Shown here in pieces: positions 1 to 64,000 of a stretch of 64,000 bases of DNA (position 1 is its first letter; the number at the start of each line of letters is the position of its first letter). The stretch is from the NCBI GenBank assembly GCA_003170135.1, contig PMZR01000124.1, forward strand, positions 1 to 64,000, given 5' to 3'. The DNA is from Acidobacteriota bacterium (GTDB lineage Bacteria; Acidobacteriota; Vicinamibacteria; Vicinamibacterales; Fen-181). The notes under the pieces were generated by a model that had not been told where the DNA came from, did no database searches, and worked only from the letters and a program-made list of their open reading frames with translations. Both the position numbers and the translations under genes were made by a program.

Positions 1-1
1 T

Positions 2-1222
2 GTGGACAGCCTGAAATTTGGCCGGGACTACATCATTCCCAAGCCGCTCGACATGCGCATCATGCTGTGGGAATCCACCGCCGTGGCAAAAGCCGCCATG
101 GAAACCGGTGTTGCCCGCAAGCCGGTGGATATCGACGAGTACCGCGAACAGTTGGCATTCCGCCAGGGCAAAGGCGCACGGATGCGCTACTTCTTCACCA
201 ACAAAGCCAAGACCGCTAAACCCAAGAAACGGATCGTCTTTGCTGAAGGCGAGGAAACCAAGATCATCCGCGCGGCCCACCAGGTGCTGGATGAGGGCAT
301 CGCCACACCCATCCTGATCGGCCGTCCGGAGGTGATCCAGAAGAAAATTGCTGAGCTTTCCATCAAGCTCAAATGCCCAATCGTGGACCCGGGACAATAT
401 GAAAAGTTTGATGAATACGTGAAAGCCTTCTACGAACTGCGGTCGCGCAAAGGAATGACCATGGCCAAGGCCGCTAAACGCGTGCGGGAACCGAACATCC
501 TCGGTCCGCTGATGGTCAAGATGGGTGATGCGGATGCATTTGTCTCGGGATTGACCGCTGAATACCCGGATGTCATCCGCCCGGCCCTGCAGATCCACCA
601 CACCCGCCCCGGCGCGGATCTGGTGATCGGTGTTTACATCATGATCGTAGAGGAGCACGTTTTCCTGTTCACTGACGCGACGGTCAATATTGACCCGACC
701 GCCGAGCAGCTGTCCGAGATCGCCTGCCTGGCCGCCGACACGGCGAGGTACTTCGACGTGGAGCCGCGCGTGGCGATGCTCGCCTTCTCGAGCTTCGGGT
801 CGGTCCGCCACGAAAAGGCCGAGCGCGTGGCCCGCGCCGTCGCGATCGTCCAGCAGCGCCGCCCGGATCTCATCGTGGACGGCGAGATGCACCTCGACAC
901 CGCGGTCGCGCCGGAAATCGTGCAGACCAGTTATCCGCACTCGCGCATCAAGGGCGACGCCAACGTGCTCATCTTCCCGGACCTCAATTCGGGGAACATC
1001 GGCTACAAGCTGGTGCAGCGCCTCGGGCGCGCGGATGTGATCGGGCCGATCCTGATGGGCATGCGGCGGCCGGTCAACGTGCTGCAGCACGGCTCGACGG
1101 TGGCGGAAATCGTCAACACCACCGCGATTACCGTGGTCGCGGCCGAGATGCTGGCGCAGGGCGCCATCCATCCGGCCGGCCTGCCCGCGTCGTTGCTGGG
1201 CGGGGGAGTGGTGGGCGTGTAG
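2..1222 (+). CDS. maeB: NADP-dependent malic enzyme, C-terminal part (5' end outside window)
   Basis: The gene is open at the left edge, and the GTG at base 2 is only an internal Val codon. The first ~65 residues are the end of the malic (NAD-binding) domain, with the motif GRDYIIPKP. The rest is the phosphotransacetylase-like domain (RIVFAEGEE, then LGPLMVKMGDADAFVSG) typical of MaeB-type malic enzymes. These decarboxylate malate to pyruvate, and the PTA-like domain is thought to be regulatory. The last residues are a Gly/Val tail. Codon use changes inside the gene: roughly a quarter of codons in 2-310 end in A or T, against about one in seventeen in 690-960. Citrate synthase lies 360 bp downstream on the same strand. 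Confidence 0.93.
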   Translation: MDSLKFGRDYIIPKPLDMRIMLWESTAVAKAAMETGVARKPVDIDEYREQLAFRQGKGARMRYFFTNKAKTAKPKKRIVFAEGEETKIIRAAHQVLDEGIATPILIGRPEVIQKKIAELSIKLKCPIVDPGQYEKFDEYVKAFYELRSRKGMTMAKAAKRVREPNILGPLMVKMGDADAFVSGLTAEYPDVIRPALQIHHTRPGADLVIGVYIMIVEEHVFLFTDATVNIDPTAEQLSEIACLAADTARYFDVEPRVAMLAFSSFGSVRHEKAERVARAVAIVQQRRPDLIVDGEMHLDTAVAPEIVQTSYPHSRIKGDANVLIFPDLNSGNIGYKLVQRLGRADVIGPILMGMRRPVNVLQHGSTVAEIVNTTAITVVAAEMLAQGAIHPAGLPASLLGGGVVGV

Positions 1223-1581
1223 CAGGCTCCGGACCATGGGCAACGGGTCTCTGGCAGGTGCCAGGCTCGTTGCCCATGGCCGATCTTCATAGCGGTCGTT
1301 TCATTCGCGCCGGGTCAGTTCGATTCCGAGCTTTGCGATTCTCACTCCCGGTCCCCTGAAAGGAGTCCGTTCCCTCCTGGCGGTTCAGCACGAAGGTTCA
1401 ACGCGATCATATCTTCAGGCGTTCATACCCGATTCCGCAGTCGCGTCACGACCACCCTCGCGGTGGAGCTCTCATCAACGACGGTGATCGCGTTCGACCT
1501 TACGTCTACGGCCTCATCCGAAGGGTCTCGGAGAACGGGCGCGCGGGGCGCTCCCGTTGCCAGTTCGTCCAGGAGGTTTGC
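1223..1581. other. Intergenic region between maeB and gltA
   Basis: This 359-bp gap holds a strong nested hairpin just after maeB (1234-1279) and the citrate synthase Shine-Dalgarno AGGAGG at 1571-1576. I see no convincing -35/-10 pair, no RNA gene and no protein-like small frame in the rest. Confidence 0.6.
1234..1279. terminator. Nested perfect inverted repeat downstream of maeB
   Basis: The outer arms CCATGGGCAACG (1234-1245) and CGTTGCCCATGG (1268-1279) match over 12 bp. Inside them CTGGCA (1251-1256) pairs with TGCCAG (1259-1264). The element starts 12 bp after the maeB stop. It has no T-run, so it would be a weak intrinsic terminator, an mRNA 3'-end stabiliser or a REP-like palindrome. 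Confidence 0.55.
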
Positions 1582-2892
1582 ATGTCGAAGTTGCAGGAGA
1601 AACTCGCAGGACAGATTCCCTCGATTCGCGACGCGGTCAAGAAACTCCAGAAGGAACACGGGGCGAAGGTGATCTCCCAGGTCACCGTCGAGCAGGCCTA
1701 CGGCGGCATGCGCGGCGTGAAGTCGCTCGTGTGCGACACGTCCGAGGTCCCGCCGGACAAGGGGCTGATCGTCCGTGAGATCCCCGTCGCGCGCCTGACG
1801 GACCGGCTGCCCGAGGAGGTCCTCTGGCTGCTGTTGGCGGGCGAACTGCCCAACGCCGCCGAGCTCGCGGATCTGCAGGCCGACCTGCATGCGCGGGCGA
1901 GCGTGCCGGACTACATCTGGGCGGTGCTGGCCGCGATGCCGGCCGATTCGCACCCGATGGTGATGCTCAGCACCGCGATCCTCGTGCTCGAGCGCGAGTC
2001 GGTGTTCCGCCAGCGCTATGACGCGGGGCTCAAGAAGGACGAGTACTGGGTCCCCACCCTCGAAGACACGCTCAACATTGTCGCCAAGCTGCCGGCCATT
2101 GCCGCCGGCATCTACCGCCAGCGGTTCGGCAAGGGGCCGCGCATCGCGTCGAACCCGTCGCTCGATTGGTCCGGCGATTACGTGCACATGCTCGGCATTC
2201 CCGATCCGAACGGCGATTTCGCGCAGTTGATGCGCCTCTACATGGTGCTGCACTCCGACCACGAGAGCGGCAACGTCAGCGCGATGACGACCGCCACGGT
2301 CAATTCGGCGCTGTCGGACCTCTATTACTCGCTCTCGGCCGGCCTCAACGGGCTTGCGGGCCCGCTCCACGGCCTCGCGAACCAGGAATGCCTCGCGTGG
2401 ATCCTCGACACCAACAAGCGCTTCGGCGGCGCCCCGACGCCCGAGCAGCTGAAGAAATACGCGGAGGACACGCTGGCCTCCGGCCGCGTGGTCCCGGGCT
2501 ACGGTCACGCGGTGCTGCGGATCACCGATCCGCGGTTCGATGCGTTCCTGGCGTTCGGCAAGAAGCACTGTCCGAACGACCCCGTCTTCCTGACCGTGGC
2601 GCGCGTGTTCGACACCGTGCCCGACGTGCTGAAGCAGGTTCAGAAAATCAAGGATCCGTGGCCGAACGTCGACGCGGGGTCCGGGTCGCTGCTCTACCAC
2701 TACGGGCTCACCGAGTTCCCGTACTACACGGTGCTGTTTGCCGTGTCGCGCGCGCTCGGCGTGTGTTCGCAGGCGGTCATGGCGCGGGCGCTCGGCCTGG
2801 CGATCACGCGGCCGAAGTCGGTCACCACGAAATGGATCCAGTCGGCGATCGTCACGGCGCCGCCCGCGGGTGCGGCGCCCGCCGGGGTCTAG
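1582..2892 (+). CDS. gltA: Citrate synthase (mitochondrial-like type)
   Basis: This 436-residue protein condenses acetyl-CoA with oxaloacetate to form citrate, the entry step of the TCA cycle. The catalytic triad is visible: His227 in LHSDHESGN, His309 in PGYGHAVLR and Asp364 in NVDAGSGSLL. These correspond to His274, His320 and Asp375 of pig citrate synthase. Motif spelling and length resemble the eukaryotic/mitochondrial-type branch more than E. coli GltA. The start is set by AGGAGG at 1571-1576, 5 nt before the ATG. It follows maeB on the same strand; a hairpin separates it from the convergent FRG gene. Confidence 0.96.
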   Translation: MSKLQEKLAGQIPSIRDAVKKLQKEHGAKVISQVTVEQAYGGMRGVKSLVCDTSEVPPDKGLIVREIPVARLTDRLPEEVLWLLLAGELPNAAELADLQADLHARASVPDYIWAVLAAMPADSHPMVMLSTAILVLERESVFRQRYDAGLKKDEYWVPTLEDTLNIVAKLPAIAAGIYRQRFGKGPRIASNPSLDWSGDYVHMLGIPDPNGDFAQLMRLYMVLHSDHESGNVSAMTTATVNSALSDLYYSLSAGLNGLAGPLHGLANQECLAWILDTNKRFGGAPTPEQLKKYAEDTLASGRVVPGYGHAVLRITDPRFDAFLAFGKKHCPNDPVFLTVARVFDTVPDVLKQVQKIKDPWPNVDAGSGSLLYHYGLTEFPYYTVLFAVSRALGVCSQAVMARALGLAITRPKSVTTKWIQSAIVTAPPAGAAPAGV

Positions 2893-2922
2893 CCCGAGCG
2901 CCGCGCGCCGCACGATCGGCGA

Positions 2923-2973
2923 AGCAGGGACAGGGACCAGGGACCGCGACAGACGCGATCCCCGGTCCCTGCT
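2923..2973. terminator. Inverted repeat between convergent gltA and FRG gene
   Basis: AGCAGGGAC (2923-2931) pairs with GTCCCTGCT (2965-2973). The left arm is part of a short direct-repeat run with CAGGGAC at 2925-2931, AGGGAC at 2932-2937 and CAGGGAC at 2938-2944. Its position between two convergent genes fits a bidirectional terminator, but there is no T-tract. Confidence 0.45.
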
Positions 2974-3028
2974 CATTCGTGCCTGCGCCGAATCCCCACC
3001 GCTTCCACCGGCCCGCAGATGATCCGCG

Positions 3029-3844
3029 CTACTGGTCGCCCGGCGTCGGATCCAGGCGCGGCGTGTAATACCGCTTCAGCCAGCGGCTCAAGCCGTCCAG
3101 CCCGGGCTGCATCACGCGCTCGGTGATGTTCGCCTGGTCGAGTTTGTCGCGCACTTCCCACTTCAGCGACGACGGGATCACGATCTTGCGGCAGACGTGT
3201 GGATAGTTGGCAAGCCAGGTATCGAGGCCGAGTTTGTAGTTGGACACGAGCGAGAAGAGGGCGAACTGGACGACGATGCGCTCGTCGAGCGACGGCGGCT
3301 CGAAGAAGGCGACGAAGGTCTGCTGCGACAGCCGGTCGAACTCGGCGAGCGTCGCCGCCGCGCGCTCGAGCATCTCGGCCGTGAACACGAACGACCCCTC
3401 CTCGGCGAGGATGCGCTGCAGGGTATCGGGCAGCAGCGCGTTGGTCTGCACGTAGTCGACGCACCAGATCACGCCGTCCGCGGCCTGGTCGGCCACGTTC
3501 TCGGTGGCGAAATGCATCGCGACGTACGGCGAGTACGTCCAGTCGAGCAGGCGGGTGGGCAGGCCGTGATGCTGCGCGACGGCCAGCCAGTTCCACACCG
3601 AGTCGCCAGGCGCGGCCTGGTGCTGGGCGTACTTCCGGAAGTTGCGCAGCAGGTGTGCTTCGAGATCGAGGTTGCCGCCCAGCCGCGCGACGCTGGTCTT
3701 GAGGTCGCCGCGCACGTCCGACTGCCCCCGGAAGGCGTACGACGACCGGAACCGGCGCAGGTCGGCCTTCCACGAGCCCTCGAAGAGCCGTTCGTTCAGC
3801 TCGGGCCAGCTTGCCACGCGGATTTCGTCGACGGGTGTCGGCAT
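3029..3844 (-). CDS. FRG-domain protein
   Basis: The 271-residue product carries the hallmark motifs of the FRG domain family (PF08867): YAFRGQSD near residue 40 and AQHHGLPTRLLDWTYSP near residues 90-105. The name comes from the conserved Phe-Arg-Gly. The biochemical role is not established; family members occur in stress, abortive-infection and toxin-like settings. There is no signal peptide or membrane segment. The ATG at 3844 gives the natural N-terminus of the family, but no good ribosome site precedes it. It stands alone between gltA (convergent) and a response regulator on the same strand, so no partner gene suggests a function. Confidence 0.8.
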   Translation of the reverse strand: MPTPVDEIRVASWPELNERLFEGSWKADLRRFRSSYAFRGQSDVRGDLKTSVARLGGNLDLEAHLLRNFRKYAQHQAAPGDSVWNWLAVAQHHGLPTRLLDWTYSPYVAMHFATENVADQAADGVIWCVDYVQTNALLPDTLQRILAEEGSFVFTAEMLERAAATLAEFDRLSQQTFVAFFEPPSLDERIVVQFALFSLVSNYKLGLDTWLANYPHVCRKIVIPSSLKWEVRDKLDQANITERVMQPGLDGLSRWLKRYYTPRLDPTPGDQ

Positions 3845-4023
3845 GTCGGATCCGAGGAGTCAGGCGGATGGCAGGATCCGCCCCCCTTACGACGGGTACT
3901 CTACCCGCAGATGACGCCCGGCCACACCGGTTATCTTCGCGTGCGCGCGACGCCCCATCGGCCGACTGGCACAGAACCGGCAGCGTTCCTCGCGCGTGGA
4001 CCTGCAGGGCTGGCGGTGACGCG

Positions 4024-4407
4024 CTAGGAGACGCGCTCGGCCAGCACGCGCCGGATCTCTCCGAGCAGCGTCTCGGGCGGACACGGTTTGACGAGCACGG
4101 AATGGACCCCGGCTTCGCGCGCGAGTTCGCGCTGCTCGGGCTGCGCGCCCGTCACCGCCACGATCGGAATCTCGCGCGTGTTCCGATTGCTCTTCAGCCA
4201 GCCGATCACTTCCCACCCGTCGAGGCGGGGCATGAGCAGATCCATGAGGATGAGGTCGGGATGAAGCTTGTAGCCCTTGTCGACCGCTTCGAAACCGTCT
4301 ATCGCCTGCTCGACGCGGAACCCCGCCCTGGCGAGCGTTGCGGTATACATCTCCCGGCCATCCCGGTCGTCGTCGACGACGAGCACCAGAGGCGACTCCT
4401 TGGGCAC
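4024..4407 (-). CDS. Single-domain response regulator (CheY-like receiver)
   Basis: This is a stand-alone receiver domain of about 127 residues. The acidic pocket is in VLVVDDDRDG, the phospho-acceptor Asp in LILMDLLMPRLDGW, the conserved Thr in VAVTGA and the Lys in LVKPCPP. I set the start at GTG 4407, because GGAGGTG (complement of 4415-4421) lies 7 nt upstream and the receiver fold begins right there; a longer frame to 4473 is open but unlikely. No histidine kinase is adjacent. It is similar in layout to the receiver at 6588-6977, and the two are probably paralogues. Confidence 0.88.
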   Translation of the reverse strand: MPKESPLVLVVDDDRDGREMYTATLARAGFRVEQAIDGFEAVDKGYKLHPDLILMDLLMPRLDGWEVIGWLKSNRNTREIPIVAVTGAQPEQRELAREAGVHSVLVKPCPPETLLGEIRRVLAERVS

Positions 4408-4703
4408 GATAGGACACCTCCACCACGAAGTATGACGGGCCCTGCCGAGGTACGTCCGGCCGGGTTTTGACACAGCGATTCAGCGCCGAACGTTATCGCG
4501 GGCCGCCGCGCGAGTCAAGCGTGCGCGCCCGCCGGTTCACGAGTGAAGTTCGCCAACCGAGCCGCCGCGGGTCAGCGGCTGGCTGGCACCAGGTGGCGAC
4601 CATCCTGCACGCGCCCCTTGATGTGTTCGTGGTGCGCAAGCTCGGCCTGCCCGGCCAGCCCGCGGCCGCGAGGGCGGCGGTGACGCGCGAATCGAGGTGA
4701 ACC

Positions 4704-5534
4704 GTGGGGCCGCCAACCGAACGACGCGCCGCAAAGGGCATCTCGATCGCCGCGGTCGGCGACCTGCATTGCACCAGGAGCGCGCAGGGCGCCTTCCAGG
4801 GACTCTTCGCGCAGATTGCGTCGAGCGCCGACATCCTGCTTCTGTGCGGCGACCTGACGGCATACGGGCTGCCCGAGGAAGCCCGCGTCCTGGCGCGCGA
4901 GTTGACGGTCGCGGCGAAGATGCCCATCGTCTCGGTGCTCGGCAACCATGAGTACGAGTCGGGCAGGCAGGACGAGGTCCGTCAGATCTTTCTCGACACC
5001 GGCATCCGCGTGCTCGACGGCGAAGCCTGCGAGATCAACGGCATCGGCTTCGCGGGCGTGAAAGGGTTCGGCGGTGGATTCGACCGGCGAGCCCTCGAGC
5101 CGTGGGGCGAGCCGACGATGAAGCAATTCGTCCACGAAGCGGTCGACGAAGTGCTGAAACTGGGATCCGCGCTCGCACGCCTGCGGACCGCCTATCGGAT
5201 CGCCGTGCTGCACTACTCGCCGATCCGTGCGACCGTCGTCGGCGAGCCGCTGGAGATTTTTCCGTTCCTTGGGTCGAGCCGGCTGGAGGAACCGCTCAAC
5301 CGTTACACGCTGGCGGCCGTCTTCCACGGCCACGCGCACAACGGCCAACCCGAGGGGCGGACGTCGGGGGGCGTGCCCGTGTACAACGTCGCGATGTCGC
5401 TGCTCGAGCGCCACTTCCCGGGCAAGCCGCCGTTTCGCATCCTGGAGCTTCCGTCGCCACCGCGGTCCGAGCCGCAGCCGGCGCCGGACGCGCCTCGAAC
5501 GCGCGAGTCGATCGTCGTGCACGAAGGGCGATAG
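4704..5534 (+). CDS. Calcineurin-like metallophosphoesterase
   Basis: The 276-residue protein shows the four metal-binding signatures of the calcineurin-like superfamily in order: GDLHC near residue 19, CGDLTAYG near 48, LGNHEYE near 79 and FHGHAHNG near 210. It should bind two metal ions and hydrolyse a phosphomonoester or diester; the substrate cannot be read from sequence. The GTG start is supported by GAGGTG (4694-4699) 4 nt upstream. The C-terminus is a Pro/Arg-rich tail of about 35 residues. The nucleotidyltransferase-fold gene follows within 30 bp and may be co-transcribed. Confidence 0.88.
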   Translation: MGPPTERRAAKGISIAAVGDLHCTRSAQGAFQGLFAQIASSADILLLCGDLTAYGLPEEARVLARELTVAAKMPIVSVLGNHEYESGRQDEVRQIFLDTGIRVLDGEACEINGIGFAGVKGFGGGFDRRALEPWGEPTMKQFVHEAVDEVLKLGSALARLRTAYRIAVLHYSPIRATVVGEPLEIFPFLGSSRLEEPLNRYTLAAVFHGHAHNGQPEGRTSGGVPVYNVAMSLLERHFPGKPPFRILELPSPPRSEPQPAPDAPRTRESIVVHEGR

Positions 5535-5563
5535 GGACGCCCGAAGGCACGAAACCTGCAACG

Positions 5564-6415
5564 GTGTCCGCACCCGAAACCCAACGCGGGAGGCCTGTGG
5601 CCGCACCTGAGACGTCGCATCCCGTTCAGGACTTTGGCGACCCCGACGCCAACCGGTTCTACGCGCACGTGCTGGCCACGCTTGCGCGCGCCGGTGCGCC
5701 CTTTCTGGTTGGCGGCGCCTACGCGTTGTTCCGCTACACCGGAATCGCGCGGTTCACCAAGGACTTCGACATCTTCGCGCTGTCCTCCGATCGCGATCAC
5801 ATCCTGGATTTGCTCGGGCGTGCGGGTTATCGCACCGAGATCAAGTTCCCGCACTGGCTGGCGAAGGTCTACCACGATGACGCCTTCGTGGATCTCATCC
5901 ACAGCTCCGGCAACGGCGTGGCTCAGGTGGATCGCGGCTGGTTCGATCACGCGGTCGCCGACGTGGTGCTTGGACACTCGGTGCAGCTGATCCCGCCCGA
6001 GGAGATGATCTGGTCGAAGGGCTGCGTCATGGAGCGCGAACGGTACGACGGCGCCGACATCGCGCATCTTGTCCGGGCTCTCGCCGAGAAACTCGACTGG
6101 CACCGATTGGTGGCTCGTTTCGGCCCGAACTGGCGCGTCCTGCTGTCGCACCTCCTGCTGTTCGGGTTCATCTATCCCGGCGAGCGCACGCGAATCCCGG
6201 GGTCGGTCATGGAAGGACTGGTGGCCCGACTCGAGTCGGAGGTGTGGACGCCGCCGCAGGACGAGCGGGTGTGTCAGGGCACGATCCTGTCGCGCGAGCA
6301 GTACCTGGTGGATATCGAACGCTGGGGTTATCGCGATGCCCGACTGCGCCCGACTGGCGCGATGACGCCCGAAGACGCGCAAACGTGGACCGCGGCGATC
6401 GACGACGACAAATGA
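5564..6415 (+). CDS. Nucleotidyltransferase-fold protein
   Basis: The roughly 283-residue product contains the nucleotidyltransferase core LVGGAYALFRYTG followed by FTKDFDIFAL, with the paired acidic residues DFD of the catalytic motif and a further Asp in FVDLIHSSG. This layout is seen in aminoglycoside-transferase-like and AbiEii-like families. The substrate is unknown, and no AbiEi-type antitoxin gene lies next to it. The start is uncertain: GTG 5564 and GTG 5597 are both possible, the latter with GGGAGG 3 nt upstream. It follows the metallophosphoesterase by 29 bp. Confidence 0.7.
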   Translation: MSAPETQRGRPVAAPETSHPVQDFGDPDANRFYAHVLATLARAGAPFLVGGAYALFRYTGIARFTKDFDIFALSSDRDHILDLLGRAGYRTEIKFPHWLAKVYHDDAFVDLIHSSGNGVAQVDRGWFDHAVADVVLGHSVQLIPPEEMIWSKGCVMERERYDGADIAHLVRALAEKLDWHRLVARFGPNWRVLLSHLLLFGFIYPGERTRIPGSVMEGLVARLESEVWTPPQDERVCQGTILSREQYLVDIERWGYRDARLRPTGAMTPEDAQTWTAAIDDDK

Positions 6416-6452
6416 AGGGGCAGCGGAGCGCATTCTGGTCCAGCTTGCGGCC

Positions 6453-6481
6453 TTGCCCGCCCTGCACTCCCCAGCTATACT
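6453..6481 (+). promoter_or_regulatory. Sigma70-type promoter upstream of a response regulator
   Basis: TTGCCC (6453-6458) and TATACT (6476-6481) are separated by 17 nt. Transcription from here would give a leader of about 100 nt before the ATG at 6588. Confidence 0.55.
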
Positions 6482-6587
6482 GAACCTTCTACCGGTACGG
6501 ATCCCATCGCACTCCTGCGCTCCGCTCGTCAGTGGCGGAAACCACCGGCGAGGCCGGGGGCTTCGGCCGTGTGTCACTCGCAGCCGC

Positions 6588-6977
6588 ATGAAGAAACCAG
6601 TCCTCCAGACGCCGCTCGTGCTGGTCGTCGAAGACGATGGCGACGCGCGCGAGATGTACGAGGTCGTGCTGGCCGGCTCGGGGTTTCGCGTTGCCTCGGC
6701 CGCCAACGGCATCGACGCGATCGACAAGGCGCGGACGCTGCTGCCGGGGCTGATTCTCATGGATCTGTCGCTGCCATCGCTGGATGGCTGGGAGGCAAGC
6801 CGGCGGCTGAAGGATGGGGCCTCGACGCGCGACATCCCGATCGTGGCGCTGAGCGGAAATCCGATCGACGACGAGGCCGGCGCCGGGCAGGTGTTCGCTG
6901 CGGCGCTGATGAAACCCTGTTTACCCGATGACCTCATCGCCGCGGTCAGGCGACTGGTCGGGCCCTTTCACCCCTGA
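6588..6977 (+). CDS. Single-domain response regulator (CheY-like receiver)
   Basis: The 129-residue receiver domain shows the acidic pair in LVVEDDGDAREMY, phospho-acceptor Asp in LILMDLSLPSLDGW, Ser in VALSGNP and the Lys in LMKPCLP. No output domain or kinase is present. The ATG at 6588 was chosen because the receiver fold starts a few residues later; the frame is open further upstream but is not protein-like. Its sequence is close to the receiver at 4024-4407 (both have REMY after the acidic pocket and LDGWE after the phospho-site), which suggests duplication. Confidence 0.88.
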   Translation: MKKPVLQTPLVLVVEDDGDAREMYEVVLAGSGFRVASAANGIDAIDKARTLLPGLILMDLSLPSLDGWEASRRLKDGASTRDIPIVALSGNPIDDEAGAGQVFAAALMKPCLPDDLIAAVRRLVGPFHP

Positions 6978-7019
6978 GTTTCCCGACCGGTCGTCGCCGG
7001 TCGTTTCGAGGTAGTCGAT

Positions 7020-7280
7020 ATGGGAGATGCGGCCGAAGGATTGGTCGACGCCGAAGCGCGGATCCAGGAACGCCTCGATGATCTGGCGCCCCGCAAGAAG
7101 GCCCGTGCGCGGGTGAAGGACCCCGACAAGCAACGCGCGATCGAGTCGTGCCGCCTGGCGAAGGCGGAACTCGAACGCCAGATGACCGCCACGCGGCACC
7201 CGATTCGGCGCCAGCAGATAGAGGCGGCGATCGCGGAACTGGACCGGCGCATCGCGCAGAACACCGCGGTGGCCGTGTGA
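7020..7280 (+). CDS. Small coiled-coil protein of unknown function
   Basis: This 86-residue, Arg/Lys/Glu/Ala-rich protein is predicted by eye to be almost entirely helical, with heptad-like spacing of hydrophobics (LVDAEARIQERLDDL and RRQQIEAAIAELDRRI). I do not recognise a family. GAGG at 7008-7011 lies 8 nt before the ATG. Its stop codon overlaps the GTG start of the next gene, which supports real translation and coupling. Confidence 0.6.
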   Translation: MGDAAEGLVDAEARIQERLDDLAPRKKARARVKDPDKQRAIESCRLAKAELERQMTATRHPIRRQQIEAAIAELDRRIAQNTAVAV

Positions 7281-7930
7281 GACGCGCGGCCGTGTCAGAG
7301 CGGGCGGCGGTCGTCGCCATTGCGCTCGCCGCGGCCGTCGGCCTGGCTCGTGCGGCGCCGCGCGTCAGCCCCATCCAGATCGGCATCACGACGGCCGACA
7401 TCGAGCGGGCGATCGCCCTGGGGCGGTCACCCGACGTGGCACCGCTGCAGCGGTTCCACGAGGCGTACACGATCCCGCTCGGGGACCCGCTGCTCGATCG
7501 CCTCGAGATCATCACCGAGTTCCGGCGTGTCGTCCTCGGGACCGAGGACCGGGTGCGGCTTGCCGATATCACGTGGGGACCGCAGCAGGCGGCGGCGATG
7601 CTGGGCCCGTGGCGCGACAAGGTCTCGCTGGTCCTGCATGTGACCTTCTCTCCCCGCAACGTGTATTACACGATGCCGCGCTTCGACATCGTGCTCTACG
7701 AACGCCCGCAACCGCAGGCCGCCGGTGCCATCGGGCCGATCGAGCTGGTCGAGACGCCGCGTTACGTGTTGGGACAGCCCGCTCCGCCCGGTACCCCGAT
7801 CCTGGGCGGCCTGGTGGAGGCGACCTACACCGCGCGGACGCTCGATCGCCGGGGCACCTACCTCGCCGGGATCGCGTTCGAAGGCCGTGAGCTTCGCCGG
7901 GTGGAGATCGACTTCAGTCGCATCGACTGA
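7277..7930 (+). CDS. Secreted protein of unknown function
   Basis: The 217-residue product begins with a signal-peptide-like stretch (basic start, then AAVVAIALAAAVGLARA), followed by a predicted periplasmic domain. I recognise no family motif. The GTG start at 7277 overlaps the upstream stop (GTGA), and its own TGA overlaps the next ATG (TGATG), so three genes from 7020 to 9612 form one translationally coupled unit with the UbiB-like kinase. Confidence 0.7.
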   Translation: MRRAAVSERAAVVAIALAAAVGLARAAPRVSPIQIGITTADIERAIALGRSPDVAPLQRFHEAYTIPLGDPLLDRLEIITEFRRVVLGTEDRVRLADITWGPQQAAAMLGPWRDKVSLVLHVTFSPRNVYYTMPRFDIVLYERPQPQAAGAIGPIELVETPRYVLGQPAPPGTPILGGLVEATYTARTLDRRGTYLAGIAFEGRELRRVEIDFSRID

Positions 7931-9612
7931 TGCCCCGCCACACCGAGCCCTCGCCGCCTGCCCGCCAGCTTCGCCGACTTCGCGACATCGCGACCATTCT
8001 GGTCAGGTACGGTTTTGTCGACGTGCTCGCGCGTCTGCGGCTGGAGCGCTACCTCGCCTTCGGCCGGCGGATGCTCTTTCCCTGGCGACCTCGCGACGCG
8101 GAACGCGTGACGCAGGCGCAACGCCTGCGGCAGGCGCTCGAGGCGCTCGGCCCGACCTTCATCAAGTTCGGGCAGGCGCTCAGCACGCGTGCGGACGTGC
8201 TCCCACCGGACTTCGTCACCGAGTTCTCGAAGCTGCAGGACGACCTGCCGCCGCTCGCGCCAGGCGAGGCGGAAGAGGCGATCGAACGCGAGCTGGGCGC
8301 GCCGCTGTCGTCGACCTTCGTTGAGTTCGACCAGGCGCCCATCGCCGCGGCATCCATCGCGCAGGTGCACCGGGCGCGCCTCGTCACGGGCGAGGAAGTG
8401 GCGGTCAAGGTGCGCCGCCCGGGCATCAGCCACGTCATCGAGAGCGACCTCGCCCTCATGGGCTACCTGGCGCGGCTGGCCGAGCGCTACCTGCCGGACG
8501 CCGACGTGTACCGACCGTCGATGCTGGTGCACCAGTTCGCGCTCTCGATCCGCCGCGAACAGGACCTGGCCCGCGAGGGGCGGACGATTGGCCGCTTCGC
8601 GCACGCGTTTGCCGGCGATCCGACGGTCCACTTTCCGCACGTGCACTGGAAGCACACCCGGAGCGGTGTGCTGGTGATGGAGTTCGTGCACGGCGCGAAG
8701 CTGTCGGACATCCTCGCGGGGCGCGTCGAAGGCCATCGCCAGGTGGTGGCGCGGCGTGGCGCGGAAGTCCTCCTGAAACAGATCCTCCTGCACGGCGTCT
8801 TCCACGCGGATCCGCATCCCGCGAACGTGTTCGTGCTCGCCGGTGACGTGATCTGCCTGCTCGATTTCGGCAACATCGGCCGCCTCGACCGCGCGCTTCG
8901 CGAGCAGCTCGCGCGGCTGGTCGGCGCGGTCGTCCGCGAGGACGCGGACGCGCTGGCGGACGCCGTCATCGCGATTGCGCAGACGCAGGAGGTGAACCGG
9001 ACCGAGCTCAGGGGCGACCTCGTCGAAATGCTCGAGTCGTATTCGGTGGTGGCGCTGGGCAACCTGCCGATCGGCGAAATGCTGCGCGACATCTTCGGCG
9101 CGATGGCACGCCACCGCCTGCGGATGCCGCCGGACCTGCTGCTGCTGGCGCGGGCGCTCGTGACGAGCGAAGGCGTCGGCCGGCAGCTCGATCCCGAATT
9201 CAACATGGCCGAGGCCGCGCGGCCGCTGGTCGAGCGGGTGCTTCGCGATCGTCTCTCGCCGTCGGCGCTCACGGAACGGGCGGGCGAGATCGCGCGCGAG
9301 GTGGTCGAGGTCGCCCAGACGGTGCCCCGCGGCGTGCTCGAGATTATCGAGAAGGTGCGGACCGACCGCCTGCAGATCCAGTTTGTGCACCGCAACCTCG
9401 AGCACTTCGTGCACGAGATGGATCGTTCGAGCAACCGCCTCAGCCTTGCCATTCTCGTCGCCGCGCTCATCGTGGGGTCGTCGCTCATCTTCCAGGCGAA
9501 GTCCGGCCCGGCCATGTTCGGCTATCCGGCCCTTGGCATGGTGGGGTTCCTGGCTGCGGCGCTGCTCGGCCTCTGGCTGGCGGTGCTGATCCTGCGGTCC
9601 GGGCGCTTCTGA
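7930..9612 (+). CDS. UbiB/ABC1-family atypical kinase-like protein
   Basis: The 560-residue protein has the ABC1/ADCK/UbiB signature: the KxGQ motif in FIKFGQALSTR (residues ~77-87), an alanine-rich loop in AAASIAQVH replacing the glycine-rich loop, the VAIK-like Lys in EVAVKVRRPG, the catalytic loop FHADPHPANVFV and the metal-binding DFGNIG. Two hydrophobic segments close the C-terminus, as in membrane-anchored UbiB. The family supports biosynthesis or trafficking of ubiquinone and other prenyl lipids, with ATPase rather than classic kinase activity. No ubi genes adjoin it. The start overlaps the upstream stop. Confidence 0.9.
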   Translation: MPRHTEPSPPARQLRRLRDIATILVRYGFVDVLARLRLERYLAFGRRMLFPWRPRDAERVTQAQRLRQALEALGPTFIKFGQALSTRADVLPPDFVTEFSKLQDDLPPLAPGEAEEAIERELGAPLSSTFVEFDQAPIAAASIAQVHRARLVTGEEVAVKVRRPGISHVIESDLALMGYLARLAERYLPDADVYRPSMLVHQFALSIRREQDLAREGRTIGRFAHAFAGDPTVHFPHVHWKHTRSGVLVMEFVHGAKLSDILAGRVEGHRQVVARRGAEVLLKQILLHGVFHADPHPANVFVLAGDVICLLDFGNIGRLDRALREQLARLVGAVVREDADALADAVIAIAQTQEVNRTELRGDLVEMLESYSVVALGNLPIGEMLRDIFGAMARHRLRMPPDLLLLARALVTSEGVGRQLDPEFNMAEAARPLVERVLRDRLSPSALTERAGEIAREVVEVAQTVPRGVLEIIEKVRTDRLQIQFVHRNLEHFVHEMDRSSNRLSLAILVAALIVGSSLIFQAKSGPAMFGYPALGMVGFLAAALLGLWLAVLILRSGRF

Positions 9613-9613
9613 T

Positions 9614-9730
9614 CCGCAGATTGGCGCAGATACTCGAACCGAGCCGCAGATTCACGCCGATTTTCACCGATGGGGCCGAGCCGCAGATTCGTGCAGGTTC
9701 CCGCCGATGGGCATGCAGATGGCGCACCCT
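9614..9730. repeat. Degenerate CCGCAGATT-type repeat array
   Basis: CCGCAGATT occurs at 9614-9622, 9644-9652 and 9681-9689. The last two copies are each preceded by GAG or CGAG and followed within about 20 bp by CGCCGAT or CACCGATGGG. Such arrays are common non-coding fillers in environmental genomes. Confidence 0.5.
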
Positions 9731-9826
9731 AGGCCGGTGTGCAGTGCGGAGCAGCCCGCGGTTGGCTCCGCGGCGGGCCGTGCGTAGCGCTCCGACGGGC
9801 AACGCGACGAAAACGGAGCGGAGGTA

Positions 9827-9891
9827 GCGCTGTTTTGCCCGCCGCAGGCGCTTTGAGCGCCCAGGCGGCGCGAGGATCTGAAAAACAGCGC
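9827..9891. repeat. Long GC-rich stem-loop
   Basis: GCGCTGTTTT (9827-9836) pairs with AAAACAGCGC (9882-9891), a perfect 10-bp outer stem. Inside, GGCGCT-TTG-AGCGCC forms a second hairpin, flanked by GCCGC and GCGGC that can also pair. It may be a structured leader or a repeat; no known RNA family is recognised. Confidence 0.45.
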
Positions 9892-10121
9892 GGACGGAGC
9901 GCAGTTTTCCGGAGCACGGAGCCCGGCACGCGGCGGAGCCGGCTGCGGGCTGCGCCCCCAGCCGGAACTGCAGCCAGCCGCCACCTGAGGGTCCAGGTCG
10001 CAATCCCGGTTTGACTGCTCTCACGTGGCTCACGTACGCTGAGGATCTCAGGACACTCTGTGTATTGCCTGCCCTGCTTCGGAGCGGCGCGCGCCGACTC
10101 CATTCGGACTTCGCTGTTTCT

Positions 10122-13100
10122 ATGACGCCATTCACCGTCGGTCCTCGCGAGTTCGTTCTCGGCGTGTCAGGGTTCAGCTTCGGGGACCTGCACCGGCCGG
10201 AGCGTTTGCGCGATCTGTACGATCGGTTCTGCGAGGAACTCGCGGCTGCGGAGCCGGACTTCTGGGCGGAGTGGGACTCGTACCGCGCGGCTCCGGACCA
10301 GGTGCGGCCGGCGGTCGAGGTGTCACGGCTTCTGGTGGCGATGTCGCGCCGCGTCAGCGCATTCCTCGCGCGGCTGTTTGGCGTTGGCGAGCGGGCCGAG
10401 GGTCTGGCGCAATGGACGCGCGCGCAGGATGAGTTGTTCCGGTTCAAGGTCGAGTTCGTCCGGCGGCGCGTCGTGCCGGGTCTCAAGACCGGCGGCGTGC
10501 ACTCGACGGCGGAGGAGCAGGCGATCGTCGAGCGGTTGGTGGACGCGACGCGGGTGGAAGACGTCGAGCTGGCGGTCGCCCGTGCGGGATGTGCGCTGCT
10601 CGATCGGGAGGCGGCATCGCTGAAGGGGGGCGTGGAAGCGGACGCGGCACACGAGAAGGAGGAGGTCGCGCGAGAGGTCGAGGCGCTCAAGAAATGGTGC
10701 GCGGCGCGCCTTCACGATCCGGCCTACCACGGCTGGGTGACGTTCCGTTTTCCGGAGACGCTGGATTACCAGGCCCTGGTGCCGCTGCAGCAGGTCGCCG
10801 TCGGCACCTCCGACGGGCCGCGTGCCGCCGACATGGCGCCGGCGAGTGCGCCCGCCGCGCCGTGCGCGGCTTGTGTCGGTCCCGAGTCGCGCCTGCGGCA
10901 CCGCGATGGCTTCGAGCTGACCGATCGGCGGATGGACGGGGGTGACGTGCTCGGCGAGCTGTACTACTGCGTGCTGTGCCACGAGCGCGACAAGGACTCG
11001 TGCTCGAAGGGCTACCGCGGCAAGGAGGGGAGCCTGTTGCGGAACCCGCTCGGGATTGAACTGGCCGGGTGCCCGCTCGACGAGAAGATCTCCGAGATGC
11101 ACGCCGTGCGCAGGGAAGGCGACGCCCTGGGGGCGCTGGCCCTCGTGATGCTCGACAACCCGATGTGCCCGGGCACCGGGCACCGCATCTGCAACGACTG
11201 CATGAAGGCGTGCATCTACCAGAAACAGGAACCGGTCAACATCCCGCAGGCTGAGACCGGTGTGCTGACCGACGTGCTGGGCATGCCGTGGGGCGTCGAA
11301 ATCTACGGCCTGCTGACGCGCTGGAATCCCCTCAACGTCCGCCGTCCGTACGCGTTGCCTTATAACGGCAGGAACGTGATGATCGTCGGCCTCGGCCCCG
11401 CCGGTTACACGCTGGCGCACTACCTCCTCAATGAAGGCTTCGGGGTCGCCGGGATCGACGGGTTGAAGATCGAGCCGCTGCCGCCGGCGCTCGTTGGCGC
11501 AAACGGCCAGCCGCCGCAGCCCATCGCGGCGTGGTCCGAGATCTATCGCGCGCTCGACGAGCGGGTGCTCGAAGGCTTCGGTGGCGTGTCCGAGTACGGC
11601 ATCACGGTCCGCTGGGACAAGAACTTTCTGACGCTGATTCACCTGACCCTCGCGCGCCGCGATCGGTTCCGTATCTACGGAGGTATCCGCTTCGGCGGCA
11701 CGATCCCGATCGAGGACGCGTGGGCGCTGGGTTTCGACCACGTCGCGATCGCCGCCGGCGCCGGCCGGCCGACGATCATCGACATGCGCAACAACCTCAT
11801 CCGCGGCGTCCGGAAGGCCAGCGACTTCCTGATGGCCCTGCAGCTGACCGGCGCGTTCAAACGCGGCGCGTTGGCGAACCTGCAGGTGCGCCTGCCGGCG
11901 GTGGTCGTCGGCGGCGGCCTGACGGCCATCGATACCGCCACCGAGTTGATGGCCTATTACCCGCTGCAGGTCGAGAAGTTGCTCGACCGTTACGAGGCGC
12001 TCGTCGCGGAACTCGACGAACAGGCCGTGCGCCGGATCTACGATGCGGAGGAACTGCTGCAGCTCGACGAGTTCCTCGCGCACGGCCGCGCGGTGCGCGC
12101 CGAACGGGCGCGGGCGGCCGGGGCCGGCGAGCCACCCGACTTCATCGCGCTGGTGCGAAGCTGGGGCGGCGTGTCGATCGTGTACCGCAAGCGGCTGCTC
12201 GACTCACCGGCCTACCGTCTCAATCACGAGGAAGTCACCAAGGCGCTCGAGGAAGGCATTCGCTTCATCGAGAAACTGAACCCCGAGGAGGCGGTACCCG
12301 ACGAGTTCGGCCACGTGGCGGCGGTCGTATTCCGGAAACAGGACGTCGTGGACGGGAAGTGGGTCGACCTCGCCCAGACCGTCGAACTGCCGGCGCGGTC
12401 CGTGCTCGTCGCGGCCGGCACGTCGCCCAACGTCACGCTCGAGAAAGAGCATCCGGGGACGTTTCAGCTCGATGCGCGCGGCCGCTTCTTCCAACCACAC
12501 GCCGCGGTGCGGGCCGGCGACGGCTTCCGCCTCGAACCGTCCCCCAACGGGTTCTTCACCTCCTACGCGCTCGACGGCCGCTTCGTCAGCTACTACGGCG
12601 ACAACCACCCGCGCTTTGCCGGCAACGTCGTCACGGCGATGGCGTCCGCGAAGAAGGGGTACCCGGAGGTGGTGAAGCTCTTCGCGCGCGATCTGGCCGC
12701 GCTCGATCCCTCGAAACAGGACGAGCGCGACAAGGCCTGGCGGGACCTGGTCGTCCGCCTCGACGCGGACCTGCTCGCGCACGTCGTCGAGGTGCGCCGG
12801 TTGACGCCGACGATCGTCGAGGTGGTGGTGCACGCACCGGCCGCGGCCCGTCACTTCCATCCGGGGCAGTTCTATCGCCTGCAGAACTACGAGGTGAATG
12901 CGGTGCGGCTCGGGTCCGATGGCTGCGCGACACCGGACGCCGGACGTCGCACCTTTGACGTCGGACCTCGGACGCCGGACCTCGGACCTCGGACTTCGGA
13001 CTTCGGACTTCGGACGGCCGACGACACCGCCCTCCTGATGGAAGGCATCGCGCTGACCGGCGCCTGGGTGGACCGCGAAGCCGGCCGGTTGTCGCTCATC

Positions 13101-13853
13101 ACGCTGGAACTCGGCGTGTCCAGCCGCCTGTGCGCGTACCTGAAACCGGGTGAGCCGGTCGTCGTGATGGGACCGACCGGGGCGCCGACCGAAATTCCGC
13201 GCGGTGAGAACGTGCTCCTCGCCGGCGGTGGCCTGGGCAATGCGGTCCTGTTCTCGATCGCGCGGGCCCTTCGCGACCATGGCAACCGCGTCATCTACTT
13301 CGCGGGCTACCGGCAGGGCGAAGACCTGTTCAAGCGCGAGGACATCGAATCGGCCACCGACCAGGTGGTCTGGAGCACCGACACCGGCGCGGCGATCGAG
13401 CCGCATCGGCCGCAGGACGCCGGCTTTCGCGGCAACATCGTGCAGGCGATGCTCGCCTATGCGCGCGGCGAACTCGGCACGCCGCTCGTGCCGCTCGACA
13501 CCGTGGACCGCATCATTGCGATCGGGTCGGATCGGATGATGGCGGCGGTCAAGGGCGCCCGTTACACCGTCCTGCAGCCGCACCTCAAGCGCGAGCACGT
13601 GGCGATTGCCAGCATCAACTCGCCGATGCAGTGCATGATGAAGGAAGTGTGCGCGCAGTGCCTGCAGAAGCACGTCGACCCGGCGACGGGACAGGAAACG
13701 ATCGTCTTCTCGTGCTTCAACCAGGACCAGTACATGGACCGCGTCGACTTCTTCAACCTGAACGCGCGCCTGCGCCAGAACACCGTCCAGGAGAAGCTGG
13801 CCGGCCTCTGGTTGGAGCGCCTGCTCGCCGCGCATCCGCTGGAGCACGCCTGA
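10122..13853 (+). CDS. Large fused iron-sulfur flavoprotein (GltD-like plus PyrK/FNR-like)
   Basis: The ~1243-residue protein has an N-terminal helical region (~1-245) of unknown function. A Cys-rich segment follows (CAACVG, CVLCHERDKDSC, CNDCMKAC), as in GltD-type ferredoxin-binding domains. Next comes an FAD/NAD(P) module with Rossmann motifs VGLGPAGYTLAHYL (~420) and VVGGGLTAID (~592). The C-terminal part (~885 on) is a ferredoxin-NADP reductase-like domain (PGQFYRLQN, LLAGGGLGNAVL). It ends in a Cys cluster CMMKEVCAQCLQKH, as in the electron-transfer subunit of dihydroorotate dehydrogenase. It probably moves electrons between NAD(P)H and a ferredoxin or quinone-like acceptor. A repeat-encoded loop lies at residues ~938-968. 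No SD is visible and the start is uncertain. Confidence 0.85.
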   Translation: MTPFTVGPREFVLGVSGFSFGDLHRPERLRDLYDRFCEELAAAEPDFWAEWDSYRAAPDQVRPAVEVSRLLVAMSRRVSAFLARLFGVGERAEGLAQWTRAQDELFRFKVEFVRRRVVPGLKTGGVHSTAEEQAIVERLVDATRVEDVELAVARAGCALLDREAASLKGGVEADAAHEKEEVAREVEALKKWCAARLHDPAYHGWVTFRFPETLDYQALVPLQQVAVGTSDGPRAADMAPASAPAAPCAACVGPESRLRHRDGFELTDRRMDGGDVLGELYYCVLCHERDKDSCSKGYRGKEGSLLRNPLGIELAGCPLDEKISEMHAVRREGDALGALALVMLDNPMCPGTGHRICNDCMKACIYQKQEPVNIPQAETGVLTDVLGMPWGVEIYGLLTRWNPLNVRRPYALPYNGRNVMIVGLGPAGYTLAHYLLNEGFGVAGIDGLKIEPLPPALVGANGQPPQPIAAWSEIYRALDERVLEGFGGVSEYGITVRWDKNFLTLIHLTLARRDRFRIYGGIRFGGTIPIEDAWALGFDHVAIAAGAGRPTIIDMRNNLIRGVRKASDFLMALQLTGAFKRGALANLQVRLPAVVVGGGLTAIDTATELMAYYPLQVEKLLDRYEALVAELDEQAVRRIYDAEELLQLDEFLAHGRAVRAERARAAGAGEPPDFIALVRSWGGVSIVYRKRLLDSPAYRLNHEEVTKALEEGIRFIEKLNPEEAVPDEFGHVAAVVFRKQDVVDGKWVDLAQTVELPARSVLVAAGTSPNVTLEKEHPGTFQLDARGRFFQPHAAVRAGDGFRLEPSPNGFFTSYALDGRFVSYYGDNHPRFAGNVVTAMASAKKGYPEVVKLFARDLAALDPSKQDERDKAWRDLVVRLDADLLAHVVEVRRLTPTIVEVVVHAPAAARHFHPGQFYRLQNYEVNAVRLGSDGCATPDAGRRTFDVGPRTPDLGPRTSDFGLRTADDTALLMEGIALTGAWVDREAGRLSLITLELGVSSRLCAYLKPGEPVVVMGPTGAPTEIPRGENVLLAGGGLGNAVLFSIARALRDHGNRVIYFAGYRQGEDLFKREDIESATDQVVWSTDTGAAIEPHRPQDAGFRGNIVQAMLAYARGELGTPLVPLDTVDRIIAIGSDRMMAAVKGARYTVLQPHLKREHVAIASINSPMQCMMKEVCAQCLQKHVDPATGQETIVFSCFNQDQYMDRVDFFNLNARLRQNTVQEKLAGLWLERLLAAHPLEHA
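12934..13024 (+). repeat. In-frame heptanucleotide repeat array inside the flavoprotein gene
   Basis: Thirteen consecutive 7-bp units with consensus CGGACNT run from 12934 to 13024, three of them identical (CGGACTT at 12990, 12997 and 13004). Three units equal 21 nt, so the array encodes an imperfect heptapeptide repeat of the form RTxDxGx. It sits in the FNR-like domain between PGQFYRLQN and the strand LLMEGIALTG. Confidence 0.85.
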
Positions 13854-13960
13854 CCCGCGCCGGCCCGGCCGGTCCCCGCGGCCGGGGCTTGCGCCAGCCG
13901 CCGCGACCCCGTGTGGTAACCTGAGAACGAACCGCCCGAACCGGAAGGACTCAACCCGCA

Positions 13961-15049
13961 ATGGCCTCGACAACCGAACAATCCGTCCTTGACGCGCTGC
14001 GCAGCGTCCGGGATCCCGATCTGCACAAGGACATCGTCACGCTCGGGTTCGTGAAGGACCTGCGCATCGAGGATGGCCGCGTCGCGTTCACCATCGACCT
14101 GACAACCCCCGCGTGTCCGGTGAAGGACCAGATGCGCGAGCAGGCGAGGGCCGCCGTCGCCGCGCTTCCCGGCGTGACCGACGTGCAGGTGACGATGACG
14201 GCGACCGTGCGGACGGCGAGGCCGGGAGACGCGCGCGCGCCGATCCCGGGCGTCAAGAACATCATCGCCGTCGGCGCGGGCAAGGGCGGCGTCGGCAAGA
14301 CGACCGTCGCGGTGAACCTGGCCATCGCGCTGGCGAGATCGGGCAGCCGCGTCGGCATCATCGACGGCGACGTGTACGGTCCGAACGTCCCCATCATGCT
14401 CGGTGCCGGCAAGACGCAGTTGATGGCCGACGAGGAACAGAAGATCATCCCGCCCGAATTCCACGGGATCGCGGTCGTGTCGATGGGATTCCTCGCGGCG
14501 GAGGATTCGGCAATCATCTGGCGAGGGCCGATGCTGCACGGCATCATCCGGCAGTTCTTCCAGGAAGTTCGCTGGGGGCAGCTCGACTACCTCGTCATCG
14601 ACATGCCGCCGGGCACGGGCGACGTCGCCCTCACCCTCAGTCAGACGGTGCCCGTGGCGGGCGCGATCGTCGTGACGACGCCCCAGCAGGTGTCGCTGTC
14701 GGACACGCGTCGCGCGGTCCGGATGTATCAGAAGCTGAACATCCCGGTGCTCGGTCTCATCGAGAACATGAGCTACTTCGTCTGTCCGAGCTGCCGCCAT
14801 GAAAGCGACATCTTCGGGCGCGGCGGGGGAGAGGAGACGGCGGCCGCCATGGACGTGCCGTTCCTCGGGCGGATTCCGATCTACCAGCCGATCCGGGTGG
14901 GCAGCGACACGGGTCGTCCCATCGTCATCGGCGAACCCGAGTCGCCCGCGGCACAGGCGTTCGTGCACGTCGCCGAGCAGGCCGCGGCCCAGGTGTCGAT
15001 CGCCAGCTATCAGCCGGCCGCGCCGGTCCCCGTGACGCAGGTCGAGTAG
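13961..15049 (+). CDS. mrp: Mrp/NBP35-family Fe-S carrier ATPase
   Basis: The 362-residue protein has an N-terminal MIP18/DUF59 domain (~1-85), then a deviant P-loop GKGGVGKTT (residues ~107-115), the switch region DMPPGTGD and the Cys pair CPSC (~275) that binds a bridging [4Fe-4S] cluster. Family members (ApbC/Mrp/Ind1) bind and transfer Fe-S clusters to apoproteins in the cytosol. GGAAGGA lies about 12 nt before the ATG. It follows the Fe-S flavoprotein by 107 bp and may help mature it, although the gap could hold its own promoter. Confidence 0.93.
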   Translation: MASTTEQSVLDALRSVRDPDLHKDIVTLGFVKDLRIEDGRVAFTIDLTTPACPVKDQMREQARAAVAALPGVTDVQVTMTATVRTARPGDARAPIPGVKNIIAVGAGKGGVGKTTVAVNLAIALARSGSRVGIIDGDVYGPNVPIMLGAGKTQLMADEEQKIIPPEFHGIAVVSMGFLAAEDSAIIWRGPMLHGIIRQFFQEVRWGQLDYLVIDMPPGTGDVALTLSQTVPVAGAIVVTTPQQVSLSDTRRAVRMYQKLNIPVLGLIENMSYFVCPSCRHESDIFGRGGGEETAAAMDVPFLGRIPIYQPIRVGSDTGRPIVIGEPESPAAQAFVHVAEQAAAQVSIASYQPAAPVPVTQVE

Positions 15050-15103
15050 TTTGTTCCTCGCGGGGCCGCGTCAACCCGGCCCCCGGTGCGCCTCTGGAGA
15101 TCC

Positions 15104-16024
15104 TCACTTGGCCGGTCTCGGCGTGTCGACGTACCCGCGCCGGGCGCGGACTTTGTACGCGCCGTTGCGCACGCGCACCCGGATGCTGTGGTACTTGCCG
15201 TCGGCGGGATGGCCCGGCATGTAGGCGAGCATGTACTGGTGGTTCAGCTCGTTGGCGATCCGCCCGGTCGCCTGCGGCAGATCGGCGCTGGTCTTGATGA
15301 CCTCGGTATAACCTCCCGTTGGTCCGGTGATGTCGTTGAGTGCCTGCGGCGAGAACTTGCTCGCGATGGCGGGGCCCGAGGGCTCGTCGATCGCGATGGC
15401 GTAGACGAACGCGTCACTGGGATTGAGCGCGCGGATCGCGTCATAGAGCGTGTGATCGCTCGAATTGTCTTCGCCGTCGGAGACGACCACGAGGCCGCAC
15501 CGCTGGTTCCGCCTGGACGAGAGCATCGGGATGGCCGCGACCAGCGCGTCGTACATGGCGGTGCCGCCAAACGGCTTCACGTCGTCCAGGTGGTGCGCGA
15601 GCCCGGGCGGCGGATACGTCCACGGGGCGATCAGGCGCGGCGCGTGGTTGAAGACCAGCAGGAACGCCTCGTCTGTCGTCGCCAGCAGATCGAGCACGAA
15701 GCGATCGAGCGCCGCGCGGGCATCGGCGATGCGTCGCCCGTACATGCTGTCGCTGATGTCCACGAGGATCCCGAGACTGACCGGCAGGCGGTCTCGCGAC
15801 AGCAGCGCAACCGATTGTTCGACGCTGTCCTCGTGGATGATGAAGTCGTCGCGGCCCAGGGTGGTGATGAGGCGCCCGTCCTGATCCGTGACGGTGGCCG
15901 TCACTTGCACCAGGTCGACCTGTGTTCGATAGACCTGCGCGCGACCATCGCCGACGAGCGCCACGGCGAACGCCAGCGCCGCCGACGCAACCAACAGCCA
16001 TGATCGAGGCGACGCCATCGGCAT
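15104..16024 (-). CDS. Secreted VWA protein, VWFA-related Acidobacterial type
   Basis: The 306-residue protein starts with a signal peptide (LLVASAALAFAVALVGDGRA). A short beta domain follows, ending TVTDQDGRLITTLGRDDF, then a von Willebrand A domain with the metal-site motif DISDSM and GGTAMYDAL and SDGEDNSSDH. This matches the layout of the VWFA-related Acidobacterial domain family (TIGR03436), whose role is unknown. A TACACT hexamer (complement of 16031-16036) ends 6 nt before the ATG, which suggests a leaderless or nearly leaderless message. The gene converges on mrp. Confidence 0.88.
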   Translation of the reverse strand: MPMASPRSWLLVASAALAFAVALVGDGRAQVYRTQVDLVQVTATVTDQDGRLITTLGRDDFIIHEDSVEQSVALLSRDRLPVSLGILVDISDSMYGRRIADARAALDRFVLDLLATTDEAFLLVFNHAPRLIAPWTYPPPGLAHHLDDVKPFGGTAMYDALVAAIPMLSSRRNQRCGLVVVSDGEDNSSDHTLYDAIRALNPSDAFVYAIAIDEPSGPAIASKFSPQALNDITGPTGGYTEVIKTSADLPQATGRIANELNHQYMLAYMPGHPADGKYHSIRVRVRNGAYKVRARRGYVDTPRPAK

Positions 16025-16030
16025 GTGGCT

Positions 16031-16036
16031 AGTGTA
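16031..16036 (-). promoter_or_regulatory. -10 element abutting the VWA gene start
   Basis: TACACT on the minus strand lies 6 nt before the ATG at 16024. No good -35 is seen. See the leaderless-promoter finding. Confidence 0.45.
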
Positions 16037-16092
16037 CGCCAGCGGGGCGCCGGACGCGGCCAGGCACTTTCTGCGATGGGCCCTGCGCGGCC

Positions 16093-16230
16093 GTGTGGCC
16101 GTACCTGCACGCTCGCGGAACGCCTGCGTCGATCAACGTCGAGATCATGAGGGCGTTCGTCCGCCTGCGCCGGATGCTCGTGTCGCACGCCGATCTGGCG
16201 CGCAAGGTGGGACGCGCGATGACGGCGTTC
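16093..16230 (+). pseudogene. Remnant of an ORF6N-domain (phage antirepressor-like) gene
   Basis: Translation from 16093 gives a stretch containing VEIMRAFVRLRRMLVSHAD and then LARKVG. This closely fits the conserved segment of ORF6N-domain proteins (PF10543), where IMRAFVRLR is followed by LASHKDLARKL. The conserved N-terminal part is missing and the sequence after LARKVG no longer matches, so this is a decayed fragment. It lies between two convergent-facing host genes and its end overlaps the DUF3592 gene. Confidence 0.5.
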
Positions 16231-16741
16231 AGGACGTCCGGCCCCGCCGTCTTTCAGTGCGCCGGCGCAGGATGCGCATCCAGACCGCCAGCACCGAGAA
16301 TCCTCCGCCGGCGATGATGGGCAGCCACGGGTTGTTCCCGCGCTCGAGCACCGCCTGTTCCGGGTCCTGCGGGTCGTGGAACACCTGCACCGTGCTGCCG
16401 ACCGGGTACCGCGCGGCGACCTGCGCGGCGTCCTCGCGGCGGGAACTGGCGAGCGAGCGGAACGCGATCCGGGTGCTCATGAAACGGGCGCCGCTGTCCG
16501 AGTAGGCGTAGATGACCATGGGCCGGTAGGTGCGCCCGCCCTTGGTGGTGAACTCGGTGATCCGCGACCCGATGACCTTCCCCTCAACCGTCACCCAGCC
16601 GCGCGAGCGCGACGTCTCGCGCATCGTGTAGAGGCCGAAGATGATGAGGCCGACGGCGAGCGCGCTGAAGACGACGCGGAGAGTATTGAGCGTGCGGACG
16701 CGGCCGGCCGCGTCATCCGAAAGGCTGCCTTGATCCGCCAT
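16229..16741 (-). CDS. DUF3592-family membrane protein
   Basis: The 170-residue protein has two membrane segments, near residues 20-40 (VVFSALAVGLIIFGLYTM) and 138-156, flanking a beta-rich extracytoplasmic domain with YPVGSTVQVFHDPQDPEQA. That arrangement and motif are typical of DUF3592. Function is unknown. It is 50 bp downstream of the amine-dehydrogenase beta gene on the same strand and could be the last gene of that transcript, but no functional link is evident. Confidence 0.75.
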   Translation of the reverse strand: MADQGSLSDDAAGRVRTLNTLRVVFSALAVGLIIFGLYTMRETSRSRGWVTVEGKVIGSRITEFTTKGGRTYRPMVIYAYSDSGARFMSTRIAFRSLASSRREDAAQVAARYPVGSTVQVFHDPQDPEQAVLERGNNPWLPIIAGGGFSVLAVWMRILRRRTERRRGRTS

Positions 16742-16791
16742 GGAGAGAGCTTACTGCGTGCGGGCCGTTTTGGAGAAGGCGGCGCCGGGGC

Positions 16792-17952
16792 CTACTTCAG
16801 CGCTTCGTCTCCCCCGAAGTCCCGGTACGGCGACAGCGCGTCGAGCGTCTCCTGGTCGCCCGCGCAGAGCGCGTTGCGCACCAGCCGGCTGACCAGCGTC
16901 CCGACGCCCGGCCCAAGCATGTACCCCTGCCCGCACATGCCGACCGCGTGGACGTAGCCTTCGAGCTCCCGTGACGGGCCCAGAATCGGCGAGCCGTCGG
17001 GCGTCATCGGGTAGAGGCCGCGCCACGTCCGGCGCACCTTGATGCTGGCGAGCTTGGGGACGAGGCCGACCATGCGGCGCGCGATCATCGGCAGGTAGGC
17101 GGACGTCTCTCGCCGATCGGTGCCGACGATGGGCGGATCCGGCGTGATGCAGAAGACGACCGCGCCGGGCCGGTGCTGGTAGAAGTAGTAGTTGCGGGAG
17201 CCTTCCGCGGCGCGGATGTCCACCAGCATCGGCGCGAGGAACGGCGCGACCGGTTCGGTGACGCCCGCCTCGTGGCTGTCGGGCACCACCGGCACGTCGA
17301 GCCCGCCCATCTGCGCAATCGGCCGCGCCCAGGCGCCGCCCGCGTTCACGACCGACGGCGACGCATAGCCACCCTTGTCGGTCCGCACGCCGACGACCTT
17401 GCCGCGCCGGCGGATGATCCCGGTGGCCCGCTCGTTGAAGCGGAACTGCACGCCGAGCGCTTTCGCGCGCTTGTAGAAGGCGTGCGACGACAGCAGCGGC
17501 GAGGCCGACCCGTCCTCCGGCGAATACGTGCCGCCGCAAAGGCCGTCACGATTCAGATCCGGCGCGAGCGCGATCATCTCGTCGCGATCGAGCCAGCGGA
17601 TGTTCAGCCCGTACTGGATCTGCACCCGCAGCAGATCCTTGAGCGAACGTTCCTCGGCTTCCCGATAGGCGACGAAGACGTAGCCGCCCCGGGTCCACTC
17701 GATGTCGTCGCCGTGCGCCTCGGTCCACTGCGAGAACGTCCGGAGCGAGTCGAGGCACAGCCGGATCTTCGCCGGCGACGAGTGCGTGGCGCGGATCCCC
17801 CCGATCGCCGCCTTGTTGCTGCCCTGGCCGGGACTCGCGAACTGCTCGATGACGAGCGTCGACACGCCGGCCTCGGCCAGGTACATGGCCGTCGGCAGGC
17901 CGGCGCTGCCCGCACCCAGGACGATGGCGTCGAAGGTCTGCGTGCTCATCAC
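16792..17952 (-). CDS. FAD-dependent amine/opine/proline-type dehydrogenase, small catalytic subunit
   Basis: The 386-residue DAO-family flavoprotein has the FAD-binding motif VLGAGSAGLPTAMYLAEAG at the N-terminus, a second Gly-rich strand VNAGGAWARPIA and the C-terminal flavin motif SPILGPS. It resembles beta subunits of heteromeric sarcosine oxidase, opine oxidase, hydrogen cyanide synthase C and proline/hydroxyproline dehydrogenases. These oxidise an amino acid at the C-N bond and pass electrons to the partner subunit. Its ATG overlaps the stop of the upstream alpha gene, and GGAGG lies 6 nt upstream. The substrate cannot be read from sequence. Confidence 0.85.
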   Translation of the reverse strand: MMSTQTFDAIVLGAGSAGLPTAMYLAEAGVSTLVIEQFASPGQGSNKAAIGGIRATHSSPAKIRLCLDSLRTFSQWTEAHGDDIEWTRGGYVFVAYREAEERSLKDLLRVQIQYGLNIRWLDRDEMIALAPDLNRDGLCGGTYSPEDGSASPLLSSHAFYKRAKALGVQFRFNERATGIIRRRGKVVGVRTDKGGYASPSVVNAGGAWARPIAQMGGLDVPVVPDSHEAGVTEPVAPFLAPMLVDIRAAEGSRNYYFYQHRPGAVVFCITPDPPIVGTDRRETSAYLPMIARRMVGLVPKLASIKVRRTWRGLYPMTPDGSPILGPSRELEGYVHAVGMCGQGYMLGPGVGTLVSRLVRNALCAGDQETLDALSPYRDFGGDEALK

Positions 17953-20081
17953 ATGCCTCCTTCGTGGGCGTCAACGGCGTGTTTGCGCGGCGCGTCCTTG
18001 ACCGGGCCTTCGCCGTCCACCACCCCTGCGAATGCTCCGAGCGGGACTTCCATGACGAGCGGTCGCTGCGTCAGATCCGTCACCTGGGCGGCCGGGATGC
18101 CTTCTTCCCGGAACAGGCGCTTGACCAGGTTCGGGCACGTCTTGCCGCCGCACGCGCCCATGCCCGCGCGAGTCGCCGCCTTCAGATGGTTCATGTCGCG
18201 GATGCCCGACCGGATGAGCGCGCGCAATTCGGCAGCCGTCACCCGTTCGCAGCGACAGACGATGTCCTGGTCCGCAATCGGCTTCGCGTCATAGGCGGCC
18301 GGCTGGGTCACGGCGGGGTCCTGCACCCGGATGCCCGCGATCTTCTTCGCGATCTCGCGCGGCGCCTTCACGCGCACCAGCAGCGCGCGGTCCGCGTACT
18401 TGTCGGTGCGGACGCGCTGCACCTCGACGTTGCCGAGCATGGCGCCCTCGGTGTCGAGCACGGTGACGACATCGCCCTTCGCGATCGACTTCTTCGTGAA
18501 CTCGTACGGAATCGTGACGATCGGGTGCTCGGGATCCTTGCGCAGATCGACGAGCGTGAGCGCGAGGCCGGGGCAGATGGCCACGCACTTCTCGCACGCG
18601 TCGCACTCGTGGCCGACGAACTCGGGCAGCCCCATGATGTCGTCACCCTCGATCCGGATCGCGTGATGCGGGCAGACCGAGGTGCACGGGTTACAGGGGA
18701 TCTCCTGCGAGCAGTGGAATACCGGGAAGCAACCGGTCTCGGCCTCGGGCACGTCCTCGGTGATCGTGGCGCCGGGCCGCGCCTTCAGCACCTCGGCCGT
18801 GCGGTGCCACTCGGGCGGGACCTCGCCGACATCACGCCCCAGCCGCCGCGCGATCTCCAGCCCGCGGATGCGCCCCGTGAACATCGCCGCCGACGCTTCC
18901 GCGATCTCCTCCGCGTCGCCGGCGGCGACCACCGGCAGGCCGAACTCCCGCGCCTTGCGCAGGAACTCGTCGCACGGATCGAGGCCGACCGCCACCAGCA
19001 CGGTGTCGCACGCGAAGGTCTTGTCCGTGCCCGCGATCGGCTGCCAGTGCTCGTCGATGGCGGCAATGGTGACCGACTCCACCTCGTCCTGCCCGTTCGC
19101 GCTGACGATCGTGTGGGACGTGTACACGGGCACGCCCATGCGGACGAGCTTGTCCTTGTGCACCTTGTAGCCGCCGCACTCGGGTAGCGCCTCGCACAGT
19201 CCCGCCACCTCGATGCCCGCCTGCAAGGCGTGGTACCCGGCAATCAGCCCGACGTTGCCGCCGCCGACGATGAACAAGCGCGCGCTCGATCGCACGAGAT
19301 CGCGATTCACGAGCGTCTGGAACGCGCCCGCGCCGTACACGCCCGGCAGCGAGTTGCCCTGGAAGACGAGCGATTTCTCGCGGGCGCCGGTCGCGACCAT
19401 CAGCACGTCCGGCTGGACCAGCGAATAATGTCCGTCGCGAAGCAGGCCGACCTTGCGGTCTGAGAAGACCGCCAGCGCCGTCGTGTTGAGCCAGACCCGC
19501 ACGTTCTCGAACTGCCGCACCTCGTGCTCCAGCCGCGTCGCGATGTCGATGCCGCGCGTGCCCGCGTGGCACGCATCGATCGACCCGAAGAACTTGTGCG
19601 TTTGCAGGACGAGCTTGCCGCCCACGCGGTGCTTGTCGTCCACGACGAGCGCGCGCACACCCGCCTTGCCCAGCTCGATCGCCGCCGTCAGCCCCGCCGG
19701 GCCGCCGCCGACGATGAGGCATTCGACCTCTTCGGTCTCGATCGCGCGCATCCGCGGGCCACGTTCAACGGATGGCAGAACCGGCTTGCCGTCGAGCGGT
19801 TCGACGCGCATGCCGGGGCGTACGGGCACCATGCAGGACTTGACGGGCAGGCCGTCGGCGACCACGCTGCACTGCGCGCACTGCCCGTTGGCGCAGAAGA
19901 TGCCTTGCGGGGCGCCGTCCTTGTGATGATGGCCGAAGATGCGCACGCCGTTGGCGAAGAGCGCCGACGAAATCGTCTCGCCTTCAAGCCCCTGCAGCGG
20001 GCGTCCGGCCCAGAGAAAATCGAAGGCCGGCCGGTCGTCCACCGTCAGGATGGGATGTTCGCGAATGCGGTGATCCGTCAC
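17949..20081 (-). CDS. Amine/opine dehydrogenase electron-transfer subunit, fused 2Fe-2S, FAD, 4Fe-4S and BFD domains
   Basis: The 710-residue protein fuses four redox modules. A sarcosine-oxidase-alpha type 2Fe-2S domain comes first (CANGQCAQCSV, with a later Cys in VKSCMVP). A pyridine-nucleotide-disulphide oxidoreductase follows (LIVGGGPAGLTAAIEL at ~122; FIVGGGNVGLIAGYHAL at ~268). Then two ferredoxin-type clusters (CNPCTSVCP and CDACEKCVAICP). Last is a BFD-like 2Fe-2S domain (VCRCERVTAAELRALI; GMGACGGKTC). In related complexes the parts are separate subunits. Here they form one polypeptide that would relay electrons from the beta subunit to a quinone or respiratory acceptor. The GTG start at 20081 has AGGAG 6 nt upstream. 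Confidence 0.86.
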   Translation of the reverse strand: MTDHRIREHPILTVDDRPAFDFLWAGRPLQGLEGETISSALFANGVRIFGHHHKDGAPQGIFCANGQCAQCSVVADGLPVKSCMVPVRPGMRVEPLDGKPVLPSVERGPRMRAIETEEVECLIVGGGPAGLTAAIELGKAGVRALVVDDKHRVGGKLVLQTHKFFGSIDACHAGTRGIDIATRLEHEVRQFENVRVWLNTTALAVFSDRKVGLLRDGHYSLVQPDVLMVATGAREKSLVFQGNSLPGVYGAGAFQTLVNRDLVRSSARLFIVGGGNVGLIAGYHALQAGIEVAGLCEALPECGGYKVHKDKLVRMGVPVYTSHTIVSANGQDEVESVTIAAIDEHWQPIAGTDKTFACDTVLVAVGLDPCDEFLRKAREFGLPVVAAGDAEEIAEASAAMFTGRIRGLEIARRLGRDVGEVPPEWHRTAEVLKARPGATITEDVPEAETGCFPVFHCSQEIPCNPCTSVCPHHAIRIEGDDIMGLPEFVGHECDACEKCVAICPGLALTLVDLRKDPEHPIVTIPYEFTKKSIAKGDVVTVLDTEGAMLGNVEVQRVRTDKYADRALLVRVKAPREIAKKIAGIRVQDPAVTQPAAYDAKPIADQDIVCRCERVTAAELRALIRSGIRDMNHLKAATRAGMGACGGKTCPNLVKRLFREEGIPAAQVTDLTQRPLVMEVPLGAFAGVVDGEGPVKDAPRKHAVDAHEGGM

Positions 20082-20157
20082 GATCTGCTCCTGTTGCGCG
20101 AGCGCTGCTCTACGACAACGCGGTGCCGCGTTGCGACCGCGTAGGGCCGCACCGGGG

Positions 20158-20289
20158 CTACGCGAACGACGAATGCGACCCAGGGAGCAGGGGCTCGAGA
20201 ATCTCCAGGTCGGCCTTCAGGCCTGCTGGTGTGGAGGGCGGCGGAGGCGTCCAGCCGAGCTGAGCCAGCCGCGCAGGGAAGGATATCAC
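20158..20289 (-). CDS. Possible 43-residue protein downstream of truA
   Basis: A GTG-started frame 10 nt after the truA stop encodes 43 residues, with the compact, protein-like segment AGLKADLEILEPLLPG. There is no Shine-Dalgarno and I know no homologue. It could be a coupled small protein or chance. Downstream, CAACGCG-GTGC-CGCGTTG (20116-20133) forms a hairpin before the next gene. Confidence 0.3.
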   Translation of the reverse strand: MISFPARLAQLGWTPPPPSTPAGLKADLEILEPLLPGSHSSFA

Positions 20290-20299
20290 GAGGCAGCGT

Positions 20300-21097
20300 T
20301 CAGCGGCGCGTGTCGGGCGCGGGCAGCGCGAACAGGGGCGGCGCGAGCGGGTAGTCGCGGCGGTCGCCGGCGTAGAAGACGCGTTCGAGAAACAACCCCG
20401 AGGCCGGCGCGGTGATGCGAGCGGACAGCTTCGAGGGCGACTGCAGCAGCGCCGTCACGCGTGCCGGCGTCAACCTGCCGCGTCCCACCTCGACGAGCAC
20501 GCCGATCATCCGGCGCACCATCTTCCAGATGAAGTGCGAGCCTTCCACCCTGACGAGCAGCAGGTCGCCGGCGTCCTCGACCTGGACTCGCTCCACCTGC
20601 ACGGCCGTCGACGTTTCGTCCGGGTCGGCGTCGGTGAATGCCTGGAAGTCGTGCATGCCCGAGAACCGCGCCGCCGCCTGTCGCATCAGTGCCACGTCGA
20701 TGTCCTCTTTCACCCACCAGACATACGGCTTGGCGAAGGCGGTCCGGCGGCGGGCGATCTGGTACACGTAGCTGCGGGCGACGGCGTCGTGGCGCGCGTG
20801 GAAGCGATGGGGCACGCAAACGGCGCCGAGGATGTTGATGTCGGCGGGCAACTTGTCGTTGGTGGCCGCCACCACGTCCTCGGGCGACAACGGCGTCGCC
20901 AGGTCCAGGTGCGCCACCTGTGCGAGCGCGTGCACGCCGGCGTCGGTGCGGCCGGAGCCGTACAGTTCGAAGTCGCGACGGCCGGAGACCTCGCCTACGG
21001 CGCGGTCGATCTCGCCCTGCACCGTGCGCGCGTTCTTCTGAATCTGCCAGCCGCTGTAACGCGTGCCGGCGTACTCGATCAGGAGCTTGAAGCGCAT
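20300..21097 (-). CDS. truA: tRNA pseudouridine synthase A
   Basis: The 265-residue protein has the TruA signature: EYAGTRYSGWQIQ near the N-terminus, the catalytic Asp in GSGRTDAGVHALAQ (~residues 50-63) and the C-terminal FIWKMVRRMIG motif. It converts uridines at positions 38-40 of tRNA anticodon arms to pseudouridine. Length is normal for the family. A TACAGT hexamer lies about 23 nt before the ATG, so the message has a short leader without a clear SD. The amine dehydrogenase genes lie downstream on the same strand. Confidence 0.95.
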   Translation of the reverse strand: MRFKLLIEYAGTRYSGWQIQKNARTVQGEIDRAVGEVSGRRDFELYGSGRTDAGVHALAQVAHLDLATPLSPEDVVAATNDKLPADINILGAVCVPHRFHARHDAVARSYVYQIARRRTAFAKPYVWWVKEDIDVALMRQAAARFSGMHDFQAFTDADPDETSTAVQVERVQVEDAGDLLLVRVEGSHFIWKMVRRMIGVLVEVGRGRLTPARVTALLQSPSKLSARITAPASGLFLERVFYAGDRRDYPLAPPLFALPAPDTRR

Positions 21098-21284
21098 GAC
21101 GCCACCGTTCCACGTCGACTGTACAATGTGGAGTGTCCGATCATCAAACCCGCGTCCCGGGTCCCGCTTGATTCGACGTGCGGAACCGCGCGCGCCGCCA
21201 CCGGCAGCTCATTGTGGAGCTCCCACAAAAGGGCGCCCATCGCGCGTCACCCATGATTATGCTGTTGCGAACGGAGGCGTGTCG

Positions 21285-21495
21285 ATGAACCGGTGCAGAT
21301 TGCTCGTGGTGGCGGGCCTGGTACTGTCGGCCTCATTGGCCTTGGTGTCCGTCGCCCTGGGCGCAGGCCCCTACGCCGGCTTCGTGACCGTCGTCGATGG
21401 CGAGACCGCCACCGGGATGCGTGGGTTGACGGCGAAGGAAACGGACCAGGGACCAGCTGATCGCGATCGGCAAGATCATCGCCGGTCGGCTGTAG
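21285..21495 (+). pseudogene. Small secreted-protein gene frameshifted by a 7-bp duplication
   Basis: From ATG 21285 the frame encodes a signal peptide (LLVVAGLVLSASLALVSVA) and then AGPYAGFVTVVDGETATG. At 21443-21456 the heptamer GGACCAG is tandemly duplicated. Read as it stands, the frame runs into random sequence until 21584. If one copy is removed, translation continues ETDQ-LIAIGKIIAGRL and stops at TAG 21493-21495, giving a 67-residue secreted protein that ends naturally. So the current sequence looks like a slippage frameshift or an assembly error. Family unknown. Confidence 0.55.
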
Positions 21496-21566
21496 CGCCG
21501 GCAGACCGCCCGTCACGTAGCGATCTGGTGGTTTCTGGCGCCTGGGGCCAGCGGCGTCCGATCATC

Positions 21567-21608
21567 TACGAATGTTTTCGTTGACAAGTACGAAGAGCGT
21601 CGTATAAT
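21567..21608 (+). promoter_or_regulatory. blaI promoter with candidate operator dyads
   Basis: TTGACA (21581-21586) and TATAAT (21603-21608) are separated by 16 nt. Two dyads overlap it: ACGAA-TGTT-TTCGT (21568-21581) and TACGA-AGAGCG-TCGTA (21589-21604), the latter filling the spacer. TACGA recurs at 21567 and 21589, 22 bp apart, about two helical turns. The ATG follows the -10 by 7 nt. Confidence 0.75.
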
Positions 21609-21615
21609 CGGCGGC

Positions 21616-22005
21616 ATGGGAACGAAGACGCCAAAACCGACCGACGCCGAACTGGCGATCCTGCGGGTCCTGTGGGAACAGGGGCCGAGCACCGTCCGTC
21701 AAATCCAGGAGGTCCTCGACCGCGTCCGGACCACCGGATACACGACCGTTCTCAAGCTGCTCCAGATCATGACCGAGAAGGGTCTGGTGCGGCGCGACGT
21801 GACCGAGCGCCGGCACGTCTATCGCGTGCGGTTCTCCGAGGCGCAAACCCAGCAGCGGTTACTGGGCGACCTCCTCGAGCGGGCATTCGCGGGATCCACG
21901 AGCAAGCTGGTGATGCAGGCCCTCTGCAACCGCAAGACGTCGCCCGGAGACCTGGCGGCCATCCGGAAGCTGCTCGATGAGTGGGAAGAAGGAGCAATCG
22001 GATGA
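21616..22005 (+). CDS. blaI: BlaI/MecI/CopY-family transcriptional repressor
   Basis: The 129-residue winged-helix protein has the family pattern PTDAELAILRVLWEQGPST, then TTVLKLLQIMTEKGLVRR and a C-terminal dimerisation part. Such repressors bind dyad operators and are removed when the partner M56 metalloprotease triggers their cleavage. The partner gene overlaps by 4 bp (ATGA). The promoter has dyads inside it, so autoregulation is likely. No SD is present, and the -10 is 7 nt before the ATG, so the mRNA is probably leaderless. No beta-lactamase gene is nearby; the regulon is unknown. Confidence 0.9.
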   Translation: MGTKTPKPTDAELAILRVLWEQGPSTVRQIQEVLDRVRTTGYTTVLKLLQIMTEKGLVRRDVTERRHVYRVRFSEAQTQQRLLGDLLERAFAGSTSKLVMQALCNRKTSPGDLAAIRKLLDEWEEGAIG

Positions 22006-25000
22006 GCCCCGATGCGGTCAGCATGCTCCTCGGCCCGGCGGCGGTGCCGGTGCTCGGCCGGACGATCCTCTATTCGATCTGGCAGGTCGGCCTCGTCGCC
22101 GGCCTGACGGCGCTGGCGCTGGCGGCGCTTCGCCGCGCCACGTCCAACGTGCGCTACCTCGTCGCGTGCGCCGGCCTCGTCGTCTCCCTTGCGGTTCCGG
22201 TGACGACGTTTGTCGCGCTTGCGCGGACTCGGCCGACCGGCAGCACGCCGGCGACCTCGAGCGCCGCGACGCGCGATTGGCCCGCCGTCCGAAGTGACCT
22301 GAAGGTGGCGCTTGTCATGCCCGCACCAATGCCGGCGGTATCGCGGGCGCGCCCGCGCGACGGGCGCCTGGACGCCGCGTTCCCATGGCTGGTCTCGGCC
22401 TGGGCGATCGGCGTCCTCCTGCTGTCGCTGCGGCTCGTCGGCGGCTGGTGGGCGGTGGTGCGCCTGGCGACCCGTCGTGTGTCGCCGCCGCGCGACGAGT
22501 GGCGGGCGCTGTTCGATGGCGCGCTCGAGCGGATGGGGATGACGCGCGCCGTTCGCGTCCTCGAGTCCGCGGCGATCGGCGTGCCGACCGTCATCGGCTG
22601 GCTTCGGCCCGTCGTCCTGCTGCCTGTCAGCGCGCTGTCCGGCCTGACGCTGCGGCAGGTCGAAGCGATTCTCGCGCATGAACTCGCGCACGTCCGCCGG
22701 CACGACTATTTGGTGAACCTCTTCCAGTCCGCCATCGAGACCTTGCTCTTCTATCACCCTGCCGTGTGGTGGTTGTCGGCGCGTATCCGGGGCGAGCGCG
22801 AGCACTGTTGCGACGACGTGGCGGTCGCCGTGCTCGGCGACGCGATTGGCTACGCCCGCGCCCTGACGGCACTCGAAGCGCGGCGTGTGCGCACGCCACG
22901 ACCGGCGGCCGCCGCCAACGGAGGACCTCTGATGCGCCGCATTGCACGCCTTCGCGAGACCGCTGGCGTCCCGAACGCGCAGGCCGGCTGGTTGCTTCCG
23001 ATCGTTTTCGTCCTGTTCGTGGTGCTCGCGCTGGCATCCGCCACGGCAGTGCGCGCGGCGTATTGGCAGGTCAACAGGAACGAGCCGGCCCGCCCGTCCA
23101 CACAACAGGCGGCATCGCACCAAACGACCGACCCACAGAGCCTGGCCGTCGAGCTGGAGCGCGTGCGGGCAACGCTGCGCGCGGAACTGGAGCGGACGGA
23201 CCGGGCGCTGCGGGAGCAGGCCCGCAGCGGGCCGGCGAGCGAACAGATCGCGCTCGCCCAGCAGACCGTTCGCAACGCGCTCGATCAGATGGAACGGGTG
23301 CGACGGGAGCAGATCGATGCGGATCGCGCGCTACGCGACGGGGCGCGGACGCGCGGAGTCGCGCAGGCTCAGAGTGAGCGTGCCTTCGAAGTCGCGCAAC
23401 AGTCGATTCAGCGCCGGATGCAGCTGATGGAAGAGGCGCTGCAGCAGCAGCGGGGCGGCGAGGCGAGTGGGGCTCTCGAACGCGCCGGCGACGCGCTCCG
23501 GCGTCGAATGGAGCAGATGGACCAGGCGTTGCAGCAAGAGGCCGAACGAATCGGCAGAGTGTCACAGCGGATGGCCCGCCTGCAGGTCGGCGCCATGCCG
23601 TCCGTGCCGCCGTTGCCGTCCATGGCACCGATGCCGGCCATGCCGGACTTCGGCCTCGCCATGCAGGCACCTCCGGCACCTCCGGCACCCCCGGCGCCAC
23701 CTGCGCTTCGCGCGCCAGCGGCGCCACCAGCGCCTCCGGCTCCGCCTGCCTCGGTCCCTGCTCCTGCGCCGCAGGCGCCACCGGCACCGTCCACGCCGCC
23801 GGCACCGCCGTCACCTGCGTCTCCTCCGGCGCCGCCTGCGCCTCCTGCACCACCGGCGTTGCCGGGCTCGGGCCTGTTCTCGTGGTTCTTCGGCGATCGC
23901 CAGGGGGAATCACACTCGATCTGGTCGCACGACGGCCACAAGACCGACGTGCGGATACACGGCGAGGTCGTCCTCACCGACGACGACAGCGACATCAAGA
24001 GCCTGTCACCGGGCGGATACGTGACGATCACGGAACGCACCGGCCTGTTCAACGCTGTCACGTTCGAGTCGCGATCGGTGAACGGGAAGATCGAGCGTAC
24101 GTGGAGTGGACTGGACGGTGACGCCGAGCGGCGCACATGGCTGGCCGATCACCTGCTCGCGCTGGTGCGCAACAGCGGCTTCGCGGCCGAGGCGCGGGTG
24201 GCTCGCATTCTGAAACAGGCAGGCCCGGACGGCGTGCTGCAGGAAATTTCGCGCCTCACCTCCGACTACGTCAAGCGCGTCTACATCCAGCGCCTGCTGG
24301 TTGCCGCCCCGCTCGATGACGCAACGCTGTCACGTCTCATCGCGCAGGTGGGCCGCGAGATGCACTCGGCCTATGACATCGCATCGGTGCTGTCCGGCCT
24401 CGCGCCGCGCCTGCGCGAGGACTCGACGCGGATCGCGTACCTGCAGGCGGTCAGGGCGGTCAACTCGGACTACGACCGGCGTCGTGCGCTCAGCGCGCTG
24501 ATGCAGGCGGGCGCGCTCAGCCCGGCGGTCGTCACCGCGCTGCTCGATGCGGCCACGGCGATTCGATCCGACTACGACATCGCGGGCGTGCTCACGGAGT
24601 TGCTGCAATCGAACGACGTCACCGACGCCAGCCGCCAGGGGTTCGTTGCGGCGCTGGACACGATTCAATCCGACTACGAGCGACGCCGGGTGCTCACCGC
24701 GCTCGCCGATCGCGCCACGTCGACGCCGGCGGTCCTCACTGTCGTCTACAGCAGCGCGTCACGCATGCGATCGGACTACGACCTGGCCTCGGTGCTCGCT
24801 GACTGCCTTCGCCGCCACCCGCTGGACCCGACGCTGCGGCCCGCGTTCTTCGCGGCGTTCGCCGGCCTCAAGTCTGATTACGAGCGGCACCGGGTCCTGT
24901 CTCTCGTGCTCGACGATGCCCGCACCGACAACGAAACGGTGCTGGCGGTTCTGCACGCCAGCACGCAGATCCAGGGCAGCTACGACCGCGCGGCGCTCCT

Positions 25001-25133
25001 CTGTTCCATCGCGCAACGGCACCAGCTACAGGGACCGGCGCGCGACGCCTATCTTGCCGCGGCCCGCGGCATCTCCTCACGCTACGAGCAGGACCGCGCG
25101 CTGGCGGCGATCACGCGTTCCGAGATGCGCTGA
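22002..25133 (+). CDS. BlaR1-like M56 metallopeptidase with Pro-Ala linker and C-terminal repeats
   Basis: The 1043-residue membrane protein has three N-terminal membrane segments, a zinc metalloprotease site HELAH (~residue 225) followed by EREHCCDDVAVAV, and a fourth membrane segment (~325-345). Then come a Gln/Arg/Glu-rich coiled coil (~360-530) and a Pro/Ala linker (~554-622). The C-terminus (754-1043) holds nine repeats of about 34 residues that begin SDYD or SDYE and continue with R-A/V-L. There is no penicillin-binding sensor domain, so it is not a beta-lactam receptor in the classic sense. It likely senses through the C-terminal solenoid and inactivates BlaI. SD GGAG lies 7 nt before the ATG. 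Confidence 0.87.
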   Translation: MSPDAVSMLLGPAAVPVLGRTILYSIWQVGLVAGLTALALAALRRATSNVRYLVACAGLVVSLAVPVTTFVALARTRPTGSTPATSSAATRDWPAVRSDLKVALVMPAPMPAVSRARPRDGRLDAAFPWLVSAWAIGVLLLSLRLVGGWWAVVRLATRRVSPPRDEWRALFDGALERMGMTRAVRVLESAAIGVPTVIGWLRPVVLLPVSALSGLTLRQVEAILAHELAHVRRHDYLVNLFQSAIETLLFYHPAVWWLSARIRGEREHCCDDVAVAVLGDAIGYARALTALEARRVRTPRPAAAANGGPLMRRIARLRETAGVPNAQAGWLLPIVFVLFVVLALASATAVRAAYWQVNRNEPARPSTQQAASHQTTDPQSLAVELERVRATLRAELERTDRALREQARSGPASEQIALAQQTVRNALDQMERVRREQIDADRALRDGARTRGVAQAQSERAFEVAQQSIQRRMQLMEEALQQQRGGEASGALERAGDALRRRMEQMDQALQQEAERIGRVSQRMARLQVGAMPSVPPLPSMAPMPAMPDFGLAMQAPPAPPAPPAPPALRAPAAPPAPPAPPASVPAPAPQAPPAPSTPPAPPSPASPPAPPAPPAPPALPGSGLFSWFFGDRQGESHSIWSHDGHKTDVRIHGEVVLTDDDSDIKSLSPGGYVTITERTGLFNAVTFESRSVNGKIERTWSGLDGDAERRTWLADHLLALVRNSGFAAEARVARILKQAGPDGVLQEISRLTSDYVKRVYIQRLLVAAPLDDATLSRLIAQVGREMHSAYDIASVLSGLAPRLREDSTRIAYLQAVRAVNSDYDRRRALSALMQAGALSPAVVTALLDAATAIRSDYDIAGVLTELLQSNDVTDASRQGFVAALDTIQSDYERRRVLTALADRATSTPAVLTVVYSSASRMRSDYDLASVLADCLRRHPLDPTLRPAFFAAFAGLKSDYERHRVLSLVLDDARTDNETVLAVLHASTQIQGSYDRAALLCSIAQRHQLQGPARDAYLAAARGISSRYEQDRALAAITRSEMR
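24261..25130 (+). repeat. Coding region for nine ~34-residue SDYD/E repeats
   Basis: Each unit is about 102 nt. The unit starts read SDYVKR, SAYDIA, SDYDRR, SDYDIA, SDYERR, SDYDLA, SDYERH, GSYDRA and SRYEQD. Most are followed by V/A-L two to four residues later. DNA copies have diverged, so the array is old and under protein-level selection. Confidence 0.85.
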
Positions 25134-25240
25134 GTCACGGGCCTCGCAAATCGCCGGGGTTCCGTCCCGGCCGGCGTTTCTTCGCGATCGTGTACACTCG
25201 AATTGTCCCCCGGCGAATTCAGTTTCGCGAAGCGAGGAAC

Positions 25241-25651
25241 ATGTCCGTCCAGATTCAATGCGACTATGAGGGCGACCTGCATTGCGGTGCGGTACACGGG
25301 CCATCCGGGAGCACGCTCTCGACCGATGCCCCTGCCGACAACCAGGGACGCGCCGAAACGTTCTCGCCCACCGATCTCGTCGCCACGGCGCTCGGGTCCT
25401 GCCTGTTGACGATCATGGGCATCTATGCGCGGCCGCGGGGCATCCGGATCGAAGGCGCCCGCGCCGTGGTCGAGAAAGAGATGACGACCACGCCGCCGCG
25501 GCGCATCGCGAAGCTGAAGGTTCGCGTCTCGTTGCCCGCCACGCTCGACGACAAGGCCCGCGGCGGTCTCGAGCAGGCGGCGCGCCTGTGCCCCGTCGCG
25601 GCATCGTTGCATCCGGACGTGACCCTCGATCTGACCTTCGACTACGTGTGA
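25241..25651 (+). CDS. OsmC/Ohr-family protein
   Basis: The 136-residue protein has the two conserved cysteines of the OsmC fold, in LGSCLLTIMG and ARLCPVAASLHP, and the SPTDLVATALGSC motif. OsmC-family proteins reduce organic or fatty-acid hydroperoxides through the Cys pair. The ATG at 25241 follows GAGGA closely; the frame is open upstream but not conserved-looking. A possible -10 (TACACT, ~25194) would give a leader of about 40 nt. Confidence 0.88.
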   Translation: MSVQIQCDYEGDLHCGAVHGPSGSTLSTDAPADNQGRAETFSPTDLVATALGSCLLTIMGIYARPRGIRIEGARAVVEKEMTTTPPRRIAKLKVRVSLPATLDDKARGGLEQAARLCPVAASLHPDVTLDLTFDYV

Positions 25652-25760
25652 GCGATGGCACGCCCTGGCTCGTCGCGATGATTCACCGCGCGACGCGCCA
25701 GGGCGGCCAGCCTTCGACGCGGCGGGCGCGAAAGGCCGGTGGGAGCGCAGGGGCAAGCTG

Positions 25761-26987
25761 GTGAGTGCGACACCGACCGAAGACGGCGACGTGCGAGCCG
25801 ATGTCGCGATCGTCGGCGCAGGGCCGGCGGGTTCGGTGGCCGCCTTCGTCCTCGCCCGCGCGGGCCTCGATGTCGTCCTGATGGACCGCGCCAGGTTCCC
25901 GAGGGACAAGGCCTGCGGCGACGGGCTGATGCCCGACGCGCTGGCGGCGCTGGCGGCAATCGGGCTCGCCGATCGCGCGCTGGCCGGGGCACGGCGCCTC
26001 ACCGCGTTGCGCATCTACACACCCAACGGCACGCCCGTCACCGTGAACGGCGAATTCGCGGTCGTGCCGCGCGAGCGCCTCGATGCCTGCCTGTGCGACG
26101 CCGCCGTGGACGCCGGCGCGCGGCTGCTCACCCCGGTCCGTGCCATCGGGCCCGTCGAACAGAATGGCCGCGTGGCTGGCGTGGTGGGCGAGACCGCAGG
26201 TGGCGGGAGCGTCTGCGTGCGGGCGCGCACGACCGTGCTGGCCACCGGCGCCGGCGCCGGGCCGCTGACCGCGTTCGGCGTGTGCGAGCAGAGCCGGCCC
26301 AGCGGCATGGCCGCGCGGTTCTATGTGGTGCCGGAAGACGAGGGCGCGCGCGTCGATCTCGATGCGCTCTGCGTCTCCTTCAACCGCAGCATCTGTCCGG
26401 GATACGGCTGGGTGTTTCCAGGCCCCGGCGGGTCCTTCAACATCGGCGTCGGCTACTCGACGGCCGCTCCACCCGAGACGAAGAACCTGCGCGTGCTGAT
26501 GGCCCGCTTCGTAGAGAACTTCCCACCCGCGCGCGAACTGACGAGGATGGCCGGAAGACGGTCCGACGTCCACGGCGCGCCGCTCAGGACCGGCCTGACG
26601 GGGTCGCGTCTGTCAGAACCCGGCGTGCTCGTCGTCGGCGACGCGGCAGGGTTCACGTATCCGATCACCGGAGAGGGCATCGGCAAGGCGATTGAGAGCG
26701 GCATCCTGGCGGCCGAGATCATCCGCGACGGAGTGCGCGCCAATCGCAGCGCTGAGGCGATCGCGAACGCGTACCGGGACGGGGTGGAGAAGACGTTCCG
26801 AGCTCGTTTCCAGGCGTACGAGAATGCGCAGCGCTGGCTGGCGTTTCCGAGGCTCCTGGACTTCCTGGCCTGGCGCGCCAATTCGGGAAGTTACGTTCGC
26901 AAGCAGTTCAGGGCGCTCGCCGCCGACATCGTCGATCCCCGGGCGATTCTCTCGTTTGGCGGCCTGATCCGGACGCTGTTCACCTGA
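25761..26987 (+). CDS. Geranylgeranyl-reductase-family flavoprotein
   Basis: The 408-residue protein begins after ~12 residues with the FAD motif VAIVGAGPAGSVAAFVLARAG, then RFPRDKACGDGLMP, the substrate-site motif PGYGWVFP and the FAD-binding GDAAGFTYPITGEGI. This is the pattern of the geranylgeranyl reductase family, which saturates double bonds of isoprenoid chains (menaquinone, chlorophyll or lipid side chains). GTG 25761 has AGGGG 8 nt upstream. It converges, with a 20-bp gap, on a second member of the same family. Confidence 0.85.
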   Translation: MSATPTEDGDVRADVAIVGAGPAGSVAAFVLARAGLDVVLMDRARFPRDKACGDGLMPDALAALAAIGLADRALAGARRLTALRIYTPNGTPVTVNGEFAVVPRERLDACLCDAAVDAGARLLTPVRAIGPVEQNGRVAGVVGETAGGGSVCVRARTTVLATGAGAGPLTAFGVCEQSRPSGMAARFYVVPEDEGARVDLDALCVSFNRSICPGYGWVFPGPGGSFNIGVGYSTAAPPETKNLRVLMARFVENFPPARELTRMAGRRSDVHGAPLRTGLTGSRLSEPGVLVVGDAAGFTYPITGEGIGKAIESGILAAEIIRDGVRANRSAEAIANAYRDGVEKTFRARFQAYENAQRWLAFPRLLDFLAWRANSGSYVRKQFRALAADIVDPRAILSFGGLIRTLFT

Positions 26988-27007
26988 GCGCCGCGTCGAC
27001 GGATCGC

Positions 27008-28201
27008 TCATCGCCCGGCAATGTGCGGTGGCGCGCGCCTTCCGTTCGACAGGCCCCGGAGCCACAAGGCCGGCGCGCGCAGGCCGAGCCACCAGACGAA
27101 GTCCCCGTACGATCGATCGCCTCTCGCGACACCCAGGTATCGGTCGAGGACGGTTCGTTCGGTTGCCAGGAGGCGCATGAACATCGACGGATACCGCCGC
27201 GCCAACCGGGCGAGACGAAGTGCGTAGCGCAGGTTGCGACCGAACGCCATCTCGCACGTTTGGCCATAGGTGGTCAATGTCGCCGGGCCCGCGTCCTTTG
27301 CCTGCACCGCGCGGGCGGCCACCTCACCGGAAATGCGGCCGGACCGGATCGCGTAGGTGATGCCTTCGCCGAGGAACGCGTCGACGAACCCCGCCGCATC
27401 TCCGGCCAGTATCACGCCATCGGAGACGAGATTGCGCCGCACGCCCCCGCACGGGATCAGGTGACCGTGCACCTCCGTCCTGTCCACGTCGATCTGCAGG
27501 TCCCGACAGAACGTCTCGAACACGCGTCTGGGCGCCGGGAGATCTGACCGCAGGCCGCCGATACCCACCGAGTAGAAATCCCCGTGAGGGAAGACCCAGC
27601 CGTAGCCGCCCCGCGCGACGCCGAGGTACACGTCGATGACGTCTTTCAGATCGGCAAACTGTGGCAATTGCGCCGACGGCACCCGGCACTCGAGGCATAC
27701 GCCCGATTCGTCGTTCCGGTCGGGGCGCCTGACGTCCTTCGCCAGTCTGCCCGCCGTTCCTTCCGCGATGATGACGACGGCGCACGTCGTCTGGTCATCC
27801 CTGGTCTGGAGCACCATCTCGTCTCCAACCCGCGTGATCGCCGTGACCTCCCCCACGCGGACTCGCGCGCCTGCCTCCTGCGCCTTCTCGACCAGGAAAT
27901 GATCGAAGTGCTCCCTTCGCACCAGCACGGCGACGCGTTCGTCCGATCGGCCGAGCATGGAATCGGAACCATAATGAACGCGCGTGCCAAAACACGCCGC
28001 ATCCACCAGCCGCTCCGGAAGCGCAAACCCCAGCGAGCGCAGCGCCTGTTCCGACACCGCCCCGCCGCATAGCTTGGGTCGCGGCATCGCCGCCTTCTCG
28101 AAGAGAACCACGCGGCAGCCGAGCGCTGCCGCCTGGCGCGCGGCCGAACTGCCCGCGGGACCGCCTCCGACGACGGCGACATCACACCGGTCACCGCCCA
28201 T
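27008..28201 (-). CDS. Geranylgeranyl-reductase-family flavoprotein (second copy)
   Basis: The 397-residue protein has the FAD motif VAVVGGGPAGSSAARQAAALG, PRPKLCGGAVSE, GGYGWVFPHGDFYSVGIGG and GDAAGFVDAFLGEGITYAI, again the geranylgeranyl reductase family. It shares architecture with the convergent neighbour but has diverged strongly, so the two are old paralogues or separate acquisitions that may act on different isoprenoid substrates or sequential bonds. No SD is visible before the ATG at 28201. Confidence 0.85.
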   Translation of the reverse strand: MGGDRCDVAVVGGGPAGSSAARQAAALGCRVVLFEKAAMPRPKLCGGAVSEQALRSLGFALPERLVDAACFGTRVHYGSDSMLGRSDERVAVLVRREHFDHFLVEKAQEAGARVRVGEVTAITRVGDEMVLQTRDDQTTCAVVIIAEGTAGRLAKDVRRPDRNDESGVCLECRVPSAQLPQFADLKDVIDVYLGVARGGYGWVFPHGDFYSVGIGGLRSDLPAPRRVFETFCRDLQIDVDRTEVHGHLIPCGGVRRNLVSDGVILAGDAAGFVDAFLGEGITYAIRSGRISGEVAARAVQAKDAGPATLTTYGQTCEMAFGRNLRYALRLARLARRYPSMFMRLLATERTVLDRYLGVARGDRSYGDFVWWLGLRAPALWLRGLSNGRRAPPHIAGR

Positions 28202-28439
28202 GCCGGAATTCCATGTCGAGCGCGAAGATGACGATGGGAATCAGCACGCCCACAACATTGGCCTCCAGCACCGCAGATTCTTGACGAGTGTACCGTACAG
28301 ATAATCAGTCAGGAGCCGCGCACAGCCATGAGCAGGCCAACGCGCTCAACCCGATGAGCGGGCAGGGCAGAGGAGCGTCGAACACGTTGGCTCACATCGG
28401 GTCCGCACGTCGCCGTGACTTTTGGTACAGTACGGCGTC

Positions 28440-29198
28440 GTGGCAGCAATGAAGCGGGCTTCGGCATCGTCGGCGACCGGTTCCCGGCGGGGCGATCAAC
28501 TCGCTCTGCCGCTCGGCAAGCCGGCCTCACCGGCCGACGTGGAAGCCGTGTCGATCGGCCGGCGCCTCGTCACGGTGCGCTTCGTCCGGCACCGCGGCGC
28601 GCGCCGTTACGTCCTGCGCGTGTTGCCCGACCTCACCGTGCGCGTCACCGTTCCCCGGGCCGGTACCCGCGCGCACGCGATCGCCTTCCTGCGGCGCGAG
28701 CTGCGCTGGCTGGACCTGCAGCGGTACGCGGCCGCGCGAAACGCCGGCGCGCTTCTTTTCCGCGGTGAGCTTCTCGCGCTGCAAACCGACGGTACCTCAC
28801 CGGACCGCGCGGTGCACATCGGCGGCACGCGCGTCCCCGTGCGCGCCGGGGAAAGCCCGAGGCAGGCGGCGGTCCGGCACCTGCGGGCGCTGGCCGGGCG
28901 CGAACTTCGAGACCACCTGCTCGCCCTCGCCGATCGGTTCGGCCTTCCCGTCAAGCGGATCACGATCCGCAACCAGCAGACGCGCTGGGGCTCGTGTTCG
29001 CCGCACGGCGCCGTCGCGCTCAATTGGCGGCTCATCCAGATGCCGGACAGCGTCCGCGACTACATCCTCATTCACGAGTTGATGCACCTGCGCGAGCGCA
29101 ATCATTCCCGCCGCTTCTGGACGCTGGTGGAGCAGGCGTGTCCCGATCACCGGGTCGCGCGCCGGTGGCTCAAAGGACACGAAGCGGAGTTGCTGTGA
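28440..29198 (+). CDS. WSS1/YgjP-type (DUF45) metallopeptidase
   Basis: The protein of about 252 residues carries the zinc site HELMHLRERNHSRRFW (HELMH with a third His) and the preceding RWGSCSPHGAVALNWRL motif that defines the DUF45/YgjP family. These are predicted zinc metalloproteases related to SprT and WSS1; in vivo targets of the bacterial forms are unclear. A TACAGT -10 with TGG before it (28424-28431) lies 8 nt before GTG 28440, which suggests a leaderless start; ATG 28449 is the alternative. Confidence 0.85.
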   Translation: MAAMKRASASSATGSRRGDQLALPLGKPASPADVEAVSIGRRLVTVRFVRHRGARRYVLRVLPDLTVRVTVPRAGTRAHAIAFLRRELRWLDLQRYAAARNAGALLFRGELLALQTDGTSPDRAVHIGGTRVPVRAGESPRQAAVRHLRALAGRELRDHLLALADRFGLPVKRITIRNQQTRWGSCSPHGAVALNWRLIQMPDSVRDYILIHELMHLRERNHSRRFWTLVEQACPDHRVARRWLKGHEAELL

Positions 29199-29200
29199 GG

Positions 29201-29221
29201 GCCCGGCGTGCCGTGCCGGGC
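29201..29221. terminator. Hairpin between convergent genes
   Basis: GCCCGGC (29201-29207) and GCCGGGC (29215-29221) form a perfect 7-bp stem in the 36-bp gap between the DUF45 and phosphatase genes. No T-tract is present. Confidence 0.45.
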
Positions 29222-29234
29222 TGCCAGGACGCGG

Positions 29235-30890
29235 CTAGGACGCGGGCTGTCCGCGGTACTTGAGCACGAAGATCGTCAGGTCGTCGCGCGCGGGCGCGCC
29301 GGCGCAGAACTGCGACACCTCCTGCAGGACGCGCTCGAGCAGCGCCGGCGGGTCGAGCGTCGCCGCGTGCCGCATGACCAGATCCTCGATTCGCGCGTCG
29401 CCGAATTCGTTGCCAGCCGCGTCATTGGCCTCGGGCAGTCCGTCGGAGAAGAGCAGCAGCAGGTCGCCGGGCTGCAGCGTCAGGCGGCCTTCCTCGTAAT
29501 GGTTGTCCGCAAACAGGCCAAGCACGCAGCCGCCGGTTTCGAGTTTGCCGATGGCGCCGCCGGCCTTCACGAGCAGCGGGGGGTTGTGCCCGGCGTTGCA
29601 GTAGGTGAACGTCCCGTCCCGCGCCACGGCGCCGTAGAACATCGTCGCGAACTTGCCTTCGAACCGCCCGTAGAGCACCGTGTTGCCGACCGTGATCGCG
29701 GCGGCCGGGGAGGGGTCCGCAGTGACGTAGGCGGCGAAGGCGCCCTGGAGGGCCGCGGCGAGCAGCGCCGCGGGCACGCCCTTGCCCGAAATGTCGGCGA
29801 CCGCGAAGCCGAAGCCGCCGTCCGGCAGGTCGTACACATCGAAGAAGTCGCCGCCGATCGCGCGACACGGGATCGTCGTCCCCGCGGCGTCGATGACCGG
29901 GGTCGATCGCTCGCATGAGGGCACGAGCATGCGCTGGATTTCGGCCGCGATATTCATCTCACGGTCCATTTGCGTCTTCTCGATCGCTTCCCGGTAGAGG
30001 CGCGCATGCTCAATCGCCACCGACGCTTCGGTCGCCAGGGTTTCGATCGCCTCGACGGTCGGCGGTGACAGCAGGTCGCCCTTCTCGCGGCCGTCCAGGT
30101 AGAGCACGCCGATCTTCCGTGGTTCGCGCGGCGCGTCCGGTGCGCCGCCGTAGGGCACCAGGTGCAGCGGCACGCACAGCACGTGCCGGATGCCGAGCGC
30201 GATCGTGCCGGCGTGCAGGTTGGCCACGTCGCCATCGAGCAGGTCCGAGACGATGCGAACCTCGCCGCTGTCGAAGACCTGTTCGGGGATCTTCCGCGAC
30301 GTGTCGAAGCGGGTGCCGGGCAGCGTCTGGCGGTGGCGCGAGCGGCCGAGCATGAATTCGAGCGCGCCCGCGGGGTTGGCGAGCATCACGAAGCCGCGCT
30401 CGGCGCCGGCCAGATCGATCGCCGAATCGATGACCAGCGCGAGGACCTCGTCCAGGACGCGGCCCGAGCCGAGTGCCCGCAGGCCGTCGAGCAGGGCCGT
30501 GACGTGGCGCAGGCCGCTGACGACCGAGGTGGACGTGGGTTCCGTGGACGCGGCACTCTCCAGCACGAACACGGCCATGGCGCCGCCGCTCCTGCCGAAG
30601 CGGATCGTGTCGCGGTGCTGCAGTGTCTGCTCGGTGACCTGCTGGTCGTTCACGAACGTGCCGTAGCGCGAACCGCGGTCGCGGATGGCGTAGACGCCCG
30701 GCGCCTGCATCACGATTTCCGCGTGGTCGCGCGACACGTCACTGCCGGCCAGGCAGAGGTCGTTCTCGGCCCGCCGGCCCAGCGTGAGCTTCGCGCGATC
30801 GATCGGCACGACCCGCCGGCCGTTCTGGTCGGTCACGTCCAGCTGCGCGACGGGCTGCGTCGTCAGCGTCGGCGAATCCAGGCCGATCAT
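29235..30890 (-). CDS. FHA-GAF-SpoIIE (PP2C-type) serine phosphatase
   Basis: The 551-residue protein has an N-terminal FHA phosphothreonine-binding domain (GRRAENDLCL, SRDHAEI, RGSRYGTFVN; ~15-105), a GAF sensor domain (~130-300) and a C-terminal SpoIIE/RsbU-type PP2C domain (GGDFFDVYDLPDGG, ADISGKGVPAALL, FSDGLPEAND, RDDLTIFVLKY). Such phosphatases dephosphorylate anti-sigma-factor antagonists or similar targets. No anti-sigma or antagonist gene is next to it. GGGAG lies 7 nt before the ATG. Confidence 0.92.
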   Translation of the reverse strand: MIGLDSPTLTTQPVAQLDVTDQNGRRVVPIDRAKLTLGRRAENDLCLAGSDVSRDHAEIVMQAPGVYAIRDRGSRYGTFVNDQQVTEQTLQHRDTIRFGRSGGAMAVFVLESAASTEPTSTSVVSGLRHVTALLDGLRALGSGRVLDEVLALVIDSAIDLAGAERGFVMLANPAGALEFMLGRSRHRQTLPGTRFDTSRKIPEQVFDSGEVRIVSDLLDGDVANLHAGTIALGIRHVLCVPLHLVPYGGAPDAPREPRKIGVLYLDGREKGDLLSPPTVEAIETLATEASVAIEHARLYREAIEKTQMDREMNIAAEIQRMLVPSCERSTPVIDAAGTTIPCRAIGGDFFDVYDLPDGGFGFAVADISGKGVPAALLAAALQGAFAAYVTADPSPAAAITVGNTVLYGRFEGKFATMFYGAVARDGTFTYCNAGHNPPLLVKAGGAIGKLETGGCVLGLFADNHYEEGRLTLQPGDLLLLFSDGLPEANDAAGNEFGDARIEDLVMRHAATLDPPALLERVLQEVSQFCAGAPARDDLTIFVLKYRGQPAS

Positions 30891-30976
30891 GGCTGCACTC
30901 CCGCGTTGCGAAACTCCGCACCGTGACAGGATCAGCCGAAATGGTAGGATGCCGCCGGGCGCCAGTCAACGGGCAT

Positions 30977-31933
30977 TCAGACCCCCGTCACCTCGTCCAG
31001 CAACCGCCGCTGCCCGGTCAATTGCTGAATCGCGGTGACGTCCTGCACCGTCTCGAGGCACCCGAGGTAGGCGCCGTCCTGGCCGTGGACCGCGAAGTAG
31101 CGGATGTGCACCTTGCGGCCGGCGAGATCCATCCAGAACTCGGCGACCTTGCGCTGACCCGCCTTGAAGCTGGCCAGAATCGCGTTCACGCGGTCCACGC
31201 TCTTCTCCGGGTGGCACTGCTGCACCGGCATGCCGATGACGCCACGCGTCCGGCCGAAGATCTTCGGCAGGTTCTCGTGGCTGAAGTACCGCACGCGATC
31301 CTGCGCGTCCACGAAGGACAACTCGATCGGCAGCGTGTTCAGCATCGCGGCAAGCACGTGCGGCTCGAGGCCGGCGACGAGATCATCGAGACGGCCGGCG
31401 GCGATGATCCGGTTCGCGAGCGCGTAGTAGCGCTGGCGCGTGTCGGGTCCGGCCGACGCTTCGACGCGTTCGATGCCCGTCACGACGGCCTGCGCGTGGG
31501 TTGGCTGCATCACGCGCCTGGCCATCGGGTAGAGGATGTCGTTCTCCTTCCAGTAGTGGTTCTTGAGCAGGGTGGCGTATTCCGCGAAGATGGCCTTCAG
31601 GCCCTCCAGCCGGCTGTCGTCTCCGGCGACGTACGCCCGGCCGAGCGCGACGAAGCGCGCGAGGAGCCGCTTGCTCTCTTCGTGCTCCTGCAGCATCACG
31701 CCCAGCGGGCCGCCCTGTCGGGGCACACCGAGCCGCTCGATGAGGGGGAACAGGTGGTCTTCCTCTTTCCTGTTGTGACACTGGTCCACGTAGCACTCGA
31801 AGTACTCGACGGTCTCGCCGACCAGGCGCTTCGGCGGCCCGCCCGGCGTCTCGAACGCGCGCCCGACGGCGTCGATCACGCGCTCGGTCATTTCATGGTC
31901 CGCCATCAGAAGATCAGTCCACGTCTCACTCAT
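30977..31933 (-). CDS. Hemerythrin-like plus PAS (DUF438-type) protein
   Basis: The 318-residue protein has an HHE hemerythrin-like domain with candidate diiron ligands in MADHEMTE, CHNRKEEDHLFPLIE, QEHEESKR and KNHYWKENDILYP. A PAS domain (~195-310) with LNTLPIELSFVDAQDRVRYF and a hydrophobic pocket follows. The layout matches DUF438-type oxygen, NO or redox sensors. GGAGGT is 4 nt before the ATG at 31933. The phosphatase gene lies 86 bp downstream on the same strand and may be its output, but this is inference. Confidence 0.86.
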   Translation of the reverse strand: MSETWTDLLMADHEMTERVIDAVGRAFETPGGPPKRLVGETVEYFECYVDQCHNRKEEDHLFPLIERLGVPRQGGPLGVMLQEHEESKRLLARFVALGRAYVAGDDSRLEGLKAIFAEYATLLKNHYWKENDILYPMARRVMQPTHAQAVVTGIERVEASAGPDTRQRYYALANRIIAAGRLDDLVAGLEPHVLAAMLNTLPIELSFVDAQDRVRYFSHENLPKIFGRTRGVIGMPVQQCHPEKSVDRVNAILASFKAGQRKVAEFWMDLAGRKVHIRYFAVHGQDGAYLGCLETVQDVTAIQQLTGQRRLLDEVTGV

Positions 31934-32030
31934 CAATACCTCCGTTTCGACCCTCCAGTCTTGCCCAGTTTCCGGCGGCGCGTCTATGACGACGGTCATA
32001 TGGCGCGGCAGATCATGTGGCAGAAGACGT

Positions 32031-34259
32031 TCAGTCCTGCGCTTGCCGTTCGATGATCGACACCTGCTCGATGGTGTCGCCTTCGAGGATCGCGTCGACA
32101 ACCTCCATGCCGCGCTCGACCGTCGCGAACACCGTGTAGGTGTGGTCATAGCGGGCGTTGTCCACGAGGTTGATGTAGAACTGTGCGTCGCCGGTGTCCC
32201 GGCCCCGCGTCGAGATGCCCACGCTTGCGCGGCGGTTCGACGCCAGCCCGACTTCGTCGCGCATGAACGGACCATCGCCGGCGTACTCGTTCGCGCCGGG
32301 ACTGCCGCCCTGGATGAGCGAGCCCGGTTCCACGCGGTGGAACGTGAGGCCGTTGTAGTAGCCCGCCCGTGCCAGGCGCGCGAAGCGCACCACGCTGGCC
32401 GGCGCGTCGGCGGTGAGCAGGGCGAGCGTGAACGTCGCGCCGCTCTTCATGCGGACGATCGCGGTCGCCCCGTCCAGTTGCCGCACGTCGTCCAGTGTCG
32501 GCGGCGCCGCCGCAGGCGAGGCGGCCGGCAAAACGGCGCGGTCGACGCCGGTCCACTGCCTGAGGATCGCCGCGGCCGAGGCGCCGACGCGCGGATCGGG
32601 ATCGCGCACGTACGGCTCCAGCGTCCTGGCCTGCTCGCGGCCGCCCACCTCGCCGATCCGCTCGAGCAGCGCCAGGCGCGCGTCGCGTGAGGTGTCGCGG
32701 TGCGGCGTGGTCAGCGCGCCGAGCGCGCGGACGAGCGCGGGGAACGCGCGGGCGCGATCGGGCGTTCCCTTGAGCGCCCTGGCGGCGGTCAGCAGCAACT
32801 GGCCGTCGGTTCGCGCCAGTTCGCTGATGAACACCTCGTCTGCCGCGTGCTGTTCGACCTCGGACAAGCCGCTGACCGCGGCCGTGCGGACGTTGTCGTC
32901 GGTGTCGGCGGCCAGCGTCCGCAGCACGTCGCTCGATTTCGCGACGGCCGCGGCGCGCGCCGCATAGACGCGCACCTGCCAGACGGGACTGGCCGCGAAG
33001 CGGCGCAGCTGCGCGTCCGCCTGCTCGGGCGCCAGGCGCGCCAGCGACACGATCGCGTGCGCCGGCCGGTGCCACGGACCGTCGGCCGGAGGCAGCACCC
33101 GGACGAGGCCGCCCAGGATCCGGGGCGCATCCGAGGTCGGCCCGCACTTGGGCAGCAGGTCGACGGCAAGCAGCGACACGTGCGGGCTCGGGTCGGCAAC
33201 CGCCGTGAGCAGCACGCGGCATTCGGTGCCCTCCTGGTTGCGTCCCAGGGCCGAGAGCGCTTCGTACCGGACACGCCAGTGCGCGTCGCCCAGCCCGCGC
33301 ATGACGATGGCCAGTCGCGCGCTTCGCGTGGCGCTGTCCGGCGCGCGCAGGCCGGCCGCCGCGTCGCGGACGGCGATGCGCCGCACCTCCCACTGCTCAT
33401 CGTCCATCGCCGATCTCAGCGTCTGGTCGTCGGCGTCGGAGTGCGGCGCGAGCGCCAGCAGCGCCAGCCGCCGAACCCGCGCGACATCGTCCAGGTCCGG
33501 TTGACCGATGGCCCCCGCCTGTAGCTGCGACGGCAACTTGCGATCCGCGCGGTGGCCGATGGCGAGCGTTCGCAGGCGATCGATTGTTGCGGCGGCCGGG
33601 GTGAAGATCTTCGCGTTCTGACGCAGGAGCGACTCGAGCCCCTTCACGACGCGCACGAGCGCCGGGACGTCGGCATCCTGCGGCTTTGAGCCGGATCCGG
33701 CGGCCGGCGCAAACGTGGCGGCGACCAGGAGTGCCTCAATCGCCTGCGCGTCGGCGGCGGCCCGGTAAGGAAGGCGCCCAAGGCTCTCGCAGATGACGCC
33801 GCCTACCATAGGATCGGTCTCGCGCCCCAGCTGCCTGCGCAGCTCAGCGCCTGCCTGGGCGATGGCCGCGACCGGTGTGGCGGCTGCGGCGTTTGCCTGG
33901 CCCGTGCCTGCGCTGGTCGGCACGGCCTGCGCGAGCGCGTTCGCCGCCTCCGCCCGGACGCCGGCGTCAGGCGAGACCAGCAACGGCGCGATCAGGGAGA
34001 TGAGGCTGGGACGTTCCAGCCGGCCGAGGGCGCGGACGGCGAGACGCTGAATCGCCGGATCCGGGTGGGCGAGCGCCGAGGTGAGCACGCGCAGATCGGC
34101 GTCCCCTGGCGCCCGTCTATCCTCGGCGGCCAGAATCTGTGCGCGCAGGCTCGCCGGCGACCCTTGCGCCGATGGGCGTGCGGCCGGGCTCCAGACGGAT
34201 CCGCACAGCACGAACGCCACGATCCCACTGACGGTCCAGATCTTCTTGTCGTTTTGCAT
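32031..34259 (-). CDS. Secreted HEAT-repeat protein with C-terminal cyclophilin domain
   Basis: The 742-residue protein starts with a signal peptide (IVAFVLCGSVWSP). It contains many HEAT-like repeats (for example DPAIQRLAVRALGRLERP, DPSPHVSLLAVDLLPKCGP) over ~35-570 and ends in a cyclophilin-type peptidyl-prolyl isomerase domain (GLTFHRVEPGSLIQGGSPG, AQFYINLVDN, VFATVERGMEVVDAI). The isomerase signature is degenerate (QFYINL in place of QFFI), so activity is uncertain. It is probably a periplasmic scaffold or chaperone. GGAGG precedes the ATG closely. Confidence 0.85.
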   Translation of the reverse strand: MQNDKKIWTVSGIVAFVLCGSVWSPAARPSAQGSPASLRAQILAAEDRRAPGDADLRVLTSALAHPDPAIQRLAVRALGRLERPSLISLIAPLLVSPDAGVRAEAANALAQAVPTSAGTGQANAAAATPVAAIAQAGAELRRQLGRETDPMVGGVICESLGRLPYRAAADAQAIEALLVAATFAPAAGSGSKPQDADVPALVRVVKGLESLLRQNAKIFTPAAATIDRLRTLAIGHRADRKLPSQLQAGAIGQPDLDDVARVRRLALLALAPHSDADDQTLRSAMDDEQWEVRRIAVRDAAAGLRAPDSATRSARLAIVMRGLGDAHWRVRYEALSALGRNQEGTECRVLLTAVADPSPHVSLLAVDLLPKCGPTSDAPRILGGLVRVLPPADGPWHRPAHAIVSLARLAPEQADAQLRRFAASPVWQVRVYAARAAAVAKSSDVLRTLAADTDDNVRTAAVSGLSEVEQHAADEVFISELARTDGQLLLTAARALKGTPDRARAFPALVRALGALTTPHRDTSRDARLALLERIGEVGGREQARTLEPYVRDPDPRVGASAAAILRQWTGVDRAVLPAASPAAAPPTLDDVRQLDGATAIVRMKSGATFTLALLTADAPASVVRFARLARAGYYNGLTFHRVEPGSLIQGGSPGANEYAGDGPFMRDEVGLASNRRASVGISTRGRDTGDAQFYINLVDNARYDHTYTVFATVERGMEVVDAILEGDTIEQVSIIERQAQD

Positions 34260-34462
34260 ATGCCTCCGCTCCGCGACGCCGACAGTATGCCGGGAAAATG
34301 GGGCGCCTTGGCAAAATACTCCCGACCCCATTTCGCCGCGGGCGGCGGGTTGACCCTCTGCCGGGCTGGCGCGCGGGGCTTGACGGCGGTCCGGGCCGGC
34401 GATATATTTTGGTTGTTCGCCAAACAACGAACAACCGCTGCCGGGGGCGAGGCCGTCTCGGA

Positions 34463-34549
34463 CATCGAACATCGAACTGCGGATTTCGGATTTCGGCCTT
34501 CGCCCTTCGGCCTTCGAACTCCGGACTCCGGACTCCGGACTCCGGACTT
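34463..34549 (+). repeat. Heptanucleotide repeat array directly upstream of the ArsR-type gene
   Basis: Ten 7-bp units run 34480-34549: two of CGGATTT, three CGGCCTT-like, one CGAACTC, three of CGGACTC and one of CGGACTT. They are preceded by ATCGAAC-type units from 34463. The array ends 5 bp before the ATG at 34555. It belongs to the same family as 12934-13024. Confidence 0.8.
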
Positions 34550-34554
34550 TGAAC

Positions 34555-34842
34555 ATGGGCATCAACGATGTGTTCCAGGCGTTGAGCGATCCGACCAGGC
34601 GCGAGATCCTCCGCATCCTGCGCAAGCGCGACATGACGGCGGGGGACCTGGCGGAACGCTTCCCCTTGGCCAAGTCCACGTTGTCGGGGCATTTCCTGGT
34701 CCTCCGGCACGCCGGCCTCATCGTTGCCGAAAAGCGGGGCACGAGCATCGTCTACAGCCTGAACGTGTCGGCCGTCGAGGAGGCCGTGTCGGGTGTCATG
34801 GAAACGCTCGGCGTCGGGCGAAAGAAACAGGGGGCGCGGTGA
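34555..34842 (+). CDS. ArsR/SdpR-family autorepressor
   Basis: The 95-residue winged-helix protein has QALSDPTRREILRILRKRDM and KSTLSGHFLVLRHAGLIV, the SdpR-type ArsR pattern. It overlaps the SdpI-like gene downstream (TGATG), as in the Bacillus sdpRI pair, where SdpR represses its own operon and SdpI sequesters it. The ATG follows a heptad repeat array with no Shine-Dalgarno; TTG 34549 is an in-frame alternative. Confidence 0.87.
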   Translation: MGINDVFQALSDPTRREILRILRKRDMTAGDLAERFPLAKSTLSGHFLVLRHAGLIVAEKRGTSIVYSLNVSAVEEAVSGVMETLGVGRKKQGAR

Positions 34843-35522
34843 TGAGAATCGCGTGGAAGATCGAAGTGCCGCAGTGGATCATCCTGGCGGGCATGTTCGT
34901 GGCCGCCGGTGTCGCGTGGCCGTACGCGCCCGATCGGATCCCGGTACACTGGAACATCAACGGGCAGGTGGACCGCTACGGCGGCAGGTTCGAGGGCCTG
35001 TTCCTGATGCCGCTCGTGGCGTTGGGCATCTACGCGCTGCTGCTGGTGCTGCCGCGGATCGATCCCGGCCGCGCGAATTACGCGAGGTTCCGCGGTGCCT
35101 ACAACGCCATTCGCATCGCCATCCTCGCGCTCTTCGCGGTGTTCGAAGCCGCGATGCAGGCGTGGGTCTGGACCGGCCATACGGACATCGCCGTCCTCGC
35201 GCCGCTTGCGACCGGGGCGATGTGCGTGCTGTTTGGTGCCGTGCTCGGCAAGATCCGGCCGAACTGGTTCGTCGGCGTCCGCACGCCGTGGACGCTGTCG
35301 AGCAAAGTCTCCTGGGTGCGCACTCACCGGGCCGGAGGCTGGGTGCTCATGGCGGTCGGACTCGCGACGATTGTCGTGACCTTCCTCTCGGCCCGCCTCG
35401 CCATCTGGGTCCTCGTCGGCGGCCTGCTTTGCGGGTCCCTCGCCCTCGTCTTCTACTCCTACCTGCTGTGGCGGCAGGATCCGGACAAACTACCGCCGGC
35501 CGGCACGTTGCCCGCGGATTAG
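34842..35522 (+). CDS. SdpI-family membrane protein
   Basis: The 226-residue protein has about six hydrophobic segments, the DUF1648-type motif PDRIPVHWNINGQVDRYGG at the N-terminus, and the SdpI motif NWFVGVRTPWTLSSK followed by WVRTHRAGGW. In B. subtilis SdpI gives immunity to the SdpC toxin and relays its presence to SdpR. Here no sdpC-like toxin or sdpAB genes are present, so it may respond to other envelope-active peptides. Start and upstream stop overlap. Confidence 0.88.
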   Translation: MRIAWKIEVPQWIILAGMFVAAGVAWPYAPDRIPVHWNINGQVDRYGGRFEGLFLMPLVALGIYALLLVLPRIDPGRANYARFRGAYNAIRIAILALFAVFEAAMQAWVWTGHTDIAVLAPLATGAMCVLFGAVLGKIRPNWFVGVRTPWTLSSKVSWVRTHRAGGWVLMAVGLATIVVTFLSARLAIWVLVGGLLCGSLALVFYSYLLWRQDPDKLPPAGTLPAD

Positions 35523-35653
35523 AGCGCGGGCTCGCTTGCGTTGACGCCGCGGGGATCGTGGATCTGGGGGGCTTCTCTGGGCCGCGGTTCGCGGCGGGTT
35601 GTGCGGACGCGTTCGTTGTCCGCGCCGCGACACACCGCTGTCTCTGTCAGAGG

Positions 35654-35881
35654 TCAGTGCGGCTGGACCGTTCGCTGCGCCGCCGATGCCTGCCCCGAGG
35701 AGGCAACCGACGACGCAATGCCTGGCGCGGGCACGAGGTATCCCGGCTGGTGGCCGGGGTTGAGGCACCTTACCCCTTGCTCTTCAATGATTTGCACGGT
35801 TGGGCCGTCATAGGTTTCGTAGAGGCCCACGAAGCATCCGCACGAGATCACGCCGCTGCCGACGACTCGGAGAATCCGCAT
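35654..35881 (-). CDS. Conserved-looking small protein, 75 residues
   Basis: The product begins MRILRVVGSGVISCGCFVG and continues LYETYDGPTVQIIEEQG, then a Cys and His (RCLNPGHQPG). The CGC motif, the GLYETYDG strand and the Pro-rich tail look like a folded small metal- or thiol-containing protein; I do not know its family. GGAG lies 7 nt before the ATG. It is upstream of, and not co-directional with, the SdpI gene. Confidence 0.5.
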   Translation of the reverse strand: MRILRVVGSGVISCGCFVGLYETYDGPTVQIIEEQGVRCLNPGHQPGYLVPAPGIASSVASSGQASAAQRTVQPH

Positions 35882-35992
35882 GGCAGCACTCCGGGGGGCA
35901 ACGGGGCACGGGCCGCGTTCGAGACAGCTGAGCCGTGTGCAATCTGCGGACCGACTCCTCCGGATCGGCCGATTTTCTGTGCAACGCTGCGG

Positions 35993-36760
35993 TCAGTGAA
36001 CACGGGTCGACATCGGGCCGCTGGGACGCGGACCCTGAGGCCGGTCCGGCCGCGGTCCGACTTTGACCGGAATTGAAACGCCTCTCAGCGCTTGCTCGCA
36101 AAAGGCCACGATGGTCGCGAAGGGCGGCAAGCCGGTGTCGGCAACCGCCCGGGTCACCATCGCGAGGCCCAGGCCGGCGAGCCACATCCCGGCTTTGTCG
36201 TGTCGCAGCAGTCCCAGCGTCGTCAACGCGGCGCCGCCCGCGCCCACCAACGATTTGAGTGCCGGCGGCCAGGCATACGCGATCGGCGACACAATTCGTG
36301 CCGGTCGACCCTGGAGCGCCGGGACGTGCTCGCCCACGTCGTGCGCCTCGAGGCGATTGTCCACGCGAGTCACGCCTCGCACCGACGACACACCGCGGAC
36401 AATCCCGGCGAGCTCGCTCCTGAACGCCGGCCCGCGCAGCGTAATCGCGCCATCCCGGACGGTGATTTCCACCGCTCCGGGATGCGACGACAGTCGTCCC
36501 AGCCTGGCGCGCACGCGCGCCTCGATCACCTCGTCTGGCGCGTCACTTTCGAAGAAACGCGACTGCAGCGACGCCGCGAGGCCCGTCGCCCGGTTCGCCA
36601 CGTCGCGCGAGGTAGCGCCCACGACCCGCCCGGTCCTGTGCGCGGCCTTCGACAGTTTGTCTCGCGCCCGCGCGCGCCGCCGGTTGCCCAGTTGAGGATC
36701 GAGGGCGTACATCAGGCCGGCGCCAAGGCCTCTCGCGACGAGAATCACGGACCTGTTCAT
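35993..36760 (-). CDS. BON-domain protein with membrane segments
   Basis: The 255-residue protein has an N-terminal YtxH-like start (VARGLGAGLMYALDPQLGNRRRAR), then a BON domain (~95-160: VIEARVRARLGRLSSHPGAV, VRDGAITLRGP, RGVTRVDNRL) and a C-terminal hydrophobic region. BON domains bind membranes or ligands in envelope stress proteins. I chose ATG 36760 because GAGGA precedes it by 4 nt; the frame is open to 36853 but the added residues look random. Confidence 0.75.
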   Translation of the reverse strand: MNRSVILVARGLGAGLMYALDPQLGNRRRARARDKLSKAAHRTGRVVGATSRDVANRATGLAASLQSRFFESDAPDEVIEARVRARLGRLSSHPGAVEITVRDGAITLRGPAFRSELAGIVRGVSSVRGVTRVDNRLEAHDVGEHVPALQGRPARIVSPIAYAWPPALKSLVGAGGAALTTLGLLRHDKAGMWLAGLGLAMVTRAVADTGLPPFATIVAFCEQALRGVSIPVKVGPRPDRPQGPRPSGPMSTRVH

Positions 36761-36862
36761 GATGTCCTCATCAGTCGGACATTCGGGCTGCATCCCGTGG
36801 ACCTTCGCACACATGACTTGCGTGGAAGCTCGACCCGCCCCATACTTCGACAATAGGCGCCC

Positions 36863-39586
36863 ATGGCCGGCACTCCGGCTGCGGCCGATACACCAATCAG
36901 GAAAATGGCTCTGCTGCCGACGGTCATCTCGAGGCGTAGCCGGCTGCTACTCGTCTGTTTGGTGTCTCTCGCCGTTCGACTCGCCTCATCGGCGCCCTCC
37001 GCTGCTCTCAACCCCGCTGCCCCGATCACGCCGCCCGATCGGTTCGTCGGTCACCGTGTTGGCGACGATCAGAAGCTCGTCAGATATCCGACCATCGTCG
37101 GCTACCTCGAGCGCCTGGCGTCGGAATCCGATCGCGTGCGTGTCGTGGATATCGGCACGACGACGCTCGGCAGCCGGATGGTGGCGGCGGTCATTTCCGC
37201 GCCGGCCAACCTCAAGGCGAGCGACGAGTACCGCGACATCGCGCGGCGTCTGCACGGCGCGCGAGGCCTCGATGAGGGCCAGGCCCGTCAGCTCGCCGAA
37301 CGCGGCAAGGTGATTGTCGCCATCACGCTGAACCTGCATTCGACCGAGATCGCCTCCAGCCAGATGGCGCTCGAGCTTGCCTATCACCTCGCGTCCGATG
37401 AGTCCGCGGACACGCGACAGATGCTCGACAACGCGATCCTGCTGCTCGTGCCCTCGCTCAATCCCGACGGCCAGATCATGGTCTGCGACTGGTACGACAA
37501 GGGCCTGGGAACGCCGTTCGAGGGTGGGCGGCTGCCCTGGCTCTACCATCCGTACGCGGGCCACGACAACAACCGCGACTGGTTCATGTTGAACCTGGTG
37601 GAGACCAGGAACGTGACCCGGTTCCTCTACCAGGACTGGTTCGCCCAGGCGATTCACGACGAGCACCAGATGGGCACGAAGGGGCCACGCCTCTTCGTCC
37701 CGCCCTACTTCGACCCGATCAACCCGAACGTGCACCCGTTGATCTGGCGCGAGATTGCGGTCGCGGGCAGCGAGATGGCCGAACGGCTCGAAGAGAACCG
37801 TTACGCGGGCGTCGTGTCGTCGGCCACCTACGACGGATGGCGGCCCGGAGACATGGACACGACACCGTGGTGGCACAACGTGCCGGCGCTCATCACCGAG
37901 GCGGCCAGCGTTCGCATCGCCTCGCCGATCTTTCTCAAGAAGGAAGAACTGACGGGCGAGTTGCGCGGCCTGTCCACCTACACCGCGCAGATGAATTTCC
38001 CGAATCCCTGGCCGGGCGGCTGGTGGACGCTGCACGACATCGTCGACTACGAGCTGACCGCCGCGCTCGGCTTCCTGCAGTCCTGCGCCCGTCACAAGAC
38101 CGACCTGTTGCTGAATTCGTGGCGCATGAACCGCGACGCGATCGACCGCGGCCGTACCGAGGCGCCCTACGCGTTCGTTCTGCCGTGGCGCGGGAATGAC
38201 GCGTGGACGCTGGCCCGGCTGCTCGATCCGCTGATCGCCGCCGGCGTGGAGGTGCACCAGGCATCGGCGCCCTTCATCGCCGATGGCGTGTCCTATCCCG
38301 CCGGCACGTGCGTGGTGCTGATGGCGCAGCCGCTCCGGCCCTATGTGAAGGATCTGCTCGAGGCGCAGCACTACCCGGATCGACGGCTCTTTCCGACCGG
38401 CCCGCCTGAACCGCCGTACGACGAAGCCGGATGGACGCTGCCGTTCAAGATGGGGCTGACCGTGGTCGCCGTGCAGAAGGCCTTCGACGCGCCGCTGGAA
38501 GCCGTGACATCCGTGCCGCTCCCGAGGGGCGAGATTGCGCGCGCCGCCGACGCCTCCCGTCCGGGCGGAGCGGTCCTGCCTGTGGCGCTCGCGCTCTCAC
38601 CGGAGAGCAACGCCTCCACGATCGCGGTGAACCGCTTGCTGAAGGCCGGCGCGGACGTGATCTGGAGTGACGAGCCGGTCCAGGCCGGCGACGGGTTGCT
38701 TCCCCGTCACAGTTTCGTGGTGCGGACAGATGGGAAGGGTGCGGCCGCCGTCGCGCGGGCGATCGAGGGGCTGCCACTCATCGCCCATCCCGTGTCGAGA
38801 GTTCCGGCCGGCCGGCGCCTGGCGGCCCCGCGCGTCGGCCTGTATCAGCCATGGGGCGGCAATCCCGATGAAGGCTGGACACGGTGGGTGTTCGATCGGT
38901 TCGAACTGCCATACCGGACGCTGCACAACGACGACGTCAGGCACGGGGATCTGGCGCGCACGCTCGACGTCATCATCCTGCCGAGCATGGGCACGCGCGA
39001 GATCGTCAGCGGCGAATCGTCGGTGCAGGGCGCGCCGACGCTTCCCGCACCCTACGCGGGCGGTCTCTGGTCGGATGGCGCCGCGAGCCTGGCTGACTTC
39101 GTGCGCGCCGGCGGGACGCTGGTGGCGCTCGATGCCGCGGCGGATTTCGTCATCCAGCAGATGGCGCTCCCCGTGAAGAACGTGCTCGCGGATCGCAGAC
39201 CCCAGGAATTCTTCTGCCCCGGTTCGATCCTCCAGGTGGACGTCGATCCGCGGCATTTCCTGACCGCGGGATTCGGGCCGGCGGCGGATATCTTCTTCCT
39301 GCGCAGCCCGGCGTTCGAACTGGCGCCGGCCGTTGGCGACCAGGCGGCGACACCGCTGGCGATCTACACCGCCGAGCAGCCGCTTCGGAGCGGGTGGATT
39401 CTCGGGGAGAAGCTCCTCGACAGGCGCGCCGCGCTGGTCGAGGTGCGATCGGGCAAGGGCCGGGTCATCCTGGTCGGTTTCCGGTGCCAGTTCCGCGGCC
39501 AGACATACGGGACATTCCGCGTGCTGTTCAACGCCGCGTACTACGCCGCCAGCACGCCGATCGCGACGACCGACGACTCGCGGTGA
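36863..39586 (+). CDS. Secreted M14-family zinc metallopeptidase
   Basis: The ~907-residue protein has a signal peptide (RLLLVCLVSLAVRLASS) and an M14 carboxypeptidase-type domain. The HxxE zinc motif is HSTEIASSQ (~residue 155), NPDG follows, and a further His lies in HDEHQMGTKGP. A C-terminal half of about 450 residues contains a GATase-like fold (LDVIILPSMG, KGRVILVGF). It should be a periplasmic or secreted peptidase; many Acidobacteriota carry such long M14 proteins. Start is uncertain between ATG 36863 (GACAAT 8 nt upstream) and ATG 36905. Confidence 0.84.
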   Translation: MAGTPAAADTPIRKMALLPTVISRRSRLLLVCLVSLAVRLASSAPSAALNPAAPITPPDRFVGHRVGDDQKLVRYPTIVGYLERLASESDRVRVVDIGTTTLGSRMVAAVISAPANLKASDEYRDIARRLHGARGLDEGQARQLAERGKVIVAITLNLHSTEIASSQMALELAYHLASDESADTRQMLDNAILLLVPSLNPDGQIMVCDWYDKGLGTPFEGGRLPWLYHPYAGHDNNRDWFMLNLVETRNVTRFLYQDWFAQAIHDEHQMGTKGPRLFVPPYFDPINPNVHPLIWREIAVAGSEMAERLEENRYAGVVSSATYDGWRPGDMDTTPWWHNVPALITEAASVRIASPIFLKKEELTGELRGLSTYTAQMNFPNPWPGGWWTLHDIVDYELTAALGFLQSCARHKTDLLLNSWRMNRDAIDRGRTEAPYAFVLPWRGNDAWTLARLLDPLIAAGVEVHQASAPFIADGVSYPAGTCVVLMAQPLRPYVKDLLEAQHYPDRRLFPTGPPEPPYDEAGWTLPFKMGLTVVAVQKAFDAPLEAVTSVPLPRGEIARAADASRPGGAVLPVALALSPESNASTIAVNRLLKAGADVIWSDEPVQAGDGLLPRHSFVVRTDGKGAAAVARAIEGLPLIAHPVSRVPAGRRLAAPRVGLYQPWGGNPDEGWTRWVFDRFELPYRTLHNDDVRHGDLARTLDVIILPSMGTREIVSGESSVQGAPTLPAPYAGGLWSDGAASLADFVRAGGTLVALDAAADFVIQQMALPVKNVLADRRPQEFFCPGSILQVDVDPRHFLTAGFGPAADIFFLRSPAFELAPAVGDQAATPLAIYTAEQPLRSGWILGEKLLDRRAALVEVRSGKGRVILVGFRCQFRGQTYGTFRVLFNAAYYAASTPIATTDDSR

Positions 39587-39604
39587 GCGAGCGCCTGGCG
39601 TCAC

Positions 39605-40288
39605 TCAGTCAGGCGGCACTCTTGTTTGCGGCATGCCCGCCTTTCGCTCGTGCAGCCGGTCCTCGACGACTCTTGCGACCAGGTCCGCTGCGGCGTCCAG
39701 GCCGATCTTGCCCGGGTCGACCGTCAGGTCGTAGTGGCAGGCGTTGGTCCAGTCGCAATTACAGACCGCTCGCACGAACTTCCCTCGGTCCCGATCGCTC
39801 TTCCGAATCAGATCGCGCATGGCAGGGCGGTCCTGCGGGCCGAGCGTCTTCTCCAGTTGCGCGATACGAAACGCTTCGGGGGCGTGGACGAAGACCCTCA
39901 CGAGTCCCGGGCGATCGGCCAGTACGAAGCAAGCCCCGCGGCCGATGATGACGCAGTCCTCGCGCGCGGCCAACTCGCGGATGACCTGCCGTTCGATTTG
40001 GAACAGCTCCTCTTCGAAAATCGTTTCACGGATTCTCGGCGGCGTGAACAGCGCGTCGGGGGGCCCGAGCGAGAGATGGCGGGTGAACCTGACCCACGTG
40101 TTGGCGACGTGTTCTTCGAGGTGCGCCAGGTTCTGGTCTTCGGCCCCCAGCATCCTGGTGGCCTCAGCGAGGATCTCGCGGTCCAGGTACTTCAACCCAT
40201 GGCGGTGGGCGACGGCCTGGCCGATGTACGACCCGCCGCTGCCTATTTGCCGCGAGACGGCCAGCACGACGGTTGATGGCGGTTCCAT
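39605..40288 (-). CDS. Cytidylate-kinase-like protein
   Basis: The 227-residue protein has VLAVSRQIGSGGSYIGQAV in place of a classic P-loop, then KYLDREIL, CVIIGRGACFVLADRPG, VRVFVHAPEAFRI and SDRDRGKFVRAV. This is the pattern of the cytidylate kinase-like family (PF13189), predicted nucleoside or nucleotide kinases of unknown substrate. GGGAGGT lies 5 nt before the ATG. It converges on the M14 gene and diverges from the glycyl radical enzyme with a 135-bp gap. Confidence 0.85.
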   Translation of the reverse strand: MEPPSTVVLAVSRQIGSGGSYIGQAVAHRHGLKYLDREILAEATRMLGAEDQNLAHLEEHVANTWVRFTRHLSLGPPDALFTPPRIRETIFEEELFQIERQVIRELAAREDCVIIGRGACFVLADRPGLVRVFVHAPEAFRIAQLEKTLGPQDRPAMRDLIRKSDRDRGKFVRAVCNCDWTNACHYDLTVDPGKIGLDAAADLVARVVEDRLHERKAGMPQTRVPPD

Positions 40289-40410
40289 GATGGACCTCCC
40301 GGGACAGCCAGGTGCACCGTGCTTCGTGTCCGCCTGGATTGATTGTCGGTCGAATCGGGCCGCTTGTCACGTGCCCACAAACTCCATGCCTCGTCCGCGG
40401 TGCTTTGTGG

Positions 40411-40416
40411 CACAAT
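40411..40416 (+). promoter_or_regulatory. Extended -10 element before the glycyl radical enzyme gene
   Basis: CACAAT preceded by TGG lies 7 nt before GTG 40424. No good -35 is seen, as expected for an extended -10. Confidence 0.4.
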
Positions 40417-40423
40417 CGCGACC

Positions 40424-42820
40424 GTGCACCCACAGGTCAACTCGCACATCATGCATCCCGAGGTCGGCTGCTCGGCGCGCGTTCGGCGCGGAGTCGAACG
40501 CAACCAGTCGACGCCGCCCGAGTTGTTCGCGGAGCGCGCCCTGTCGGTGACGCGCGGCCACCGCGAGACCGAGGGCCAGCCGCTTGCGATTCGGCGTGCC
40601 CGCATGCTGCAGCGGGTTCTCGAAGAGCACCCGATCGTGATCCAGGATGGTGAGCTGATTGTCGGGATGAAGGCGCGAAAGCCCCGCGCATCGCCGGTGT
40701 ATCCCGAAATCAACGCGGCCTGGGTCGAACGGGATCTCGACCGCCTGGCCACGCGGAAGGACACGCCGTTCTTCGTCAGTGACGAGACCAGGCGCCTGCT
40801 GCGCGACGAGGTGTTTCCCTACTGGCGCGGCCGGCAGGTGTACGACCGGATTCTCGAGGCGGTGCCCGCCGAGCAGTGGCGCGCCGACGAGCGCGGTGTC
40901 CTGTATCACTACTTCCGCTCACGCACGATCGGCCACTTCAACGCCGCGTACGACAAGATCCTCGCGCGGGGCGTTCGAGGCGTGCGCGCCGATGTCGAGC
41001 GCGTCCTCGCCTCGCTGCGCGCCGACGATGCCTTGTACCAGCCGCGCACGCGGTTCCTGGAATCCGTTGCGATTGCCTGCGACGCCGTCGTGGCGTTCGC
41101 CGGCCGTCACGCCGAGGAAGCGCGGCGCCTGGCGGCCGTCGAGCCGGACGCCAGGCGTCGGGGCGAGCTGAACGCGGTGGCCCGCATCTGCGCGCGCGTG
41201 CCGGAGCATCCGGCCGAGACGTTTCATGAGGCGCTGCAGTCGTTCTGGTTCACGCACCTCGTGCTGAACCTTGAAACCAGCGGCCACGCGTTCGGTCCCG
41301 GGCGCTTCGACCAGTACCTCTATCCGTTCTATCGCCACAGCGTCGGGAACGGCGACCTGACAGAGGACGAGGCGCAGGAGCTGCTCGACCTGCTGTGGGT
41401 GAAGTTCGACGAGATCACGCTGGCCAAGGACGCGGGCGAATCGCAGACGAGCAGTTCGTACCCGGATTTCCAGAACCTGAACATCGGCGGCCTGACGCGC
41501 CAGGGGCACGACGCGACCAACGAACTGTCGTTCATGTGCCTCACCGCGCTGGACCACACGAAGCTCCCGCAGCCGGGCCTCTCGGCGCAGATCAGCTCGA
41601 AGACGATGCCCGCATTCCTGCTCCGGTGCTGCGAGCTCCTGCGCCAGGGCATGGGCATGCCGGTCATGTTCAACAGCGACGTGCTCGTGCTCGGCATGGT
41701 CAGCCGCGGCAAGACGCTCGAGGACGCCCGCGCAAGCAGCCTGAACGGGTGCGTCGCGTGCTACTGCGACGGCAAGGATCGGATGGCGTCGAGCGGCTAC
41801 TTCAACCTCGCGAAATGCCTCGAGCTGGCGCTCAACGACGGCGTCGATCGGCTGACCGGCGAGCCACTCGGCCCGCGCACGGGCGATCCGGCGTGCTTCT
41901 CGACGTTCGACGCCATCGTCGCGGCATTCCACGCGCAAGTGGCGTTCTTCGTCGACATGAAGGTGCGCTACGACAACATCGTCCGCGGCATTTATGCGAC
42001 GTGGTGCCCGGTGCCGTTCACCTCCGCCGTGATCGACGACTGCGTCGAGCAGGCGCTCGACTGGCACGCGGGCGGATCGCACTACAAGATCGCGACGATG
42101 TCCGGCGTGGCGATCGGCACCGTCGCCGACAGCCTGGCCGGCATCAGGAAGCTCGTCTTCGACGACGGCGCGTGGACGATGGCGCAGCTGAAGGACGCGC
42201 TCGACCGGAACTGGGAAGGCTACGAGCTGCTGCGGCAGGCGCTCGTGAACAAGACCCCGCAGTACGGCAACGATGACGACGCCGCCGACGATCTGGCGGT
42301 GCTGACGCAGCAGATATTCTGCGGCGAGGTGGAGAAGCACCGCGACGTGCAGGGCGCGCGCTATTTCGTGGACCTGCTGCCGACGACCGCGCACATCGCG
42401 CTCGGGGAGACCACGGGCGCGACGCCGGACGGTCGGCGCGCGGGCACGCCGCTGTCCGAGGGCGTCTCGCCGGTCCAGGGCCACGACCGGCGCGGCCCGA
42501 CCGCGGTGGCGCGCTCGATTGCGAAGCTGGACCACGCGCGGACCAACGGCACGCTGCTCAACCTCAAGATCAGCCCGGAATGCCTGAAGACCGACGCCGA
42601 TCTCCACAAGCTGGCCGCCCTCATCCGCGGCTACTTCGACCAGGGCGGCCATCACGTCCAGTTCAACGTCATCGATCGCGCGATCCTCGAGGATGCGATG
42701 GCCAGTCCCGAACAGTACCGCAACCTGCTCGTCCGTGTCGCCGGCTATTCGGACTACTTCGTGCTGCTCAGCCCTGAAATCCAGCGTGAGATTCTCTCGC
42801 GGACCGAGCACGCGCTGTAA
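40424..42820 (+). CDS. Glycyl radical enzyme (PFL-like) of unassigned specificity
   Basis: The ~798-residue enzyme has the C-terminal glycyl radical loop RVAGYSDYF (Gly774, 25 residues from the end) and the thiyl-radical Cys443 in SLNGCVACYCDGKD. Characterised diol and hydroxyproline dehydratases, choline lyase and arylacetate decarboxylases usually carry Glu two residues after that Cys (GCVE). Here it is Ala, so a known reaction cannot be assigned. Activity needs the SAM-dependent activase encoded 78 bp downstream and should be confined to anoxic conditions. GTG 40424 is taken from the promoter position; ATG 40451 is possible. Confidence 0.88.
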   Translation: MHPQVNSHIMHPEVGCSARVRRGVERNQSTPPELFAERALSVTRGHRETEGQPLAIRRARMLQRVLEEHPIVIQDGELIVGMKARKPRASPVYPEINAAWVERDLDRLATRKDTPFFVSDETRRLLRDEVFPYWRGRQVYDRILEAVPAEQWRADERGVLYHYFRSRTIGHFNAAYDKILARGVRGVRADVERVLASLRADDALYQPRTRFLESVAIACDAVVAFAGRHAEEARRLAAVEPDARRRGELNAVARICARVPEHPAETFHEALQSFWFTHLVLNLETSGHAFGPGRFDQYLYPFYRHSVGNGDLTEDEAQELLDLLWVKFDEITLAKDAGESQTSSSYPDFQNLNIGGLTRQGHDATNELSFMCLTALDHTKLPQPGLSAQISSKTMPAFLLRCCELLRQGMGMPVMFNSDVLVLGMVSRGKTLEDARASSLNGCVACYCDGKDRMASSGYFNLAKCLELALNDGVDRLTGEPLGPRTGDPACFSTFDAIVAAFHAQVAFFVDMKVRYDNIVRGIYATWCPVPFTSAVIDDCVEQALDWHAGGSHYKIATMSGVAIGTVADSLAGIRKLVFDDGAWTMAQLKDALDRNWEGYELLRQALVNKTPQYGNDDDAADDLAVLTQQIFCGEVEKHRDVQGARYFVDLLPTTAHIALGETTGATPDGRRAGTPLSEGVSPVQGHDRRGPTAVARSIAKLDHARTNGTLLNLKISPECLKTDADLHKLAALIRGYFDQGGHHVQFNVIDRAILEDAMASPEQYRNLLVRVAGYSDYFVLLSPEIQREILSRTEHAL

Positions 42821-42823
42821 CTG

Positions 42824-42897
42824 AGGCGGACGGCGGCGGAAGGCGGAAGGCGGGGGAGGAAGGCGCGGACAGCGGACGTCGGAAGGACTTCGGACCA
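42824..42897 (+). repeat. Degenerate GGCGGA/GCGGAC repeat between enzyme and activase genes
   Basis: The 78-bp gap is almost wholly AGGCGGA, AGGCGGG, GCGGACA, GCGGACG and TCGGAAG units, many in 7-bp phase, ending 1 bp before ATG 42899. It resembles the heptad arrays at 12934 and 34480. Confidence 0.6.
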
Positions 42898-42898
42898 C

Positions 42899-43810
42899 AT
42901 GAACGGTACCGTCTGGGACATCCGCCAATACAGCCTGCACGACGGCCCGGGCATTCGGACGACCGTATTCCTGAAAGGCTGCCCGCTCTCGTGCCGCTGG
43001 TGCTGTAACCCCGAATCGCACGCCGCCGAGCCGCAGCTCACGTGGATTCGTGAGAAGTGCCTGTCGTGCGGCGCATGCGTGGAGGTGTGCGAACGGAACG
43101 CGATCGCGCTGGACCGGTCCGGCCGGCGCCACGTGGATCGCGTCCGGTGCGACACGTGCGGTGCGTGCGCGACAGGCTGCCCGGCCGAAGCCATGACGGT
43201 CGTCGGCCGCGCGATGAGCGTGGACGAGGTCCTGCGCGAGGTGGGACGCGATGCGATCTTCTTCAGCCGCTCGGGGGGCGGGCTGACGCTCTCGGGCGGC
43301 GAGCCCTTCGCGCAGGCGGCGTTCGCCGCCGAGCTGCTCCGGCGTTACAAGAGCGACTACGTGGGATTCCACACGACGGTCGAAACCTGTGGCGAGGCGC
43401 CGTGGGAGGACGTGGCGCTCGTCGCGCCGCACGTGGACCTGTTCCTCTTCGACATCAAGCACATGGACCCGATCGAGCACCGCCGGCTGACCGGCGCCGG
43501 CAACGCGCGCATCCTCGAGAACGCCACGCGCCTGGCCGCGTCGGGCGCTTCGGTGGTTGTGCGCCTGCCGCTCGTGCCCGGCTGCAACGACCAGGCGGAC
43601 AACCTGCGGCGAACCGCGGAGTTCGCGCGCTCGGTGCTGCGCGTCGATCGCGTGGACCTGTTGCCCTACCATCGCCTCGGGGAGCCCAAGTACCCCCGCC
43701 TCGGCCGGAGCTATCCTCTCGCGGGCACCGCGGCCGCCTCCGACGCCGATATTGCCACCGCTCGTGCCGTGCTCGAAGCGTGCGCGATGCACGTCCGCAT
43801 CGGGGGCTGA
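42899..43810 (+). CDS. Glycyl radical enzyme activating protein (radical SAM)
   Basis: The 303-residue protein has the radical-SAM motif CPLSCRWC (CxxxCxxC) preceded by DGPGIRTTVFLKG. An inserted ferredoxin-like domain has two clusters (CLSCGACVEVC and CDTCGACATGC), followed by the SAM-binding GGLTLSGGEPF. Extra clusters are typical of activases for glycerol dehydratase, HPAD and related enzymes, and absent from simple PFL-AE. It would abstract a hydrogen from Gly774 of the upstream enzyme. The gene starts right after a repeat array, with no clear SD. Confidence 0.93.
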   Translation: MNGTVWDIRQYSLHDGPGIRTTVFLKGCPLSCRWCCNPESHAAEPQLTWIREKCLSCGACVEVCERNAIALDRSGRRHVDRVRCDTCGACATGCPAEAMTVVGRAMSVDEVLREVGRDAIFFSRSGGGLTLSGGEPFAQAAFAAELLRRYKSDYVGFHTTVETCGEAPWEDVALVAPHVDLFLFDIKHMDPIEHRRLTGAGNARILENATRLAASGASVVVRLPLVPGCNDQADNLRRTAEFARSVLRVDRVDLLPYHRLGEPKYPRLGRSYPLAGTAAASDADIATARAVLEACAMHVRIGG

Positions 43811-43825
43811 CCTGCGGCGCTGCGA

Positions 43826-44170
43826 CTAGCCCGGCGGCCAGCCGAAGTGCCGGCCGCCGAGCACGTGCAGGTGGATGTGAAACACGGACTGCAGGGCATC
43901 CCGGTTGCAGTTGAAGACCGTGCGGTAGCCTCGCTCGGCCAGTCCCTGTTCCTTGGCGATCGCCGCCGCCCGTCTCAGCATCTTCCCGACCAGGGCGTCG
44001 TCGTCGGGCGCGAGGTCGTTCAACGTCGCGATGTGCCGGCGCGGCATGACCAGTGCGTGCAGCGGCGCCTGGGGGTGGATGTCGTTGATGGCCACGATGT
44101 CGTCGTCTTCGTAGATCGTCGACGCGGGAGCGGCGCCCGCGATGATGCGGCAGAACAAGCAGTCGGTCAT
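43826..44170 (-). CDS. HIT-family (HINT-like) nucleotide hydrolase
   Basis: The 114-residue protein begins CLFCRIIAGAAPAS, with a CxxC zinc pair, and has the histidine triad HIHLHVLGG and the upstream LVMPRRHIATLNDL. HINT-type proteins hydrolyse AMP-lysine or aminoacyl-AMP-like substrates. Its ATG overlaps the prmC stop by 4 bp (ATGA), so it is the last gene of the thiD-moaE-moaD-prfA-prmC run. Confidence 0.93.
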   Translation of the reverse strand: MTDCLFCRIIAGAAPASTIYEDDDIVAINDIHPQAPLHALVMPRRHIATLNDLAPDDDALVGKMLRRAAAIAKEQGLAERGYRTVFNCNRDALQSVFHIHLHVLGGRHFGWPPG

Positions 44171-45138
44171 CTCTGGTCCCTCGCCTCCGAATCCGTGGCC
44201 CCGAGCCCCAGGCGCTGATTTCCCCTCCCAGGCGCTTCGTGTCCGGGTTGCCACCGCACGACGGCGGTCCTCGGAATCCCCTGCAGGTCGCGCCGGATCG
44301 TGTCGAGACGGAACACCGGGCGCGCCGTGATCGCGCGGCTGACCGCCGTCTCCTGCCCGAACCCGAACTCGAAGATCAGCAGGCCGTCCTCGTGCAATCT
44401 GCTCTCGCATTGCAGCAACAGGTGCCTGATCACGTCGAGGCCGTCCTCGCCACCGAGCAGCGCTTCGCGCGGCTCGTAGTCACGCACGTCCGAGGGCAGC
44501 TGCGCCATGTCGGACGCGGGAACGTAAGGCGGGTTCGAGACGATCAGATCGAAGCGCGCATCGGCTTCCGCCAGCAGGTCCGTCTCCAGAAAGTCGATGC
44601 GATCGGTCACGTCGTAGCGCGCCGCGTTGCGCCCGGCGATCCTGAGCGCCGCGCGTGACGTGTCGGTGGCGACCAGCGACGCGCCCTGCAGCTCGATCGC
44701 GAGCGTGACGGCCAAGCAGCCGCTGCCGGTGCCGACGTCGGCGATGCGAAGCGGAGGCCGCCCGGTGCCCGGGACCGAGGCGACCCCGCGATGGGCCAGG
44801 CGGCCGAGCGCCTCCTCGATGATGATCTCGGTCTCCGGCCTGGGCACGAGCACGCCCGGCCCCACCTCGAAATCGCGGCGCCAGAACTCGCGCTGCCCGA
44901 CGATGTAGGCGGCCGGCTCGTGGCGGCAACGCCGGCCGATGAGCGCGTCATAGGCGTCCTGGAAACCGGGCGGGGCGGGTTCGGTCAACGACGAGAGCAG
45001 GCGCGCCCGGTCCCAGCCGAGCACGGTGCGGGCGAGCAAATCGGCATCTATCGCGGCCTCGACGCGGTCGATGCCGGCCTGCTCGAGCGTGTGCCGCGCG
45101 TGAGCGATCTCGGCGTGGAGCGTCACGTCCCTCCTCAT
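44167..45138 (-). CDS. prmC: Release factor glutamine methyltransferase
   Basis: PrmC/HemK methylates the Gln of the GGQ motif in release factors. The protein has the SAM-binding motif DVGTGSGCLAVTLAIEL, the substrate-binding NPPY motif (SNPPYVPASD) and FEFGFGQE. It follows prfA, its substrate gene, on the same strand. I chose ATG 45138 because the family N-terminus begins there; the frame stays open to 45189. The C-terminus is about 25 residues longer than usual. Confidence 0.93.
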   Translation of the reverse strand: MRRDVTLHAEIAHARHTLEQAGIDRVEAAIDADLLARTVLGWDRARLLSSLTEPAPPGFQDAYDALIGRRCRHEPAAYIVGQREFWRRDFEVGPGVLVPRPETEIIIEEALGRLAHRGVASVPGTGRPPLRIADVGTGSGCLAVTLAIELQGASLVATDTSRAALRIAGRNAARYDVTDRIDFLETDLLAEADARFDLIVSNPPYVPASDMAQLPSDVRDYEPREALLGGEDGLDVIRHLLLQCESRLHEDGLLIFEFGFGQETAVSRAITARPVFRLDTIRRDLQGIPRTAVVRWQPGHEAPGRGNQRLGLGATDSEARDQR

Positions 45139-45205
45139 CGCGCGAGCGCGCGTCGGGGCCCGCGCGCAGATCTTCTGCGGCCGACCCATCGCGTGAACCT
45201 GCGGC

Positions 45206-46282
<1,077 letters not shown>

Positions 46283-46288
46283 AACGAC

Positions 46289-46546
46289 TCATCCCACCTG
46301 TTGCCCGCCCGACACGGGCGGAAGAAACGCCACCTCGTCGCCGTCCGACACGGCCGCGTCCATGCGCGCGAAGTCGGCGTTGACCGCCGCCGACACCGAC
46401 GAGGCATGGGGCGCGAGGCCTGGATGCTCCGCGACCACCGAACGCCAGACGTCCGCCACGCGCGCGCCGGCCGGCACCTCGAGCGTGAGTTCGCCGGCGC
46501 CGGCGAGATCGCGCAACCGGGCGTAGAGTCGGACCGTTATGCGCAT
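46289..46546 (-). CDS. moaD: MoaD-like molybdopterin synthase small subunit with C-terminal tail
   Basis: The 85-residue ubiquitin-fold protein has ITVRLYARLRDLAG and VNADFARMDAAVSDGDEVAF, ending LPPVSGG followed by QQVG. Functional MoaD carries a C-terminal Gly-Gly that becomes a thiocarboxylate. Here Gly80-Gly81 are followed by four residues, so either a protease trims the tail or this copy is inactive. It overlaps moaE by 10 bp, and prfA starts 6 bp downstream. Confidence 0.87.
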   Translation of the reverse strand: MRITVRLYARLRDLAGAGELTLEVPAGARVADVWRSVVAEHPGLAPHASSVSAAVNADFARMDAAVSDGDEVAFLPPVSGGQQVG

Positions 46547-47025
46547 GCGCGACGGTAGGCCTGCTCGCGGGCGGCGTCGTCGTGCGGGTCGGCGGTCGCG
46601 CCTTCAATCCACACGTCACCACCCTCGAAGAACTCCCGTTTCCAGATGGGGGCAATCTGCTTCACGCGTTCAATCGCATACCGGCACGCCGCGAACGCGT
46701 CGGTCCGGTGCGGCGACGCCGCGGCGATCACGACGCTGGCCTCGCCCGGCGTGAGGCGACCGGTGCGATGCCGGACTGCCATGCGCACGCCCGGCCAACG
46801 GCCAGTCGCTTCCTGCAGGATCAAGCGGAAGGTGCGCAACGCAAGCGGCTCGAACGCCTCGTAATCGAGATGGCGTACCCGTCGCCCGGCGTTCTCGCCC
46901 CGCACCACGCCAACAAACGTGACGACGGCGCCGCAGGCGCCGTCCGAGCCACCCGCCCGGTCCACGACAGCGGCAATGCGCGCCGGATCCAGCGGATCCG
47001 CCGTCATGCCGACCAGATCGTCCAT
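46537..47025 (-). CDS. moaE: Molybdopterin synthase catalytic subunit
   Basis: The 162-residue protein has GAVVTFVGVVRGENAGRRV, HLDYEAFEPLA, RHRTGRLTPGEASVVIAAAS and the catalytic KQIAPIWKREFFEGG. MoaE with MoaD converts cyclic pyranopterin monophosphate to molybdopterin. TATACT (complement of 47032-47037) is 6 nt before the ATG, so this gene may start its own leaderless transcript inside the thiD end region. It overlaps moaD. Confidence 0.94.
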   Translation of the reverse strand: MDDLVGMTADPLDPARIAAVVDRAGGSDGACGAVVTFVGVVRGENAGRRVRHLDYEAFEPLALRTFRLILQEATGRWPGVRMAVRHRTGRLTPGEASVVIAAASPHRTDAFAACRYAIERVKQIAPIWKREFFEGGDVWIEGATADPHDDAAREQAYRRACA

Positions 47026-47031
47026 CGCGTC

Positions 47032-47037
47032 AGTATA
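47032..47037 (-). promoter_or_regulatory. -10 element abutting moaE
   Basis: TATACT on the minus strand lies 6 nt before the moaE ATG and ends next to the thiD stop. No good -35 is visible. Confidence 0.4.
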
Positions 47038-47859
47038 TCAGCGGCCGGCCGGCGGTTCCGGTCCCAGGCTGAGGCCCGGCACGTTCCAGAAATGATCGAG
47101 CACGCCGTGGCCGCCGCCGATCGGAAACCCGGCACGCATGGCGCCGGCGACGTACTGCTTGGCGTTGGCCGCCGCATCGCGCAGGCTCCTGCCGAACGCG
47201 AGGTTCGCCGCGAGCGCCGCCGCAAACGTGCAGCCGGTGCCGTGCGCGTTCCGCGTTTCGATGCGCGGCCCGCGCAATTCCACGAACCCGTGCCCGTCGA
47301 AGAGCAGGTCGATCGCCTCCGCACCTGGCAGATGGCCGCCCTTGACGATCACGGCGCCCGGCCCCAGCGCAAAGATGCGCCTGGCCGCCTCGCGGGCATC
47401 GTCGAGCGAGACGATCGTCATGCCTGCGAGGATCTCGGCTTCCTGCGCGTTGGGCGTGACCACGCGCGCGCGCCGCAGCAGTTCCAACCTGATGGCCGTG
47501 ACCGCCTCGTCCTCGAGGAGGCGATCGCCGCCCTTGGCGATCATCACCGGGTCGACGACCACGTTCGGCAACTCGAGCGTGTCGATCGCCGCCGCCACGG
47601 CCTCGACGATCGCGGCGGTCGCGAGCATGCCGGTCTTGACGGCATCGACGCCGATGTCGGCGGCGACGGCCTCGATCTGGGCGGTCACGACGTCGGCGGA
47701 AAGGGCCTGCACCGCGGTGACGCCGAGCGTGTTCTGCGCGGTCACCGCGGCGATGGCGCTCGTCCCCCAGACGCGGTGCGCGGCGAAGGTCTTCAGATCG
47801 GCCTGGATGCCGGCGCCGCCTCCCGAATCACTGCCCGCAATTGTCAGCGCTTTCTTCAT
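47038..47859 (-). CDS. thiD: Hydroxymethylpyrimidine/phosphomethylpyrimidine kinase
   Basis: The 273-residue ribokinase-fold protein has [20 protein letters not shown] at the N-terminus, [23 protein letters not shown] and the catalytic [19 protein letters not shown]. ThiD phosphorylates HMP and HMP-P for thiamin synthesis. It heads the six-gene minus-strand run and is divergent from bioY with 17 bp between start codons. No thi-box riboswitch can fit in that gap. Confidence 0.94.
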
Positions 47860-47869
47860 GAGCTACAAT
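47841..47869 (+). promoter_or_regulatory. bioY promoter, lying over the thiD start codon
   Basis: TTGTCA (47841-47846) and TACAAT (47864-47869) are 17 nt apart. The -35 lies inside the first codons of thiD, and the bioY ATG is 7 nt after the -10. Confidence 0.7.
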
Positions 47870-47876
47870 CCGCACA

Positions 47877-48533
47877 ATGGGTCCGAACAACGTCTCGGCT
47901 GTCAGGTACTCGCCGCTGGTGTCGACTTTTGCCGGTGAGGCCAGGTCGGAGCCTCTCGCCCGGGCAATCCGGGTCGGATCCGTCATGTTCGTGGCGGCGC
48001 TCACGGCAGCGGCCGCGCAGGTCAGCATTCCTCTTCCGTTCACCCCGGTGCCGTTCACGCTGCAGCCGATGATCGTCCTGCTCGCCGGCGCGGCGCTTGG
48101 CAGCCGCCTCGGTTGTTACAGCCAGGTGCTGTACCTGGCGGCCGGCCTGGCAGGGTTACCGGTCTTCGCCAGTTCCCCGCTGCTGCCGCCGGGCGCGGCG
48201 CGGCTGCTCGGGCCGACGGGCGGCTATCTCATGAGTTATCCCATCGCCGCCTGGATCGTCGGTGCGCTGGCCGAGCGGGGGTTCGATCGACGGTACCTGC
48301 GCTCGGTCGTGGCGATGGCGGCGGGGCTCGCCGTCATCTATGCGTCCGGCGTGGCGTGGCTCGCCTTCGGCGCCCGCCTGCCGCAGGCACTCGGCGTGCG
48401 AGCGGCGCTCGTCTCGGGCGCCGGTCCCTTCTTCGTCGCCGACGTCATGAAGATCTGCGTGGCGGCGTCCGCGCTTCCCGCGGTCTGGCGATTGACCGGC
48501 CTGGGGCGGGCACCGACCGACACCCGTCAGTGA
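47877..48533 (+). CDS. bioY: BioY-family biotin transporter substrate-binding subunit
   Basis: The 218-residue membrane protein has the BioY motif [20 protein letters not shown] and [19 protein letters not shown], with about six membrane segments. BioY captures biotin alone or with the ECF module BioMN. No bioMN genes are adjacent. There is no SD; the -10 lies 7 nt before the ATG, so translation is probably leaderless. No BirA operator is evident. Confidence 0.92.
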
Positions 48534-48565
48534 CCGACGCCCCGGGGTTTCGGCCCCGGGGTCGG
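48534..48565. terminator. GC-rich hairpin between convergent bioY and polyprenyl synthase
   Basis: The arms around CCGACGCCCCGG and CCCCGGGGTCGG pair over about 10 bp with a small bulge and a TTTC loop. The hairpin starts directly after the bioY stop. There is no T-tract. Confidence 0.5.
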
Positions 48566-48570
48566 CTCAC

Positions 48571-49485
48571 TCACTCCGACCTTTCCACGACAAACCGCGC
48601 CAGCTCCCGCAGGCGGGCCGCCCGCGGGCCGAACCCGTTGAGCGACAGGATCGCGGCTTCGACCAGGTCCTCTGCGCGGCGTCGGGCCTCCACGACGTTC
48701 TCGATGGCCGCCGCATGGCCTCGCCGCTCGCCCGCGTCGTGCGGCGCCACGTCCTTCTCGTTGTCGAGAATGTCGTCGACAATCTGAAACGCCAGCCCGA
48801 TCCGGTCGCCGAAGCCGGCGAGCGTCTGCGCGTCCGCGCCGCCGGCGCCACCAACGATGGCGCCGCACTCGGCCGCGGCGCGGAACAGGACGGCCGTCTT
48901 CCGGCGATCGACCGGTTCAATCTCCGACAGCTGTAACGGGTGCGCCGGAAGCTGCAGGTCCGCGGCCTGTCCGCCGATGAGCCCGTCCGATCCGATGGCG
49001 TCGGAGAGGACGCGTGCGAGGGCGGAGGCCAGCGGCGGTGCGTAGGCCGCCGCCAGGCGGCCGAACGCGAGGTTCAGCAGCGCCACGGCCGCGAGGATCG
49101 CCGTCGCCTCGCCGAACTCGACGTGATTCGCGGGCCGGCCTCGCCTGGTCGGCGTGTCGTCCATCGCCGGCAGGTCGTCGAGGATGAGCGACGAGGCGTG
49201 CACGAACTCGATCGCGGCCGCGGCCGAGGTGGCCTCCTGCGGCGACGGAAACAAGTCGGCGACGACCAGCGTCAGCACGCCGCGTACGCGCTTGGACGGC
49301 CCGAGCAGCGTATAGCGGATGGACCGGTGAACGTCCGAGGGCGGGCGGTGCGGCGGCGGCGCCATCCGATCGAGTGCTGTGGCGAGCAACCGCTGCTGCT
49401 CGAGCAGGAACGCGGGCATCAACGGATCGGGCATATCAACATTCGACGACCGGGGCCGGCGCGTCTGCGCGGGCACGCGCGTCAT
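48571..49485 (-). CDS. Polyprenyl (farnesyl/geranylgeranyl-type) diphosphate synthase
   Basis: The 304-residue protein has both aspartate-rich motifs of trans-prenyltransferases: DDLPAMDD (FARM) and DDILDNE (SARM), and KRVRGVLTLVVADLF. The two small residues before the first motif cannot be used reliably to set chain length. The ATG at 49485 overlaps the upstream methyltransferase stop, with AGGA just before. Products may feed quinone or carotenoid-like lipids, which the reductase-like flavoproteins at 26-28 kb could modify (inference). Confidence 0.9.
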   Translation of the reverse strand: MTRVPAQTRRPRSSNVDMPDPLMPAFLLEQQRLLATALDRMAPPPHRPPSDVHRSIRYTLLGPSKRVRGVLTLVVADLFPSPQEATSAAAAIEFVHASSLILDDLPAMDDTPTRRGRPANHVEFGEATAILAAVALLNLAFGRLAAAYAPPLASALARVLSDAIGSDGLIGGQAADLQLPAHPLQLSEIEPVDRRKTAVLFRAAAECGAIVGGAGGADAQTLAGFGDRIGLAFQIVDDILDNEKDVAPHDAGERRGHAAAIENVVEARRRAEDLVEAAILSLNGFGPRAARLRELARFVVERSE

Positions 49486-50185
49486 TCCTGCTTCCCGAAA
49501 ATCAGGAAGAACTGAAAGGGGAGGAAGGTCTCCCGCTCGATCAACCGCAAGCCCGCGGCATTCGCGTCACGCTCGATCGTCGCCGGATCGACGCGGTCCT
49601 CGAGCGACGGGCCGGGCCCCAGCCCGTCCTTTTTGTAGTCGATGATCCCGATCCGGCCCTGCGCCTTCAGGGCGCCGGCCGCGTTGCGCAGCAGCGTCAC
49701 CGGGTCTTCCATCTCGTGGTACGTCTCGACGATGAGAATCGCGTCGAGGCGGTGCGGGGGCAGGTGCGGATCCCTGGTGTCGCCGAGCACCGTCCTGACG
49801 TTCGGCAGCCCTTCGCGCTTCACGCGCCGCTCGATGGCCTCGATCATCTGCGACTGGACGTCCTCCGCGTAGACGAGGCCGGCTGGCCCGACGAAGCGGG
49901 CGAGGCGGATGGTAAACCAGCCGCCCGCGGCGCCCAGATCGCCGACCACCGAGCCGTCAGCGATGCCGAGTGCCATCATCACCTGCTCGGGTTTCTGCCA
50001 GCGATCGCGGTCCGGCGCCTCGAGGAGTCCCAGGTCGACCGGCGCGAACAGCTTGCCGTGCGGCGACTGTGGCGGCGGCTGCGTGGTGGCGGTCGCGGCG
50101 TTCTGCCGGACCGAACAGCCGGGCAGTCCGATGCACGCGGCCACTGCCAGCACGACGCAGAGAACCAGGCAGGCGCGAGTCGCGT

Positions 50186-50189
<4 letters not shown>
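49482..50189 (-). CDS. Lipoprotein-anchored SAM-dependent methyltransferase-like protein
   Basis: The 235-residue protein starts with a lipoprotein signal (VLCVVLAVAACIGLPGCS), so it should be exported and lipid-anchored. The rest is a class I methyltransferase fold (VVGDLGAAGGWFTIRLARF, ILIVETYHEMEDP). SAM is cytosolic, so an exported methyltransferase is unexpected; the same signal-plus-fold combination is seen in other environmental bacteria and its role is unclear. GGAGGGG precedes the ATG. It overlaps both neighbours by 4 bp. Confidence 0.83.
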
Positions 50190-51625
<1,436 letters not shown>

Positions 51626-51664
51626 GCCCGGCCGCTGCACGGGGTGCACAAGTTCAACGCAAGC

Positions 51665-51672
51665 ATTATACT
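51665..51672. promoter_or_regulatory. Shared bidirectional -10 between aspA and fumarase
   Basis: ATTATACT reads TATACT on the plus strand (51667-51672), 7 nt before the fumarase ATG. On the minus strand it reads TATAAT (51670-51665), facing aspA. No strong -35 is seen on either side. Confidence 0.6.
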
Positions 51673-51679
51673 CTCCGGC

Positions 51680-53197
<1,518 letters not shown>

Positions 53198-53218
53198 GAC
53201 GTGCCGCGTTTGAAGATC

Positions 53219-53249
53219 GGCGGTCCCGCCTCCACGCGGCGGGACCGCC
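53219..53249. terminator. Perfect 12-bp hairpin between convergent genes
   Basis: GGCGGTCCCGCC (53219-53230) pairs with GGCGGGACCGCC (53238-53249) around a 7-nt loop, 21 bp after the fumarase stop. No T-tract follows. Confidence 0.6.
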
Positions 53250-53283
53250 GGGCTTCAGCCCGCGTTCACATTCCCCGACCCGT

Positions 53284-54720
53284 CTACGACCCGACCTCCT
53301 CGTTCACCACCATCAGCCGCAGCTCCGTCATCTCCTCGATCGCGTAGCGAGGGCCCTCGCGGCCGAGGCCCGAGTTCTTCACGCCGCCATACGGCATGTG
53401 GTCGATCCGCCACGACGGGACGTCGTTCACGATGACGCCGCCGACCTCGAGGCGCTCGAAACCGTGGAACGCGTGGTGGAGGTTGCGGGTGAACACGCCG
53501 GCCTGGAGGCCATAGGCGGACCGGTTCACCGCGGCGACGGCCGCGTCGAAGTCGGTGAAGGGATAGAGTCCCACGACGGGCGCAAACACCTCCTGCGCGC
53601 AGACCTTCGCGGTTTCCGGCACGTCGGTGAGGACGGTCGGCGCGTACATCGTGCTGCCGAGAGGGCGGCCTCCGGTCAGCACCTTCGCCCCGGACTTGAC
53701 GGCCTCGTGCACCCAGGCGTCGATGCGGCCCACTTCGGCCGGCTCGATGAGCGGCCCGACGTCGGTCGCCGGATCGAGCGGATCGCCGACGCGGAGTCCC
53801 TCGACGCGCGTGATCAGGCGGCGCGTGAAGTCGGTCATGATGCGTTCGTGGACGAACACGCGCTGGACCGAGATGCAGCTCTGGCCGGCCAGCGCGAAGC
53901 CGCCGAGGCTGATTCGCCGGGCGGCGTAGTCGAGATCCGCCGAATCGTCCACGATGACGCCCGCGTTGCCGCCCAGTTCGAGCAGCACTCGCTTCGTGCC
54001 CGCGCGCGCTTTCAGGCTCCAGCCGACCGCCGAGGAACCGGTGAAGGTCAGCAGTCGATAGCGTTCGTCGGTGACCAGGCGATTGCCGGTCTCCCGCGTC
54101 ATCGGCAGTACGCTCAGCGCGCCGTCAGGCACGCCCGCGCGCTGCAGAACGGCGGCGAGTACCAACGCGCTGAGCGGCGTCTTGCTGGCGGGCTTCAGCA
54201 CGACGGGATTGCCCGCCGCGATCGCCGGCGCGAGCTTGTGGGCGCTCAGGTTCAGCGGAAAGTTGAACGGTGAGATGGCGGCGACCGGGCCGATCGGAAA
54301 GCGGCGGGTCAGGGCGAAGCGTCCGGTGCCGTGCGGGGCGAGATCGAGCGGGATGACCTCGCCCCCGATGCGGCGCGCCTCTTCGGAGGCGACCTTGAAG
54401 GTCATGGCCGCGCGGTCGACCTCAGCGGTCGCATCCCGGATCGACTTGCCGACTTCCAGGCAGACGATCCGGCCGATCTCGTCACGCCGCTCGACCAGTT
54501 CGCGGGACGCGGCGGCGAGGATCTCGGCGCGCCGGTAGGCGGGGAGCGCACGCATGAGGTCGGCGGCGGCCACGGCGGCGCGGGTCGCCTGCTCGAACAC
54601 GTCATCGCCGGCGAGCCAGGTGCGCGCGACCACGGTGCCGTCGTACGGATAAATGACCGGCAGAGGCGTCGCCGACCGCTCCCACCGTCCCGCCAGGAAG
54701 AACGGGTACTCGGACGTCAC
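53284..54720 (-). CDS. Aldehyde dehydrogenase
   Basis: The 478-residue protein has the ALDH features: FTGSSAVGW, LELGGNAGVIVDDSADLDY (catalytic Glu), GQSCISVQRVFVH (catalytic Cys), ISPFNFPLNLSAHKLAPA and EVFAPVVGLYPF. The substrate is not assignable; it resembles lactaldehyde or succinate-semialdehyde-type enzymes. I set the start at GTG 54720, with GGGAGGGAG just upstream. The frame continues to 54762, but that part is the edge of a repeat element. Confidence 0.9.
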   Translation of the reverse strand: MTSEYPFFLAGRWERSATPLPVIYPYDGTVVARTWLAGDDVFEQATRAAVAAADLMRALPAYRRAEILAAASRELVERRDEIGRIVCLEVGKSIRDATAEVDRAAMTFKVASEEARRIGGEVIPLDLAPHGTGRFALTRRFPIGPVAAISPFNFPLNLSAHKLAPAIAAGNPVVLKPASKTPLSALVLAAVLQRAGVPDGALSVLPMTRETGNRLVTDERYRLLTFTGSSAVGWSLKARAGTKRVLLELGGNAGVIVDDSADLDYAARRISLGGFALAGQSCISVQRVFVHERIMTDFTRRLITRVEGLRVGDPLDPATDVGPLIEPAEVGRIDAWVHEAVKSGAKVLTGGRPLGSTMYAPTVLTDVPETAKVCAQEVFAPVVGLYPFTDFDAAVAAVNRSAYGLQAGVFTRNLHHAFHGFERLEVGGVIVNDVPSWRIDHMPYGGVKNSGLGREGPRYAIEEMTELRLMVVNEEVGS

Positions 54721-54740
54721 GGCTCCCTCCCTCGCTTTCA

Positions 54741-54900
54741 GATTTGTAATGGGGTCTGGCACCTTTTCCTCCGTTCAAGATCTGCGTGAAAGACACAGGA
54801 AAACGATCGGGCGCCCGAACCGACGGGGCGTAACCAGCCAAAACCGGCCGTCGAAAATGAGACTGACATGAGAAATGGTGCCTGACCCCATTACGGATTT
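54741..54900. repeat. Inverted pair of a GGTGCCTGACCCCATTAC-type element
   Basis: Element A (54741-54767, read on the minus strand) and element B (54871-54900, plus strand) both read AAxxGGTGCC-x-GACCCCATTAC. They face each other across about 100 bp. This resembles REP pairs (REPINs). It lies directly upstream of the aldehyde dehydrogenase ribosome site. Confidence 0.6.
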
Positions 54901-55061
54901 GTTATGGGATCGGCCGAGCGAGCAGCTGTGCCGTTCAGTATGCGGCCGCGCGCCCAAGCGAGGCAAGGTGTGAGCCGCAACCTGCGCTGGAACAATGAGA
55001 TACGGCCGGCCTGGGGCGCCTTGCCCGGTTGCTCCCGTATCGTGGCCGCGTCCGATGCAGG

Positions 55062-55080
55062 TATAATCAGGGCAGGAGAG
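55062..55080 (+). promoter_or_regulatory. -10 and ribosome site for the A-type carrier gene
   Basis: TATAAT (55062-55067) is followed by AGGAGAG (55074-55080), 9 nt before ATG 55090. The -35 region is poor (ATCGTG). Confidence 0.5.
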
Positions 55081-55089
55081 CGCTATCCC

Positions 55090-55458
55090 ATGATTAACGT
55101 GTCGCAGACAGCAGCATCGAAAATCACCGATCTCCTGGCCGAGGAGAACAAGCAGAACAGCGGACTGCGCGTGTTCGTGCAGGGCGGCGGCTGCTCGGGC
55201 TTCCAATACGGCCTGATGATCGAAGACGCCCCCGGCGCGGCGGACCAGACCTTCGAATCGAACGGCATCAAGTTGTACATCGATCCCATCAGCATCCGGT
55301 ACCTCAAGGGGGCCGAGGTCGATTTCGTCGAGAATTTCGCGGGCGGCGGCTTCACCATCAAGAACCCGAACGCGGTCACGACGTGCGGGTGCGGCCAATC
55401 GTTCACCGTCGAGGAGAGCGACCAAGGCGAATCGCACGACAGTCATCACCACGCATAA
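55090..55458 (+). CDS. erpA: A-type iron-sulfur cluster carrier/insertion protein
   Basis: The 122-residue protein has the three conserved cysteines: one in GGCSGFQYGL and two in TTCGCGQSF (CxC). That is the IscA/ErpA/SufA family, which carries and inserts Fe-S clusters. Which of the three it is cannot be told, so the symbol is tentative. The C-terminal tail is His-rich (DSHHHA), unusual for the family. A Fur-rubrerythrin fusion gene follows by 80 bp. Confidence 0.88.
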   Translation: MINVSQTAASKITDLLAEENKQNSGLRVFVQGGGCSGFQYGLMIEDAPGAADQTFESNGIKLYIDPISIRYLKGAEVDFVENFAGGGFTIKNPNAVTTCGCGQSFTVEESDQGESHDSHHHA

Positions 55459-55538
55459 CCCGATCGTTGACAGGTGACCGGTCACCGCGCGCCCGGCAGC
55501 GGTCGGCCGAGGCTCCCCCGGGACGGCCGGGGATTTTT

Positions 55539-56516
55539 ATGGTCGATCTTCTTACGGACCTCGATGACCTGCGACCGGCCGGCGGCAAACGGTCGGGCAA
55601 GCGGGAACTGATTCTCGAGGTGTTCCTCCGCCAGGAGGGGCACCTGAGCGCCGAAGATCTCGTCGATCTGAGCCGGCGCGAGGATCAGCGAATCAGCCGG
55701 GCCACCGTCTACCGCACGCTGCAGTGGATGGTCGAAGCCGGCATCGCGCGAAAGGTCGACTTCGGCGAGGGGCGATTCCGCTTCGAGCATTCCTACCGGC
55801 ATCCGCGCCACTTCCACCTCATTTGCAAGGTCTGCAATCGATCGTCGGAGTTCCTCAGCTCCGATATCGAGGTGCTGATCGAGGAGATCGCGGCGGCGCG
55901 CAGTTTCTCGGCGAACCAGAGCGTCCTGCAGATCTACGGCACGTGCGAGCAGTGCCGGACCGGGCGCCCACCCACCGTCGATGGCGGCACGACCGAACTG
56001 CTCTTCGCGCGCGACGCGTTGCGGATCGCGATCGCGACCGAGCGCAGCGGGCTCGAGTTCTACTCGCGCGCGTCCAAATCCGCCAGGGACACGCGCGCGT
56101 GCGCGGTGTTCGAGCGGCTCGCCAACGAGGAGCGCGACCACCTGGCGAAGCTCGAGTCGCGCTACGAGAAACTCCTGGCGAAGGACCCGCAGCTGGAGGC
56201 GAGGCCGACCTTCCTCTTCTTCAAGGGCGCGGCCAACGGACTCTTCGCCGCGGGCGCCGAACAGGTGGCCCGTGGCATCACCGACTCGCAGGCGCTGGTG
56301 GTCGCGATGAAGTGCGAGCGGACGTCGTACCGGTTCTTCAAGCGCTACGGCGAGAAATTCGAGGATTCGGAAGGCAAGCAGATCTTTCTCGAAGTCGCCG
56401 ACGAGGAGCGTTCACACCTGGACCTGCTCATCCGCGAGGCGCGCGTGACGTCCCGTCGTCGCAACGCCAGGCCGCGCCGGCAGCCCGCGGGCCGGGTGCG
56501 GCGGGCACAGGCATGA
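55539..56516 (+). CDS. Fur-family regulator fused to a rubrerythrin/ferritin-like domain
   Basis: The 325-residue protein joins two domains. Residues 1-140 are a Fur winged helix (RISRATVYRTLQWMVEAGIA) with the metal-site strand HPRHFHLICKVCNRS and a CxxC pair CEQCRT. Residues ~155-300 are a rubrerythrin-type four-helix domain with diiron ligands in ERSGLEFYSRA, ANEERDHLAKLE, CERTSYRFF and VADEERSHLDLL. The tail is Arg-rich. The protein could regulate genes in response to peroxide or iron through the diiron domain. GGGGA precedes ATG 55539. Confidence 0.85.
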   Translation: MVDLLTDLDDLRPAGGKRSGKRELILEVFLRQEGHLSAEDLVDLSRREDQRISRATVYRTLQWMVEAGIARKVDFGEGRFRFEHSYRHPRHFHLICKVCNRSSEFLSSDIEVLIEEIAAARSFSANQSVLQIYGTCEQCRTGRPPTVDGGTTELLFARDALRIAIATERSGLEFYSRASKSARDTRACAVFERLANEERDHLAKLESRYEKLLAKDPQLEARPTFLFFKGAANGLFAAGAEQVARGITDSQALVVAMKCERTSYRFFKRYGEKFEDSEGKQIFLEVADEERSHLDLLIREARVTSRRRNARPRRQPAGRVRRAQA

Positions 56517-56577
56517 TCGCGCGCTGAACCCCGCCCGGCCGCCGCGGCGCACGTGGCACAGGCACCGAACCTGCCCC

Positions 56578-57426
56578 ATGGTCGATCTACACCTTCATAC
56601 CAACGCCAGCGACGGCCGATGTTCTCCTGCAGAGCTCGTGGCGCGCGCGTCAGCGGCCGGCATCACGGTCCTGAGCGTTGTCGATCACGACACGTTCGAC
56701 GCGCAACCGGACGTCGCCCGTCATGCCGCGACCGCGGGACTGCGTGCGGTGACCGGGATCGAGATCACCGCCGTGTGGAACGGCATCGATGTGCATGTGC
56801 TCGGCTATTTCCTCGATCCCCCCAGCGCGGATCTCCGCCGCTTTCTCGAGCGGCAACGCGAGGATCGCGTCCGCCGCGTCCAGGCGATGCTCGACCGGCT
56901 GCGCGCACTCGGCGTGCCGGTGCCGTTCGAAGACGTGGTGGTTCCGGTTGGCAGCCGCCCGCCGCACGCCATCGGCCGGCCGCAAGTCGCGCGCGCCATG
57001 GTGCGTGCCGGTCACGTCGCAAACATCCACGAGGCCTTCGATCGCTATCTGGCCGAAGGGCAACCGGCCTTCGTGCCCCGTTCGGGTTCGGCTCCAGCGG
57101 ACGTCGTGCGGCTCATCGTCGCCTCGGGCGGCATTGCCTCGCTGGCTCACCCCGGTCTGCTCGGCCGCGACGAGTTGATTCCGGCACTCGCGACCGCCGG
57201 CATGCAGGCGATCGAGGTGTACCACCCCGACCATTCCCCCGAGGTCGTGGCATGCTATAGCGCCATTGCGCAGCGCTGCGGCCTCGCGGTGACAGGCGGT
57301 TCGGACTACCACGGCGAGCAGACGCACGGCGCGCCGCTGCTCGGGCGCGTGACGCTGCCCTCGAAGGACTTCGAGCGCCTGGACACGTTGGCGCGCCGCC
57401 AGTCGTCGCATGGCAGCGCTTCCTGA
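56578..57426 (+). CDS. PHP-domain phosphoesterase
   Basis: The 282-residue protein has the PHP motifs VDLHLHTNASDG, VVDHDTFD, TGIEITA and the C-terminal AHPGLLG and GGSDYHGEQ. Architecture and length fit the YciV/RNase AM subgroup, whose characterised members are 5'-3' exonucleases acting on small RNAs or pAp. The ATG at 56578 has no strong SD. A heptad-type repeat lies between it and the next gene. Confidence 0.88.
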   Translation: MVDLHLHTNASDGRCSPAELVARASAAGITVLSVVDHDTFDAQPDVARHAATAGLRAVTGIEITAVWNGIDVHVLGYFLDPPSADLRRFLERQREDRVRRVQAMLDRLRALGVPVPFEDVVVPVGSRPPHAIGRPQVARAMVRAGHVANIHEAFDRYLAEGQPAFVPRSGSAPADVVRLIVASGGIASLAHPGLLGRDELIPALATAGMQAIEVYHPDHSPEVVACYSAIAQRCGLAVTGGSDYHGEQTHGAPLLGRVTLPSKDFERLDTLARRQSSHGSAS

Positions 57427-57459
57427 CGACTGTCTCCTACTGACTACTGTCTACTGCCG
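57427..57459 (+). repeat. Heptanucleotide repeat between PHP gene and ABC-like gene
   Basis: Units CGACTGT, CTCCTAC, TGACTAC and TGTCTAC, then TGCCG, fill the 33-bp gap exactly between the stop codon and the next ATG at 57460. The period is 7 bp. Confidence 0.6.
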
Positions 57460-58158
57460 ATGCCGCCCGCGTTACAGCTGACCGCGCTTTCGAAGGACTA
57501 CCACGGTCTGCGCCCGCTGCGCATGCGCGGCCTCGTTGTGGCCGAGGGCGAAATCGTCGCGCTCAGTGGCCTGGACGCGGCGGCGGCGGAGGTCCTGACG
57601 AATCTCGTGACCGGCGCAACCCTGCCCGATGAGGGGTCCGTCCGCGTATTCGGCGAGGAAACGGCGGCGGTCGCGGACGCCGACGCGTGGCTCGCCGGCC
57701 TCGATCGCTTCGGCATCGTCAGCGACCGTGTCGCGCTGCTCGAGACCTTTACGATCCGCCAGAACATCGCGATCCCGCTGACGCTCGAGCTCGACCCCCT
57801 CACCGAAGAGGTAGCCGCGATCGTGTCGGCGCTCGCGACGGAAGTCGGACTTCGCCCCGACGCGCTCGACGTGGCGGCGGGTCTCGCGCCGCCGCCGACA
57901 CGCTTTCGCGTGCGCGTGGCCCGGGCAGTCGCGACCCGACCGCGGCTCCTGCTGGTCGAGCACCCTACCGGCGCGATTCCGCGCGCGGAGGTCCGCAGCG
58001 CGGCCGCCGACTTCTTCCGATTGGTGCGCACCCGCGGCGTGACGGCGGTCATCGCGAGCAGCGACGGTGATTTCACCGCCGCCGCGGATCGACACCTCGA
58101 TCTCGATCCCGCCACGGGGGTCTTACGGCGACGCGGTCTTCGCGGCTGGTTCTCCTGA
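57460..58158 (+). CDS. Degenerate ABC-transporter ATPase-like protein
   Basis: The 232-residue protein keeps ABC ATPase length and framing (VALSG at Walker A; NLVTGATLPDEGSVRVFGEE as in ABC2-type ATPases) but has lost the catalytic motifs. Walker A GKT is replaced (GLDAAAAEVLTN, with Ala43 for Lys and Glu44 for Thr). The LSGGQ signature is LAPPP. Walker B with its catalytic Glu reads LLLVEHPTG, and the H-loop His is Ser (IASSDGD). The reading frame is intact and uses host codons. It is probably a non-hydrolysing pseudo-ATPase. No permease gene adjoins it. Confidence 0.82.
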   Translation: MPPALQLTALSKDYHGLRPLRMRGLVVAEGEIVALSGLDAAAAEVLTNLVTGATLPDEGSVRVFGEETAAVADADAWLAGLDRFGIVSDRVALLETFTIRQNIAIPLTLELDPLTEEVAAIVSALATEVGLRPDALDVAAGLAPPPTRFRVRVARAVATRPRLLLVEHPTGAIPRAEVRSAAADFFRLVRTRGVTAVIASSDGDFTAAADRHLDLDPATGVLRRRGLRGWFS

Positions 58159-58253
58159 CGAGCCATCGGACCCCATCTGGAATGGAATTTGATCTCTGCG
58201 GGACGGGAGCGACGCTCGACCAGACTCGACCGCGAAGGAGCGAAGGAGATTCG

Positions 58254-58460
58254 ATGCCGCAGGGAACGATCAAGCGACTCGTCAGGGACCGGGGTTTTGG
58301 TTTCATCCGCGACGACGGCGGCCAGGAGTGGTTCTTTCATCGGAGCGCGGTGCGCGATTCGTCCTTCGATCAACTGAACGAAGGACAGCGCGTCAGCTTC
58401 GAGGAGGAACCCTCGAGCAAGGGACCGCGCGCGGCCGACGTACGGCCTGAGGCCGCGTAG
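58254..58460 (+). CDS. Cold-shock-domain protein
   Basis: The 68-residue protein has the RNP1-like KRLVRDRGFGFIRDD and RNP2-like WFFHRSAV motifs of CSD nucleic-acid-binding proteins. GAAGGAG (58242-58248) lies 5 nt before the ATG, so the longer frame from 58182 is not used. A paralogue of the same length lies at 59930-60136 on the other strand. Confidence 0.9.
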   Translation: MPQGTIKRLVRDRGFGFIRDDGGQEWFFHRSAVRDSSFDQLNEGQRVSFEEEPSSKGPRAADVRPEAA

Positions 58461-58592
58461 GCGACGCACCACGCGCTGCGCACTCCGCAAGACGCGTCGG
58501 ACGAGACAAAAGTCTACAATGGGTAGTCCACGCGCCACGTGGCCGTCTCGGCGGCTGGCGCGCCGAGGGAGCGCCTCGCCCCGGACGTCCCG

Positions 58593-59309
58593 ATGCCATA
58601 CCTCATCCTCTTCGACATCGACGGCACCCTGGTGCTCACTGGCGGCGCCGGCGGCCGCGCGATGACGCGCGCGTTTCGCGACGTGTTCCTCGTTGACGAT
58701 GCGTTTCGGGGAATTCCGATGCCGGGTCGCACCGATCCGCACATCGTGGCCGATGCCATCGCACGCGCCGGCCTTGGGCCCGACACGGCTCTGCTGTCGA
58801 GTTTTCGCGAGCGATACCGCGAGCGCCTGAGCGAGGCGATCGTGGAACCCGGCCCGCGCAAGGGCGTCCTGCCGGGCGTGCGGCCGCTGCTCGAGGCCCT
58901 TCACGCGCGGGCAGACGTGTTTCTCGCACTCCTGACCGGCAACTACTCGGACGCGGCGCGCATCAAGCTCGAGTACTTCGGCCTCTGGCAGTACTTCGCG
59001 TGCGGCGCCTACGGGGAGGAAGCGCCGGACCGCAATCGCCTCGTGCCGGTCGCCCTGGAACGTGCCCGCGCGTGCGGTGCGCACGCAGCCGCCCTCGAAC
59101 GCGTGATCGTCGTCGGCGACACGCCACTCGACGTCGCCTGCGCACATTCGGCGGGCGCCACGGCCGCAGCCGTCGCGACCGGCGGACACACCACGCAGGA
59201 GCTGGCCGGGAGCGGTGCCGACGTGGTCTTCGAAGACCTTTCCGACACGTGCCGCTTTCTGACGCTGCTCGATAATGGGTTCGGTGGCCGCGGTCCAGGG
59301 CGTGAGTGA
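58593..59309 (+). CDS. HAD-superfamily phosphatase
   Basis: The 238-residue protein has the HAD motif FDIDGTLVLTGG at the very N-terminus, motif II Thr in LLTGNYSD, and VVGDTPLDVACAHSAGA. A cap domain of the phosphoglycolate phosphatase type (~20-95) is present; substrates of such proteins are varied. I placed the start at ATG 58593, where the family begins; a GTG at 58539 lies downstream of TACAAT (58515-58520). Confidence 0.86.
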   Translation: MPYLILFDIDGTLVLTGGAGGRAMTRAFRDVFLVDDAFRGIPMPGRTDPHIVADAIARAGLGPDTALLSSFRERYRERLSEAIVEPGPRKGVLPGVRPLLEALHARADVFLALLTGNYSDAARIKLEYFGLWQYFACGAYGEEAPDRNRLVPVALERARACGAHAAALERVIVVGDTPLDVACAHSAGATAAAVATGGHTTQELAGSGADVVFEDLSDTCRFLTLLDNGFGGRGPGRE

Positions 59310-59342
59310 GCGGCCCTGTTAGACGTGTGGTCCCGGAGTACG

Positions 59343-59478
59343 AGGTCCACCTTCGCCCTGCAGTCTGCGCTCAACGGGCTGGGTGGACAACCTTCGCCCG
59401 AGCGAGCAGGCGGCGCCTCACGCGAAGGTTGGTTGACCAACCGTAGCTCGGTTCCCGTCCAAGTGAGCGAAGGTTGGC
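59343..59478. repeat. Clustered AACCTTCGC words and nested inverted repeats
   Basis: CAACCTTCGC (59388-59397) pairs with GCGAAGGTTG (59422-59431). GGTTGG-TTGA-CCAACC (59427-59442) is nested beside it. Two more copies of the word occur at 59350 and 59466, the last running into the tRNA-Sec 3' end. Confidence 0.55.
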
Positions 59479-59571
59479 GGAAGCGCCTGGGAGTCGAACC
59501 CAGCCCCCCCGCAAACGCGGGGAGCGACCGATTTTGAAGACCGGGAGGGCCACCGGGCCCCGTTCGCTTCC
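59475..59571 (-). tRNA. selC: Selenocysteine tRNA (anticodon TCA)
   Basis: The 97-nt minus-strand RNA begins GGAAGCG and ends CGCTTCCG-CCA (acceptor). It has a 6-bp D-stem (GGGGCC with GGCCCT), anticodon arm CCGGT-CTTCAAA-ATCGG with anticodon TCA, a long variable arm (about 8 bp, CTCCCCGC with GCGGGGGG) and a T arm CTGGG/CCCAG. Length, long variable arm and UCA anticodon are diagnostic for tRNA-Sec. The CCA is encoded. The last acceptor pair (A8 with G) is a mismatch. Confidence 0.93.
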
Positions 59572-59594
59572 GAAGCCATCTTACCGCATTGCGG

Positions 59595-59887
59595 TCACGA
59601 CACCCCGAGGCCGTACGCGACCAACTTCTCGACTTCGAGCAGGACGAAGCGGACGTCCGGGCGCCGGCGCCAAGCGTGCGCCCGATCGGCCGGACGTAGC
59701 GCGACGCTCGTGTTGGTAAAGGTCGTATGGCTCAATGGCGTCGGGCCGCTGTAGGGGGATCGTCGGCGTACAAGAAGCGACCGACAAACGGCAGGAGTGC
59801 CAGAAGGGCGCCCAGCCCGGCAAGGCAGAACACAAGTGTGCGGCTGCGAGCCAGCCGGGCGCCTGGCAGACGGAAATTGGACGACAT
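59595..59887 (-). pseudogene. Small membrane-protein gene split by a likely 1-nt frameshift, upstream of selC
   Basis: From ATG 59887 the frame encodes a membrane segment (LVFCLAGLGALLALLPFVG, then RFLYADDP) and stops at 59732. After a run of five G (59754-59758, plus strand) the adjacent frame continues YSGPTPLSHTTFTNTSVAL and LEVEKLVAYGLGVS, stopping at 59595. One extra base in the run would join them into a 97-residue protein that ends 23 nt before tRNA-Sec. This fits a homopolymer error or a real frameshift; alternatively the second part starts by TTG coupled at TTGA. Confidence 0.5.
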
Positions 59888-59908
59888 TCCGCCGAGAGAA
59901 GGTGCGCA

Positions 59909-59931
59909 GACCGCCTGGTGCGGTCGGTTTT
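59909..59931. terminator. Small terminator-like hairpin
   Basis: GACCGC-CTGGT-GCGGTC (59909-59925) is followed on the plus strand by GG and then TTTT (59928-59931), overlapping the end of the second cold-shock gene. Confidence 0.4.
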
Positions 59932-60136
59932 AGCTTTCGACGAGCCGAACTTCTCCAGCTCTCGGCCCCTTGGCCGATTCCTCCGGCGTGAACTCGACGC
60001 GCTGCCCCTCGCGAAGCAACTCGAAGACGGCGCCGCGTACCGCGCTGCGATGGAAGAAGTGCTCGATCCCTCCCTCGTCCCGGATGAAACCGAAGCCCTT
60101 GTCGATGAGAAGTCGTGCGATCGTGCCGGACGGCAT
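59930..60136 (-). CDS. Cold-shock-domain protein (second copy)
   Basis: The 68-residue protein has ARLLIDKGFGFIRDEG and HFFHRSAVRG, a cold-shock domain clearly paralogous to the one at 58254-58460 (same length, both with SxKGPRA near the end). GGAGG lies 8 nt before the ATG at 60136. The small membrane protein and tRNA-Sec lie downstream on the same strand. Confidence 0.88.
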   Translation of the reverse strand: MPSGTIARLLIDKGFGFIRDEGGIEHFFHRSAVRGAVFELLREGQRVEFTPEESAKGPRAGEVRLVES

Positions 60137-60347
60137 ACCCGTGTCCTCCGCTCTACGAAACCTGGGCTTATCCCAGGAACTGGGCCCGCTTACAACGGCG
60201 CCCCTGCTTGTCACATGACAAGCGGTATGAGGCCACCCAGGGAAAAACGCCCTGCGCCCTGGCACGGCGGCGCCAGGAACGAACGCTGAGCTCAAAATAC
60301 GCGGCCAGTGTAGGGACTTCGCGTAGGGAAGTCAAGCGGCCGGTTGA

Positions 60348-60527
60348 CTATATGTGCACGCCGCGCGACGCAGGTGCGACATACCATTTCTCGCCGTTCT
60401 CGCCGTCCTCGTCCTCGTCTTCGTCTTCGTCCTCATCTTCTTCGTTCTCTTCGTCTTCCTCGTCGTCGAAGTCATCGGGATCGCCGGCACAGCCGGGATC
60501 GCGTCCGAGACGAACCGCTGGAAACAT
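60348..60527 (-). CDS. Highly acidic 59-residue protein
   Basis: The frame from ATG 60527 starts MFPAVRLGRDPGCAGD, continues with a ~25-residue run almost only Asp and Glu, and ends WYVAPASRGVHI. GGTGGAGAG directly after the stop of the zinc-ribbon gene makes a good ribosome site 3 nt before the ATG, so the two genes look like an operon. Function unknown; acidic tails of this kind occur in nucleic-acid mimics and chaperone-like proteins. Confidence 0.55.
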   Translation of the reverse strand: MFPAVRLGRDPGCAGDPDDFDDEEDEENEEDEDEDEDEDEDGENGEKWYVAPASRGVHI

Positions 60528-60539
60528 CGCTCTCCACCC

Positions 60540-60746
60540 TCACATATCTCGTTCTGACTGGACCCCAGCCGGCTGTACGGGCTTTTCTCCGGCCGGGGGC
60601 GACGGGAACGTTGACCAGAAATGGCGCCCGCAGTGCGGACAGACCCAGAACTGGTCGGGTTTCCACGGGTCGCTAGGCGCAGGATCGCGCTGTTCCATCT
60701 GTTCGCCACACCGCTGGCACCGGATCCGGGGTTCGGTTTCAGGCAT
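60540..60746 (-). CDS. Small zinc-ribbon protein
   Basis: The 68-residue protein has two CxxC knuckles, CQRCGEQM and CPHCGRHFW, separated by 24 residues, typical of a zinc ribbon. Role unknown. TAGAAT with TGC before it (complement of 60753-60761) lies 6 nt before the ATG, an extended -10 for a probable leaderless message. The acidic-protein gene follows by 12 bp. Confidence 0.7.
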   Translation of the reverse strand: MPETEPRIRCQRCGEQMEQRDPAPSDPWKPDQFWVCPHCGRHFWSTFPSPPAGEKPVQPAGVQSERDM

Positions 60747-60752
60747 GGCTGA

Positions 60753-60761
60753 ATTCTAGCA
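60753..60761 (-). promoter_or_regulatory. Extended -10 abutting the zinc-ribbon gene
   Basis: TGC-TAGAAT on the minus strand ends 6 nt before the ATG at 60746. Confidence 0.5.
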
Positions 60762-60835
60762 CGGCGCTCTGCCGCGTCCGATGTAGCATCAAGGGGTTCG
60801 TATCGCGCTCGAGGATAGTCCACAGGCAGGATCCG

Positions 60836-61471
60836 ATGATTCCCGCGGTCATCCTGGCGGCTGGCGCGTCGACCCGCATGGGCCGCCCCAAGGCGCTGCT
60901 GCCGATCGGGCGGGACGGAGAGACGTTTGTCAGCCGCCTGCTGCGCACGTTCTCGGAGGCCGGTGTCGACGATCTCGTCGTCGTCGTGGGCGCCTCTGCC
61001 ACCGCGGTGAGCGAAGCCATCGCGCGAATGCCCGTGTTCGCGCGCGTCGTGGAGAATCGCGGCTTCGAACGCGGCCAGCTGTCCTCGCTCGTCGCGGCGC
61101 TCGACGTCGTGGACAGGCCGGGCGTGCAGGCCGTGATGGCGATGCCGGTCGATATGCCGCTGGTCGGCGCGGCGACCGTCCGCGCGGTGGCCGCCGCGTA
61201 TCGGCGGCATCGGCCCCTGGTCGCGAGGCCCGTGCTGGGCGGTCGCCACGGGCACCCGGTGATCTTCGACCGCGCGCTGTTCGTCGATCTGCGTGGGGCG
61301 GACTTCGCGGTGGGCGCGCGGGCGGTCATCGCCGCGCACCTTTGCGACGTGCTCGACGTGCCGGTGACCGATTCGGGGTCGCTCCACGACATCGACACAC
61401 CGGAAGAATACGAGCGCCACACCGGCCTGCGCCTGAACGGGCGTAACGTCGAACCTGGTGGCGACTCTTGA
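60836..61471 (+). CDS. MobA/MocA-like nucleotidyltransferase
   Basis: The 211-residue protein has the NTP-transferase motif LAAGASTRMGRPKALLP, the Asp-containing VMAMPVDMPLV and the product-site GRHGHPVIF. Those motifs belong to the NTP_transf_3 group (molybdenum cofactor cytidylyltransferase MocA, MobA and relatives), which load a nucleotide onto molybdopterin. moaDE at 46 kb show that the cell makes molybdopterin. GGCAGGA lies 4-5 nt before the ATG. Confidence 0.88.
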   Translation: MIPAVILAAGASTRMGRPKALLPIGRDGETFVSRLLRTFSEAGVDDLVVVVGASATAVSEAIARMPVFARVVENRGFERGQLSSLVAALDVVDRPGVQAVMAMPVDMPLVGAATVRAVAAAYRRHRPLVARPVLGGRHGHPVIFDRALFVDLRGADFAVGARAVIAAHLCDVLDVPVTDSGSLHDIDTPEEYERHTGLRLNGRNVEPGGDS

Positions 61472-61481
61472 CGCGCTCGCC

Positions 61482-61498
61482 CGACGATGCGATCGTCG
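61482..61498. terminator. Weak terminator-like hairpin after the MobA-like gene
   Basis: CGACGAT-GCG-ATCGTCG (61482-61498) is followed by TTCTCG; the T-run is too short for a strong intrinsic terminator. Confidence 0.4.
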
Positions 61499-61632
61499 TT
61501 CTCGCCTGAATCCCGCAGCGGCAGCACGCTTGCACCCTCTGTATCGTGAACTCGCGACGTCTGGAGGGCGCAGCGGACGGAGTGCGCGGATTTTCCTCGA
61601 GATCCGGCGCGTTGCATTCAGGAGGGGCGGCC

Positions 61633-62313
61633 ATGGATCCGATGGAAGCCGAGAGCCTGCTCAGAAACGTCGATCGGCGCACGCAGCAAGTAGAGCAGAT
61701 TCTGCGAACGCTGCCGACGCTCGAGGAGGTGCGCACAGAGATCCGCAACGCCGTTCGGCCATCGCCCGGTGGCGAGAGCCTCCCGCAGACCGCCGCCAAT
61801 CTCGCCACCAGGGAGGACTTGACCGCGGCGACCGCTCCGCTCGCGACGCAGGGGCAACTGGCCGATGCGATCGCGCCGCTCGCGACGCAGGCACAATTGG
61901 CTGCGGCCATCGAACCGCTGGCGACGAAGAAGGAACTGGCCACCGCGGTTGAACCGCTGGCGACAAAGGTGGAACTGGCCGCCGCGGTTGAACTACTGGC
62001 TACGAAGGCGGAACTGGCCGCCGCGGTTGAACCGCTGGCGACGAAGAAGGAACTGACCGCCGCGGTCGAACCGCTGGCCACCCGCAGCGAGACGCAGTTG
62101 GCGATTCGTCAGGAGGGCGAACACACGCGCCGCCATTTCGACGTGGTGGCCGAAAGCCTGCGGGATGACATCAGGGTGATTGCCGAGAGCCAGGTCAGCT
62201 TGCAGAAGGGCGGCAAGCAGGACAGAAAAGAAATCGACGGGATCCTCAAGACACACGAGAAACGGATCGGCGGACTCGAGGCTGCCAACGCGCGGATGCG
62301 GAAGCGGCGTTAG
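61633..62313 (+). CDS. Tandem-repeat helical protein of unknown function
   Basis: The 226-residue protein has an N-terminal helical part (~1-55), seven to eight repeats of 13 residues (LATKKELATAVEP type; ~57-150) and a C-terminal helical tail with many Lys/Arg. Hydrophobic spacing suggests a long rod or coiled-coil stalk. GGAGGGG just upstream supports ATG 61633. No signal peptide or membrane segment is seen. Function unknown. Confidence 0.7.
   Translation: MDPMEAESLLRNVDRRTQQVEQILRTLPTLEEVRTEIRNAVRPSPGGESLPQTAANLATREDLTAATAPLATQGQLADAIAPLATQAQLAAAIEPLATKKELATAVEPLATKVELAAAVELLATKAELAAAVEPLATKKELTAAVEPLATRSETQLAIRQEGEHTRRHFDVVAESLRDDIRVIAESQVSLQKGGKQDRKEIDGILKTHEKRIGGLEAANARMRKRR
61801..62073 (+). 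repeat. 39-bp tandem repeat array, seven full units
   Basis: Units start at 61801, 61840, 61879, 61918, 61957, 61996 and 62035, with a degenerate eighth from 62074. The last four full units are nearly identical in DNA, the first three more diverged. Confidence 0.85.
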
Positions 62314-62333
62314 CCGGGCACGAAGAGCGAGAT

Positions 62334-63230
62334 ATGTTGCGAATCGGCGTGGACATGGGCGGGACGAAGATCGAGGCCGCGGCGGTCGCCGAGGACGGGC
62401 AGATTGCGCTGCGCCGGCGCGTGCCGCCACCGCGCGACGACTACGACGCCACGATTGCCGCCGTCGTGGCGCTGGTCCACGACCTTGACGAGCAGGTCGG
62501 CCAGGCCATGACCGTCGGTGTCGGCATGCCCGGCACGATTTCGCCGGCGACCGGGCTGGTGAAGAACGCGAACTCGGTGTGGCTGAACGGCCGTCCGCTC
62601 GATCGCGACCTGCGGAGTGCGCTGGGCCGACCGGTCCGCCTGGCGAACGATGCGAACTGTTTCGCGCTCTCCGAGGCGCGGGGCGGCGCGGCCGCTGGCG
62701 CGTCCACTGTCTTCGGCGTCATCATCGGGACTGGCACCGGCGGCGGCATCGTGGTGAACGGCCGGGTGTTGACCGGGCGCAACGCCGTGGCCGGCGAGTG
62801 GGGACACAACCCGCTGCCCTGGCCCCGAGCCGACGAGATCCCAGGGGCGCATTGTTACTGCGGCCTGCGCGGTTGCATCGAGACGTTCCTGTCCGGGCCG
62901 GGCCTGGCGCGCGATCACGCGGCCAGAACCGGGGAGGAGCGGAACCCGATGGAGATCGTCCAGCGCGCCGAGGGCGGGGATGCGGCGGCCGAGGCCAGCC
63001 TGCAGCGCTACGAGGACCGTTGTGCGCGCGCGCTTGCCAGCGTCATCAACGTGGTCGATCCGGACGTGATCGTTCTCGGCGGCGGCATGTCGAACATCCC
63101 ACGACTCTACACGAACGTCCCGCGGCTGTGGGCCCGCTACGTCTTCTCGGATCGCGTCGACACGACGCTCGTCGCGCCACGCTTCGGCGACTCGAGCGGC
63201 GTGCGCGGCGCGGCGTGGCTGTGGGAATGA
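62334..63230 (+). CDS. ROK-family sugar kinase
   Basis: The 298-residue protein has the ATP-binding GVDMGGTKIEAAAV, the GNDANCF-like LANDANCFALSEA, GTGTGGGIVVNG and the ROK signature with the catalytic EWGHNPLP and zinc-binding CYCGLRGCIETFLSG. This type phosphorylates glucose, fructose, mannose or N-acetyl sugars; the substrate is not assignable. The ATG at 62334 is 20 bp after the repeat-protein stop. Confidence 0.92.
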   Translation: MLRIGVDMGGTKIEAAAVAEDGQIALRRRVPPPRDDYDATIAAVVALVHDLDEQVGQAMTVGVGMPGTISPATGLVKNANSVWLNGRPLDRDLRSALGRPVRLANDANCFALSEARGGAAAGASTVFGVIIGTGTGGGIVVNGRVLTGRNAVAGEWGHNPLPWPRADEIPGAHCYCGLRGCIETFLSGPGLARDHAARTGEERNPMEIVQRAEGGDAAAEASLQRYEDRCARALASVINVVDPDVIVLGGGMSNIPRLYTNVPRLWARYVFSDRVDTTLVAPRFGDSSGVRGAAWLWE

Positions 63231-63253
63231 GGATCGGGCAAGTGAGCGAAGGT

Positions 63254-63329
<76 letters not shown>

Positions 63330-63432
63330 ACATGGAGTGCGGCCCCAGCGCGGCGACGCACTGGCGGCTCGAATTCTCAATACTAGCCCAGCGACCGGCT
63401 CGAGTCAAAGCCGCGTGCCTGCCCGTGGTGCA

Positions 63433-64000
63433 CTAATACTGCGTGAACATGCGCTGGACCTCGACCGGGTCCTTCGTCTGCGCCAGCGCCAGCATCAGCA
63501 GGATGCGGGCCTTCACCGGGGCGAGATCCTCCGCCGCGATGTAGGTGGCGGCGCGCCCGCGGGCCTGGGCCGTGGCGTCGCCGGCCGCGGTGGACGGCGG
63601 GGGCACCTGGGCCGGCGCGCGCCTGGCGGCGATGCGGCCGCTCCCGGTCCGCGTGCTCGTGACGATGAAGATTCCCTTGCTTGCGGCATCGTTCAGCGCC
63701 TGGGGTTCGGAGCCGCTGGTGGCGCCCGCGCCCGCGCCGGCAACGACGATCCCGCGCGCGCCATGTTCGACGGCCGACGTGATGATGTCGCCGGGCGCGC
63801 CCTGGTACACCATGACGATGTCCACGCGCGGCAGCTCCGCGATCTTCGAGACGTCGAACTCGCTGGCCGCCGTGTGGCGTTTCAGCGACTGGCGATAGAA
63901 GACGACGCGGTCGGCGTCAACCACGCCGAGCAGGCCGTACGACCGGCTCTGGAACGTCTGGAGCCGCAGGGCGTCCGTCTTGGTCACCTCCCGCGCGGCG
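63433..64000 (-). CDS. Type II L-asparaginase, C-terminal part (5' end outside window)
   Basis: The product runs off the right edge; the GTG at 63987 is a Val inside the conserved VTKTDALRLQTFQSRSYG strand, not the start. VDIVMVYQGAPGD, ARGIVVAGAGAGATS and the end LAPVKARILLMLALAQTKD fit the C-terminal domain of type II asparaginases, which hydrolyse Asn (and Gln) to Asp. A Thr/Ala-rich insertion of ~25 residues lies before the last helix. Whether it is periplasmic cannot be seen here. Confidence 0.85.
   Translation of the reverse strand, partial: AAREVTKTDALRLQTFQSRSYGLLGVVDADRVVFYRQSLKRHTAASEFDVSKIAELPRVDIVMVYQGAPGDIITSAVEHGARGIVVAGAGAGATSGSEPQALNDAASKGIFIVTSTRTGSGRIAARRAPAQVPPPSTAAGDATAQARGRAATYIAAEDLAPVKARILLMLALAQTKDPVEVQRMFTQY

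Follow-up and report, generated by a model that had tools for sequence, protein, structure and literature searches.

Fur, the ferric uptake regulator (a transcription regulator that depends on ferrous iron), is among the best studied of bacterial regulators; normally it is a protein of ∼150 aa whose own metal sites do the whole of the sensing. What, then, would a Fur gain from a second metal centre built into the same chain? The question is raised by a gene for a 325-aa protein (55539..56516, + strand) in the stretch of DNA analysed here, which comes from a soil bacterium of the Acidobacteriota, is 64,000 nucleotides long and is called the window below. The original prediction read this gene as a Fur winged helix, with its Cys pair and metal-site histidines, joined to a diiron four-helix domain; the coordinates, the frame and the residues were all borne out. 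Judged from sequence, the protein is a fusion of two known families, Fur and a rubrerythrin-like one, and it takes the part of main Fur throughout much of one order, the Vicinamibacterales. In the open-access literature searched, we found no description of a Fur–rubrerythrin fusion.

Both halves lie in a single open frame that runs from ATG to stop. Pfam places FUR (PF01475) at aa 15–133 (E 3.9e-25) and, in the same frame, Rubrerythrin (PF02915) at aa 159–297 (E 3.7e-12). Both matches clear their curated cut-offs, FUR with 88.8 bits where 23.1 are required and Rubrerythrin with 47.2 where 22.8 are. A scan of genome contigs retrieved 34 full-length relatives, 59–98% pairwise identical, with the halves again in one frame; two of these (L031 and L038) have one stop codon in the aligned stretch, near one end of the match and outside both domains. 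Domain searching across genomes, which had been suggested as a check, showed that the fusion recurs both in the Vicinamibacterales and in other Acidobacteriota families. The 62 fusions compared below comprise 35 from the Vicinamibacterales (the window's and its 34 relatives) and 27 from the other families. Every one of the 62 joins both halves in a single frame, which rules out a frameshift artefact as well as the possibility, raised at the outset, that the halves are separate proteins. Chance juxtaposition or an assembly error is also ruled out, since dozens of independent assemblies share the architecture and the synteny. The window also carries a tRNA-Sec gene (59479–59571, − strand; Rfam, 60.5 bits), and its genome probably makes selenoproteins; in-frame TGA codons therefore call for care.

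The N-terminal half comprises the Fur winged helix and dimerisation domain (aa 15–133; 55581..55937, + strand), and its best Foldseek hits are all Fur-family structures (e.g. 4rb1, E 9e-9). It resembles Fur (PF01475) in this fold, in its Fur-type recognition Arg and Glu, and in its structural zinc and regulatory metal sites. The structural Zn(Cys)4 site is formed by the pairs C96/C99 and C136/C139 (55824..55955, + strand), invariant in 62 of 62 fusions. The regulatory His/Glu site, which sits between the two Fur subdomains, has the ligands H35, E83, H91, H93, and E104 (55641..55850, + strand; codons starting at 55641, 55785, 55809, 55815, and 55848), assigned by alignment with C. jejuni Fur. 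These five residues are invariant in all 35 Vicinamibacterales proteins. Fusions from beyond the order keep them too, save that one sequence there is cut short and does not reach back to H35. Unlike Fur, the fusion adds a C-terminal diiron bundle of ∼150 aa, and its accessory third metal site is degenerate, with R90 and F92 in place of His/Asp.

PerR, the peroxide-sensing paralogue of Fur, has the same fold, and the fused domain suggests a possible oxidant response, as in PerR. We placed the PerR and Fur position numbering on the fusion by alignment, aided by the well-established ATVYRTL recognition helix. Asn61 and Asp104 mark PerR, while Arg and Glu at those positions mark Fur (PMC8638851). 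The equivalent of position 61 is Arg in all 62 fusions (R59 in the recognition helix of the window's protein; 55713..55715, + strand; 35 of 35 in the order and 27 of 27 outside it), and the equivalent of position 104 is Glu in all 62. A PerR identity is thus ruled out on both hallmark residues; any peroxide sensing by the fusion would go through the separate diiron site, unlike that of PerR. By its marker residues the Fur half is Fur-type, and by equivalog score it is a divergent Fur, its best NCBIfam iron-Fur equivalog match scoring 68.7 bits against a cut-off of 220.

The Fur dimerisation domain ends with the last of the zinc cysteines; the C-terminal half begins ∼12 residues further on and is predicted to form a ferritin-like four-helix bundle (aa 152–309; 55992..56465, + strand; PF02915, AlphaFold2, and Foldseek matches to ferritin-like folds). 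With rubrerythrin and ferritin-like diiron proteins (PF02915, COG1633, and the MbfA ferritin-like domain) it shares the four-helix bundle and the pattern E...ExxH...E...ExxH, identified by alignment as E168...E198xxH201...E260...E290xxH293 (56040..56417, + strand; codons starting at 56040, 56130, 56139, 56316, 56406, and 56415). A loss of diiron ligands on alignment had been named as a result that would count against the fusion; within the Vicinamibacterales the opposite holds, all six being invariant in the 35 aligned proteins. The bundle differs from these relatives in being joined to a DNA-binding regulator and in two further respects. S263 (56325..56327, + strand) replaces the extra Glu that classical rubrerythrins carry in helix C (ExxE); this position is invariably Ser in the order, is Ser, Ala, Asn, or Thr in fusions elsewhere, and is never Glu in the 62. 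Nor is there a rubredoxin-like domain in the fusion: beyond C139 its cysteines are just two, C188 and C259, and they form no Cys pair motif. A classical rubrerythrin carrying YEFTE, the extra-Glu site, is encoded separately in the window's genome (L045); the comparison rests on this motif as read directly and on what is established for rubrerythrins, the alignment program having misplaced helix C of L045. Classical rubrerythrin identity is thereby ruled out for the bundle, and the "complete diiron four-helix domain" of the original prediction stands as regards six ligands in a four-helix bundle that is rubrerythrin-like, but not as regards a complete classical rubrerythrin.

The same residues bear on what the bundle might do. 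It could be a tethered small peroxidase or ferroxidase that keeps the surroundings of the regulatory site clear of H2O2 or O2 and of stray Fe(II), and so shields Fur but sends it no signal. Such a guard would be in keeping with the peroxide reductase activity known for rubrerythrins (PMC5114695), with the invariance of the six ligands in the order, and with a Fur half that is itself of a peroxide-insensitive type. Against it stand the absence of a rubredoxin domain or fused electron donor, the absence of the extra Glu in 62 of 62 fusions, and the separate classical rubrerythrin encoded in the genome; we regard a purely protective role as unlikely. Peroxide sensing by the fusion, as originally proposed, finds no support in the residues either, since the Fur half has the Fur-type pair R59 and E104 and the other half is without the extra Glu and the rubredoxin domain.

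Structure prediction, which had likewise been proposed as a check, gave a confident four-helix bundle but not the relative placement of the two halves. Modelled alone by AlphaFold2, the bundle reached a mean pLDDT of 89.5 and a pTM of 0.85, and Foldseek matched it to ferritin-like proteins (2oh3, TMt 0.73) with probability 1.0 and E-values just above 0.001. The full-length fusion gave a mean pLDDT of 76.9 and a pTM of 0.53, which is weak overall; no interdomain contact is therefore predicted.

Outside the order, all six diiron ligands are kept in 17 of 27 fusions, and the other 10 all belong to one family, f36. Ten of the 11 fusions of that family are without the full ligand set, the exception (L077) being the first branch of the clade. 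The Fur sites are intact in all f36 fusions, and the whole bundle is still present after the ligands have gone. Mean identity of the bundle compared with that of the Fur half is 75% versus 78% in the Vicinamibacterales and 50% versus 78% in f36. Bundle identity thus falls together with the ligands, and we read this as selection that acts on the bundle through its diiron site: that site appears to be selected in most lineages, with relaxed selection on the bundle after its loss in f36. The ten f36 fusions that keep Fur without the diiron ligands also indicate that the diiron input is dispensable for the Fur half. The persistence of a whole bundle in that family would fit a mainly structural module, one that decides how the Fur dimer oligomerises or how stable it is, with iron binding secondary, and ferritin-like bundles do often self-assemble. 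Yet a mere scaffold would not be expected to hold its ligands invariant everywhere outside f36, nor to drop in conservation once they are lost, and this explanation strikes us as rather improbable.

How widely the fusion is carried can be judged from genome content. In a draw of 347 Acidobacteriota genomes, the full-length fusion was found in 35 of 35 from the window's order; three genomes from another order of the same class have Fur alone. More divergent fusions, those compared being about 29–43% identical to the window's protein, occur in ∼27 genomes of families f16, f19, f29, f36, f48, f53, f56, f61, and f63. A tree of the Fur half requires three changes, and a single clade of fusions is not rejected (p-AU 0.47). 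Spread to other phyla was looked for and rejected in the material searched, with no fusion seen in 297 genomes from the phylum of a Desulfovibrionaceae locus, 118 from that of a Zixibacteria locus, 77 from that of a Nitrospina locus, or the plasmids searched. Two MAGs titled Acidimicrobiia (L009 and L032) have the fusion amid the same gene order as Vicinamibacterales genomes; they are probably mislabelled bins. One genome of family f16 (G005) has a divergent fusion and a stand-alone Fur together (L082 and L132).

In the window's own genome (5.8 Mb, with a stated completeness of 100% and contamination of 5.6%) the fusion is the single match to the Fur family; no DtxR-type C-terminal domain was found in it, and it has one clear Rrf2 regulator. 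Among 60 genomes of the order, 56 have a Fur whose frame is 313 aa or longer, which we took as the fusion and confirmed for the genomes common to these 60 and the 347-genome draw; in 34 of the 60 this long-frame Fur is the sole Fur-family match. The remaining four comprise one genome without any match, two with a short Fur only, and one in which the gene is split at contig ends. Genome content thus supports the fusion as the main, and often the only, Fur-family protein of the Vicinamibacterales.

The neighbourhood adds a further link to iron. An Fe–S carrier gene had been placed directly upstream, and it was confirmed as an erpA/iscA-type (A-type) gene (55090..55458, + strand; NCBIfam ErpA NF010147, 132.5 bits where 117 are required) that lies 80 bp from the fusion in the window. 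It is directly upstream of the fusion in 34 of the 34 loci having that flank, with a gap of 3–115 bp. A −10-like TATAAT element, read directly, precedes erpA (55062..55067, + strand), and by eye a TATAAT/TATACT-like hexamer stands before erpA in most relatives, whereas the gap that separates the two genes shows no such element; a consensus scan found no full sigma-70 site. Given the constant adjacency and a −10-like element before erpA with none in the gap, the two genes probably form one operon. Part of this adjacency is general synteny of one order, because genes for a PHP-domain protein, an ABC ATPase, a HAD protein, and cold-shock proteins also recur downstream in many Vicinamibacterales loci. 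Outside the order the neighbours differ: a NuoI-like [4Fe-4S] ferredoxin-type protein adjoins the fusion in two loci (L071 and L083) and is encoded nearby in a third (L077).

This arrangement invites the idea that the bundle is an iron buffer or chaperone, which would supply the Fur site or the ErpA Fe–S pathway with iron. Besides the probable co-transcription with erpA, MbfA (an iron exporter) and encapsulin ferritins are among the curated ferritin-type matches, all sub-threshold. A two-iron site, though, offers little storage capacity, and in those loci from outside the Vicinamibacterales that were examined erpA does not adjoin the fusion; we think a chaperone role quite improbable.

As to possible operators, no E. 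coli-type Fur box occurs in the window; a scan of the genome with the E. coli-type pattern gave 16 weak sites compared with two for a control pattern, and no iron genes were recognised at the four Fur-box loci that were opened. The sequence before erpA showed no palindrome that seemed conserved. Two inverted copies of GGTGCC(T/A)GACCCCATT (54748–54763, − strand; 54877–54892, + strand), ∼110 bp apart, sit between an aldehyde dehydrogenase gene and erpA and have the look of a palindromic intergenic repeat, but two copies are not rare by chance. Strong long hairpins of unrelated sequence lie just before the fusion start in four relatives (L010, L013, L019, and L028; fold z-scores about −4.5 to −7.8); a start-codon hairpin is not conserved among the relatives and is not significant in the window (z −0.5). 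Further downstream, a predicted protein (61546–62313, + strand) contains a run of near-identical PLATKxELxxAVE-type repeats, probably a coiled-coil array.

We favour, with a probability of roughly one half, the reading that the protein is the main Fur of the Vicinamibacterales with a built-in ferritin-like diiron domain as a second, iron/oxidant input. With Fe(II) bound in its regulatory site, the Fur half would repress iron genes, and the bundle would bind two irons; loading or oxidation of the bundle (Fe(II)2 versus Fe(III)2, by O2 or H2O2) would then adjust dimer geometry, iron loading, or DNA affinity, so that in genomes without PerR and without DtxR a single switch would respond to iron as well as to oxidant. 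Coupling of diiron oxidation to DNA binding, the core of the original prediction, is a plausible hypothesis. We advance more tentatively, as less likely than not, the specific version in which the order's only Fur switches DNA binding with Fe(II) and with O2/H2O2 through the diiron centre, replacing a separate PerR and doing so with no PerR-style histidine oxidation.

Known systems offer partial parallels. BRUTUS (PMC12022348) and the bacterial hemerythrin redox sensors (PMC9388753) would share the principle of a diiron bundle coupled as an iron/O2 sensor to an output domain; their ligands are hemerythrin-type and their output domains are others, not Fur, and we claim no homology. The [FeFe] hydrogenase–rubrerythrin fusion of Clostridium perfringens (PMC11926857) likewise joins a rubrerythrin module to a protein of another kind, but it is an enzyme that reduces H2O2 with H2 and is not a transcription regulator.

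A Fur joined to a second metal centre thus extends across a whole order and several other Acidobacteriota families, with no other Fur found in many of the genomes. Family f36, with its decayed diiron ligands, provides a ready natural control for what the diiron domain adds to the gene switch. One molecule may read both iron supply and oxidation in these bacteria; if that is true, iron and oxidant would be integrated by a single protein, without a separate PerR.
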